A stretch of 42,140 nt of DNA from Thiotrichaceae bacterium (lineage in GTDB: Bacteria > Pseudomonadota > Gammaproteobacteria > Thiotrichales > Thiotrichaceae). The stretch covers positions 1 through 42,140 of the forward strand of contig JALXAX010000164.1 of the NCBI GenBank assembly GCA_026991755.1. Reading direction: 5' to 3'. Positions within the stretch are counted from its first letter, which is position 1, and each line of letters begins with the position of its first letter. The notes below the pieces were generated by a model. That model had not been told where the DNA came from and ran no database searches. It saw only the letters and a list, made by a program, of their open reading frames with translations. Below are positions 1 to 42,140 of this stretch, one piece after another. The position numbers and the translations under genes are program-made.

Positions 1-95
1 CTTCCAAAGTCTAATTGCATAGCTCTACTCAAATGAATCGATTGGGGTTGAAGTGATTATACTAATTTTTGGGAGGTTAATCAGAGTTTCCTTAA

Positions 96-162
96 GGAAG
101 CTCTGAACAAGTCATGAGCGGTTTTCTCGACGCTGAAATTCCACCCGACTTAATCAGCTTCC
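96..162. repeat. MITE-like inverted repeat, family A, copy 1
   Basis: The left end GGAAGCTCTGAACAAGTC (96-113) is matched in inverted orientation by GACTTAATCAGCTTCC (147-162), around a core of about 33 bp. A second copy lies at 10275-10343; the stretch from GAACAAGTC through the ATGAGCGG core to TTCTCGAC is identical in both. No transposase is nearby, so it reads as a non-autonomous element or the remnant of an insertion sequence. Confidence 0.7.
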
Positions 163-179
163 TAAATAAACATCTCCTC

Positions 180-228
180 TTGCAACTTGGATGATCATCT
201 GAAATACTATTTAAGATGATCGTCTTAA
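180..228 (+). promoter_or_regulatory. Putative promoter with two TetR-type operators
   Basis: The sequence GATGATCATCT (190-200) recurs as GATGATCGTCT (215-225), so the centres are 25 bp apart. The second lies in an 18-bp near-palindrome TTAAGATGATCGTCTTAA (211-228, two mismatched positions). A weak promoter can be drawn with TTGCAA (180-185) and TACTAT (205-210); its spacer, 19 bp, is longer than ideal. The first palindrome would then sit between -35 and -10 and the second just after -10, a repressing layout. The most likely ligand is the TetR protein encoded at 1345; that link is an inference. Confidence 0.5.
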
Positions 229-242
229 AATAAAGGTGTAAA

Positions 243-1253
243 ATGAAAACGATATTAGTAACGGGAGCAAACGGTTTTATTGGAAGTCATGTGCTTACTT
301 ATTTATCAAATCAACCTAATGAAAAAATTAGACTTATCGCAGCTTGCCGAAATAGACACAAGTTACCAGCAGGTTATTCGGGTGAGGTTCGTGAAGGTGA
401 TTTACGCGACAACCAGTATTTATCGATGTTATTAAATGATGTCGATATTATCGTCAATGGGATGGCATGGTCATCTCTGTGGGGAAATATTAAATATTCA
501 CGAGAACTATTTTATGAACCCAACATAAAGCTTATCGATCAATATCTGATGAGTAATGCTAGTCAATTTGTAAATATTAGTACAACAGCTGCAGCCGCTC
601 CTGACCACTCATTTGATCCAATGTCTGAGGGCATTCCTAGAGCTTTTTGGCCTCATTTAGTCAACGTGATTCATATCGAAAACTATCTAAAGAGATGTGC
701 AACCGATAATAAAAAAGTGGTCAATATGCGTTTAGGTATCTTTGCAGGTGAGCGTTATGCCTTGGGTGTGTTACCTATTTTGATACCACGCTTAAAAACT
801 CATTTAGTCCCTTGGGTAAAGGGTGGAAAAACACATTTAGCTATTACAGATGGAAGAGACTTAGGGATGGGAGTAGGTCTTGCGGCACTGAAAAATTCAA
901 CAACAGCTTATAATGCTTACAATATTGTGGGTAAAGAAATCCCTACTGTGCGTGAAGTTATTCTGTTTTTGCATGACGAATATGGTTATCCGAAGCCTCA
1001 CTTTAGCGTACCTTTTGCCATTGCTTATCCATTTGCGTGGATGATGGAAAAACTGGATGTTATTGTGCCATGGGAACCTTTAATTGTGCGTAGTATTGTA
1101 CATTTATTGGAAGATACTCATGTCAATAATGATAAGGCAATAGAAGAGCTTGGTTATAAACCTCAATATGACTGGCGCGAGACAATTCGACTGCAACTAG
1201 CTGAAATGAGTGCTAAGCAAGACAAACCAATGAGCATGGCTAAGCCTGTTTAA
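243..1253 (+). CDS. NAD(P)-binding SDR-family epimerase/dehydratase-like protein
   Basis: This is a 336-residue extended short-chain dehydrogenase-like protein. The N-terminus has a Rossmann nucleotide-binding motif, TGANGFIGSH (residues 7-16), followed by an acidic-residue region typical of these proteins, and the NIST segment (111-114) matches the usual serine/threonine strand. Where extended SDRs carry YxxxKxxxE the protein reads HLVNVIHIE (138-146): the final Glu is kept, but the catalytic Tyr and Lys are His and Val. It may therefore bind a nucleotide without classical oxidoreductase chemistry, or use altered chemistry. The start follows AAAGGTG at good spacing. The TetR gene follows 91 bp downstream on the same strand, so the two probably share the operator-bearing promoter. 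The substrate is unknown. Confidence 0.8.
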   Translation: MKTILVTGANGFIGSHVLTYLSNQPNEKIRLIAACRNRHKLPAGYSGEVREGDLRDNQYLSMLLNDVDIIVNGMAWSSLWGNIKYSRELFYEPNIKLIDQYLMSNASQFVNISTTAAAAPDHSFDPMSEGIPRAFWPHLVNVIHIENYLKRCATDNKKVVNMRLGIFAGERYALGVLPILIPRLKTHLVPWVKGGKTHLAITDGRDLGMGVGLAALKNSTTAYNAYNIVGKEIPTVREVILFLHDEYGYPKPHFSVPFAIAYPFAWMMEKLDVIVPWEPLIVRSIVHLLEDTHVNNDKAIEELGYKPQYDWRETIRLQLAEMSAKQDKPMSMAKPV

Positions 1254-1344
1254 CCTCTGATTAAGCCTTCAAGACTCTGTGGACTAAAGTTGATATCTCT
1301 GTTACATATTGTGCTAAGACAGGATTTCAAGGTATGGTTAGCCA

Positions 1345-1941
1345 ATGGCAAGACGAGAAAAAACAACACAGGTTCGCGAACAGATTGTTAAAAGGACAGA
1401 TGATCTTCTCTATAAGAAAGGCTTCAATTTAATGTCATTTACTGATATTGCTGAAGTTGCTGATGTACCGCGTGGTAACATTTATTACTACTTCAAAACT
1501 AAAGATGACGTACTAAAAGCGGTAATAGAATACCGAATTGAAGGTATGAAACAGATGTTAACAGAGTGGGAAACTAACTACCCGACCCCTCTACAACGTT
1601 TAAAACGTTATGCCCAAATCCCTCTTAACGAGAAACAGCGTGTCATTGAATATGGCTGCCCCATGGGGACTTTAAACTCAGAATTGGGAAAGTCTCAAAC
1701 CTCTTTACAGCACTTAGCCAAGCAACAGATGGATATCTTCAATAACTGGCTAACTAAACAGTTTACCTTGCTGATTGCAGACCAGGGATCTAACCAATCT
1801 GCAGCAGAATTGGCAGAACATCTACTCATTCTTACACAAGGAATGAGTGTGATTTCGCATATTTATAAGGATGAGTCTATCCTGTTAAGAGAGGTTCAAA
1901 ACATAGAAAAATGGTTAGATAGCTGCGTAGCGACTGTATAA
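1345..1941 (+). CDS. TetR/AcrR-family transcriptional regulator
   Basis: A 198-residue TetR-family repressor. Residues about 8-55 form the helix-turn-helix domain, with the family signature FTDIAEVADVPRGNIYYYFKT, followed by an all-helical ligand-binding C-terminal domain containing a CPMGTL segment seen in several TetR subfamilies. The start is preceded by AAGG. It lies downstream of the SDR-like gene in the same orientation and probably controls that gene and itself through the palindromes at 190-228. Its last 27 bp overlap the end of the convergent gene at 1915-2352. The effector is unknown. Confidence 0.9.
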   Translation: MARREKTTQVREQIVKRTDDLLYKKGFNLMSFTDIAEVADVPRGNIYYYFKTKDDVLKAVIEYRIEGMKQMLTEWETNYPTPLQRLKRYAQIPLNEKQRVIEYGCPMGTLNSELGKSQTSLQHLAKQQMDIFNNWLTKQFTLLIADQGSNQSAAELAEHLLILTQGMSVISHIYKDESILLREVQNIEKWLDSCVATV

Positions 1942-2352
1942 CTTTGAAGCTATAAAAGAGGCAACCACTAACTCTATCCAACTTAGCGGCAATGTAATCA
2001 GCAACAGAGCGCCTTTAGCTAATCCCATATTCACCATTGCCACCCAGAATAATACAAAGAGTAGTGCCCACGAAAGAGTGCCTGAAATAATAATAGATCG
2101 AAACCTATTGCCAAACTTTTGTGCGTAAAGCCAGAAGATGAAAACAGTTAGCCCTGTTAACAATGTATCCCACGCTCCCCATATTGAGAAAACCGTTAAA
2201 TTCATAGGAGCTACATTACTGATTTCACTTAAGAATGAGCGCATCTCAGGCATTACAAAGACAAAGTATCTAAACACCTCAGATATATTTATCCAAATAC
2301 TTGTTAACAAAGTGGTAACAACAAATTCTTTCCAACTAAAATAGCTATTCAT
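1915..2352 (-). CDS. Small multi-pass membrane protein of unknown function
   Basis: A 145-residue hydrophobic protein with about four predicted membrane helices (near residues 8-33, 50-75, 85-108 and 112-138). I do not recognise the family. It lies 48 bp downstream of the TetR gene at 2401-2988 in the same orientation, so the pair is probably one transcript and the membrane protein may be under that regulator's control. The 3' end overlaps the convergent TetR gene by 27 bp. The reading frame is supported by consistent hydrophobic segments and a clear stop, not by homology. Confidence 0.7.
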   Translation of the reverse strand: MNSYFSWKEFVVTTLLTSIWINISEVFRYFVFVMPEMRSFLSEISNVAPMNLTVFSIWGAWDTLLTGLTVFIFWLYAQKFGNRFRSIIISGTLSWALLFVLFWVAMVNMGLAKGALLLITLPLSWIELVVASFIASKLYSRYAAI

Positions 2353-2400
2353 AACAATCTCTTATTTTATAGTGATTGCTATATTATAGGTATTGGTAAG

Positions 2401-2988
2401 TTATAATTCCAGCTTGTTTAACATGGAAAGCGTTGATTGTTTAAGCACATCACTAGAATAGTCTAAGCGGCTTAGCACTAGTAAACCTTGATAGCTCATC
2501 AGCAAGGTTGAAGCTGTTTCTTCTAATTCATCATCTGTACGAATAGGTTGATTGTCATTAGCTCTCACCAACTCGTGATGAAATGCACTTTTTATCATGT
2601 CCAGTCCTTGCTGAATTTTTCTAGAGGCTTCAGGGATTGAGACTCCAAGCTCTGTCGCTGTATTTGTTAGCAAGCAGCCTATTTTTACATCATCGGGTTT
2701 TGCTTGCTCAATGACTGATAAGAAAAAACTTTTGATATTTTCAATTGGGGTGGACGGGCTTTTTAAATATTGATTAATTCTTTGTTCAACCACCTGTATT
2801 AGATAGTGATCGATGGTTTTTAAGAAAAGGGATTCTTTACTTCCATAGGCATGGTAAATACTGGGTGCGGTGATATTAAGAGCTTTTTCCAAGTCTTTAA
2901 TTGATGTGTTGCCGTATCCTTTTTCCCAAAACAGGGGCATCGATTTATTTAATAAATCGGTATTATTATATTTGCGTGGTCTTGGCAT
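2401..2988 (-). CDS. TetR/AcrR-family transcriptional regulator
   Basis: A 195-residue TetR-family regulator, unrelated in detail to the one at 1345. Residues about 8-54 carry the helix-turn-helix domain (NTSIKDLEKALNITAPSIYHAYGSKESLF), and the protein starts with the basic MPRPRKY stretch common in this family. The C-terminal domain has the GCLLTNTATELG segment typical of the AcrR/NemR-like branch. A start-proximal AAGGTG sits upstream on the minus strand. It is the first gene of a likely two-gene unit with the membrane protein at 1915. Confidence 0.9.
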   Translation of the reverse strand: MPRPRKYNNTDLLNKSMPLFWEKGYGNTSIKDLEKALNITAPSIYHAYGSKESLFLKTIDHYLIQVVEQRINQYLKSPSTPIENIKSFFLSVIEQAKPDDVKIGCLLTNTATELGVSIPEASRKIQQGLDMIKSAFHHELVRANDNQPIRTDDELEETASTLLMSYQGLLVLSRLDYSSDVLKQSTLSMLNKLEL

Positions 2989-3046
2989 TATTTCACCTTA
3001 AAACTATCCATATCATACTACTCCAGCAATATCGGTTTGATGAGTA

Positions 3047-3202
3047 CTAGTTAAAAATGTCAGTATATTGAAAGACAAGGTTGTAGGCTGGCGGTGACGA
3101 AGGAACCCAACAAACACTGTTGTGTTGGGCTTCGTGCCTCAGCACCAACCTACAGGTTAACTTCTTACAGATATAGTCATTTTAAACGGATTGATGTACT
3201 AG
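3047..3202. repeat. Family G palindrome interrupted by another repeat
   Basis: The right half CATTTTAAACGGATTGATG...TACTAG (3178-3202) closely matches the right half of the 63-bp palindrome at 40209-40271. A degenerate left half, CTAGTTAAAAATGTC, lies at 3047-3061. In the intact copy the halves are separated by about 6 bp; here the GTAGG...CCTAC element plus flanks separates them. Confidence 0.5.
3082..3154. repeat. GTAGG...CCTAC palindromic repeat, family B, copy 1
   Basis: An imperfect inverted repeat runs from TGTAGGCTGGCGG to CACCAACCTACA, with an inner pair AACCCAACA / TGTTGGG around the centre. The minus strand reads TGTAGGTTGGTGCTGAGGC, a type of intergenic repeat I recognise from many proteobacterial genomes. 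A related copy lies at 31600-31668. Confidence 0.65.
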
Positions 3203-3454
3203 CTACTATAAGACCTTTACAGGAAAGAATTAGCAATAGGAAAATGAGTGTAGGTCTTACTAAAACCTGAATCCATGACTTCACTATAGAACAGAACTCA
3301 GGCTATTGATTCATCGAGGATCAGGTAAAAATTAGCACGATAAGAACGAATTATAAACCAACTATAGGTACTCTATTTAACCTATTAATCGTAGCTAAAG
3401 CCAATCATTGTTAGAGTCTAAACAAATAATAAAAGTAACTACTCAGCGTAATCC

Positions 3455-3622
3455 GTAACTGCTCGGATTGCCCTCTATTTTGTTCATGAGCAAGGCAAAG
3501 CGCGCAGTTTATAAGCGTAAATGAGCACTTTCAAAGCTACCGCGTCCTGTTTTCGCTCCTCACCTACATCCCTGTAGGCGACACAGCTAATGGGCAAAAC
3601 AGAAGGTAAGCTGAGCAGTTAC
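3455..3622. repeat. MITE-like element, family C
   Basis: The ends are imperfect inverted repeats of about 30 bp: GTAACTGCTCGGATTGCCC at the left, and at the right a sequence whose complement reads GTAACTGCTCAGCTTACC, with both arms continuing into TCT-TTTTG. The 168-bp interior has a small hairpin (TACA-TCCC-TGTAGG near 3574-3588) and no coding capacity. A solo end related to it lies at 12580-12617 beside leuD. Confidence 0.6.
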
Positions 3623-3664
3623 CAATAAAGAGGCTTATGCTTCAATAACAAACAGGGTTCAACT

Positions 3665-5056
3665 ATGTCATTAAAAACACTTTCTCGCGGTTTTCCTATA
3701 GCACTTATCTTTATCGCTATCATTTTCCTCTACTTTCTATTCTCACGTTCAATTTTCTATGCGGAGCCTGGTTTTGTTTATCATGTACGTACGGTTACAG
3801 GATCAGAAGAAGTAGTAAATGATGTAGGTTATCAATTTTATCCCTTTGGTCGCTGGAACTCATGGAAGCGCGCAATGACCGTGCAAGCCGTTATTGGTAG
3901 CAATGAAAATATTGATAATGCCGAAAGTGAAGGTACATCAACTTCTGCCAGTTTGCCTCCGCTTAATATCATGTTTTTAGATCAGGTAGATGCTCACGCA
4001 CAAGCAACTGTACGCTTTTCGATGCCAACAGATCGTGAAAGCTTTCTTCGTTTAGCACATGAATATCGTAGTCCTACTAACTTATTAAGAACGGCACTCA
4101 TTCCTGCTTTTAAAGAAACGTTACAAGCAACGGCTTCGTTGATGAGTGCTGAAGATTATTATTCAGGTAGCCGAACCGCTTTCAACAATGAATTTGAGAA
4201 TCAAATGACTAATGGGGTCTATCTGATTAAGCGAGAGGAAGTTTCTCGTCGTACACTTCGTAGATCAACCTCAAGTGCTAACGCGACTCTAGGGAAAGAT
4301 CAGGCTGAATACGGTGATGACCACAAGATCTCTTTCGAAGTCAGAAAAGTATTGGATGACACGGGAGCACCTATTCGTAAGAAACAGCGTTTTATCGACT
4401 TTTCAATCGCAGTGGTTGAAGCAAGAATCACCGATATGCAGCCTAATAAACGTTTTATCGAGCGTATGCAACTTAAACAAAAAGCCTCAGCAGATCGTGC
4501 GATTGCTAGAGAGCAACGTGTACAAGAACAAGAGCAGCGTTTGCTGGTGATTGCACGTGGCGAGCGAGAAGTAGCCCAACGTCAGGCTGAAGCTAAAGTT
4601 GATCAAATCCAGAAGACTACTGAAGCTGAAACAGATAAACAATTAGCGTTGACCAACGCTCAAAAGTTTAAAGAGCAAGCGGTTATCGAAAAGGAAACCG
4701 CAGAAATCAACCTAGAAAAAGCGCAGGTAGAAGCCAAAACCCAGCGCACTCTGGCCGAAGCAGAAGCTTATGAGAAACGTGTTTTACTGGAAGCTGATAA
4801 TGCATTAGCCGCTAAGCTTAATGCTGAAATTAAGATTCAGGAATTATGGGCTGGCGCTTTTGCTAAACGCCAAGTTCCTACAACTGTTTTTGGTGGCTCA
4901 TCAGGTGCTAACAGTACACCTGTTGGCTCTGACAGTGAAGTTCGCTCATTTATGCAAATGCTTACTTTAGATGCAGCCAAACGACTAAGCTATGAACGTG
5001 ATGTGAAAACTGAAGGACTTAAGAGAGTGGATACTATTAAGGCTGTAAGTAAATAA
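3665..5056 (+). CDS. SPFH/band 7 domain membrane protein
   Basis: A 463-residue protein with one N-terminal membrane helix (about residues 10-29), then an SPFH (stomatin/prohibitin/flotillin/HflKC) domain (about 30-270, beginning YAEPGFVYHVRTV), a long charged Ala/Glu/Gln/Lys-rich coiled coil (about 275-395) and a short tail. SPFH proteins assemble ring-like scaffolds in membranes; this one is longer than HflC and has no NfeD or FtsH neighbour, so its partner is unknown. The start has only a weak AGGG upstream. It appears monocistronic: the next gene is on the other strand. Confidence 0.85.
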   Translation: MSLKTLSRGFPIALIFIAIIFLYFLFSRSIFYAEPGFVYHVRTVTGSEEVVNDVGYQFYPFGRWNSWKRAMTVQAVIGSNENIDNAESEGTSTSASLPPLNIMFLDQVDAHAQATVRFSMPTDRESFLRLAHEYRSPTNLLRTALIPAFKETLQATASLMSAEDYYSGSRTAFNNEFENQMTNGVYLIKREEVSRRTLRRSTSSANATLGKDQAEYGDDHKISFEVRKVLDDTGAPIRKKQRFIDFSIAVVEARITDMQPNKRFIERMQLKQKASADRAIAREQRVQEQEQRLLVIARGEREVAQRQAEAKVDQIQKTTEAETDKQLALTNAQKFKEQAVIEKETAEINLEKAQVEAKTQRTLAEAEAYEKRVLLEADNALAAKLNAEIKIQELWAGAFAKRQVPTTVFGGSSGANSTPVGSDSEVRSFMQMLTLDAAKRLSYERDVKTEGLKRVDTIKAVSK

Positions 5057-5103
5057 TCACTCTGTTGTGAAGCTTTTTGGTATGACAGTGCAGAGCATGA
5101 CAG

Positions 5104-5778
5104 CTAGACATCGCTCCAGCGTCGTACCAAATTGGAGTAGACATTACTTACATGACGCGTTTCATCGGCTTCTGGTTGCTTATCCAGTAATATCTCACGA
5201 GCGCCTGATAGCTCATACAACAGCTCTCTTTTCGCAGGGTCTCTTATCATGCTTTGCGCCCAAATCACAGCGACTAAACGCTGACCCTGGGTAATCTCAT
5301 TCACTTGATGAAGGCTACTTGAGGGGTAGACAATCGCATCACCTGCATCTAGTTTTATTTGCTGTTCTCCAAAAGCAGTCTGGATGGTGATTTCACCACC
5401 TTGATAGGCATCTTTATCATTAAGAAAAACGGTAGTTGATACATCGGTTCTGTATTGTTGCCCATACGGTCCCATGACGGGGTTATCCACATGAAAACCG
5501 TAAGTCATGCCTTTGCCATATCTGGCATAAAATGGGGTGGATATACGGCTGGGGAATGCCGCTCTTTGATATGCTTCGTTTTGCACCAATGAGCTCATGA
5601 CAATGTTGTTAAGCTGTTGATGCAAAGGACTTTGCTGATCTAATTCCTCATTGTTTTTAACGGCTTTCGCTTCCTTACCAGCGGATAGCTTTCCATCTAC
5701 AAACTGCGCATTTTCCAGTAATTTCTGTACTACAGTAAGTTGTTGTGCATTCAGCACTTTTTTTATCGCAAGCAACAT
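5104..5778 (-). CDS. piuC: PiuC/YbiX-type Fe(II)/2-oxoglutarate-dependent dioxygenase
   Basis: A PKHD-type hydroxylase of about 224 residues, matching the family's usual length. The iron ligands are visible as HxD in YGFHVDNP and the distal His in SSSLHQVNEI, followed by the 2-oxoglutarate-binding Arg in GQRLVAV. Family members oxidise unidentified substrates and are often linked to iron uptake or TonB receptors, but no such receptor is adjacent here. I chose the ATG at 5778 because the family starts MLLxI; an upstream in-frame TTG at 5796 is less likely. The gene at 5818 is divergent, only 39 bp away, so the promoters overlap. Confidence 0.88.
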   Translation of the reverse strand: MLLAIKKVLNAQQLTVVQKLLENAQFVDGKLSAGKEAKAVKNNEELDQQSPLHQQLNNIVMSSLVQNEAYQRAAFPSRISTPFYARYGKGMTYGFHVDNPVMGPYGQQYRTDVSTTVFLNDKDAYQGGEITIQTAFGEQQIKLDAGDAIVYPSSSLHQVNEITQGQRLVAVIWAQSMIRDPAKRELLYELSGAREILLDKQPEADETRHVSNVYSNLVRRWSDV

Positions 5779-5817
5779 GTACAATATCTCATCCAAAACT
5801 TAGCCAAGAAGCTTATC

Positions 5818-6141
5818 ATGATATTAAGAATTTTTGTGGATGAACACGAGCAGCAAATCACGGTGCCTGATGAAATCTTGATGGATGCCAAGGATTTCTT
5901 TGATAGATTGGATAAAGACATGGATAACGGCTATCAAATGAGCCGTACTTGGGTTGCAAAGCCTGATCTCACACAGCGTTGTCAGATTGTTGCGAATAAG
6001 ATTCTGACGGCTTTGGAAAATGACAACCACGATACTGCCGCTCTGATGGCGGGGTATATTTTATCGCGTGTACCTAACGCTTATGCCATGCACCTTAACC
6101 TTGAAGGTGATATGACTATGTTTGATTTAGAAACTCGGTAG
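5818..6141 (+). CDS. Small conserved-looking protein of unknown function
   Basis: A 107-residue, acidic soluble protein if started at the ATG at 5818 (MILRIFVDEHEQ...). The frame stays open upstream to 5740, but that extension would run through the divergent dioxygenase start and is compositionally different, so the shorter form is preferred. The sequence is mostly helical in appearance (KDFFDRLDKDMDNGYQMSRTW, then an Ala-rich helix ending RVPNAYAMHLN). I do not recognise the family. Its last 15 bp overlap the end of truA on the other strand. Confidence 0.7.
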   Translation: MILRIFVDEHEQQITVPDEILMDAKDFFDRLDKDMDNGYQMSRTWVAKPDLTQRCQIVANKILTALENDNHDTAALMAGYILSRVPNAYAMHLNLEGDMTMFDLETR

Positions 6142-6912
6142 TCGGTATTCGTCGGGTATCTCATACTCAGCAGGGTAATGAACATGCACGAAATACAAGC
6201 CATGTGCTTTGGCAGTTGGCCCTGCCCGTTTTCGATCTTTAAGTGCTAGCAACTCTGCCATGAACTCTGCTTTCCAAGCGCCCTTGCCTACCATAATTAA
6301 TGAACCCACTATATTTCTTACCATATGGTGTAAGAAGGCATTCGCAGCAATATCCACGTAAATATAATCACCATCACGGGATACCTTTATTTCGGTAATT
6401 TCACGCCGTGCGTGTTTTGATTGGCAACTAGCCGCCTGAAAACTACTGAAATCATGCTCGCCGATCAATGCTTGTGCGGCTTGGTGCATTTCATTTTCAT
6501 CCAGTGGATCATACACCCAACTAACATGTCTATGCAGTACAGCAGGGCGAGCTTTTCGGTTTAGAATAATATATCGGTAACGACGCGAGTAAGCTGAAAA
6601 GCGTGCACTAAAATCATCCACACCTGCTGTAACCTCTTTCACCCAGCGAACTGATATGTCATCAGGGAGATGGGTATTAGCTCCAAACATCCAGGATTTT
6701 AGCGGTCTGACGACATCGGTCTCAAAATGCACCACTTGCCCAACTGCATGAACACCGCTGTCGGTACGACCTGCACAGACCACTTCAATCGGCTCATTGG
6801 CTACTTTAGAAAGTGCTTTTTCTACCTCTTCTTGCACGGATTTAGCATGGCTTAGCTTCTGCCAACCACAGTAGGGGGGTCCATCATATTCTATGCAAGC
6901 TACTATTTTCAT
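6127..6912 (-). CDS. truA: tRNA pseudouridine(38-40) synthase TruA
   Basis: A TruA of about 261 residues, the family's normal size. It converts uridines 38-40 of the tRNA anticodon stem to pseudouridine. The catalytic Asp lies in the signature AGRTDSGVHA, preceded by the typical N-terminus KIVACIEYDG-PPYCGWQ; later motifs FLHHMVRNIVGSL and GPTAKAHGLYFV match the family. The ATG at 6912 gives this standard N-terminus; an in-frame TTG at 6945 would add eleven atypical residues. The position downstream of fimV is the same as in Pseudomonas, but a terminator stands between the two here. Confidence 0.96.
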   Translation of the reverse strand: MKIVACIEYDGPPYCGWQKLSHAKSVQEEVEKALSKVANEPIEVVCAGRTDSGVHAVGQVVHFETDVVRPLKSWMFGANTHLPDDISVRWVKEVTAGVDDFSARFSAYSRRYRYIILNRKARPAVLHRHVSWVYDPLDENEMHQAAQALIGEHDFSSFQAASCQSKHARREITEIKVSRDGDYIYVDIAANAFLHHMVRNIVGSLIMVGKGAWKAEFMAELLALKDRKRAGPTAKAHGLYFVHVHYPAEYEIPDEYRLPSF

Positions 6913-6963
6913 CGGCTGATCATACTCATTTTTGGGCGTTGGCAATACTTATTTTTAAGACAC

Positions 6964-6991
6964 AAAAAAGGCTGGGAAATCCCAGCCTTCT
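6964..6991 (-). terminator. Rho-independent terminator after fimV
   Basis: A perfect 9-bp stem AAGGCTGGG / CCCAGCCTT encloses the loop AAAT. On the minus strand it is followed by a run of six T, just downstream of the fimV stop. It lies 51 bp upstream of the truA start and should limit read-through from fimV. Confidence 0.85.
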
Positions 6992-7027
6992 TATTCATCA
7001 GTTATTGCTTGTTGTTACGGCTATCTA

Positions 7028-9868
7028 TTAACCTGTCTGTAATAACAGCTCTTCCGCTTCACGTTTCTGATCATCATTACCTTCAATCACTACTTCTTCT
7101 AGTGTATGACGTGCGCCTTCAACATCACCCATATCTAAGTACGCTCTAGCTAAATCTAGCTTAGTGCCAATATGTGCTTGTTGCACTTCTTCGTCATCAT
7201 CGGATAGATCAAGGAATGATAGCGCATCATCAAGGCTGTCATCGCCTGTTGAAGCAGTATCAATATCACTACTAGTCGATGTATAGCCATTTCCCGTAGG
7301 TAATATTTTATCCAGGTCGTTGTCTTTATCAAGATTAAGGTCGAGACCTAAATCATCCAAATCATTACTTGTTTCACTAGCTACTACATCTTCAAGGTCT
7401 TTCGAAGAGTTTGAAGGGGTTGTGCTACCAAAATCAATGATATTGTCACTGCCGCCAAGATCAAACTCTGGAGCATCAAAATCTTTTGATAATTCATCAA
7501 GACCAAAGTCATCACCTAAATCAAGATCAGTATCTAGCTCATCACCTATATCTAGATTGAAATCTCCATCATCTAAGCCTGTGATATTGAGATCTTCAGT
7601 ACTATCAAGCTCAGGTGGCATTGCATCGGCAAAGCTATCATTACTATCATCAGGTGAGAACGCTTCTTGAGCCATATGAGTAGCAGCTCCTACGCTCGCA
7701 ACACCCGCTACCACTTTCGCTGCTTTGCTCGCTGATGATTCTGAGAATAGCTCGTTTTCAGGAACAAGTTCTTTACCCCATTCTACGATCTTGTCCCATA
7801 GTTGTTGCTTGTTTTCACCCTCGGCATTAAGGAATTCCTTAGCCGATGTTACAAATGACTCTGGGTTGCTCGCTGCCTTGTAATTCTCTAATAGCTTATA
7901 ACGATATTCCATTTTAGAAGGATGGTCAGAAATCGCTTTCTTAAGCTCATCTTCGGCTTGATCATGTAAACCATAGACAATATATACATCAGCTTCTTGT
8001 AAAATTTCATCTTCATCGAAAGCATCATCACCCGACAGAATACTGTCAAAGGCATCAGCATCATCTTTCTCAGTATCAATATGCTGAGTAGAACCTGCTT
8101 CCATATCATCAATGATAGGAGAGTCATGTTCTGCTAATTCAGAGCCAGACTCATCATCAAAGAAATTATTATCTTCATCCGCCAACACATCATCAGCGGC
8201 ATCTTCTACATCAAGCTTGGTAGAGGATCGTCTCATCAACAACCATCCAAATAATAACGCGAGTAAGCTACCACCGCCTATTGCAGCAACTAGAGGAGAT
8301 GATAAGAGATCTAAAATACCACCTTTTTCCTCTGAATCATCCGTCTTGAATGGGTTTGATGCTGCTTCATCTTCGACTGAGGCCGTCTCGCTCACTGCTG
8401 AGTTTACTTCTGGCTGAGTAGGTTGAGCTTCCGAACCATTCGCTTCACCACGAATGATTCGGTTATTATTTTGTTCATCCTGATTAGCTACTTGCTGTAC
8501 TAAATCTGCAGGCTCAGTTACAGCAGGCTCTTGAGCTTGCTTAGGCTGGTTATCTGATACCGCAGTATTATTTCCATTAGTCAGTTGACTTTCTAGCTTA
8601 GCAAGACGTTCATTTTTAAGCGTAATCAAACGTTCTTTCTTACGAATAATCGCTTCAAGTTTGCTCACACGAGAATGTAGCTCAGCACTTTCACTCTTAC
8701 TACTTGCCAAAGCCTCTTGTGCCAGAGTTAATTCTTTATGAAGTGCCGCTGTTCCTGCAGCTGAAGTCGCTATATCAGAAGCAGCTGATTTGCCACTTCC
8801 AACAACGCTTAAGTTAGCCTGATCTTTTACACCACCCACCTGAGGCGCCGCACTAGAGGAGGTACTTGCTTTTGGTGTAGCAGTTTGTGCAACGGTATGA
8901 TTAGCTAACTCTGAGCGATATTTCTTCCATTGGCTATAATGCTGTTTAACAATTTGCTTAGCCTCTGCATGAGAACTGCTTCTGACCTTACTCTTTGCTG
9001 GCTTAGATAATAGTGCACCTGTCCTCAGCTCATTAATATTTGAGTGAGAGAATGCTTGAGGGTTGGCTCTGAATAACGCAACCATCATTTGACTATTTGT
9101 CACACCACGATAACGTAAGCGAGAAGCAATTCTGCTCATAGTATCGCCACGTTTTACACGGTATTTGGTACTACGATTTGTTGCTGGCGTGGCTGAAGCC
9201 GTTTCGCTTAAGGCTGCTCTGGCTTGAGCTTCAAACTGTGCATCATAATTATTTTGCTGAGCTTGATCTTGTCGCTGACGTTGCGCTTGTGCCTGAGCTT
9301 GCTGTTGACGCTGAACTTCTAATTGACGTTGTCTTTGCTGCTGAGCACGTATGCGCTCTGCATCCTGCCCACGATTAACAATACCTGTTGATTTCGGTTC
9401 AGCACGAATCGCTGCTGCATTTTCAGTGGATGCACTTCCTGCATTCATTAGAACAGGAGGGTCAAGTAGAACGGTATATTCTTTTAATAACTGACCTTGA
9501 GGCCAACTTACTTCAAGTAAGAAATTTAGAAAAGGCTCAGAAATCGGTGCACTAGAAGTAACACGAATGATGGGTTTACCATTTTGAACACTAGGCGTGA
9601 ATGTTAAGCTATCCAGAAAAGCGGGACGATCTATTCCAACACGATTAAACACATCAGGGGATGCCAATTTAACTTGTAACTGGCTCGCTTCCCTTTTGTT
9701 AGTTGACAGTAGATCAATCTGTGCATTAAGAGGTTGATTAAGCTGTGATGACGAATGTAACTCACCTAAACCCAAAGCAGACGATGTCATTGGGTATGCC
9801 ATCACTACCGATATAGCTAAGCTAAGTGCAGTCTTTGACATAGTTTTACGTACGATTCTATTGTTCAC
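7028..9868 (-). CDS. fimV: FimV-family pilus/polar hub protein
   Basis: A 946-residue FimV homologue. In order: a signal peptide (about residues 1-32), the FimV N-terminal domain (33-140, starting LGLGELHSSSQLNQPLNAQI), a Gln/Arg-rich linker (170-205), a LysM peptidoglycan-binding domain (about 236-290, YRVKRGDTMSRIASRL), a coiled coil (about 375-430), one membrane helix (about 525-545), a long Asp/Glu-rich cytoplasmic region, and the conserved C-terminal TPR-like motif (KLDLARAYLDMGDVEGARHTLEEV). In Pseudomonas FimV organises type IV pili, cAMP signalling and cell poles. Translation most likely starts at GTG 9868, which follows a strong AGGGGAA; an ATG eight codons later is possible. The frame is unbroken. 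Confidence 0.95.
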   Translation of the reverse strand: MNNRIVRKTMSKTALSLAISVVMAYPMTSSALGLGELHSSSQLNQPLNAQIDLLSTNKREASQLQVKLASPDVFNRVGIDRPAFLDSLTFTPSVQNGKPIIRVTSSAPISEPFLNFLLEVSWPQGQLLKEYTVLLDPPVLMNAGSASTENAAAIRAEPKSTGIVNRGQDAERIRAQQQRQRQLEVQRQQQAQAQAQRQRQDQAQQNNYDAQFEAQARAALSETASATPATNRSTKYRVKRGDTMSRIASRLRYRGVTNSQMMVALFRANPQAFSHSNINELRTGALLSKPAKSKVRSSSHAEAKQIVKQHYSQWKKYRSELANHTVAQTATPKASTSSSAAPQVGGVKDQANLSVVGSGKSAASDIATSAAGTAALHKELTLAQEALASSKSESAELHSRVSKLEAIIRKKERLITLKNERLAKLESQLTNGNNTAVSDNQPKQAQEPAVTEPADLVQQVANQDEQNNNRIIRGEANGSEAQPTQPEVNSAVSETASVEDEAASNPFKTDDSEEKGGILDLLSSPLVAAIGGGSLLALLFGWLLMRRSSTKLDVEDAADDVLADEDNNFFDDESGSELAEHDSPIIDDMEAGSTQHIDTEKDDADAFDSILSGDDAFDEDEILQEADVYIVYGLHDQAEDELKKAISDHPSKMEYRYKLLENYKAASNPESFVTSAKEFLNAEGENKQQLWDKIVEWGKELVPENELFSESSASKAAKVVAGVASVGAATHMAQEAFSPDDSNDSFADAMPPELDSTEDLNITGLDDGDFNLDIGDELDTDLDLGDDFGLDELSKDFDAPEFDLGGSDNIIDFGSTTPSNSSKDLEDVVASETSNDLDDLGLDLNLDKDNDLDKILPTGNGYTSTSSDIDTASTGDDSLDDALSFLDLSDDDEEVQQAHIGTKLDLARAYLDMGDVEGARHTLEEVVIEGNDDQKREAEELLLQTG

Positions 9869-10212
9869 AAAAATTCCCCTTTTGTGTATTTAATACTTAC
9901 CCTACTATACCTTTATCAGATAGCCCCAATAGCACGATATGTCTGTAAGAATTAGAAGTTATTATTATTAGTACCAGCTAAACAACCTAAACTATATATT
10001 ATAAGTTATTGATAAGCAACAGCTGCAAGCCTCATTAAAGCAACGAGATTTCTCAACTGCTTTACGTATAAAAACGCATTTAATCAATTATCTCATGAAC
10101 GTTGACTGAACTGTCTACAAGTGGTTACTTATTTACTTAGCTATTATTATTTTAAATATAGAAATATTCTTTAATATCAACAGAATACTGTTACTTTATA
10201 TACTTTACATCA

Positions 10213-10252
10213 AAAAGCCCAACTACCTATAATATTACAGATAGTGGGCTTC
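10213..10252 (-). terminator. Likely terminator of the leuCDB-asd transcript
   Basis: On the minus strand GCCCACTA and TAGTTGGGC form an imperfect stem (10217-10225 with 10242-10249) followed by five T. It stands about 90 bp after the asd stop, with the family A repeat between them. The loop is long (about 16 bases), so efficiency is uncertain. Confidence 0.5.
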
Positions 10253-10274
10253 AGGTATTGTTAGACTTCCTTAC

Positions 10275-10343
10275 GGAAACTTTGAACAAGTCATGAGCGG
10301 TTTTCTCGACACTGAAATTCCACTAGACTTATTCAGAGATTCC
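10275..10343. repeat. MITE-like inverted repeat, family A, copy 2
   Basis: Left end GGAAACTTTGAACAAGTC (10275-10292) and right end GACTTATTCAGAGATTCC (10326-10343) are inverted repeats; the core matches copy 1 at 96-162. The similarity between the arms extends outward, so that the TTA just right of the element, which is the asd stop codon on the minus strand, is also part of the palindrome. Confidence 0.7.
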
Positions 10344-11372
10344 TTACAGATAATCCTTTATCAACCTTTCAGCAATTTGGATACTGTTTAAAGCGGCACC
10401 TTTACGAACATTATCAGCCACCACCCATAGGTCTAAACCACTAGGATGAGAGATATCTTCACGGATTCTACCTACATAGACGGGATCACTATTTGCTCCA
10501 TTTGCAATAGCACTAGGATACCCACCATCTTTATGCTCATCAATGACCACGATACCATCCTGATGACTTAACAGCTCTTTTGCCTGTTCAGCCGTCAACT
10601 TATCTCTGGTTTCGATATGGATCGCTTCTGAATGACCATAAAATACGGGAACTCGGACTGCTGTAGGATTAACCAAAATATCATCATCTTCCAATATCTT
10701 ATTGGTTTCCCACACCATTTTCATTTCTTCTTTGGTATAGCCATTATCCATAAACACATCTATTTGAGGGATAACATTAAAGGCGATTTGATGAGGGTAG
10801 ACCTTTGGATCTTCCGAAGGCTGTCCATTGAGCAATCTTGCCGTTTGCCCTGCTAGTTCTTCAATCGCAGGCTTTCCTGTGCCTGAAACTGCTTGATAGG
10901 TCGCCACGTTGATACGCGTGATTTTTGCGGCATCATGCAAGGGCTTCAATGCCACTAGCATTTGAATTGTTGAACAGTTAGGGTTCGCGATAATACCTCG
11001 GTTGGTATAACCTGCGATAGCATGAGGGTTAACTTCAGGAACCACTAGAGGAATATCATCGTCATAACGGAAATGCGCCGTATTATCAATCACTACACAA
11101 CCTGCTTCAGCCGCTATAGGTGCATACTTGGCTGAAATTTCTCCACCTGGTGAAAATAGACCGATCTGCACTTTTGAGAAATCAAAAGTATCTAGGTTTT
11201 CAACTCTTAGTGTTTTTCCACCAAAGTTTACTGGTTTTCCTACGGAGCGCTCACTCGCCAGCGCGTAGACTTTTCCAACGGGAAAGTCACGTTCTGCCAG
11301 TATAGCCAACATGGTTTCACCCACTGCTCCTGTTGCTCCGACAACTGCTACGTCATATGTTTTTGACATCAT
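10344..11372 (-). CDS. asd: Aspartate-semialdehyde dehydrogenase
   Basis: A 342-residue Asd that reduces aspartyl phosphate to aspartate semialdehyde with NADPH, the branch point to lysine, diaminopimelate, threonine and methionine. The NADP-binding GATGAVGE is at residues 12-19, the catalytic Cys is in NPNCST, and the substrate and acid/base residues are in AVSGTGKPAIEEL and GHSEAIHIE. Two adjacent ATGs occur at the start; the second has better spacing to AAGGAT. It follows leuB with a 65-bp gap, as in Pseudomonas. The stop codon lies at the very edge of the family A palindrome. Confidence 0.97.
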   Translation of the reverse strand: MMSKTYDVAVVGATGAVGETMLAILAERDFPVGKVYALASERSVGKPVNFGGKTLRVENLDTFDFSKVQIGLFSPGGEISAKYAPIAAEAGCVVIDNTAHFRYDDDIPLVVPEVNPHAIAGYTNRGIIANPNCSTIQMLVALKPLHDAAKITRINVATYQAVSGTGKPAIEELAGQTARLLNGQPSEDPKVYPHQIAFNVIPQIDVFMDNGYTKEEMKMVWETNKILEDDDILVNPTAVRVPVFYGHSEAIHIETRDKLTAEQAKELLSHQDGIVVIDEHKDGGYPSAIANGANSDPVYVGRIREDISHPSGLDLWVVADNVRKGAALNSIQIAERLIKDYL

Positions 11373-11437
11373 TTATCCTTAATTTTTATCGCTAACGATC
11401 AACTGATCGTGTTACATCATTGTTATTTACAAGGCGG

Positions 11438-12526
11438 CTACAAGCTTCTAAGCGCGCTAACCACTGCATCGCCAATTTCTGAAGTACTAACAGCCGTAGT
11501 ACCTTCTGCATCAGCAAAAATATCTTGAGTACGCAAACCTTGCTTTAATACTGCTTCTACCGCAGCATCAATCTTATCTGCCAATTCAATGTGATCTAAC
11601 GAATAACGCAACATCATACTGACAGACGTAATAGTCGCTAAAGGGTTGGCGATATTCTTTCCCGCAATATCAGGAGCAGAGCCATGAATAGGCTCGTACA
11701 TGCCTTTACCATTAATATCTAATGAAGCCGAAGGCAGCATGCCGATAGATCCCGTTAGCATCGCCGCAGCGTCTGACAAGATATCGCCAAACATGTTACC
11801 CGTTACCATGACATCAAACTGCTTGGGTTCTTTCACCAGCTGCATCGCTGCATTATCCACATACATATGGCTAAGCTCTACTTCAGGGTATTCTTTGCCT
11901 ACACGTTCAACGACTTCATGCCAAAGCTCCATCACTTCTAACACGTTTGCTTTGTCCACCGAGCATAGACGTTTATCACGCTTCATCGCTATTTGAAAGG
12001 CTGAGTGAGCTATCTGCTCTATTTCTGATTCCTTATAAACCAAGGTGTTATAGCCTTGTTTTTCACCATTCTCTAGCTCACGGATACCACGAGGCTCACC
12101 AAAGTAAATGCCGCCTGTTAGCTCACGCACGATCATAATATCCAAGCCTGAAACAACTTCTGGTTTTAATGATGAAGCATCTGCCAGTTCTGCATTCAAA
12201 ATCGCGGGACGTAAGTTTGAAAATAGTTTTAGGTCAGCTCGGATACCCAATAGACCCCGTTCTGGACGTAAGTCACGAGGCAACGCTTCGTATTCATAAC
12301 CACCTACCGCTCCCAGCAAGATAGCATCGGCAGCATGTGCCAGCTTTTGTGTTTCTTCTGGGTAAGGGTGTTTGTATTCGTCGTAAGCTGCACCACCGAT
12401 TAGTCCATGGCTTAGCTCCACATCCAGACCAAAGTCTGCTTTTAAAACTTCGATGACTTTGATAGCTTCTGCTACGATCTCTTTACCAATTCCATCGCCA
12501 GGTAATACTAGAATATTTTGTGTCAC
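11438..12526 (-). CDS. leuB: 3-isopropylmalate dehydrogenase
   Basis: A 362-residue LeuB, which oxidatively decarboxylates 3-isopropylmalate to 2-oxoisocaproate in leucine synthesis using NAD. Visible motifs include the N-terminal [11 protein letters not shown], the substrate-binding [14 protein letters not shown], the metal-binding DxxxD area [13 protein letters not shown], and the NAD-binding [15 protein letters not shown]. The start codon is GTG (12526), read from the clear AAGGAAAAG just upstream; no ATG fits the family N-terminus better. It belongs to the leuC-leuD-leuB-asd unit, 87 bp after leuD. Confidence 0.97.
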
Positions 12527-12579
12527 TTTCTTTTCCTTATTTATTGAACTAGCTAATAACTATTATTCGCTGATTGCAC

Positions 12580-12617
12580 TGTAACTAGTCAGCATAATCA
12601 GTAACTACTCAGCTTAC
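12580..12617. repeat. Solo end related to the family C element
   Basis: GTAACTAGTCAGCATAATC followed by AGTAACTACTCAGCTTAC aligns over about 37 bp with 3435-3471, and its last 17 bases match the terminal inverted repeat of the 3455-3622 element with one difference. The leuD stop codon (TTA at 12614-12616 on the plus strand) lies inside the match. No second arm is visible, so it is a remnant or an independent palindrome end. Confidence 0.45.
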
Positions 12618-13249
12618 ATCAACCAAGGCGCTTCTTGCTTACGCTTACTTTCATACTGCCGAATAGCGTCGGCATGTTGCAAGGTCAAACCAATGTCGTC
12701 AAGTCCATTTAGTAAACAATGCTTTCTAAACTCATCTACTTCAAAATCATAGCTTGTGCCTGATGCGCTGATCACTTTCTTCTGCTCTAAATCAATCGTA
12801 AATTCAGCGCCTTCATTAGCTTCAACTTCATTAAACAAGCCATCAATGATAGATTCCGATAAAACAATAGGTAACAAGCCATTCTTAAAGCTATTATTAA
12901 AGAAGATATCCGCATAACTAGGTGCAATAACCGCTTTGATACCATAATCTGTTAATGCCCATACCGCATGTTCTCGCGAAGAGCCACAACCAAAGTTTTC
13001 TCTGGCTAGTAATATGGATGCACCTTGATAACGCGGTTGATTCAATGCGAAATTTTCATTCAAAGAGCGATTGGAATGATCCATGCCTGGCTCACCTGGT
13101 TCGGTATAACGCCAATCATCAAATAACGTAGGACCAAACCCTGTTTTGCTAATGGACTTCAAATACTGCTTGGGAATAATCGCATCGGTATCCACATTAG
13201 AACGATCTAGAGGGACAACAAGACCTTTATGTACTACAAACTTATCCAT
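12614..13249 (-). CDS. leuD: 3-isopropylmalate dehydratase small subunit
   Basis: A 211-residue LeuD, partner of LeuC in isomerising 2- to 3-isopropylmalate. It has the family signatures [20 protein letters not shown] near the N-terminus and REHAVWAL / [11 protein letters not shown] in the middle, and normal length. I place the start at ATG 13249 because GGAGGT lies seven bases upstream; an in-frame GTG at 13258 would overlap that site. The start is one base after the leuC stop, indicating tight translational coupling. The stop codon lies in a repeat end (12580-12617). Confidence 0.96.
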
Positions 13250-13250
13250 T

Positions 13251-14681
13251 TTACGCACCTCCGCCTATGGTTCTTACATCAACAAAATGTCCAGCTATCG
13301 CAGCCGCTGCGGCCATTGCGGGGCTAACCAAATGAGTACGTCCACCCTGTCCTTGTCGACCTTCAAAATTACGATTGGATGTGGATGCACAACGTTCACC
13401 CGACTCAAGGCGATCAGCATTCATTGCTAAACACATGGAGCAACCTGGCTCACGCCATTCAAAACCTGCATCCTTTAAGATGGTATCTAATCCCTCTTTT
13501 TCAGCTTGTTGTTTTACTAAGCCAGAACCAGGAACCACCATCGCTAATTTAATATCAGCGGATACTTGTTTTCCTTTAGCGATAGCCGCAGCCTCGCGAA
13601 TATCTTCAATTCTTGAGTTAGTGCACGAGCCGATAAAAACCTTATCTACCTTTATCTCATTGATGGGTTGACCTGCTTCAAGTCCCATATACTCAAGGGC
13701 AGCACTAATTCCTTGGCTTTTCACTGCATCCGCCTCATCTGCAGGGTTGGGTACATTCGCTGTTACTGGAACCACCATTTCAGGTGACGTACCCCAAGTG
13801 ACTTGTGGTTCTATGCTTTTCGCATCAAGTCGCACCACATGATCAAAATGCGCACCTTCATCCGAATGTAAATCTTGCCAAGCGGTTACTGCCTGATCCC
13901 AGACCTCACCCGTAGGTGCATAAGGTCTGCCTTTTACATAATTGATGGTTGTATCGTCTACGGCAATCAAACCTGCACGCGCACCACCTTCTATTGCCAT
14001 ATTACAAACCGTCATGCGGCCTTCCATGGACAAATCAGCAATAGCCTCGCCTGCAAATTCAATGGCGTAGCCTGTACCGCCCGCCGTACCAATTTCACCA
14101 ATAATAGCTAATACAATGTCTTTAGCTGTTACGCCTGCTCCAACTTTTCCGTCAACACTGACTAACATATTCTTCATCTTCTTCTGTATCAAACACTGTG
14201 TTGCCATCACGTGCTCAACTTCTGATGTACCAATACCATGCGCCAATGCTCCAAAAGCACCGTGTGTTGATGTATGAGAGTCACCGCAAACCACCGTCAT
14301 TCCAGGCAATGTCGCACCTTGCTCTGGGCCAATAACGTGTACGATTCCTTGGCGAATATCATCCATATGAAATTCATTGATTTTGAATTCATCACAGTTG
14401 CTATTTAGCGTTTCAATCTGAATCTTTGCGACAGGATCACTAATACCTGCTGTACCATTGCCACGGTTTTCAGTTGTGGTTGGTACATTATGATCAGGAA
14501 CCGCTAAGATAGAATTAGTACGCCATAAGCCTCGTCCTGCCATACGCAAGCCTTCAAATGCCTGTGGTGAGGTCACTTCATGTACCAAATGACGATCTAT
14601 ATACAGCAATGCCGTGCCATCCTCTTCTTGGTGCACCACATGGGCATCCCATATTTTGTCGTATAACGTCTTTGCAGACAT
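13251..14681 (-). CDS. leuC: 3-isopropylmalate dehydratase large subunit
   Basis: A 476-residue aconitase-family LeuC carrying the [4Fe-4S] cluster. The cluster cysteines are visible in [14 protein letters not shown] and in the CxxC of [37 protein letters not shown] is the family's active-site segment. The start at ATG 14681 follows GAGGAGA; an earlier in-frame ATG at 14696 would sit on that ribosome-binding site. It is the first gene of leuC-leuD-leuB-asd. leuA is not in this window. A LysR gene is divergent 123 bp away. Confidence 0.97.
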
Positions 14682-14771
14682 GTGTGTTCTCCTCATTATT
14701 AGTTCTCTATATTTATGGCATTAGTCTAATCTTTAACCTACAATAACTCTAATCTTAGTTTTTAATTATTA

Positions 14772-14790
14772 GTATTCCATTTAGGAATAC
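14772..14790. promoter_or_regulatory. Perfect palindrome, probable LysR-type operator
   Basis: GTATTCC and GGAATAC flank the 5-bp centre ATTTA, giving a 19-bp perfect inverted repeat that contains the T-N11-A arrangement expected of LysR-type regulators. It ends 14 bp before the LysR start codon and lies in the shared promoter region with leuC, so it fits autoregulation and divergent control. Confidence 0.6.
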
Positions 14791-14804
14791 CAAGGTTTAC
14801 GCCT

Positions 14805-15683
14805 ATGGACATCCCCAATTATAAAGCTTTTCTAGCTGTCGCAGAAAAAGGCTCTTTCTCCAAAGCAGCTGATAGTTTATTCATTACTCAGCCAGCCATT
14901 AGCAAGCGGGTGGCTTTGTTAGAAGAACAACTAGGGCATAGCCTATTTGATCGCTTAGGAAGAAAGGTTTTTTTAAATGAAGCTGGACGCGCCTTATTAC
15001 CTGTTGCACAACGCATACTTTTGGAAGTTCAAGAGAGCCAACGTGTCATTAATAACCTTAGTGGAGAAATCAGCGGGAAGTTACCCCTAGTTACTTCTCA
15101 TCATATTGGCTTACGGCGATTACCTACTGTATTAAAAGACTTCACTAAGCACTATCCCAACGTTAGATTGGATCTTGCCTTTATGGACTCTGAAAATGCT
15201 TGTCATGAAATCGAACATGGTCATTTTGAACTAGGTGTTGTCACTTTACCTCTACTAGCGCCAAAAACACTTAAGCTAACACCTTTGTGGAGTGACCATC
15301 TTACTATCGCAGCTTCTGTAGATCATCCACTTGCTCTTAGAGCAGCCCAACAAAAAAAGGCACTCAATTTTGATGACTTAGCTGACTACCCTGCCATTCT
15401 TCCATCCGTAGGTACTTACACTCGTACCATCATCGAAGACCCTATTATTAAAAAACATTCGTCATTGGATGTAATTCTCGAAACAAACTATTTAGAAACT
15501 ATACATATGATGGTATCCATCGGCCTGGGCTGGAGCGCCTTACCGCGTACCATGATTGATAAAGGGTTAGTAGAAATACCTATACACGGCTTACACATTC
15601 AACGCGAATTAGGTATTGTTCAACATACAGAACGCAGTCTATCTAATGCCAGTAAGGCTTTTATAAAACAAGCCTTATCGTAA
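14805..15683 (+). CDS. LysR-family transcriptional regulator divergent from leuC
   Basis: A 292-residue LysR regulator: N-terminal winged helix-turn-helix (residues about 1-60, AEKGSFSKAADSLFITQPAISKRVALLEEQLG) and a C-terminal periplasmic-binding-like effector domain. A LysR gene stands in this same place beside leuC in Pseudomonas, so control of the leuCDB-asd operon is a reasonable inference; the coinducer, perhaps a leucine-pathway intermediate, is unknown. The palindrome at 14772-14790 is the likely binding site. Confidence 0.9.
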   Translation: MDIPNYKAFLAVAEKGSFSKAADSLFITQPAISKRVALLEEQLGHSLFDRLGRKVFLNEAGRALLPVAQRILLEVQESQRVINNLSGEISGKLPLVTSHHIGLRRLPTVLKDFTKHYPNVRLDLAFMDSENACHEIEHGHFELGVVTLPLLAPKTLKLTPLWSDHLTIAASVDHPLALRAAQQKKALNFDDLADYPAILPSVGTYTRTIIEDPIIKKHSSLDVILETNYLETIHMMVSIGLGWSALPRTMIDKGLVEIPIHGLHIQRELGIVQHTERSLSNASKAFIKQALS

Positions 15684-15785
15684 TATTTGGTTACAAATTC
15701 AAATCTTAAAATTGGGTTATTTGTTGCTCAATATTAAAAAACTATCTTATACTAGTCTCATATACTAATTAATGGACAATCTTTT

Positions 15786-16301
15786 ATGGACGAAAAAGAT
15801 AGTAAAAATTGGTGGCTGGTCTCCACAAAACCCCAAAAAGAAGAATACGCAGAAAATAACTTGAACAATCAAGGCTATGAGACATACCGCCCACTTGCCA
15901 AACGTTTAAGAAAGCGTCGCGGGGTTGAAAAAACCGTCATCGAATCACTATTCCCTCGTTATATCTTCATTCATCTAGATCAATTGAACGATAACTGGGC
16001 ACCTATTCGTTCTACATTTGGAGTCACTGGAATAATCAGATTCGGAAATAAGCCCGCAAAGGTTCCTGACCGTGTTATTGAAATACTAAAAAGAGAAGGA
16101 GATTTACTAGCAGAGAAAGCGATTGATTTAGATCGCTATAAACAAGGCGATGCAGTTATTGTCGATCAAGAAGGTGCTTTTAAGGGAATGGAAGGAATCT
16201 TCCAACAATACGATGCTGAACAACGAACTATTGTACTATTAAATATATTACACACAGAAACGAGACTTACACTTTCACCTGCAGATATAAGTGCAGCATA
16301 A
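15786..16301 (+). CDS. rfaH: RfaH-type transcription antiterminator
   Basis: A 171-residue NusG paralogue. The N-terminal NGN domain (about residues 8-105) begins with WWLVSTKPQKEEYAENNLNNQG and contains the RfaH-like FPRYIFIHLD; the C-terminal KOW domain (about 118-170) is short and follows a linker. RfaH binds RNA polymerase at an ops DNA element and suppresses termination in long surface-polysaccharide operons. The neighbouring export, TPR and ligase genes fit that role. General NusG is larger in context (secE-nusG-rplK), which is absent here. It is preceded by its own promoter region and followed by a MITE. Confidence 0.88.
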   Translation: MDEKDSKNWWLVSTKPQKEEYAENNLNNQGYETYRPLAKRLRKRRGVEKTVIESLFPRYIFIHLDQLNDNWAPIRSTFGVTGIIRFGNKPAKVPDRVIEILKREGDLLAEKAIDLDRYKQGDAVIVDQEGAFKGMEGIFQQYDAEQRTIVLLNILHTETRLTLSPADISAA

Positions 16302-16329
16302 TTGAAATAGTCGAATAATAATTACTCTA

Positions 16330-16491
16330 AGAGACCTTTGCATGAAAGGATGGCGAGAGAAAAGCGAGCGTAATTTTTTCTATTTTTGCTAAAAAAGAGG
16401 GTAATAGCCGAGCTATTGGTTGATTTTTTTAGCAGAAATAGAGGAAATTCAGGCCGTTTAAATCCGTCATATCTTTCGTGTAAAGGTCTCT
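16330..16491. mobile_element. 162-bp IS5-like MITE forming one long hairpin
   Basis: The ends AGAGACCTTTGCATGAAAGG and, inverted, AGAGACCTTTACACGAAAG match the GAGACCTTTGCA ends I know from IS5/IS1106-type insertion sequences. CTA flanks both sides (16327-16329 and 16492-16494), consistent with a 3-bp target duplication. The palindrome continues through the interior (TTTTTCTATTTTTGCTAAAA matched by TTTAGCAGAAATAGAGG) to a perfect central hairpin AATAGC-CGA-GCTATT. There is no transposase gene; an open frame across it is an artefact of the palindrome. Confidence 0.8.
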
Positions 16492-16497
16492 CTAAAT

Positions 16498-16535
16498 AAA
16501 AACGGGAGTTTAGCAACTTGCTAAACTCCCGTTTT
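16498..16535. terminator. Strong bidirectional rho-independent terminator
   Basis: A perfect 17-bp stem AAAACGGGAGTTTAGCA / TGCTAAACTCCCGTTTT closes a 3-4 base loop, with A-runs on one side and T-runs on the other, so it can stop both rfaH transcription (plus strand) and the export gene (minus strand). It lies just downstream of the MITE. Confidence 0.9.
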
Positions 16536-16555
16536 GGCATGTAAAGGTTGATAAC

Positions 16556-17302
16556 TTACAAGCTAAAGGGCGAAAATATTCCTCTTATCCCTTGTAATAC
16601 ACGACCCATCATTACTCGTGAACCAGACTCATGAGCTACAATTTGATCTTTCCCCGTAACATAGGGATCACGCTGTTTGAATGCACGTATTGCTTTCAAG
16701 TCAATATGATACGCTTTAAAGTGGCCGCTTGAACTAGGTCTAAACAATACAACATTAGATGGATCTGCCAGTTCTGAAAGACCACCTGCCATTGTTATAG
16801 CTTGTGATACAGTAGTTGCACTTTTAAGAGGAAAAACACCTGCTTTCTTGACTCTTCCGCCAACCGTTACTTCTCTACTCGTTTGTTCCTCTACAAACAC
16901 ATCTACGTGAGGGTTTTGAAGAACACTGGAAAGCCTTTGTTCTAGCAACCTTTCAAGCTGTTGTTGCGTAAGCCCTGAAACTTTCATAACACCTGCATGG
17001 TTAATAGAGATACGACCATTTTGGTCTACACGTCTTTTTAGACCTGTAAATTCTGGCGCACGGGGAACACTAATCTCAATAAGATCATTCGGTGCAATTT
17101 TATACGCACCTTCTGCGGTTGGTGTGTAATGTAACTCTGACAAGCTTGAAAAAACACCCTTCATAGATGCATTATTCGAACTAGATGGTTCAGCACCTGC
17201 TGCCCCTTCAGAGGACTCCGCGGGACCTGTCGATGTACACCCCGAAAAAGCACCCAAAATGCCAAGCATAGCGGCAAAGGATAAAATATTTACATGTTTC
17301 AT
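16556..17302 (-). CDS. Wza/GumB-like polysaccharide export lipoprotein
   Basis: A 248-residue outer-membrane polysaccharide export protein. The signal peptide MKHVNILSFAAMLGILGAFSGC ends in a lipobox-like FSGC. The Poly_export domain (about residues 65-140) starts YKIAPNDLIEISVPRAPEFTG, followed by one SLBB-type β-grasp domain (about 140-215, VTVGGRVKKAGVFPLKSATTVSQAITMAGGL). It is shorter than Wza, resembling GumB/EpsA-type proteins with fewer SLBB repeats. I chose ATG 17302, which follows AAGGTAC and gives the clean signal peptide; an upstream ATG at 17332 is less likely. No partner Wzc-type kinase is in the window. Confidence 0.88.
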   Translation of the reverse strand: MKHVNILSFAAMLGILGAFSGCTSTGPAESSEGAAGAEPSSSNNASMKGVFSSLSELHYTPTAEGAYKIAPNDLIEISVPRAPEFTGLKRRVDQNGRISINHAGVMKVSGLTQQQLERLLEQRLSSVLQNPHVDVFVEEQTSREVTVGGRVKKAGVFPLKSATTVSQAITMAGGLSELADPSNVVLFRPSSSGHFKAYHIDLKAIRAFKQRDPYVTGKDQIVAHESGSRVMMGRVLQGIRGIFSPFSL

Positions 17303-17649
17303 TGTACGTACCTTGATATTAAATAAGCCCAACTTTAAAAGACTTGTTTCAGAAGATTCATTTTATATTTATAGTCTCGTTAAAAACTATTTTATTATCT
17401 AAAAGGAAGAAAAAAAACGACACTCTGTAGCCACCCTTTAAATAGATATTGACACTCCGATTGTAATTTGACTTCACTACATTATATGTTTCATAGAATA
17501 AGGTGTTCATTAACAGTATAATACAGTAAAATGTATGCATCCAGTCATCATTTATTGGTACAGTTATGTTCGGGGTCGCGCATAGTTTCTGTATAGAACA
17601 ATAACTTATAGCTCACATCAAAAAACTATATAAAAGACTACATCTACAA
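17303..17649. promoter_or_regulatory. Divergent promoter region of the polysaccharide genes
   Basis: These 347 bases separate the minus-strand export gene from the plus-strand TPR gene and have no credible coding frame. The region is very AT-rich apart from two GC-rich islands, near 17428-17450 and 17571-17582 (CGGGGTCGCGC). The second resembles the RfaH recruitment motif GGCGGTAGCGT at about 7 of 11 positions. No convincing -35/-10 pair was found. Confidence 0.4.
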
Positions 17650-18942
17650 ATGCTAAGAATAATATTTATCAAGATTATTGCAATTGCTATTGGGGGCATA
17701 TTACTTTTTCGTCTACTAAGCATTAGTGAAGGCATACCCGTATCCATTACAAGCAACCCTGCTCCAAGCATAGCTACACTCAAAAAAGTCATTCATCATA
17801 ACCCTTCTCATGCTTTTGCTTATGAGCAAATTGCATTGATTGAACTACAAAACCAACACTATGACTCCGCTAAACAGTATGCCGTAAAAGCGCTTCAAAA
17901 CAATTTATCAAGTGGCATGGCAACGGCTATTTTAATGCGCGTTTACGACCATGAAAATAACACCGAAAGAGCCCACCAAGCCGCTCTATTAGCTACTCAT
18001 TTATGGCCTTCTCATGATGTATCTATGCAACTTATCGCTAAACATTGGCTACAAGCTGGCTTTGTCGATAGAGCTATGTCTGCATGGAATATATCGCTTA
18101 GTCAAACCCCTGTAGACGAACACTTTTCTAAAAGCTTTACAGCTACCACTATTTTCCCGATCTTGAACAAAATAGCCCAACACGAAGACTCGACTCAACT
18201 TTTTCAAACGTACCACATGCAGCCACCTTCTTGGTGGGATCCCTTCTTTCACTACATGGTTGCTCAGCCCAACAACCTTACAGCGGTAGATCGCTTCTAT
18301 CAACAAGCTTTACTCAATGGAAAAGCCTCACCTGCTAATAAAAAATTATATTTATCTAATTTAATACAAGGAAACCGATGGACTAAAGCACATGACATTT
18401 GGAAAAATGGGCTTTCAGAAGAAGAAAAAAAGCATACTGGAGCTATTTTCGATGGGGGCTTTGAAAGTGGGCGAACTACGGATCAACACACCGATGAAAA
18501 GTTTAGTTGGACTATAGGCTATAAAAGCGACATTCAAGCCTATCTCGATAAATTTAGCCGAGCTAGCGGCTCCTACAGCTTACGCATTGCTTTTAACAGC
18601 TGGATTACCGATTATTGGGGATATATCTCTCAGGTACTGACACTAAAGCCTGGTAATTACCGAATTGATTACAAAACGAGAGCTAATCTAAATGCTGAAA
18701 AAGGCGTTCGCTGGATTGTTCATTGCATGAATACAACCGATTATACCGAGCTTGGAACGGGCAAAGCATTAGCAGGCTTTTTTGACTGGCAAACTGATCA
18801 ACTACACTTTACTGTTCCTGACGACAATCAATGTAAAGCTCAAAAACTAACACTGGTTTTGGTTGGGAAAACCAATACTAGTGAAGCACGCGTAAGAGGA
18901 GATATTTGGTTTGATGACTTCTTTATCCACGCTGAAGAGTAA
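17650..18942 (+). CDS. Membrane-anchored TPR protein of a polysaccharide locus
   Basis: A 430-residue protein with an N-terminal membrane anchor (about residues 5-24), tetratricopeptide-like helical repeats (about 40-150, e.g. NPSHAFAYEQIALIELQNQHYDSAKQYAVKAL), a helical middle, and a C-terminal β-rich domain (about 265-428; FDGGFES...WTIGYKSD...LRIAFNSW...GDIWFDDFFI) that looks like a carbohydrate-binding-module jelly roll. TPR proteins with this build occur beside O-antigen ligase-type genes. The exact function is unknown; binding or presenting a glycan to the ligase is an inference. The stop lies 4 bp before the next start. Confidence 0.75.
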   Translation: MLRIIFIKIIAIAIGGILLFRLLSISEGIPVSITSNPAPSIATLKKVIHHNPSHAFAYEQIALIELQNQHYDSAKQYAVKALQNNLSSGMATAILMRVYDHENNTERAHQAALLATHLWPSHDVSMQLIAKHWLQAGFVDRAMSAWNISLSQTPVDEHFSKSFTATTIFPILNKIAQHEDSTQLFQTYHMQPPSWWDPFFHYMVAQPNNLTAVDRFYQQALLNGKASPANKKLYLSNLIQGNRWTKAHDIWKNGLSEEEKKHTGAIFDGGFESGRTTDQHTDEKFSWTIGYKSDIQAYLDKFSRASGSYSLRIAFNSWITDYWGYISQVLTLKPGNYRIDYKTRANLNAEKGVRWIVHCMNTTDYTELGTGKALAGFFDWQTDQLHFTVPDDNQCKAQKLTLVLVGKTNTSEARVRGDIWFDDFFIHAEE

Positions 18943-18946
18943 TACT

Positions 18947-20284
18947 ATGCACTTCTCGGTTAACTATTTATTAACGACTCTCGTTATCGTGCTTTTAGCC
19001 ACATTCCCTTTTATGGGTGGAATGGAAATTTCCCGAACCACACCGGTTGTAGAAGCATTATCAATTGTTCTACTGATACTTTTCTTCCTATTCCATAAAC
19101 GTTTCGACTTTATCAACAAACGTATTTGGTTTTTTATTCTGCTCGCGTTACTGACTCCACTACTCTATTTAATTCCTATTTCGGAAAGTAGTTGGAATAG
19201 CTTACCTGGACATGAAATTTATGCACAACTGGCTCAATGGATAAGCGCTGAACAAGGCTCTAACCCCATAAACCGTACACTCTCTCTAATTCCTTATAGA
19301 ACGGAGCATGCATTCTTCTTTATGCTCCCTCCACTTGCCATTTTCCTGACTGTCGCAGCACTACCCACACAGCAAAAGCTTGTCATTATTTATGTCGTAC
19401 TCGGTATCGCAACGGTAGAAGCCTGTTTAGCAATGATCCAGTTCAGTACTAACAATGATTTCTTCTATTTTGGCATCCCTCGATTAAAACCAGGAATTGC
19501 GCTAGGTACTTATCTCAACCCTGACCACTTTGTACTACTCATGGAGATAGCAGTTCCATTAGCGCTTGCCTTAATTGCCCACGAAAACCAACATGGGAAA
19601 AAGCGCAATGATGATGGTAGCCGAACACTCTTATTGTATATCATTTATGGCATTATGACCGTCTTATTTATAAGCGCTGCTTTTTTCTCAGGATCACGCG
19701 CAGGCATCCCGCTTACGTTATTTAGTGCTTATCTGGCATACTCTGTTTTAATGAGAAAAAAAGGCAAACACCTCATTCTTACCGTTATAGCCATTATTAT
19801 TCTTATCATACTTCTAGCCTCTTTCTTTAATCTCACCCCCGTTATTAATCGTTTTCTTGCAAACAACCCTTTAGTTGATGGCCGCTGGGCAATTTTTGCC
19901 AACTCATGGACAGGAATTACCACTTTTTTCCCCCTAGGTAGTGGATCTGGGACATTTCCCGACATTTACAGGATATTTCAGCCAATTGATCAGCTAGGGT
20001 TTATTAACCACGCACATAATGATTACCTTGAACTTATTTTCGAAACGGGTCTTCTGGGTATTATTTTTATTGTAGCCTTCATTTACATCATGCTACAGCA
20101 ATGGAAACAGGTAAAACGAAAAAGAACCAATGAAGTTCAATACTTAAAAATTGGTAGCGGAATAAGTATCTTCACCATGCTATTACATTCTACGCTTGAG
20201 TTTAATATGCATGACGTCATCAATATACTGTTTTTCGCAGTACTAACTGGTATCTTTTTTTCAAACCCTAAAAATACCCCTTAA
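18947..20284 (+). CDS. O-antigen ligase/polymerase-family membrane protein
   Basis: A 445-residue polytopic protein with about ten to twelve membrane helices and a large loop, of the Wzy_C (O-antigen ligase/polymerase) family. The diagnostic segment runs from SGSRAGIPL to GSGSGTFPDIY and ends in HAHNDYLELIFETGLLG, with the conserved Arg and His of the family. It should polymerise or transfer a lipid-linked glycan at the periplasmic face. The ATG at 18947 follows GAAGAG and is four bases after the TPR stop; an upstream in-frame ATG at 18911 would overlap that gene by 32 bp. No glycosyltransferases are adjacent. Confidence 0.85.
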   Translation: MHFSVNYLLTTLVIVLLATFPFMGGMEISRTTPVVEALSIVLLILFFLFHKRFDFINKRIWFFILLALLTPLLYLIPISESSWNSLPGHEIYAQLAQWISAEQGSNPINRTLSLIPYRTEHAFFFMLPPLAIFLTVAALPTQQKLVIIYVVLGIATVEACLAMIQFSTNNDFFYFGIPRLKPGIALGTYLNPDHFVLLMEIAVPLALALIAHENQHGKKRNDDGSRTLLLYIIYGIMTVLFISAAFFSGSRAGIPLTLFSAYLAYSVLMRKKGKHLILTVIAIIILIILLASFFNLTPVINRFLANNPLVDGRWAIFANSWTGITTFFPLGSGSGTFPDIYRIFQPIDQLGFINHAHNDYLELIFETGLLGIIFIVAFIYIMLQQWKQVKRKRTNEVQYLKIGSGISIFTMLLHSTLEFNMHDVINILFFAVLTGIFFSNPKNTP

Positions 20285-20546
20285 CTTTACCTCATATACA
20301 GTAGCCAAAGATGAACTTGAATCTATTGTTCTTAATAACATATATTTACAATTAAAATAATTTTTCATCCAGACAGCACGATGATAATATTTATTAATAA
20401 GAATAATAATAAGATTTGTAGGATTAAGATTCAATTCAGCTTGATATGGTATAAAGTTTACACAAAGCTGCTTACATAAAGTCGTAGACTTAAATCAATA
20501 AAAGCAAAATGATGAGCAGCTGGGCTAATTAAAACTGGGGAATACC

Positions 20547-20867
20547 ATGAATATCTTAAGCATCATTTTGCGCAATAAAATTTTAATTGCGTCCATCTCG
20601 ATGGTCTTGTCAATTACAATATCAACAACAGCCACTGCTATACCAACAAAAGGCAAAGACCCGCACTCTATTCGTATACATAAAATCAACCCGAATAAAC
20701 CTGCTTCAAAATTTGAAGTCATCACCGCTGTTAAGAAAAATTTCTCTGGACGTATTTTATCAGTACGTAAAAGATACAAAGCTTATGGCAATGACTGCCA
20801 CCATGTGAAGTTTATTGACAAGAAGGGCGAGTTATTTCTTATCCGTGTAGGCTGTAAAAAGAAATAA
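20547..20867 (+). CDS. Small exported PepSY-like protein
   Basis: A 106-residue protein with a signal peptide (about residues 1-32, ending TATA). The mature part, EVITAVKKNFSGRILSVRKRYKAYGNDCHHVKFIDKKGELFLIRVGC, has the pattern of a single PepSY domain: a helix with GRILSV, then a β-hairpin ending in a G-x-L-x-x-I-x-V strand. Two cysteines (in DCHH and VGC) could form a disulfide in the periplasm. PepSY proteins often precede PhoP/PhoQ-like pairs, and such a pair follows 570 bp downstream, beyond a terminator. A role in periplasmic sensing is inferred. Confidence 0.7.
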   Translation: MNILSIILRNKILIASISMVLSITISTTATAIPTKGKDPHSIRIHKINPNKPASKFEVITAVKKNFSGRILSVRKRYKAYGNDCHHVKFIDKKGELFLIRVGCKKK

Positions 20868-20887
20868 CTTCAACCCGCAATAATTCT

Positions 20888-20928
20888 AACCCCTTGATTG
20901 TTTAACAAGCAATCAAGGGGTTATGTTT
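20888..20928 (+). terminator. Rho-independent terminator after the PepSY-like gene
   Basis: A perfect 13-bp stem AACCCCTTGATTG / CAATCAAGGGGTT encloses a 9-base loop and is followed by ATGTTTT. It lies 20 bases after the stop codon. Confidence 0.85.
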
Positions 20929-20950
20929 TGAAGCTCATAAATAATTCAAT

Positions 20951-20994
20951 ATAAGCGCTCTGCTTGAAGTTAGATTCCTCAGTTGAGCGCTTAT
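20951..20994. repeat. Short inverted repeat with a family E motif in its loop
   Basis: ATAAGCGCTC (20951-20960) and GAGCGCTTAT (20985-20994) are a perfect 10-bp inverted repeat. The loop carries TTAGATTCCTCAGTT, close to TAAATTCCTCAGTT at the left end of the neighbouring element at 21025, suggesting the two are related. Confidence 0.6.
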
Positions 20995-21024
20995 CTACAA
21001 GTTATCCAACTGCACTTTCTAGGT

Positions 21025-21268
21025 TAAACCTAAATTCCTCAGTTAACCGCTTCCAATATTAAATAAATTATTGATAGCATTAAAGTAAGTAGCTTTATCT
21101 AGCTTCACTTATAGAGTGAAGGCGCTACAGCCTATAGAGCAACCCTCTTCGACTGACTGGCTATGTAAAAAAACTCATTAAGGATCAACCATTAATTCCT
21201 TTTTTTACTACGCCATTCAGCCGAAGATAATCACTCTATAGGCTGTCTAACTGAGGATTTTAGGTTAA
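21025..21268. repeat. MITE-like element, family E, with long internal hairpin
   Basis: The ends are inverted repeats: TTAAACCTAAATTCCTCAGT at the left, and the complement of the right end reads TTTAACCTAAAATCCTCAGT. Inside, GAGCAACCCTCTTCGACTGA pairs imperfectly with a right arm whose complement reads GAGTGATTATCTTCGGCTGA, and both arms continue into runs of seven A/T. The 244-bp unit has no gene. I cannot name the insertion-sequence family. Confidence 0.6.
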
Positions 21269-21435
21269 ATATATTTCAGTTATAACTACAAATAGATTGC
21301 TTATTTATCTTGCACCCTAAGCCCAAAAATTGTTATTGTATGACCCGCATCTAGGGCGCTACTAATTGTTGCTAGAATAAGCACTTAATCTCCTATCCAA
21401 AGAGAGATATATCCCATCACTGCTGGTAAAAAAAC

Positions 21436-22122
21436 ATGAGAATACTAATTGTTGAAGACGAAAGAGATATTCGTGAACAAGTCAAAGAAGAACTAAAAAA
21501 AGCAGGCTTTGTTGTTGATACAGCAGCTGATGGAAAAATGGGTTTACACTACGCGTTAGACTACCCGATTGATGTAGCCATTATAGACTTGGGTTTGCCT
21601 GAGATTGATGGCATTGATATCATCAAAAATATCCGCGCCAAAGGCTTGGATTATCCAATCCTTATACTCACAGCACGCAGTCGCTGGCAAAATAAAGTCG
21701 AAGGCTTGGAAGCAGGTGCTGATGACTATGTAGAAAAACCCTTTTATTCTGAAGAACTACTTGCTCGTGTACGCGCACTACTACGCAGAACAGGGCGCTG
21801 GGCTGCATCAGAAATGGTTTGTGGGCCTGTAAAGCTAAACACCTCTGAGCAACGTGTCTTTTTGTATGATAACGAAATCACGCTTACGGCTTATGAATAT
21901 AAGGTGATTGAACACCTAATGCTTCATGCTGGCAAGGTTATCTCAAAGACCGAACTAACAGAAAAAATGTATGATGACGATTCTGATCGTGACTCTAACG
22001 TTATCGAAGTATTTATCCGTCGCTTACGCATCAAACTAGACCCTGAAGCCACGCTTAAACCTATCGAAACATTACGTGGACGTGGTTATCGCTTTACTCT
22101 GCCGAGAACAAACGCTGCATGA
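21436..22122 (+). CDS. phoP: PhoP-like response regulator
   Basis: A 228-residue OmpR-family response regulator. The receiver domain (1-115) has the acidic pair E7/D8, the phosphoacceptor D51 (IIDLGLPEIDG), T79 and K101 (DDYVEKPF); the stretch LTARSRWQNKVEGLEAGADDYV is closely PhoP-like. The C-terminal winged helix (about 128-224) ends RRLRIKLDPEATLKPIETLRGRGYRF. The stop overlaps the kinase start by 4 bp (ATGA), so the two are translationally coupled. By analogy it would answer to a cation or envelope signal, but the targets are unknown. Confidence 0.85.
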   Translation: MRILIVEDERDIREQVKEELKKAGFVVDTAADGKMGLHYALDYPIDVAIIDLGLPEIDGIDIIKNIRAKGLDYPILILTARSRWQNKVEGLEAGADDYVEKPFYSEELLARVRALLRRTGRWAASEMVCGPVKLNTSEQRVFLYDNEITLTAYEYKVIEHLMLHAGKVISKTELTEKMYDDDSDRDSNVIEVFIRRLRIKLDPEATLKPIETLRGRGYRFTLPRTNAA

Positions 22123-23531
22123 ATTCACTGCGTGCCCGCCAACTCATAAGCTCGTTCGCGATCATTATGGGGAGCATCTTTATGCTCGGCTTATTACTAT
22201 CCATGTTCATCAGCAAACAGCAACTTCAAAATGAACATGAAGACCTAAAGGATATTGGGTTTGATCTGCTCGGTTATATCAATTTTGAAAAAGGCAAGTT
22301 CACCATTGATTCCGAAACACGAGAAGATTTAGAGAGCTTCTTTCAAGAAAATAACTTCAATGATGCTATTGAGAACACAACAGCCTATATCCAGGACAAC
22401 AACACCAAAATCATACATTGGTCTAGCATAGACCCTGATGTCAATTTAGGCGGTAGCGACTATTCCAGCGTGGACGTAGAAAACACCCTCAACACCTACC
22501 CTATAACTGTTGAACCTAATGAAGATACCATCGAACGACTTGCGCCCGAAAATACAGATCTGGATAGCAAACACATCGTTTACGCTTATGGTTTTCAGCA
22601 TTCACCCCATGGCAAGTATCAGCTAGTCATCGCTAAATCAGCTGAAAAACTGTTAGATAATGATCAGGAAATGAAATCTCACTTGATCATCCTGTTCAGC
22701 GCATCAGCCATGTTAGTTTTACTTGCACAACTGGCTACCAGCTACTGGGTTATCGCGCCTATCAAAGACTTTGAAGAAGAAATCAAGCGATTGGAATCAG
22801 GCGATCAAGAAACTATTGTTAATCCCTACCCTGAAGAGCTTATTCCTATTAAAGGAACCATCAACGCCTTAGTGCAATACGAAGTAGGACAAAAACGTCG
22901 CTACCGTGATGCCTTGGATGACTTAGCACACAGTTTAAAAACTCCTCTAGCGGCAATTCAAGGATATATTGATCAGGAAGAGAATAATCCTGAACACAAT
23001 CCTTCTATTAAAGGCATATCCACTCAGCTTGAAAACATGAAAGATATTGTTTCATACCAGCTAAGACGTGCGGTAGTCACCAACCATCATGCCATGATTA
23101 GCCCAAGCCCTGTGAAGCCTGTTATAAAACGACTTAAAGAATCACTCATCAAGGTCTATCACGATAAAAACTTTGAGATTGCAATCAATATTGAAAACGA
23201 TATTAAAGTACGCATGGACGACGACGACTTGCTAGAGCTATTCGGCAACCTCGTCAACAACGCCTGTCGCTTCTGTGAGCAACTGGTAGAAATCACGGCA
23301 CAACCTGACGGCAGTCATGTGATTATCAATATTGACGACGATGGCATGGGATTCCCCGATAACAACCCATCCAAGCTACTGAAACGCGGTATTCGCGCAG
23401 ATAGCCAAACGGATGGACAAGGCATCGGTTTAGCAGTTTGTACCGAAATCGTCGAAGCTGCGGGCGGGACTATAGAGCTATTAGTTTCACCGCAAGTTGG
23501 GGCGCGTGTACGCTTACGTTTACCCGGCTAA
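22119..23531 (+). CDS. phoQ: PhoQ-like sensor histidine kinase
   Basis: A 470-residue membrane kinase: helix 1 (about residues 8-31), a periplasmic sensor domain rich in acidic residues (about 32-187), helix 2 (about 188-212), HAMP-like linker, the phosphoacceptor His in LDDLAHSLKTPLAAI (near residue 270), the N box ELFGNLVNNACRF, and the ATP-lid boxes DDDGMGFP and GQGIGLAVC. The sequence around the His (DDLAHSLKTPLA) is the PhoQ-type H box. It acts with the upstream regulator. The periplasmic domain could sense divalent cations as PhoQ does, but that is not shown here. Confidence 0.85.
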   Translation: MNSLRARQLISSFAIIMGSIFMLGLLLSMFISKQQLQNEHEDLKDIGFDLLGYINFEKGKFTIDSETREDLESFFQENNFNDAIENTTAYIQDNNTKIIHWSSIDPDVNLGGSDYSSVDVENTLNTYPITVEPNEDTIERLAPENTDLDSKHIVYAYGFQHSPHGKYQLVIAKSAEKLLDNDQEMKSHLIILFSASAMLVLLAQLATSYWVIAPIKDFEEEIKRLESGDQETIVNPYPEELIPIKGTINALVQYEVGQKRRYRDALDDLAHSLKTPLAAIQGYIDQEENNPEHNPSIKGISTQLENMKDIVSYQLRRAVVTNHHAMISPSPVKPVIKRLKESLIKVYHDKNFEIAINIENDIKVRMDDDDLLELFGNLVNNACRFCEQLVEITAQPDGSHVIINIDDDGMGFPDNNPSKLLKRGIRADSQTDGQGIGLAVCTEIVEAAGGTIELLVSPQVGARVRLRLPG

Positions 23532-23632
23532 AGAGCTCTGGGTATCTCATAGCTACTAAGCTCTGAGCAAACATTACAACCTGTGCAAAATATAAGATGT
23601 AAATCAGACAATCAATCTGCTACATTCTGCAC

Positions 23633-26200
23633 ATGCCAACTGATACCAACCTCAGCAATCACACCCCAATGATGCAGCAGTATTTGCGCATCAAGGCGGA
23701 ATACCCCGACACCCTTATGTTCTATCGTATGGGTGATTTTTACGAGCTGTTTTTTGACGATGCCAAGCGTGCCGCCAAGCTGTTAGACATCACACTAACT
23801 GCCAGAGGCAAATCAGGTGGTGAGCCGATTGCAATGGCGGGTGTGCCCCATCACTCGGCAGAGCAGTATTTATCGCGCTTGTTAAAACTAGGCGAAGCCG
23901 TTGTAATCTGCGAACAGGTTGGCGACCCTGCTACTAGCAAAGGCCCTGTTAAGCGTGAGATTGCACGCATTCTTACGCCTGGCACGGTAACCGATGATTT
24001 TCTGCTTTCCGAACGACAGGATAACTTATTAACCGCTATTGCTAGCCAAAATGATGAATTTGCACTGGCAAGCATCGACCTTTCTAGTGGTCGTTTTATC
24101 ATCCAAAATATCAGCGATGCAAACGAATTAGCGAATGAGCTAGAGCGCTTACAACCCTCTGAGATTCTTTACGAAGAAGATAAAAAGCCAGCGTTAGCTG
24201 ATCATCATACCCTCACAGCAAGAGCACCTTGGCACTTCGATTTAGACACCGCCAACCAACTACTGCTTAAACAACTTAAAACCAAAGATTTAAGTGGCTT
24301 TGGTTGTGACGATATGCCACTCGCCATTATTGCAGCAGGTGTACTCATTGGCTATGTCAACGAAACACAGCGTACCGCCCTGCCCCATATCAATAGCTTA
24401 CACGTTGAACGCAGTGAAGAAGGTATCATCCTGGATGCGGCAACACGTCGAAACTTGGAGCTAGAACATAGCTTATTAGGCGAACATAAAAACACCCTGG
24501 TTTCCGTTATTGATAGCACCATCACCAGCATGGGCGGTCGATTACTGAGACGCTGGTTGAATAAGCCCTTGCGTGATCAAACCACCTTGCGCAACCGCCA
24601 TCAAGCCACAGGAAGCCTAATAGATCAGTACCGTTATCAAGACATACAAACCGAGCTACGTGCCATTGGTGATATTGAACGCATTAGCTCACGAATTGCA
24701 ATAGGCTCAGCACGACCTAGAGACTTATCAACATTAGGCAGTTCATTAGCTGCTATCCCCGCAATCAAAGCGTTATTAACCCATATTTCAAACCCTTACA
24801 TTGAACACATCGTCGCATCACTAAACCCACATAAGGATCTTCTGGATTTACTCACTAGAGCCGTCATCGAAAATCCACCGGTATTAATCAGAGATGGTGG
24901 AGTGATAGCAGCGGGCTACGACAAAGAACTGGATGAGCTAAGAGCACTACGAGCCAACTCAGAATCCTATTTGCTTGAACTAGAAAGCCGAGAAAAAGAA
25001 CGTACCCACATCCAAAACCTAAAAGTAGCATACAACCGCGTACACGGTTACTACATCGAAGTACCGCGTTCACAGTCCGACAATGTACCCGCTGACTATA
25101 TTCGCAGACAGACCTTAAAGGCCGTCGAACGCTTTATCATCCCAGAACTGAAGAAGTTTGAAGACAAAGTACTATCCTCCAAAGAACGCTCACTGGCTCG
25201 CGAAAAGCATCTGTATGAAAACTTATTGCTAGAACTAGCAGAAGAAGTGCCAACATTAAGACTCACCGCACAATACCTATCAGAAACAGATGTATTAGCG
25301 AGTTTTGCAGAGTGTGCTACCCGACTTAACTACAACGCCCCCACAATGAGCGACCAAGCAGGCCTCATCATCAAAGCAGGCAGACACCCTGTGGTAGAGC
25401 GCACGTTAGACACACCTTTCGTACCCAATGATGTAGAACTACATAGCGACCGTCGCATGTTAATGATCACTGGCCCCAATATGGGTGGTAAATCAACCTA
25501 TATGCGCCAGACTATTATTATCGCACTGATGGCTTGCATTGGCTGCTACGTCCCTGCTCATAGCGCAGTTATTGGCCCTATAGACCGCATTTTCACCCGA
25601 ATAGGCGCACATGATGATTTAAGTACAGGTCGCTCTACCTTTATGGTCGAAATGACGGAAGCGGCTAATATTCTTAACAATGCAACCGCTAACAGCCTAG
25701 TCTTAATGGATGAAATTGGTCGTGGCACAAGCACTTTCGATGGCCTGTCACTAGCATGGGCATTTGCCGAACACCTAGCCAATAACACAAAATCATTCAC
25801 ATTATTTGCCACTCACTATTTTGAACTCACCCAACTGGATGAGCTAAACCCTTATGTGTATAACGTACATATCAACGCCGCTGAACATGGCGACAAAATT
25901 ATCTTTCTACACAGCGTAAAAGAGGGTCCAGCCAACCAAAGCTATGGTATTCAAGTAGCACAACTAGCTGGCGTACCTAGAGATGTCATCAAAGAAGCTC
26001 GTAAGCGCTTGCACACGCTAGAGAGCCAAAGTCGACCTGCCCCTTCAATGGGTGAAACGTTGCCATTAGCACTCCCCTTTAATGAAGAGAAGGATGACGT
26101 GGCCGATGCGATTAAAAAAGCGGTTTCAGCGATTGACCCTGATGATCTAACACCTAGAAAAGCCTTAGATGCGCTTTATCAACTAAAAAAACTACTATAA
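23633..26200 (+). CDS. mutS: DNA mismatch repair protein MutS
   Basis: An 855-residue MutS, the full length for the family. The mismatch-reading Phe-x-Glu motif is intact as F36-Y-E38 in [11 protein letters not shown]. The ATPase has Walker [11 protein letters not shown] (about residue 611-620), Walker B with [14 protein letters not shown], and the following ATHYFEL. The C-terminal stretch includes the tetramer/MutL-contacting helices ([21 protein letters not shown], typical of the MutS C-terminus). The start ATG has no strong ribosome-binding site. A small gene follows nine bases downstream. I see no frameshift, so repair should be functional. Confidence 0.97.
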
Positions 26201-26209
26201 GAGTAAACT

Positions 26210-26449
26210 ATGCGTGGAATGGTTCCCGACGACCCTCAAACATCCGTCTCTAATGCTGAGTTTGCCGTTATCTATGCCCCACGCAAAAAACGTACGCGTT
26301 TCCCCGCAGCTTGTGTACAAATAAAAGAAGATGCAGCTCAGGCCTATGCTGATGAGTTACCAACAGAAAAGCGCTATGCCGCACGTGTACATGGCCCCTC
26401 TAAATCATCAGAAGGTCAATACATTTATTATCTTCTAGATTGGTTGTAA
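26210..26449 (+). CDS. Small protein of unknown function after mutS
   Basis: A 79-residue soluble protein starting 9 bp after the mutS stop and probably co-transcribed with it. It has a basic patch (APRKKRTRFPAACV) and an aromatic C-terminus (GQYIYYLLDWL). I do not recognise a family. Coding status is supported by its operon-like spacing and similar codon use; the ribosome-binding site is weak. Confidence 0.6.
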   Translation: MRGMVPDDPQTSVSNAEFAVIYAPRKKRTRFPAACVQIKEDAAQAYADELPTEKRYAARVHGPSKSSEGQYIYYLLDWL

Positions 26450-26513
26450 TTCAAACAAAAGTAATGATACTCTAGCCCGCATACGGGTATAAATTAGGGT
26501 CAAAATTATAATA

Positions 26514-27386
26514 ATGCTTTCCCCGCAAATCGACACATCATATTCAGTCGCCACACCAGAAGGTATTAGCCTTCATCTTACGCCTGCTGGGCCAGTGCCG
26601 CGTATTTATGCATGGGGTATTGACGTTCTCATTCGTTTGATCATCTATGCTTTTTTTGGGTTTTTTTCCAACCTATTGGGTAATTTTGGTGTTGGGATTT
26701 ATTCTATCGTTGTATTCTTTATCGAATGGTTTTACCCCGTCTACTTCGAAATTTTCCGTAATGGACAAACGCCTGGCAAGAAAATGTTTGAGATTTATGT
26801 TGCTCAAGAAAGTGGCGCACCTGTTTCTTTCGGCTCTTCTATGGTACGAAATATCATTCGTTTTATTGATTTTTTACCCATCCTCTACGGTTCTGCCTTT
26901 GTCTCCATGATATTGAGTGATAAATTTCAGCGCCTAGGCGATTTGGCTGCCAATACCGTCGTTTTATACCTTCCTACAGAGAACAGTCTTATTGTTGAAA
27001 ACAAAGAGCTGGATAAAGTCCCTTCGGAACATGCTCAAGTTTCTTTCTCACTTAAAGAGCAACAAGCCCTAATCAGCTTTTCAAACCGAATGGGGACTCT
27101 CAATGAAGATCGCTCTGATGAGCTAGCAAGCCTTACGGGTGATTTAGTTAAAGATCAATCACATCCTTCACGCTATCTATATGCGATAGCAAATGGTTTG
27201 ATGGGGAAACGTACTCATCGGGTGGAAAGAGAAACAAATTCTGCTAAGGAAGATAAACCTCAGACAGATTCCAATACTCAAACCGCAGCCCAAACAGATA
27301 CTCAACAAACCACAGCTGACTCAGAAAACAAACCAGCAATCACCTCAATGACAGATGAAAACCCAAACTCAGGGGATCAATCATGA
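26514..27386 (+). CDS. RDD-family membrane protein
   Basis: A 290-residue protein. Residues about 30-160 form an RDD domain: RIYAWGIDVLIRLIIY with the characteristic Arg/Asp, two or more membrane helices, then NGQTPGKKMFEIYV and DKFQRLGDLAANTVVLY, the second Asp motif. The C-terminal 110 residues are a polar, low-complexity Gln/Thr/Lys-rich tail. RDD proteins are proposed transporters, but that is uncertain. It is the first gene of a six-gene unit and overlaps the next start by 4 bp. Confidence 0.85.
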   Translation: MLSPQIDTSYSVATPEGISLHLTPAGPVPRIYAWGIDVLIRLIIYAFFGFFSNLLGNFGVGIYSIVVFFIEWFYPVYFEIFRNGQTPGKKMFEIYVAQESGAPVSFGSSMVRNIIRFIDFLPILYGSAFVSMILSDKFQRLGDLAANTVVLYLPTENSLIVENKELDKVPSEHAQVSFSLKEQQALISFSNRMGTLNEDRSDELASLTGDLVKDQSHPSRYLYAIANGLMGKRTHRVERETNSAKEDKPQTDSNTQTAAQTDTQQTTADSENKPAITSMTDENPNSGDQS

Positions 27387-28423
27387 GCAGCGTCAAACAA
27401 GAGCCTTTCGTCAATCGCTACGAATCTCAGTGGCAACATTTTGAAAACTGGATGGATTACCAAGAAAATACCTTACAGTGGCAAAAAAAGAACGGCCCTG
27501 ATGCTGAACCTCCCATACTGGATGATTTACCTCACCAGTATCGGCAGATTTGTCATCATCTAGCAATGGCTAAAACACGCATGTATAGCCCGTTATTAAT
27601 TGACCGATTAAATCGAATGGTCGTGCAAGGTCATCAGTACTTATACCAGACCAGCACTCACTTCATCCGCGACATTATCGACTACTTTACCATTACGTTT
27701 CCTGCCTTAATCCGTAAAGAACGCAAGCTAGTACTGATCGCAGCACTGCTCTTTTATGTACCCTTTTTTGGCATACTGATCTGGCTACAGTTTTACCCCG
27801 ATATGGTCTACTCCATTATGGATGGTGCTAGTGTACGCTCGATGGAAAATATGTATGACCCTGCTCTACATGAACGATTCGGTAGAGAAAGGGAAGCAGA
27901 TAGCGACGTGCTAATGTTTGGACACTATATTCGTAATAACACGGGTATTGATTTTAGAACCTTTGCCAGCGGACTATTGTTTGGTGTTGGCACACTTTTT
28001 TTTACAGTTTTCAATGGTGTCTACATTGGCGCAGCCACAGGACACCTCACACAATTGGGTTATATCGACACCTTTTGGGGCTTCGTTTGCGGGCATAGCT
28101 CACTAGAACTCACCGCCTTGGTATTTTCTACCGTAGCAGGATTAAAACTCGGCATGGGGATTATCAAACCGGGTAGAAAATCGCGTATTCGTGCGTTGAT
28201 TGATAATGGCAAAGTCAGTATGAATATCATGTACGGTACAGCAACCATGACGATTATGGCAGCTTTCGTAGAAGCCTTTTGGTCGTCCATTGCCTGGATG
28301 CCATTAGGTATCAAATATGCAGTCGCCGCTGCCTTATGGTCTGCGGTTATCGCCTATTTTGTTTTTATGGGTCGAAACGCAAAACCCACTCAAACACTAG
28401 TGGAACTCAGTCGTGCAACTTGA
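27383..28423 (+). CDS. SpoIIM-like (DUF95) integral membrane protein
   Basis: A 346-residue protein: a soluble N-terminal helical part (about 1-110), then several membrane helices (about 113-135, 190-215, 235-255, 280-300 and 310-335), with the family's RNNTGIDFRTFASGLLFGVGTLFFTVFNGVYIGA and CGHSSLELTALVFS segments. In spore formers SpoIIM is part of the engulfment machinery; this non-spore-former version has no known function. It overlaps both neighbours (4 bp upstream and 11 bp downstream), implying coordinated synthesis of the complex. Confidence 0.85.
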   Translation: MSSVKQEPFVNRYESQWQHFENWMDYQENTLQWQKKNGPDAEPPILDDLPHQYRQICHHLAMAKTRMYSPLLIDRLNRMVVQGHQYLYQTSTHFIRDIIDYFTITFPALIRKERKLVLIAALLFYVPFFGILIWLQFYPDMVYSIMDGASVRSMENMYDPALHERFGREREADSDVLMFGHYIRNNTGIDFRTFASGLLFGVGTLFFTVFNGVYIGAATGHLTQLGYIDTFWGFVCGHSSLELTALVFSTVAGLKLGMGIIKPGRKSRIRALIDNGKVSMNIMYGTATMTIMAAFVEAFWSSIAWMPLGIKYAVAAALWSAVIAYFVFMGRNAKPTQTLVELSRAT

Positions 28424-30065
28424 CCAAATAACGGCAAACATCCGCATGAGAAATCCTTGGGAAGCCATGGATTTAGGCTTTGCCCTAGTGCGTCATTCGT
28501 GGCAAGCCATCTATCTTCCATGGTTGATGTTTCTAACGACCTGTTCAGTGATCTGCTATATGCTAATGCCCGAAGACTATAAGCAATATGCTATTTTTGC
28601 TGTCTGGTGGTTCAAACCCTTATACGACAGATTCTTATTAAATATCCTTAGTCATAAGCTCTTTAACGATAATCTATCAACCACCCAAGCGCTTAAAGCC
28701 ACACCTCGACTTATCAAGTCTACGGGGCTATTCGGTGGGCTTACCTTCCGTCGTCCCTCTTTCTCGCGTGGTTTTAATTTACCGATTTGGCAACTGGAAC
28801 AACTAAGAGGGAAAGCACGTTCTTCCCGACAATCTATTTTACTAAGAAATGCACATTCGCATGCCGTTGGTTTAACCCTTGGTATGATTTTTATTGAATT
28901 AACGCTTTATTTTTCACTCTACGCACTGATCATTTTATTCTTGCCTGAGACCTTTCAAGGTTCCGCATTTGGGATTTTCTTTGGCGATGATCTCAGTGAA
29001 GGAGCGGCAACATGGCTACATATATTAGACCAGGTGATCTATACGCTAGCACTATTTTTAATTGAGCCTTTCTATGTAGCCGCGAGCTTTACCCTTTATA
29101 TAAACCGCCGAACACAATTAGAAGCGTGGGATATTGAGTTGGTCTTCCGACAAATAGCCAAACGCTTAAAAAACACAGGGCGTAAATTATTAAGTCTAAT
29201 TGCATTATCACTTATTGTTTTCACTATGGTGGCAATTGGTGCACCTGATACAGTTTATGCCGAAAGCAAACCTATAAGCAAACCTGTAAAAAATGCCGCT
29301 AATGTTTCCGAAGGGCAAGTTAATGTACAAGATGATAAGGCACAAGATAAAGTACAAGAAGAACACCTAGCAGATCATAGACTACCCGCTGATCAATCAG
29401 CATCAGTCATCGCCACTATTATACAACGTAAAGAGCTATCCAATGAAAAGCTCAATACTCGCTGGGTAAAAATCAAAAAAGATAAAAAGAAGAAAAAAAA
29501 GAAAGACTCTCTTTGGGATCTCGATTGGTTTTTCGATCCCATTACGGCAATCGTATCCATTCTGTTTGAATCCGTACTTTGGATAGCACTAGTAGTGGCG
29601 GCTATCTTTCTGTTTATCACCCGAAAAAGCTGGCTACCTTTACTCAATAGGGCACAACAGGATGATTCTGATTATCAAGCACCTGAAGTCATGTTCGGTA
29701 TGGATATTCGCCCCAAATCACTGCCTGACAACATCCCTGAAGCCGCCAGAAAACTGTGGCAAGCCCACAAACATCGTGATGCACTCAGCTTATTATACCG
29801 AGGCGCGCTCACCCAACTGGTCACCAAAGACCAGCTTGCTCTAAAAGCTAGTCAAACTGAGGGCGATATTCTTAAACTGGCTAAAACATCTCTTGGAACA
29901 ACTCAACACGCTTATCTCAACAGCCTAACCGAGCAATGGAAGCAAATTGCTTATGCCCATCACATCCCTGAAGAACAACGTGTAACCGTATTGTTTGATC
30001 GTTGGAATGCCGATTTTACACAAGCAGATCTAACAAGTAGCAAACAGTCTGGGAGTGCCTCATGA
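28413..30065 (+). CDS. DUF4129-containing multi-pass membrane protein
   Basis: A 550-residue protein. There are membrane helices at about 28-50, 152-177, 205-228 and 258-276, then a roughly 100-residue non-membrane loop (280-376), a helix at 377-402, and a C-terminal DUF4129 domain (about 430-530; ARKLWQAHKHRDALSLLYRGALTQLV). The loop ends in KKDKKKKKKKD, a run of lysines just before the helix. Translation appears to start at GTG 28413, inside the previous gene; an ATG at 28446 is an alternative. The stop overlaps the next start by 4 bp. The function is unknown. Confidence 0.8.
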   Translation: MQLDQITANIRMRNPWEAMDLGFALVRHSWQAIYLPWLMFLTTCSVICYMLMPEDYKQYAIFAVWWFKPLYDRFLLNILSHKLFNDNLSTTQALKATPRLIKSTGLFGGLTFRRPSFSRGFNLPIWQLEQLRGKARSSRQSILLRNAHSHAVGLTLGMIFIELTLYFSLYALIILFLPETFQGSAFGIFFGDDLSEGAATWLHILDQVIYTLALFLIEPFYVAASFTLYINRRTQLEAWDIELVFRQIAKRLKNTGRKLLSLIALSLIVFTMVAIGAPDTVYAESKPISKPVKNAANVSEGQVNVQDDKAQDKVQEEHLADHRLPADQSASVIATIIQRKELSNEKLNTRWVKIKKDKKKKKKKDSLWDLDWFFDPITAIVSILFESVLWIALVVAAIFLFITRKSWLPLLNRAQQDDSDYQAPEVMFGMDIRPKSLPDNIPEAARKLWQAHKHRDALSLLYRGALTQLVTKDQLALKASQTEGDILKLAKTSLGTTQHAYLNSLTEQWKQIAYAHHIPEEQRVTVLFDRWNADFTQADLTSSKQSGSAS

Positions 30066-31570
30066 ATAAACCCGCACTAGCTGTTGTTGCTCTCTTCTCT
30101 GTAGTATTCGCTTATAGCGTTTATGACTTTTTTATGACCCACGAGCGTAAAGAAATCACTGAATACACACCCTTTAAAGGTGAGGCCAGAGAGAACCCTT
30201 TGTTTGCGGCACGTTTATTCCTAAAAGAAATGGGAATACCCGCTGAAAATAAAAATGACTTACAAAGCATCGGAGAAAACTACCCAGATACTAATAGCGT
30301 CATTATTCTTGATACGCGTCGTACCACACTATCTCAAAAGCGTACCGAACTGTTATTAGCATGGGTACGTGAAGGGGGGCATTTAATCACCCCAAGTAGC
30401 GATAATTGGACTATTAAGACCTATTTGGATAGCCTCAATAATGATAGTGATGATGATAACGAAGATAAAGACGACGATAATAATGAGGATCATCAAAGTG
30501 AGGATCATCAAGAGAATATCTTGGAAGAATTTATTGAAGATGAGTGCCCAGAGGACGATGATGAGTGCCTCATGGGTGAAGCTTTTGACTATCAAACCTC
30601 AGATCACCTACAAAAAATACTGGAAGTCACAACAGGTCGCTCAGTCTATATAGCATCAAAAGAAGAAGATAAAGCTTCCAACGCTAATGAAGGCGACAAG
30701 AGCAACAAAAAAGATAAGAAGAAAGAAAAAGAAACATCTGATAATACAAAAGATTTAGAAAAACCCGAAGACTCAGAAAACAAAACCGAATACGAGTTCA
30801 GTGATAACAAGGAGGATATCGACTACGACGTATTATCCTTCTGGAATACTAAAGACACCCGTGTCTTCCCTGTCGCGCTATCTAACGCATCCAAGAAGCT
30901 CAACTTATCTATCAACCCGCATTTTTACTCCATGCGAAGTAAAGAAACGAACGAATCACACATCTTAATTGATGACGAGATCTTTCTGTTACAACGCGCA
31001 GTAGGCAAAGGCATGGTCACTCTAACCGCGGATATTGCTATTCTTGAAAACCAGCTATTAAGAGAAACCGACAATGCAGAATTTCTCTGGTATCTGGTAC
31101 ACAGCAATCACCAAAAACCTAATTCCGTTTGGCTATTCCATAATGATGAAATGCCAAGCCTATTTAGCCTCATGTGGCGACATGGATGGGCAGTGATTTT
31201 GTCACTAATCGCATTACTGCTTTTCTGGCTGTATCAATCCATACATCGCTTTGGCCCTCTTATACCCAAGCAAGAAATGGCTCGCCGCCGCTTAATGGAA
31301 CATATAGAAGCTAGCGGTCAATACTTCTGGAAGAAGAAAAATAAACAAACACTTATAGATAGCACACGACTCGCTCTAAACCAACGAATCGCGCGATTAC
31401 ACCCCGCTTGGGACAATACCGATGAACAAGGCAAAGTAGATCATCTTGCTGAAATGCTAGAGCTACCTCACAAGCATATTAAACATCTACTGTTTGATAA
31501 CCGTATAAATACCGATGAGGATTTTACTAAACTCATTATCGAATTAGAAAAGATTCGAAAGCATCTTTAG
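30062..31570 (+). CDS. DUF4350-domain membrane protein with acidic insert
   Basis: A 502-residue protein: N-terminal membrane helix (about 5-23), a DUF4350/GATase-like domain (about 35-350; TNSVIILDTRRTTL...LLLAWVREGGHLITPS), a second membrane helix (about 374-391), and a soluble C-terminal region. Two charged low-complexity inserts break the domain: an Asp/Glu-rich tract at 126-171 and a mixed Lys/Glu tract at 199-256. I recall typical members being about 100 residues shorter. Both tracts fall between the two helices, so they are predicted to be periplasmic. It is the fourth gene of the coupled cluster. Confidence 0.8.
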   Translation: MNKPALAVVALFSVVFAYSVYDFFMTHERKEITEYTPFKGEARENPLFAARLFLKEMGIPAENKNDLQSIGENYPDTNSVIILDTRRTTLSQKRTELLLAWVREGGHLITPSSDNWTIKTYLDSLNNDSDDDNEDKDDDNNEDHQSEDHQENILEEFIEDECPEDDDECLMGEAFDYQTSDHLQKILEVTTGRSVYIASKEEDKASNANEGDKSNKKDKKKEKETSDNTKDLEKPEDSENKTEYEFSDNKEDIDYDVLSFWNTKDTRVFPVALSNASKKLNLSINPHFYSMRSKETNESHILIDDEIFLLQRAVGKGMVTLTADIAILENQLLRETDNAEFLWYLVHSNHQKPNSVWLFHNDEMPSLFSLMWRHGWAVILSLIALLLFWLYQSIHRFGPLIPKQEMARRRLMEHIEASGQYFWKKKNKQTLIDSTRLALNQRIARLHPAWDNTDEQGKVDHLAEMLELPHKHIKHLLFDNRINTDEDFTKLIIELEKIRKHL

Positions 31571-31587
31571 ATAGATTAAAAATCTAT
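31571..31587 (+). terminator. Weak hairpin after the DUF4350 gene
   Basis: ATAGATT and AATCTAT form a perfect 7-bp AT-rich stem around a 3-base loop immediately after the stop codon. There is no T-run, so it may be only a weak attenuator or mRNA end. Confidence 0.3.
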
Positions 31588-31599
31588 AAATTATAGATG

Positions 31600-31668
31600 T
31601 GTAGGCGATAGCATCGCATCAAAGGACTGTGCTGTATCTGATGCGCACGTTCCTTAGCACATCCTACA
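31600..31668. repeat. GTAGG...CCTAC palindromic repeat, family B, copy 2
   Basis: TGTAGGCGATAGCATCGCATCA pairs imperfectly with a right arm whose complement reads TGTAGGATGTGCTAAGGAACG. The minus-strand arm matches the copy at 3082-3154 (TGTAGGTTGGTGCTGAGGC) at most positions. It separates the DUF4350 gene from the MoxR gene, the only large gap in the six-gene unit. Confidence 0.6.
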
Positions 31669-31784
31669 AACCAGCTGTAGTTAATGCTGAATAACAAAAC
31701 AATGGAAAAAGTTTTGTGACAATTAGTAGTATAAGAAAAATTAGCTTAGGCAGAAAAACAAAAGAATAAATATAGGACAAACTC

Positions 31785-32753
31785 ATGACAGAAATGACAC
31801 TCGAACAAGCTAGCCAACTAGTCAACCAGATCAAAGCAGAGATTGGTAAAGCAGTAATAGGCCAGCAGCAAGTCATCCACGAAACACTGGTTGCGCTACT
31901 AGCAGGTGGCAATGTGCTCATCGAGGGCGTACCTGGGTTAGGAAAAACATTACTGGTTAAATCCTTGGCTCAGACTTTTTCGGGTCAATTTTCGCGCATT
32001 CAATTCACCCCCGACCTGATGCCAGCAGACATCACAGGTCACTTTATGTTTAATACAAAAACACAAGAGTTTACCGTCCGAAAAGGCCCCGTGTTTACCA
32101 ATATTTTATTGGCAGATGAGATCAACCGAGCACCTGCCAAAACACAGGCCGCTTTACTAGAAGTGATGCAAGAGCACCAAGTCACTATTGAGGGCGAGAC
32201 CTTTAAAGTACCGCTACCCTTTATGACGCTAGCTACCCAAAACCCACTAGAACAAGAAGGCACCTATGCCTTACCCGAAGCCCAACTAGACCGTTTTTTA
32301 TTAAAAGTATTTATCAACTACCCTGAACACAATGAAGAATCAGATATGGTTACCGCGGTCACCACAGGACTAGTAGGCGATAAATTGGAAATATCACAAG
32401 TCGGCAGTGTGCTCACTCCCGATAGTTTGCAACTCATACAACAACTCACTACCGATATCGAAGTAGACCCGACTGTTATTGACTATGCGGTTCGCATTGT
32501 TCGTGCTACCAGAGAATGGCAAGGGCTGAGCATTGGCGCGGGGCCTCGTGGCAGTATTTCATTAATCCGTTTAGCGCGAGCCCAAGCACTTATCAATAGC
32601 CGCGACCACGTAACACCTGACGATATTAAAGAAATAGCACTCCCTTGTTTGCGTCACCGCGTAGCGCTATCACCAGAAATGGAATTGGAATCTCACACCA
32701 CTGACGATATTTTATTATCTATTCTCGACAAAATTGAAGCACCTCGACAGTAA
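31785..32753 (+). CDS. MoxR-family AAA+ ATPase
   Basis: A 322-residue MoxR ATPase. Walker A is GVPGLGKTLL, Walker B is ILLADEINRAPAKTQAALLEVMQE, sensor 1 is LATQNPLEQEGTYALPEAQLDRFLL, and the C-terminal lid carries GPRGSISLIRLARAQALI, all standard for the family. MoxR ATPases act as chaperones or maturation factors for partner VWA/DUF58 and membrane proteins. A good AGGAC precedes the start. A 214-bp gap with a palindromic repeat separates it from the upstream membrane genes; DUF58 follows at 24 bp. Confidence 0.93.
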   Translation: MTEMTLEQASQLVNQIKAEIGKAVIGQQQVIHETLVALLAGGNVLIEGVPGLGKTLLVKSLAQTFSGQFSRIQFTPDLMPADITGHFMFNTKTQEFTVRKGPVFTNILLADEINRAPAKTQAALLEVMQEHQVTIEGETFKVPLPFMTLATQNPLEQEGTYALPEAQLDRFLLKVFINYPEHNEESDMVTAVTTGLVGDKLEISQVGSVLTPDSLQLIQQLTTDIEVDPTVIDYAVRIVRATREWQGLSIGAGPRGSISLIRLARAQALINSRDHVTPDDIKEIALPCLRHRVALSPEMELESHTTDDILLSILDKIEAPRQ

Positions 32754-32777
32754 GACATAGGCGAATTAATCACACAT

Positions 32778-34127
32778 ATGTTCATTCCAACCCACCGTCT
32801 TTTATTACTGATTATGGCTATCGCCATGCTGGGCTTAATCAGTAGCTTCTGGCCTGCGATGCTCATTGTCTGGCAAATCAGCATTGTGCTAGCTGTGGCT
32901 ATTGCCGTTATAGATGGCAGTTTGTTATTGCTGAACAAACCCGTCACCGCGACTCGACAACTACAAGGCTCGATACCGTTGGGGGTAAAACGCGATGTGA
33001 AAATCACACTAACCAATACCGATAGCAAAACACAGACTATCGACATATTCGATCACTTTCCGCTTCAAGTAGAAGCGGTGGGTATGCCGATTACCACCTC
33101 CATTTCTGGCAGTGACAACAATGATAACGGCAACAACACAGCAACCGTAAGCTATTCCATTACCGCCAAAGAACGCGGCAAGATTGTCTTCCCTGCCCTA
33201 CAAATTCGTATCCTTTCGAAACTAGAACTCTGGAAACGCAATCAATATTTAGATGTTTATAATGAGACACGGGTCTACCCCAACTTTGCCGCAGTAGCCC
33301 ATATGGCTTTACTAGCGACGGACAACCGCCTCAGCCAATTAGGCATCATGAAAAAACGTCGTCGAGGTGAAGGGCAGGACTTTCATCAATTACGTGAATA
33401 CCGTGATGGCGATAGCCTAAGACAAATTGATTGGAAAGCTACTTCCAGAACCCGCAAACTCATCTCTCGCGAGTATCAAGACGAGCGCGATCAAGAAGTG
33501 ATATTCCTGCTAGATTGTGGTCAACGTATGACTACCAAAGACGATGAGCTATCCCACTTTGATCACACCCTAAACGCCATGTTGCTACTCAGCTATGTAG
33601 CACTAAAACAAGGTGACTCTGTTGGCCTCGCCACCTTCAGTGGACAAAATGGAGAGAAAAGCGGAGAAGCCCGTTGGCTGTCACCCAAGAAAGGCAATCA
33701 CACCATTCAGCACATACTGAATACGCTGTACGACTTGCAACCCTCTGATCAATCGCCTGATTACACACAAGCAGCAACAGACCTATTAATCCGACATAAA
33801 AAGCGTGCTTTAGTCATTGTACTCACTAATATCAGAGATGAGGACAGTGAAGATTTATCACCCGCACTCAAAATATTAAGCAAAAGACATCTCGTGTTAT
33901 TAGCCAGCCTTCGTGAAGAAGCACTGGATAAGGCTTTACAGAAAAAAATACAAGATCTACCTGATGCCATTCGCATTGCAGCTTTGCATCGCTATTTGCA
34001 ACAACGTCAATCGACGTTTAAAGCGTTACAAAATAATAAAGTGCTTAATGTGGATGTATCACCGAATAACTTAACGATTGAACTGATTAACTCCTATCTT
34101 AATATTAAGCGTAGTGGTTTGTTGTAA
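32778..34127 (+). CDS. DUF58 protein with degenerate VWA-like domain
   Basis: A 449-residue protein with two N-terminal membrane helices (about 6-25 and 30-52), a β-sandwich region (about 60-160), the DUF58 signature GEGQDFHQLREYRDGDSLRQIDWKATSRTRKLISREY (about 195-231), and a von Willebrand A-like fold (about 238-400) whose metal-site motif is degenerate: FLLDCGQRM instead of DxSxS. DUF58 proteins are encoded beside MoxR ATPases and are their presumed partners. The mechanism is not established. Confidence 0.88.
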   Translation: MFIPTHRLLLLIMAIAMLGLISSFWPAMLIVWQISIVLAVAIAVIDGSLLLLNKPVTATRQLQGSIPLGVKRDVKITLTNTDSKTQTIDIFDHFPLQVEAVGMPITTSISGSDNNDNGNNTATVSYSITAKERGKIVFPALQIRILSKLELWKRNQYLDVYNETRVYPNFAAVAHMALLATDNRLSQLGIMKKRRRGEGQDFHQLREYRDGDSLRQIDWKATSRTRKLISREYQDERDQEVIFLLDCGQRMTTKDDELSHFDHTLNAMLLLSYVALKQGDSVGLATFSGQNGEKSGEARWLSPKKGNHTIQHILNTLYDLQPSDQSPDYTQAATDLLIRHKKRALVIVLTNIRDEDSEDLSPALKILSKRHLVLLASLREEALDKALQKKIQDLPDAIRIAALHRYLQQRQSTFKALQNNKVLNVDVSPNNLTIELINSYLNIKRSGLL

Positions 34128-34152
34128 GTGAATGCTTGGAAGGGCTACTTTA

Positions 34153-34332
34153 GAGGCTGTGCAAGTATTCGCTTTTAGCCTCCCCCTTGTTGAAGGGGGA
34201 TTGAGGGAGATTGAGGGGGATTTAACAAAGTTAGTAATATACTGATATTCCTGTGTTTATTTTCAACCTTTTTTAATCTCCCCTAACCCCTCTTTACAAG
34301 GAGGGGACTTTTCTGAATACTTTCACAGTCTC
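34153..34332. repeat. Palindromic element, family F, with CCCTCC core
   Basis: GAGGCTGTGCAAGTATTC (34153-34170) is matched inverted by GAATACTTTCACAGTCTC (34315-34332). Inside, CCTCCCCCTTGTTGAAGGGG at the left and CCTCTTTACAAGGAGGGG at the right are G/C-rich hairpins of the widespread CCCTC/GAGGG intergenic type. The 180-bp unit lies between converging genes and has no coding capacity. Confidence 0.7.
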
Positions 34333-34411
34333 TTCAATCACGCACCAAGGTGCTACTCTGTTGCTTGGGCTGAGTCCAAGGCGGTGCTTATATGTTCAAA
34401 CTTTCAGCCCC

Positions 34412-35080
34412 CTATCTATCTTTAATCTTAAATTGATCTCCACTTTTAGGCCCTTCCATTTCTTTAGTTGGGTCACTTTTTGACGGTGATTGGTCATCCT
34501 TTTTATCTTTCGACATTGCATCGTTGCCCATTGTCGACTTCATAGGTTTAGCTTCTTTTTCGGTAGTCACAGCATCAAGAGCCATAGCACCCTCTTGAGC
34601 AGGCTTTGTGGCATTTTCAGACTTTTTAGATGAAGATGTTTCACTACTATCACTCTTATTATTTCTTTCTATAGTACCTCTCATGCTTGTTGAGCTAGGT
34701 GCAGGTTTACAGTTGCACTCACAGTATCCGCGACGTACTGATTTAGGGACTTCGGGTCTACGTACTTTCTGCTTCTGCTCTTTTTCTGTCGCAGCCTTCT
34801 TTTCTTTACTCTTGTTGCGCTTAGCTTTTGTAGACACAAGATCTGATGCCAGTGGTTTGCCACAGTTCACACAACCATCTGACCAGCCTTTCCACATACC
34901 AGGGTATTTCTTTATAACTTTGACGGCTTGTCCTGACATATTTAGGTCATTTGTTTCTTCGGTTCCGCTACTAGCGTAGCTGGGAGTCATACTTGCCATA
35001 GCTATTAAAGCTACTGAAACCAATACCCCAAGGTATGTAATCACCTTTGTACTGATCTTTTTAAAAAATAGTGTTTTCAT
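34412..35080 (-). CDS. Exported cysteine-motif protein of unknown function
   Basis: A 222-residue protein with a signal peptide (about residues 1-36, ending SYA). The mature part has two Cys clusters: GCVNC (about 70-74, in KGWSDGCVNCGKPLA) and YCECNC (about 118-123). The rest is highly charged, disordered Lys/Ser/Glu sequence. The clusters could bind metal or form disulfides. I do not recognise the family, and no neighbour on this strand suggests a role. The start at 35080 lacks a strong ribosome-binding site but gives a typical basic n-region. Confidence 0.65.
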   Translation of the reverse strand: MKTLFFKKISTKVITYLGVLVSVALIAMASMTPSYASSGTEETNDLNMSGQAVKVIKKYPGMWKGWSDGCVNCGKPLASDLVSTKAKRNKSKEKKAATEKEQKQKVRRPEVPKSVRRGYCECNCKPAPSSTSMRGTIERNNKSDSSETSSSKKSENATKPAQEGAMALDAVTTEKEAKPMKSTMGNDAMSKDKKDDQSPSKSDPTKEMEGPKSGDQFKIKDR

Positions 35081-35198
35081 AATAAACCCTGTTTTGACCC
35101 TTTATTGGTTTCAGAAACCTTCATACATCAACTTTTATAAGCTTTCGTCGATTAAAGAAGACACTTCTGCATATCGTTGTTACCGACTTAATGAGTTC

Positions 35199-35207
35199 TG
35201 ATATAAT
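35199..35207 (+). promoter_or_regulatory. Extended -10 promoter of ubiE
   Basis: TGATATAAT gives a perfect TATAAT hexamer with the TGn extension, 34 bp upstream of the ubiE start. The -35 region is poor, as is usual for extended -10 promoters. Confidence 0.6.
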
Positions 35208-35240
35208 GCGAGGCTGTCAGAATGGTATTGAAGAGAACTT

Positions 35241-36041
35241 ATGTCCAAGAACGAACAAACAACGTCACATACAGATACAAACGCTACTCAAAGTGCTACT
35301 CAAAGCACTACTCACTTCGGCTACGAACAAGTGCCTGTTGATGAGAAGAGTAATAAAGTTGCCGATGTATTTCATTCAGTAGCCGACAAGTACGACATAA
35401 TGAACGACCTAATGTCGGGTGGCGTGCATAGACTGTGGAAAAAGTACACGATTGACAATTCTGGCGCAAAAAAGGGCGATACGATTCTTGACCTTGCAGG
35501 CGGCACGGGCGACTTGGCGATTAAGTTTTCACGTATCGTTGGTTCTGAGGGTCAGGTCACGCTTTCTGACATTAATGAATCTATGCTAGAAAATGGTCGT
35601 AGACGACTAACTGACATGGGGATTGTCGGCAATATTGATTATGTATTGGCTGACGCGCAAGAACTACCCTTCCCTGATAATCATTTTGATATAGTAACGA
35701 TGGCATTCGGGCTACGCAACGTGACCGATAAAGACAAAGCATTACGTTCTATTTTCCGCACTATCAAACCTGGCGGAAAACTAATGGTGCTTGAATTCTC
35801 TAAACCTGTTCTACCTGGGTTGAGTACTTTTTATGATCAGTATTCATTTAAGCTATTACCTTTAATGGGCAAGCTCATTGCTAATGATGCTGAAAGTTAT
35901 CAATATCTGGCTGAGTCCATCCGTATGCACCCCGATCAAGAAACCTTGAAAGGCATGATGGAAGGTGCAGGCTTCGAACGCACGTCTTACCATAATATGA
36001 CAGGTGGGATTGTTGCCTTGCATACTGGTTATAAGTTCTAG
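35241..36041 (+). CDS. ubiE: Ubiquinone/menaquinone C-methyltransferase UbiE
   Basis: A 266-residue S-adenosylmethionine-dependent methyltransferase that methylates the ring carbon of demethylmenaquinone or 2-polyprenyl-6-methoxy-1,4-benzoquinol. The family motifs are [17 protein letters not shown], the SAM-binding [31 protein letters not shown], and [14 protein letters not shown]; the C-terminal [12 protein letters not shown] is typical. A Thr/Ser/Gln-rich N-terminal extension of about 25 residues precedes the conserved part. It begins the ubiE-ubiJ-ubiB operon. Confidence 0.97.
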
Positions 36042-36092
36042 TCAGCGCAGACCTCAACTCACTAAACAGAGCGCTACCGCTAGAAAATACCT

Positions 36093-36725
36093 ATGCAACT
36101 TCCTATCCTCTTGTTATCCACTATAGAAACCGCTATCAATGCTTGGCTAAAGCTAGATGATGAGGCGATGCCGCAGTTCGCTTCCATGGAGGATAAGGTT
36201 ATTCAGTTTCATATTACTGGGCTGGAGCTTAACCTTTTCTTCTTACCCGCTGAGCGACATATCCAGGTACTGGGGCAATATGCGGGCAAAGCCGATACGA
36301 TTATTCATGGCTCCCCTCTTGCGTTAATGCGCCTTAGCACTTCTGATGATGCAGGCAAAACCATGCTCGAAATCGATGCGCATATAGAAGGCGATACGGC
36401 TTTAGGTACTCGTTTTAGTCAAGTGCTTAAATCAGTTGATATTGACTGGGAAGAGTTCTTATCTAAAGCCGTGGGCGATATTGTGGCTCATCAAGCAGGC
36501 TCAATGGTAGAAGAGTCTAAAGGCTGGATTAAAGACAGCGAGCAAGCCATGCGCCTTAATGTAGCCGAATATCTAACGGAAGAAAGTCAACTAGTAGCTG
36601 CGGACGCTGAGGTTGCTCATTATATGGATCAAGTCGATGCGCTTCGTGCCGATACTGACCGTATTCAAGCACGTATTGAGCGTCTACAAAGCACTAATAA
36701 CAACAGCAAAAGCGATAAGAAATAA
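36093..36725 (+). CDS. ubiJ: Ubiquinone biosynthesis accessory factor UbiJ
   Basis: A 210-residue UbiJ with an N-terminal SCP2 lipid-binding domain (about 12-115, [46 protein letters not shown]) and a C-terminal helical part with a coiled-coil tail (about 170-205). In E. coli UbiJ is a scaffold of the soluble Ubi complex, binding isoprenoid intermediates. It lies between ubiE and ubiB as in other gammaproteobacteria, 51 bp after ubiE, and its stop shares a base with the ubiB start. Confidence 0.92.
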
Positions 36726-38410
36726 TGCTTAGATTCATACAAATACGTCGCCTTTATGCTATTAATCGCGTGCTCGTTAAACACGGGCTAGATGAAATCT
36801 TACTACACATTCCTGTCTTTAGACCCTTGCGCTTCTTTTACTATCTAGCGCCGTGGAATATTAAAAAGAATATCAAAAAGGAAACCCAAGCCGAGCCACT
36901 GGGTGTGCGCATTCGACTGGCACTTGAAGATCTTGGCCCTGTCTTCATCAAATTTGGACAAATGCTGTCGACCCGCAACGATCTATTGCCACCCGATATC
37001 AATCAAGAACTAAGTAAATTACAGGACGATGTACCTCCCTTCTCGTCTCAACTAGCTATCGACATCATCGAGAAATCGTTTGGAGAGCCTATTGCAAAAG
37101 CCTTTAAACAATTTGATGATAGCCCTTTGGCTTCTGCCTCTATCGCACAAGTGCATACCGCGACGTTGTGGAATGATGATGAAGTCATCGTCAAAGTGGT
37201 GCGTCCTGATATAAAACCTGTCATTGAGCAAGATATTCAAGTCCTGTTTTTAATCGCAAAACTAGCTAACCGTTACTGGAAAGAAGCCCAGCGTTTGCGC
37301 CCCGTGGAAATTGTCGAAGAATATGAATCAACCATTCTTGACGAGCTAGATTTAGTACGAGAAGCCGCTAACGCAAGCCAATTACATAGAAACTTCGAGA
37401 ACTCAAAAGAACTCTATATTCCGCGTATTTATTGGGATATGACGCATGATCAAGTACTCGTTATGGAGCGAGTCTATGGCATACCCGTGGGTGATTCTGA
37501 TGAATTACACCGTCAAAAAGTAAATATGAAGCGCTTAGGTGAACTCGGTGTAGAAACCTTCTTTACACAAGTTTTTCGACATAACTTTTTTCATGCTGAT
37601 ATGCACCCTGGCAATATCTTTGTTAATGCCGATGACCCCGATAAGCCTTTCTACATAGCTGTAGACTTTGGCATAGTTGGTACGCTAACTCCTGATGATC
37701 AACGCTACTTGGCAGAGAACCTTCATGCCTTCTTTAATCGGGATTATAAGCGAGTAGCTGAGTTACATATCGAATCAGGGTGGGTGCCTTCTTATACGCG
37801 TGTTAATGATTTTGAATCGGCTATCCGAACCGTCTGTGAGCCCATCTTTAATCGACCTTTAAAAGAAATATCCTTTGGCTTTTTCTTATTACGCCTCTTC
37901 CAAACGGCTCGACGTTTTGATATGGAAGTACAACCACAGCTTGTGCTACTGCAAAAAACACTACTCAATATTGAAGGGCTAGGCAGACAGCTCTACCCAG
38001 ACCTTGATTTATGGGTTACCGCAAAACCTTTCTTGCAACGCTGGATGGATGAGCAAGTCGGCGTACGCTCGCTCTTAAATGGCGCTAAAACAAATCTGCC
38101 CAAATTTATCGAACAACTTCCTCATATGCCAACGATGGTCAATGATGTCATCAAGCAAATGCACGACCAGCAGAATAGACAGCCTGCTGAACAAAAGCAG
38201 ATGCTAAAACTACAACAACAATCTCAGCACCATACCAAAAAGATGCTATTGGGTATTACGGGTGGCTCGCTCATTATTAGCAGCGCACTGATTTATTCAC
38301 TGGCTAATAACGCAAATACTGGGCTTGATGGCTCTTCATTTATGGGTCCACTGCTCGGAGTTACGGGGGTTGTTATTTCGATATTTGCGTACTACAAAAG
38401 CTATAGATAA
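36725..38410 (+). CDS. ubiB: Ubiquinone biosynthesis ATPase/kinase-like UbiB
   Basis: A 561-residue ADCK/COQ8-family protein needed for ubiquinone biosynthesis. The family's KxGQ motif is [19 protein letters not shown]; the Ala-rich nucleotide loop is [12 protein letters not shown]; the catalytic-loop [10 protein letters not shown] and metal-binding DFGIVG follow. Two membrane helices at the C-terminus (about 500-520 and 535-557) anchor it in the inner membrane. The start ATG overlaps the ubiJ stop in TAATG. Confidence 0.96.
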
Positions 38411-38743
38411 TACTTATAGAGGTATATATAAAGCAACAATAAACACAAAGTGAGGTTCTAAACAAGCTAGAGAGATAGAAAATATCATTCAGTTATTGTT
38501 CATATTTTATTCATTTTACACTTGACAACTAGATATAGTATTCAAGAATTACACATAGACACACTTGACTTATTAACATCTATTAATAATGAGAAAACGC
38601 TATAATAGTTTTTATTTATATCTTACTAATTACACTCATATTTATTTATATTTTATAACTATCAACATGTTACAATCATACCTGTATTTTCTAACAGGTA
38701 GTAAAATGGCTCTACAAAGCCATTCATTACTTTTCACAAAAAG

Positions 38744-38780
38744 TTATTAACAAAGTTATCCACAGGCAGCTTGTGCATAA
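38744..38780. promoter_or_regulatory. Cluster of DnaA boxes
   Basis: TTATCCACA (38756-38764) is a consensus DnaA box on the plus strand, TGTGCATAA (38772-38780) is a consensus box TTATGCACA on the minus strand, and TTATTAACA (38744-38752) is a possible weak box. They lie at the edge of an AT-rich stretch. This could be a DnaA-controlled promoter, a DnaA-titrating site or a minor origin-like site. dnaA, dnaN and gidA are not in the window. Confidence 0.5.
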
Positions 38781-38902
38781 CCGTGTGTTCCTACACCTTT
38801 ATCCCTATTCAGTGTTTTTATACAAGCCTCCCCGTTATTCCGATCAAAATACTCTCTGTTCGCTATTTATTGATTAGAGGTTATAGGGTACGGCTGATGA
38901 CT

Positions 38903-38911
38903 TGCTATAAT
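38903..38911 (+). promoter_or_regulatory. Extended -10 promoter element
   Basis: TGCTATAAT has a perfect TATAAT with the TGn extension, 75 bp upstream of the start at 38987. The -35 region does not match consensus. Confidence 0.45.
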
Positions 38912-38986
38912 GCTAATATTCGATGCTATTGCTCCGTATATGTGGGCATGTAAAAAAGAACCACAATAATAATTAGGAATAAATCC

Positions 38987-39886
38987 ATGCAAGAAGCTGT
39001 ACCAGAAACAACACCTATGCCCTCCATTACGGAGAATGTTGTTAAATTCAAGCAAACCAAAAACCCTTATTATCTTGCTAAAGCCATTTTCATGGTATTA
39101 AAAAGAGGCCGTACCCACGAGTTGCTCTATGGTATTTATTGCAAAGCAGTTCATCCCGCTTCACCCGTTACTCCTACATCAGCAGATATTATTGACCCTA
39201 TTTTGCAAGATTTTGAAGAGAACAAGTATATCTACAAGAGAGAGTTTCTCTCTGTGCCTCAATTAAAAGAAATCTACGGTGATAAATTTGCTATAGATAA
39301 AATCCCCAGCATTTTTGCAGGTACACGTTCTGAAAGCATTATTGAAACAGAGGATAGTTTAATTTTGGGTGAATACGGCATGGATAATAACTCCGCCCGT
39401 ATTGCGCTTGTGACCAAAGACGACTGCGTTATTAACGACCATTACATGCACGAGTCTGGGATTCGTCATATCCACGCACTACATTCTTTAGGCAATACCG
39501 ATAACAACGACTTTCTCGTGGCTACTGGCGACAGATTAAAAGTATTGGATGAGTGGAGCAACGATAATACTTCTATCACTTACACAAAACGTCTCAAGCG
39601 CTTTCTTGCGGGCTATACAGCTATGGTTAGAGTCAATGGTGAGTTCTATTTTGGCACTGACTTTACGGCTCGTCCTAACTACATAGAAATGCGAGATGGT
39701 ACTAAGTTTTTCTTTCCTGAAACAGCCTACACAATGTTTGTTATGAACTTTAAAGCAATTGATGACCGTTATTTATTAGCACTCAGTAGCTCATTGGACG
39801 ACTTTGGAAGCCTTAAGGCGCTTTCTATTTTTGATACCGTTGATCAGTGTTTTATTTACTGTGAGTCTGTCGAGCTACCTGATTAA
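38987..39886 (+). CDS. Protein of unknown function
   Basis: A 299-residue soluble protein without a signal peptide or membrane helix. The first 90 residues look helical (PYYLAKAIFMVLKRGRTHELLYGIYCKAV). The rest is β-rich with repeated short strand patterns ending in aspartate/asparagine turns (IETEDSLILGEYGMDNNSARIALVTKDD, FLVATGDRLKVLDEW, MVRVNGEFYFGTDFT), possibly propeller blades. I do not recognise the family. It precedes a cupin and oxyR on the same strand, with a 45-bp gap to the cupin gene. Confidence 0.7.
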   Translation: MQEAVPETTPMPSITENVVKFKQTKNPYYLAKAIFMVLKRGRTHELLYGIYCKAVHPASPVTPTSADIIDPILQDFEENKYIYKREFLSVPQLKEIYGDKFAIDKIPSIFAGTRSESIIETEDSLILGEYGMDNNSARIALVTKDDCVINDHYMHESGIRHIHALHSLGNTDNNDFLVATGDRLKVLDEWSNDNTSITYTKRLKRFLAGYTAMVRVNGEFYFGTDFTARPNYIEMRDGTKFFFPETAYTMFVMNFKAIDDRYLLALSSSLDDFGSLKALSIFDTVDQCFIYCESVELPD

Positions 39887-39931
39887 TTAAAGAATCTCTG
39901 AACCACTTTTCATCATAACTATGTCAATATT

Positions 39932-40207
39932 ATGTCAACTATCAAAATAATCCAAAATCCATCACCATCAGAGCTAGAAGAAAAAGGCGTATTCAGCTGG
40001 TCAATATGGTCGCATCCTGAAGCAGAATTTCCATGGATGTATACTGATGATGAAACATGCTATTTTTTAGAAGGAAGCGTTACCGTTACTCCCAAAAATG
40101 GCGAACCTGTCACAATGGGAAAAGGTGATCTCGTTACCTTCCCAAAGGGTATGGAGTGCAATTGGCTCATACACCAAGACGTTAAAAAGCATTATCGTTT
40201 TGGCTGA
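39932..40207 (+). CDS. Small single-domain cupin protein
   Basis: A 91-residue cupin (DUF861/cupin_3 type). The strands WSIWSHPEAEFPWMYTDDETCYFLEGSVTVTP and VTMGKGDLVTFPKGMECNWLIH are the two cupin motifs; the first shows the EFPW and E-T-C-Y-F-L-E-G pattern of that subgroup, in which the classical metal-binding histidines are largely missing. Relatives include ureidoglycine aminohydrolase-like domains, but small stand-alone members have no assigned role. It is followed at once by a 63-bp palindrome. Confidence 0.85.
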   Translation: MSTIKIIQNPSPSELEEKGVFSWSIWSHPEAEFPWMYTDDETCYFLEGSVTVTPKNGEPVTMGKGDLVTFPKGMECNWLIHQDVKKHYRFG

Positions 40208-40208
40208 A

Positions 40209-40271
40209 CTAGTACATCAATCAGTCCAAAATGTCGGTCTCAGCGACATTTTGAGCGGGTTGATGTACTAG
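40209..40271. repeat. 63-bp palindrome, family G, intact copy
   Basis: CTAGTACATCAATCAGTCC at the left pairs with the right end whose complement reads CTAGTACATCAACCCGCTC, and the arms continue to AAAATGTCG / CGACATTTT around a short centre. It begins one base after the cupin stop and could also act as a 3'-end hairpin. A split copy occurs at 3047-3202. Confidence 0.7.
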
Positions 40272-40324
40272 GTTTACATGATCAACCATCGCACCATCAA
40301 GTCAGATACTGGAAACCAGCAAAC

Positions 40325-41233
40325 ATGAACTTACCAACCATCAAGCAACTACGCTACTTTGTAGCCCTTGAGTCGCACCAACATTTTGGTAAGGCCGCTC
40401 AATCTTGCTTTGTTTCCCAATCTGCCTTTAGTGTAGCCATTCGTGAATTGGAGTCCTTACTCGGCTCTCAACTAGTAGATCGCACTAATAAAAATGTAAC
40501 CATCACCCGAGTAGGTAAAGAAATAGCAGCTCATGCCAAGCGTTGTCTGCGGGATGTCGAATATCTTACCTCTATTGCCAGAAGCAACGACGAACCTTTA
40601 TCAAGCAAGCTTATTTTAGGTGCTATTCCAACGATTGCTCCTTTTATATTACCCAAGTTAGTCCCTAAATCACGAGATTCTTACCCTGACTTACAGCTCT
40701 ACCTGAATGAAGATACCACCTTAAATCTGTATAAACAGCTGATGGACGGAGACCTTGATTTATTGATCATCGCCCTGCCCTATAAGCTTGCAGGTGTTGA
40801 AGTGATGACTCTGTTTAAAGATGATTTTCTACTGGCTTGCAGAAAAGATACCAAACTCATCGACCCAAAAAACTATGATCATGACAACGTTCCTACAGAA
40901 AGTATTATTTTATTAGAAGACGGACATTGTTTAAGAGACCATGCGCTTTCTGCTTGTAATATTCGTAACCAAGATAGTGTTAACCGCTTTGCTGCAAGTA
41001 GCTTACTTACCTTGGTTGAAATGGTGGATTCGGATTTAGGCATTACCTACTTAACAGAAATGACCACCCACTCTTCTTTGCTAAAACATACGGGCATCAC
41101 CACTTGGCCACTTGGTAGTAAACAGAGCCATCGTGAAATTGGCTTGGTATGGAGAAAGAACAGCGCTCAAACGGAAGAATTCAAACTTTTAGGCGAGTTC
41201 ATTAAGCATCACTTTAAACCCTCAGCATCATAA
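40325..41233 (+). CDS. oxyR: Hydrogen peroxide sensor OxyR
   Basis: A 302-residue LysR-family regulator. The N-terminal helix-turn-helix (FGKAAQSCFVSQSAFSVAIRELESLLG) and, decisively, the redox segment ILLEDGHCLRDHALSAC carry the two reactive cysteines C202 and C211, nine residues apart exactly as C199/C208 in E. coli OxyR. Oxidation to a disulfide should activate peroxide-defence genes. No katG, ahpC or dps is in the window, so its targets are elsewhere. The next gene starts 4 bp after its stop, suggesting co-transcription. Confidence 0.94.
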   Translation: MNLPTIKQLRYFVALESHQHFGKAAQSCFVSQSAFSVAIRELESLLGSQLVDRTNKNVTITRVGKEIAAHAKRCLRDVEYLTSIARSNDEPLSSKLILGAIPTIAPFILPKLVPKSRDSYPDLQLYLNEDTTLNLYKQLMDGDLDLLIIALPYKLAGVEVMTLFKDDFLLACRKDTKLIDPKNYDHDNVPTESIILLEDGHCLRDHALSACNIRNQDSVNRFAASSLLTLVEMVDSDLGITYLTEMTTHSSLLKHTGITTWPLGSKQSHREIGLVWRKNSAQTEEFKLLGEFIKHHFKPSAS

Positions 41234-41237
41234 ACTC

Positions 41238-41822
41238 ATGTTTATTTCTAAACTCCAGTTACATCTTTTTCCTGAAAACCCAGAAACCACGCTTCCACAA
41301 AATGAATTAATAAATGCTCTGGCAAGCATGGCGTTTATGGGTGATGCAGAAAATAAGGCAGACCATCAAGGTAAACGGTTCTTAACAGGAGAAAAGTTTT
41401 TATCCCATCTGTGTTTTCTAGGCTGCTCTCCTGATATCGAGTTTCTTCCTAATAGCGAAGACCCAGACTCACCCTATATCTACATTGAGATTCCTGAGAC
41501 ACATCCTATTCCTCAATTTACCAGCGGTGTTAATGTTAAAGCACCTCGTTGTTCTGAGTGTAAAAAAGAGTTAACTGGACTCGCTACGTTTCTAAAAGAA
41601 GCAGATAGTATTTGTAAGCCTGACAAAGCTCACTGTCAACACTGCAACTCTGTTTTAGCTATGGATAGATTGAATTGGCGAAGAACCGCCTACTCGTCAC
41701 GCACTCGTATTATTATTCATAATATATACGAATCAGAAGCCGTACCTGATGATCTATTATTGGATCAGCTTTATAAGCTAACTCAATCTAAATGGAAATA
41801 TGCTTTTATTAGAATAACGTAA
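41238..41822 (+). CDS. Putative zinc-ribbon protein downstream of oxyR
   Basis: A 194-residue protein. Two CxxC pairs, CSEC (about residue 105-108) and CQHC (about 133-136), are separated by 24 residues, a zinc-ribbon arrangement. The flanking regions look like a mixed α/β fold. I do not recognise the family. It starts 4 bp after oxyR and is likely translated from the same mRNA; if so it may belong to the oxidative-stress response, and the cysteines could be redox-active, but this is inference. Confidence 0.7.
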   Translation: MFISKLQLHLFPENPETTLPQNELINALASMAFMGDAENKADHQGKRFLTGEKFLSHLCFLGCSPDIEFLPNSEDPDSPYIYIEIPETHPIPQFTSGVNVKAPRCSECKKELTGLATFLKEADSICKPDKAHCQHCNSVLAMDRLNWRRTAYSSRTRIIIHNIYESEAVPDDLLLDQLYKLTQSKWKYAFIRIT

Positions 41823-42140
41823 AACAAAGTCTATTAATCGTCCCAAAGTATTAACAGTATTTTTCTTGAAAAGCACATGCAACCGCACCACAGGGATGTT
41901 CAATATTAATGACTACAAAACGATGCTCTAAATAGAGAATATGCTCCTACGGGTTACGACTATCGCAGGGCTGTTCAATGCTAAATGAAAAGCTCCCTCT
42001 CCCCTTTGGGGGGAGGGGGAGATGTTCTAAGGTCGTCTTTTTTATCAGACTATCTACCCCCTCCCTAACCCTCCCCCTGCTAGGTGGAGGGAACTTTGTC
42101 TATTCCATGAACAGATTCCTAGCATTGAACAGCCCTGACG
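41823..42140. other. Non-coding right edge of the window
   Basis: No coding frame is evident. The left 140 bases show nothing recognisable; the rest is the repeat element at 41966-42137. Confidence 0.55.
41966..42137. repeat. MITE-like element with perfect 18-bp ends, family H
   Basis: CAGGGCTGTTCAATGCTA (41966-41983) and its exact complement TAGCATTGAACAGCCCTG (42120-42137) bound a 172-bp element. The interior has CCCTCTCCCC / GGGGGGAGGGGG and a second CCCTCC...GGAGGG hairpin, the same kind of G/C-rich core as the element at 34153. No transposase is present. Confidence 0.75.

Follow-up and report, generated by a model that had tools for sequence, protein, structure and literature searches.

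We found that a DUF4129-type membrane protein, encoded in a 42,140-nucleotide stretch of DNA from a Thiotrichaceae bacterium (hereafter the window), carries an internal signal-peptide-like region. From sequence comparison, we give a probability of roughly 0.6 to the reading that this protein is a two-product precursor, which signal peptidase I would cut at A283/E284 into a polytopic N-terminal product and a bitopic C-terminal product whose new periplasmic N-terminal part bears a lysine hinge. We regard the putative internal signal peptide as a more interesting feature than the charged tracts of this protein and its DUF4350 neighbor, the subject of the original prediction.

The gene order at positions 26514-34127, from the open reading frame (ORF) list and Pfam, is RDD, SpoIIM-like, DUF4129-type, DUF4350, MoxR AAA+ ATPase and DUF58 (AAA_3, 212 bits; SpoIIM, 107.2 bits; DUF58, 103 bits; RDD, 70.3 bits), and with a MoxR AAA+ ATPase and a vWA/DUF58 protein in the neighborhood the locus has the make-up of a MoxR membrane module. 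The DUF4350 protein (502 residues; 30062-31570, plus strand) belongs to Pfam PF14258, scoring 48 bits against a curated cut-off of 30.4. The protein upstream (550 residues, GTG start; 28413-30065, plus strand) has a full-length match to PF13559 at residues 461-531 (29793-30005, plus strand; profile positions 1-68 of 69; E = 0.0016) that scored 18.9 bits, below the curated 24.8, and for this reason we refer to it only as DUF4129-type. An alignment of its N-terminal half gave no usable Pfam match (1/8 members, E = 0.11), and nothing useful was found in NCBIfam. The two genes share four bases (30062-30065), which bears out the overlap originally predicted.

Relatives of the DUF4129-type protein were found in 51 of 63 family genomes and relatives of the DUF4350 protein in 49; both genes were present in 49 genomes, a DUF4129-type match alone in two (G030 and G073) and neither gene in 12. 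Neither protein had a match in four genomes that are 93-99% complete (G003, G004, G059 and G060), including two from the genus of the window, and the pair seems to have been lost together there. A scan of genome contigs returned one relative, L090, from the same genus as the window. We also observed a second DUF4350-like match in the window's genome (L002; G000:C153:23353-24030), which at 25.9 bits lies under the Pfam cut-off. On the minus strand of the window, at 34412-35080, a 222-residue ORF opens like a signal peptide and contains a stretch with Cys as well as long low-complexity parts rich in Lys, Glu and Ser.

The signal-peptide-like region of the DUF4129-type protein spans residues 247-283 (29151-29261, plus strand); in its helix, which precedes the lysine hinge, a basic n-region is followed by a variable h-region and by a c-region bearing A-x-A. 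The site motif is conserved, and this organization, in which, as in signal peptidase I substrates, position -3 is small or aliphatic and position -1 is Ala, puts the predicted cut at A283/E284 (VYA/ES). Pairwise identity was 0.24 in the h-region, compared with 0.34 to 0.52 in the other transmembrane segments. After the helix, the motif [AVSL]xA[ADESQN] was found in 59 of 66 fused proteins (family set with two outgroups included, 40/45; class loci, 19/21), compared with 22 of 213 among the remaining hydrophobic helices of those proteins; in all such counts the sequences are related, so the trials are not independent. Of the seven misses, six retain the -1 Ala and carry A, V, T or G at -3, and in the seventh, G007, position -3 is Asn. 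The 66 exclude L116 (no anchor) and G068 (a short piece). Further proteins from a search of the phylum, excluding L165 (no anchor) and four loci from genomes already counted, had the motif in 21/22 cases versus 5/57 control helices. With Pro also required, the counts were 55/66 versus 17/213, and in the further set only 10/22 versus 2/57. A lenient site motif was present in 46/46 proteins versus 37.8 expected by shuffling and, in a larger set, in 62/62 scored (5 of 67 were without an anchor) versus 101/222 control helices. Another site motif was present in 44/45 and 20/20 proteins versus 52/234, the sole miss (G034) being a wrongly picked helix. In the literature searched on DUF4350/DUF4129, on MoxR with DUF58, SpoIIM and RDD, on low-complexity tracts and on internal signal peptides and polyproteins, none of the titles and abstract openings concerned an internal signal peptide in this family.

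The DUF4129-type protein consists of a polytopic N-terminal half fused to a C-terminal half with its own signal-peptide-like helix. This fused form accounted for 44 of 51 cases in the family (5 split; 2 not callable) and 42 of 53 in a sample of the class (8 split; 3 not callable), three of the 53 being family genomes. In G023, G033, G064, G065, G066 and G056 the gene is split at the signal-peptide-like region; at the DNA level, an ATG overlaps the stop of the N-half as ATGA in G023, G066 and G056, and candidate starts lie at +2 (G064), +3 (G065) and +8 (G033). The split C-halves begin with a signal-peptide-like N-terminus, and by eye 6/8 (G023, G065, G066, G056, L112 and L115) have Ala at -1 and a small or aliphatic residue at -3. 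The other two (G033 and G064; 2/8, also by eye) are without Ala at the expected site, and their helix might remain as an anchor. The missing site alanine in these two somewhat lowers the probability that we give to a two-product precursor. Read most economically, the fused product is probably, as a rule, cut into two proteins. FbcH-type polyproteins are cytochrome b/c1 precursors that are cut at an internal signal peptide. In the DUF4129-type protein, an internal signal peptide would likewise link a polytopic part to a bitopic one whose N-terminus is extracytoplasmic; unlike in FbcH, an unrelated protein, cleavage is read from conservation only and in some relatives each half has a gene of its own.

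Both charged tracts of the original prediction were recovered. In the ORF translation of the DUF4129-type protein, residues 353-364 (29469-29504, plus strand) read KIKKD followed by seven lysines, within a hypervariable hinge before the last transmembrane helix (residues about 384-405; 29562-29627, plus strand; called from hydropathy and an inside-positive flank). Ahead of the run lies a conserved periplasmic segment (residues 322-351; 29376-29465, plus strand; mean pairwise identity 0.35) that ends at a near-invariant tryptophan, Trp351, present in 50 of the 52 aligned rows having a residue there; hinge residues 352-369 have a mean pairwise identity of 0.16, the lowest of 13 segments measured. 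The acidic insert of the DUF4350 protein (residues 126-171; 30437-30574, plus strand) sits inside the DUF4350 domain past the GGHLI motif, with Asp or Glu at 24 of 46 residues and a 13-nt direct repeat within the tract; the Pfam match breaks there at profile position 114 and restarts at 135. The insert also holds C162 and C169 (30545-30568), and L090 keeps C162-P163 and is without a Cys aligned to C169. A second insert (residues 199-257; 30656-30832, plus strand), also covered by the interval of the original prediction (29469-30831) though not mentioned there, is mixed Lys/Glu (13 Lys, net -8) and has a K-rich run, so the acidic DUF4350 protein bears a basic run of its own. A structure prediction for the DUF4350 protein from a two-row alignment (window and L090) was set aside (mean pLDDT 38.9; pTM 0.19).

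The extremity of the tracts was ranked in a sample of 180 ORFs, none overlapping another and each at least 150 residues long. They come from 287,922 bases, made up of the window, which holds 32 of the ORFs, and 20 contig stretches of its genome. The DUF4129-type protein came first in Lys per 12 residues (10; next 9), and the DUF4350 protein came first in Asp/Glu per 46 residues (25; next 19). Seven consecutive Lys codons occur at two places in the genome; since the reversed control pattern gave three hits, this DNA is rare yet within chance on its own.

With the presence, extremity, hypervariability and independent variation of the tracts observed, we infer periplasmic placement, disorder, a spacer role and slippage: both tracts quite likely arose by lineage-specific expansion of hinges that evolve fast, are probably disordered and face the periplasm, serving chiefly as spacers, with neither depending on the other. 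The two hinges belong to two proteins of one conserved membrane module, that of the six genes named above. The position of the acidic hinge within the DUF4350 domain is fixed, and nearly all family members have it acidic; the lysine run would be a local expansion of the hinge between the conserved periplasmic segment and the last transmembrane helix. Growth of the tracts may have come partly by replication slippage, as is suggested by tandem arrays: 4 of 16 distinct low-score arrays of the window (lowest score accepted, 30) fall in variable periplasmic segments of both proteins. Hinge Lys count drops as GC rises (raw rho -0.38, p = 0.0085; contrasts r -0.30, p = 0.041), a trend that fits compositional drift. 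Against a purely spacer role, the charge of the acidic insert, net negative in 43/46 family genomes, may be under selection, and the spacer reading makes it a coincidence that neighboring genes encode the two most extreme proteins of the sample.

That same negative charge would suit a periplasmic binder, store or sensor of divalent cations, the binding function that the original prediction had offered for the acidic tract. This is improbable: canonical EF-hand loops have Gly at position 6, whereas residues 126-171 contain no Gly and with it no canonical EF-hand loop, and across the family the segment between fixed alignment columns ranges from 20 to 188 residues, with neither length nor composition conserved. 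Specific support for cation binding was not found.

Slightly less probable again is that the lysine run and the acidic insert form an electrostatic docking pair that joins the two proteins in the periplasm. Such contact, also part of the original prediction, would agree with the location of both tracts on the same predicted side, with adjacent, overlapping genes that co-occur (both in 49/63 family genomes, 2 with the DUF4129-type gene only, 12 with neither) and with the extremity of both tracts among the sampled ORFs. Co-variation was measured in 46 family genomes and 3 outgroups with both tracts measurable, after removal of G002 and G028, in which DUF4350 is broken across contigs (hinge net charges -5 and -4), and of G017, where the hinge is missing, and 45 contrasts were computed on a tree from conserved parts of the proteins. 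Hinge net charge did not track any of four insert measures, namely length, net charge, Asp/Glu count and best acidic window (46 genomes; raw rho -0.03 to 0.11; contrasts r -0.09 to 0.13; p at least 0.4 throughout). Peak K+R per 10 residues did correlate, with the window included, with insert length (raw rho 0.47; contrasts r 0.30, p = 0.043) and insert Asp/Glu count (raw rho 0.40; contrasts r 0.36, p = 0.013), which counts for docking and against the spacer reading. Without the window the contrasts were 0.03 (length) and 0.04 (Asp/Glu) and the raw values 0.43 and 0.36, and we read the persisting raw correlations as shared ancestry. The hinge was net zero or negative in 37/46 family genomes. 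G005, the sister of the window, keeps an acidic insert (net -29) without the Lys run (hinge net -3), and the reverse holds for G058 (Lys cluster with 7 K+R in 10; insert net -11) and G035 (6 K+R in 10; insert net +2); the Lys-rich run within the DUF4350 protein itself also argues against docking. In the orthologue alignment, then, the tracts do not appear and vanish together, and because they vary independently the contact reading is not supported; we set this attractive hypothesis aside.

Returning to the spacer reading, both tracts are most likely periplasmic, in agreement with the original prediction, as suggested by the signal-peptide-like helix ahead of the Lys hinge and the inside-positive flanks of both transmembrane helices. 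At the last helix of the DUF4129-type protein, K+R among 20 inside residues equaled or exceeded the outside count in 42/43 orthologues; with wider flanks, net charge favored the inside in only 31/43. At the C-terminal helix of the DUF4350 protein, the inside was more positive in 48/49. The least probable alternative, a reversed last helix with a cytoplasmic lysine run and the tracts on opposite sides of the membrane, draws on the position of the run in the window, about 20 residues before that helix on its predicted outer side and contrary to the positive-inside trend, but is made very unlikely by the signal-peptide-like helix ahead of the hinge, the signal-peptide-like sequence with which the C-half begins in split versions of the gene, and the 42/43 orthologues above.

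In the available text of PMC5898192, DUF4350/arCOG01314 proteins are membrane-anchored, have a large extracellular domain tabulated as flavodoxin-like and are partnered by MoxR and vWA proteins, a role in secretion or membrane remodeling is proposed for DUF4350 proteins, and bacterial SpoIIM homologues adjoin vWA and AAA+ genes. Here too a membrane-anchored protein with an extracytoplasmic domain is found next to a MoxR ATPase. Unlike the arCOG01314 systems as that text presents them, the gammaproteobacterial module adds SpoIIM-like, RDD and DUF4129-type genes, and its DUF4350 domain holds a long acidic insert. Bacterial low-complexity regions, as portrayed in the accessible part of PMC8004648, are fast-evolving, skewed in composition and poorly conserved between homologues; both tracts share these traits, but here there are two, in adjacent genes and of opposite charge.

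Many families of the class share the arrangement of the DUF4129-type protein, as do two genomes from another class of the same phylum. If the two-product reading is true, what is annotated as one chain may be a pair of mature subunits, and topology models, the make-up of the complex and the modeling of the module would change accordingly. This gives the uncharacterized MoxR/SpoIIM/DUF4129/DUF4350 module a concrete, testable feature.
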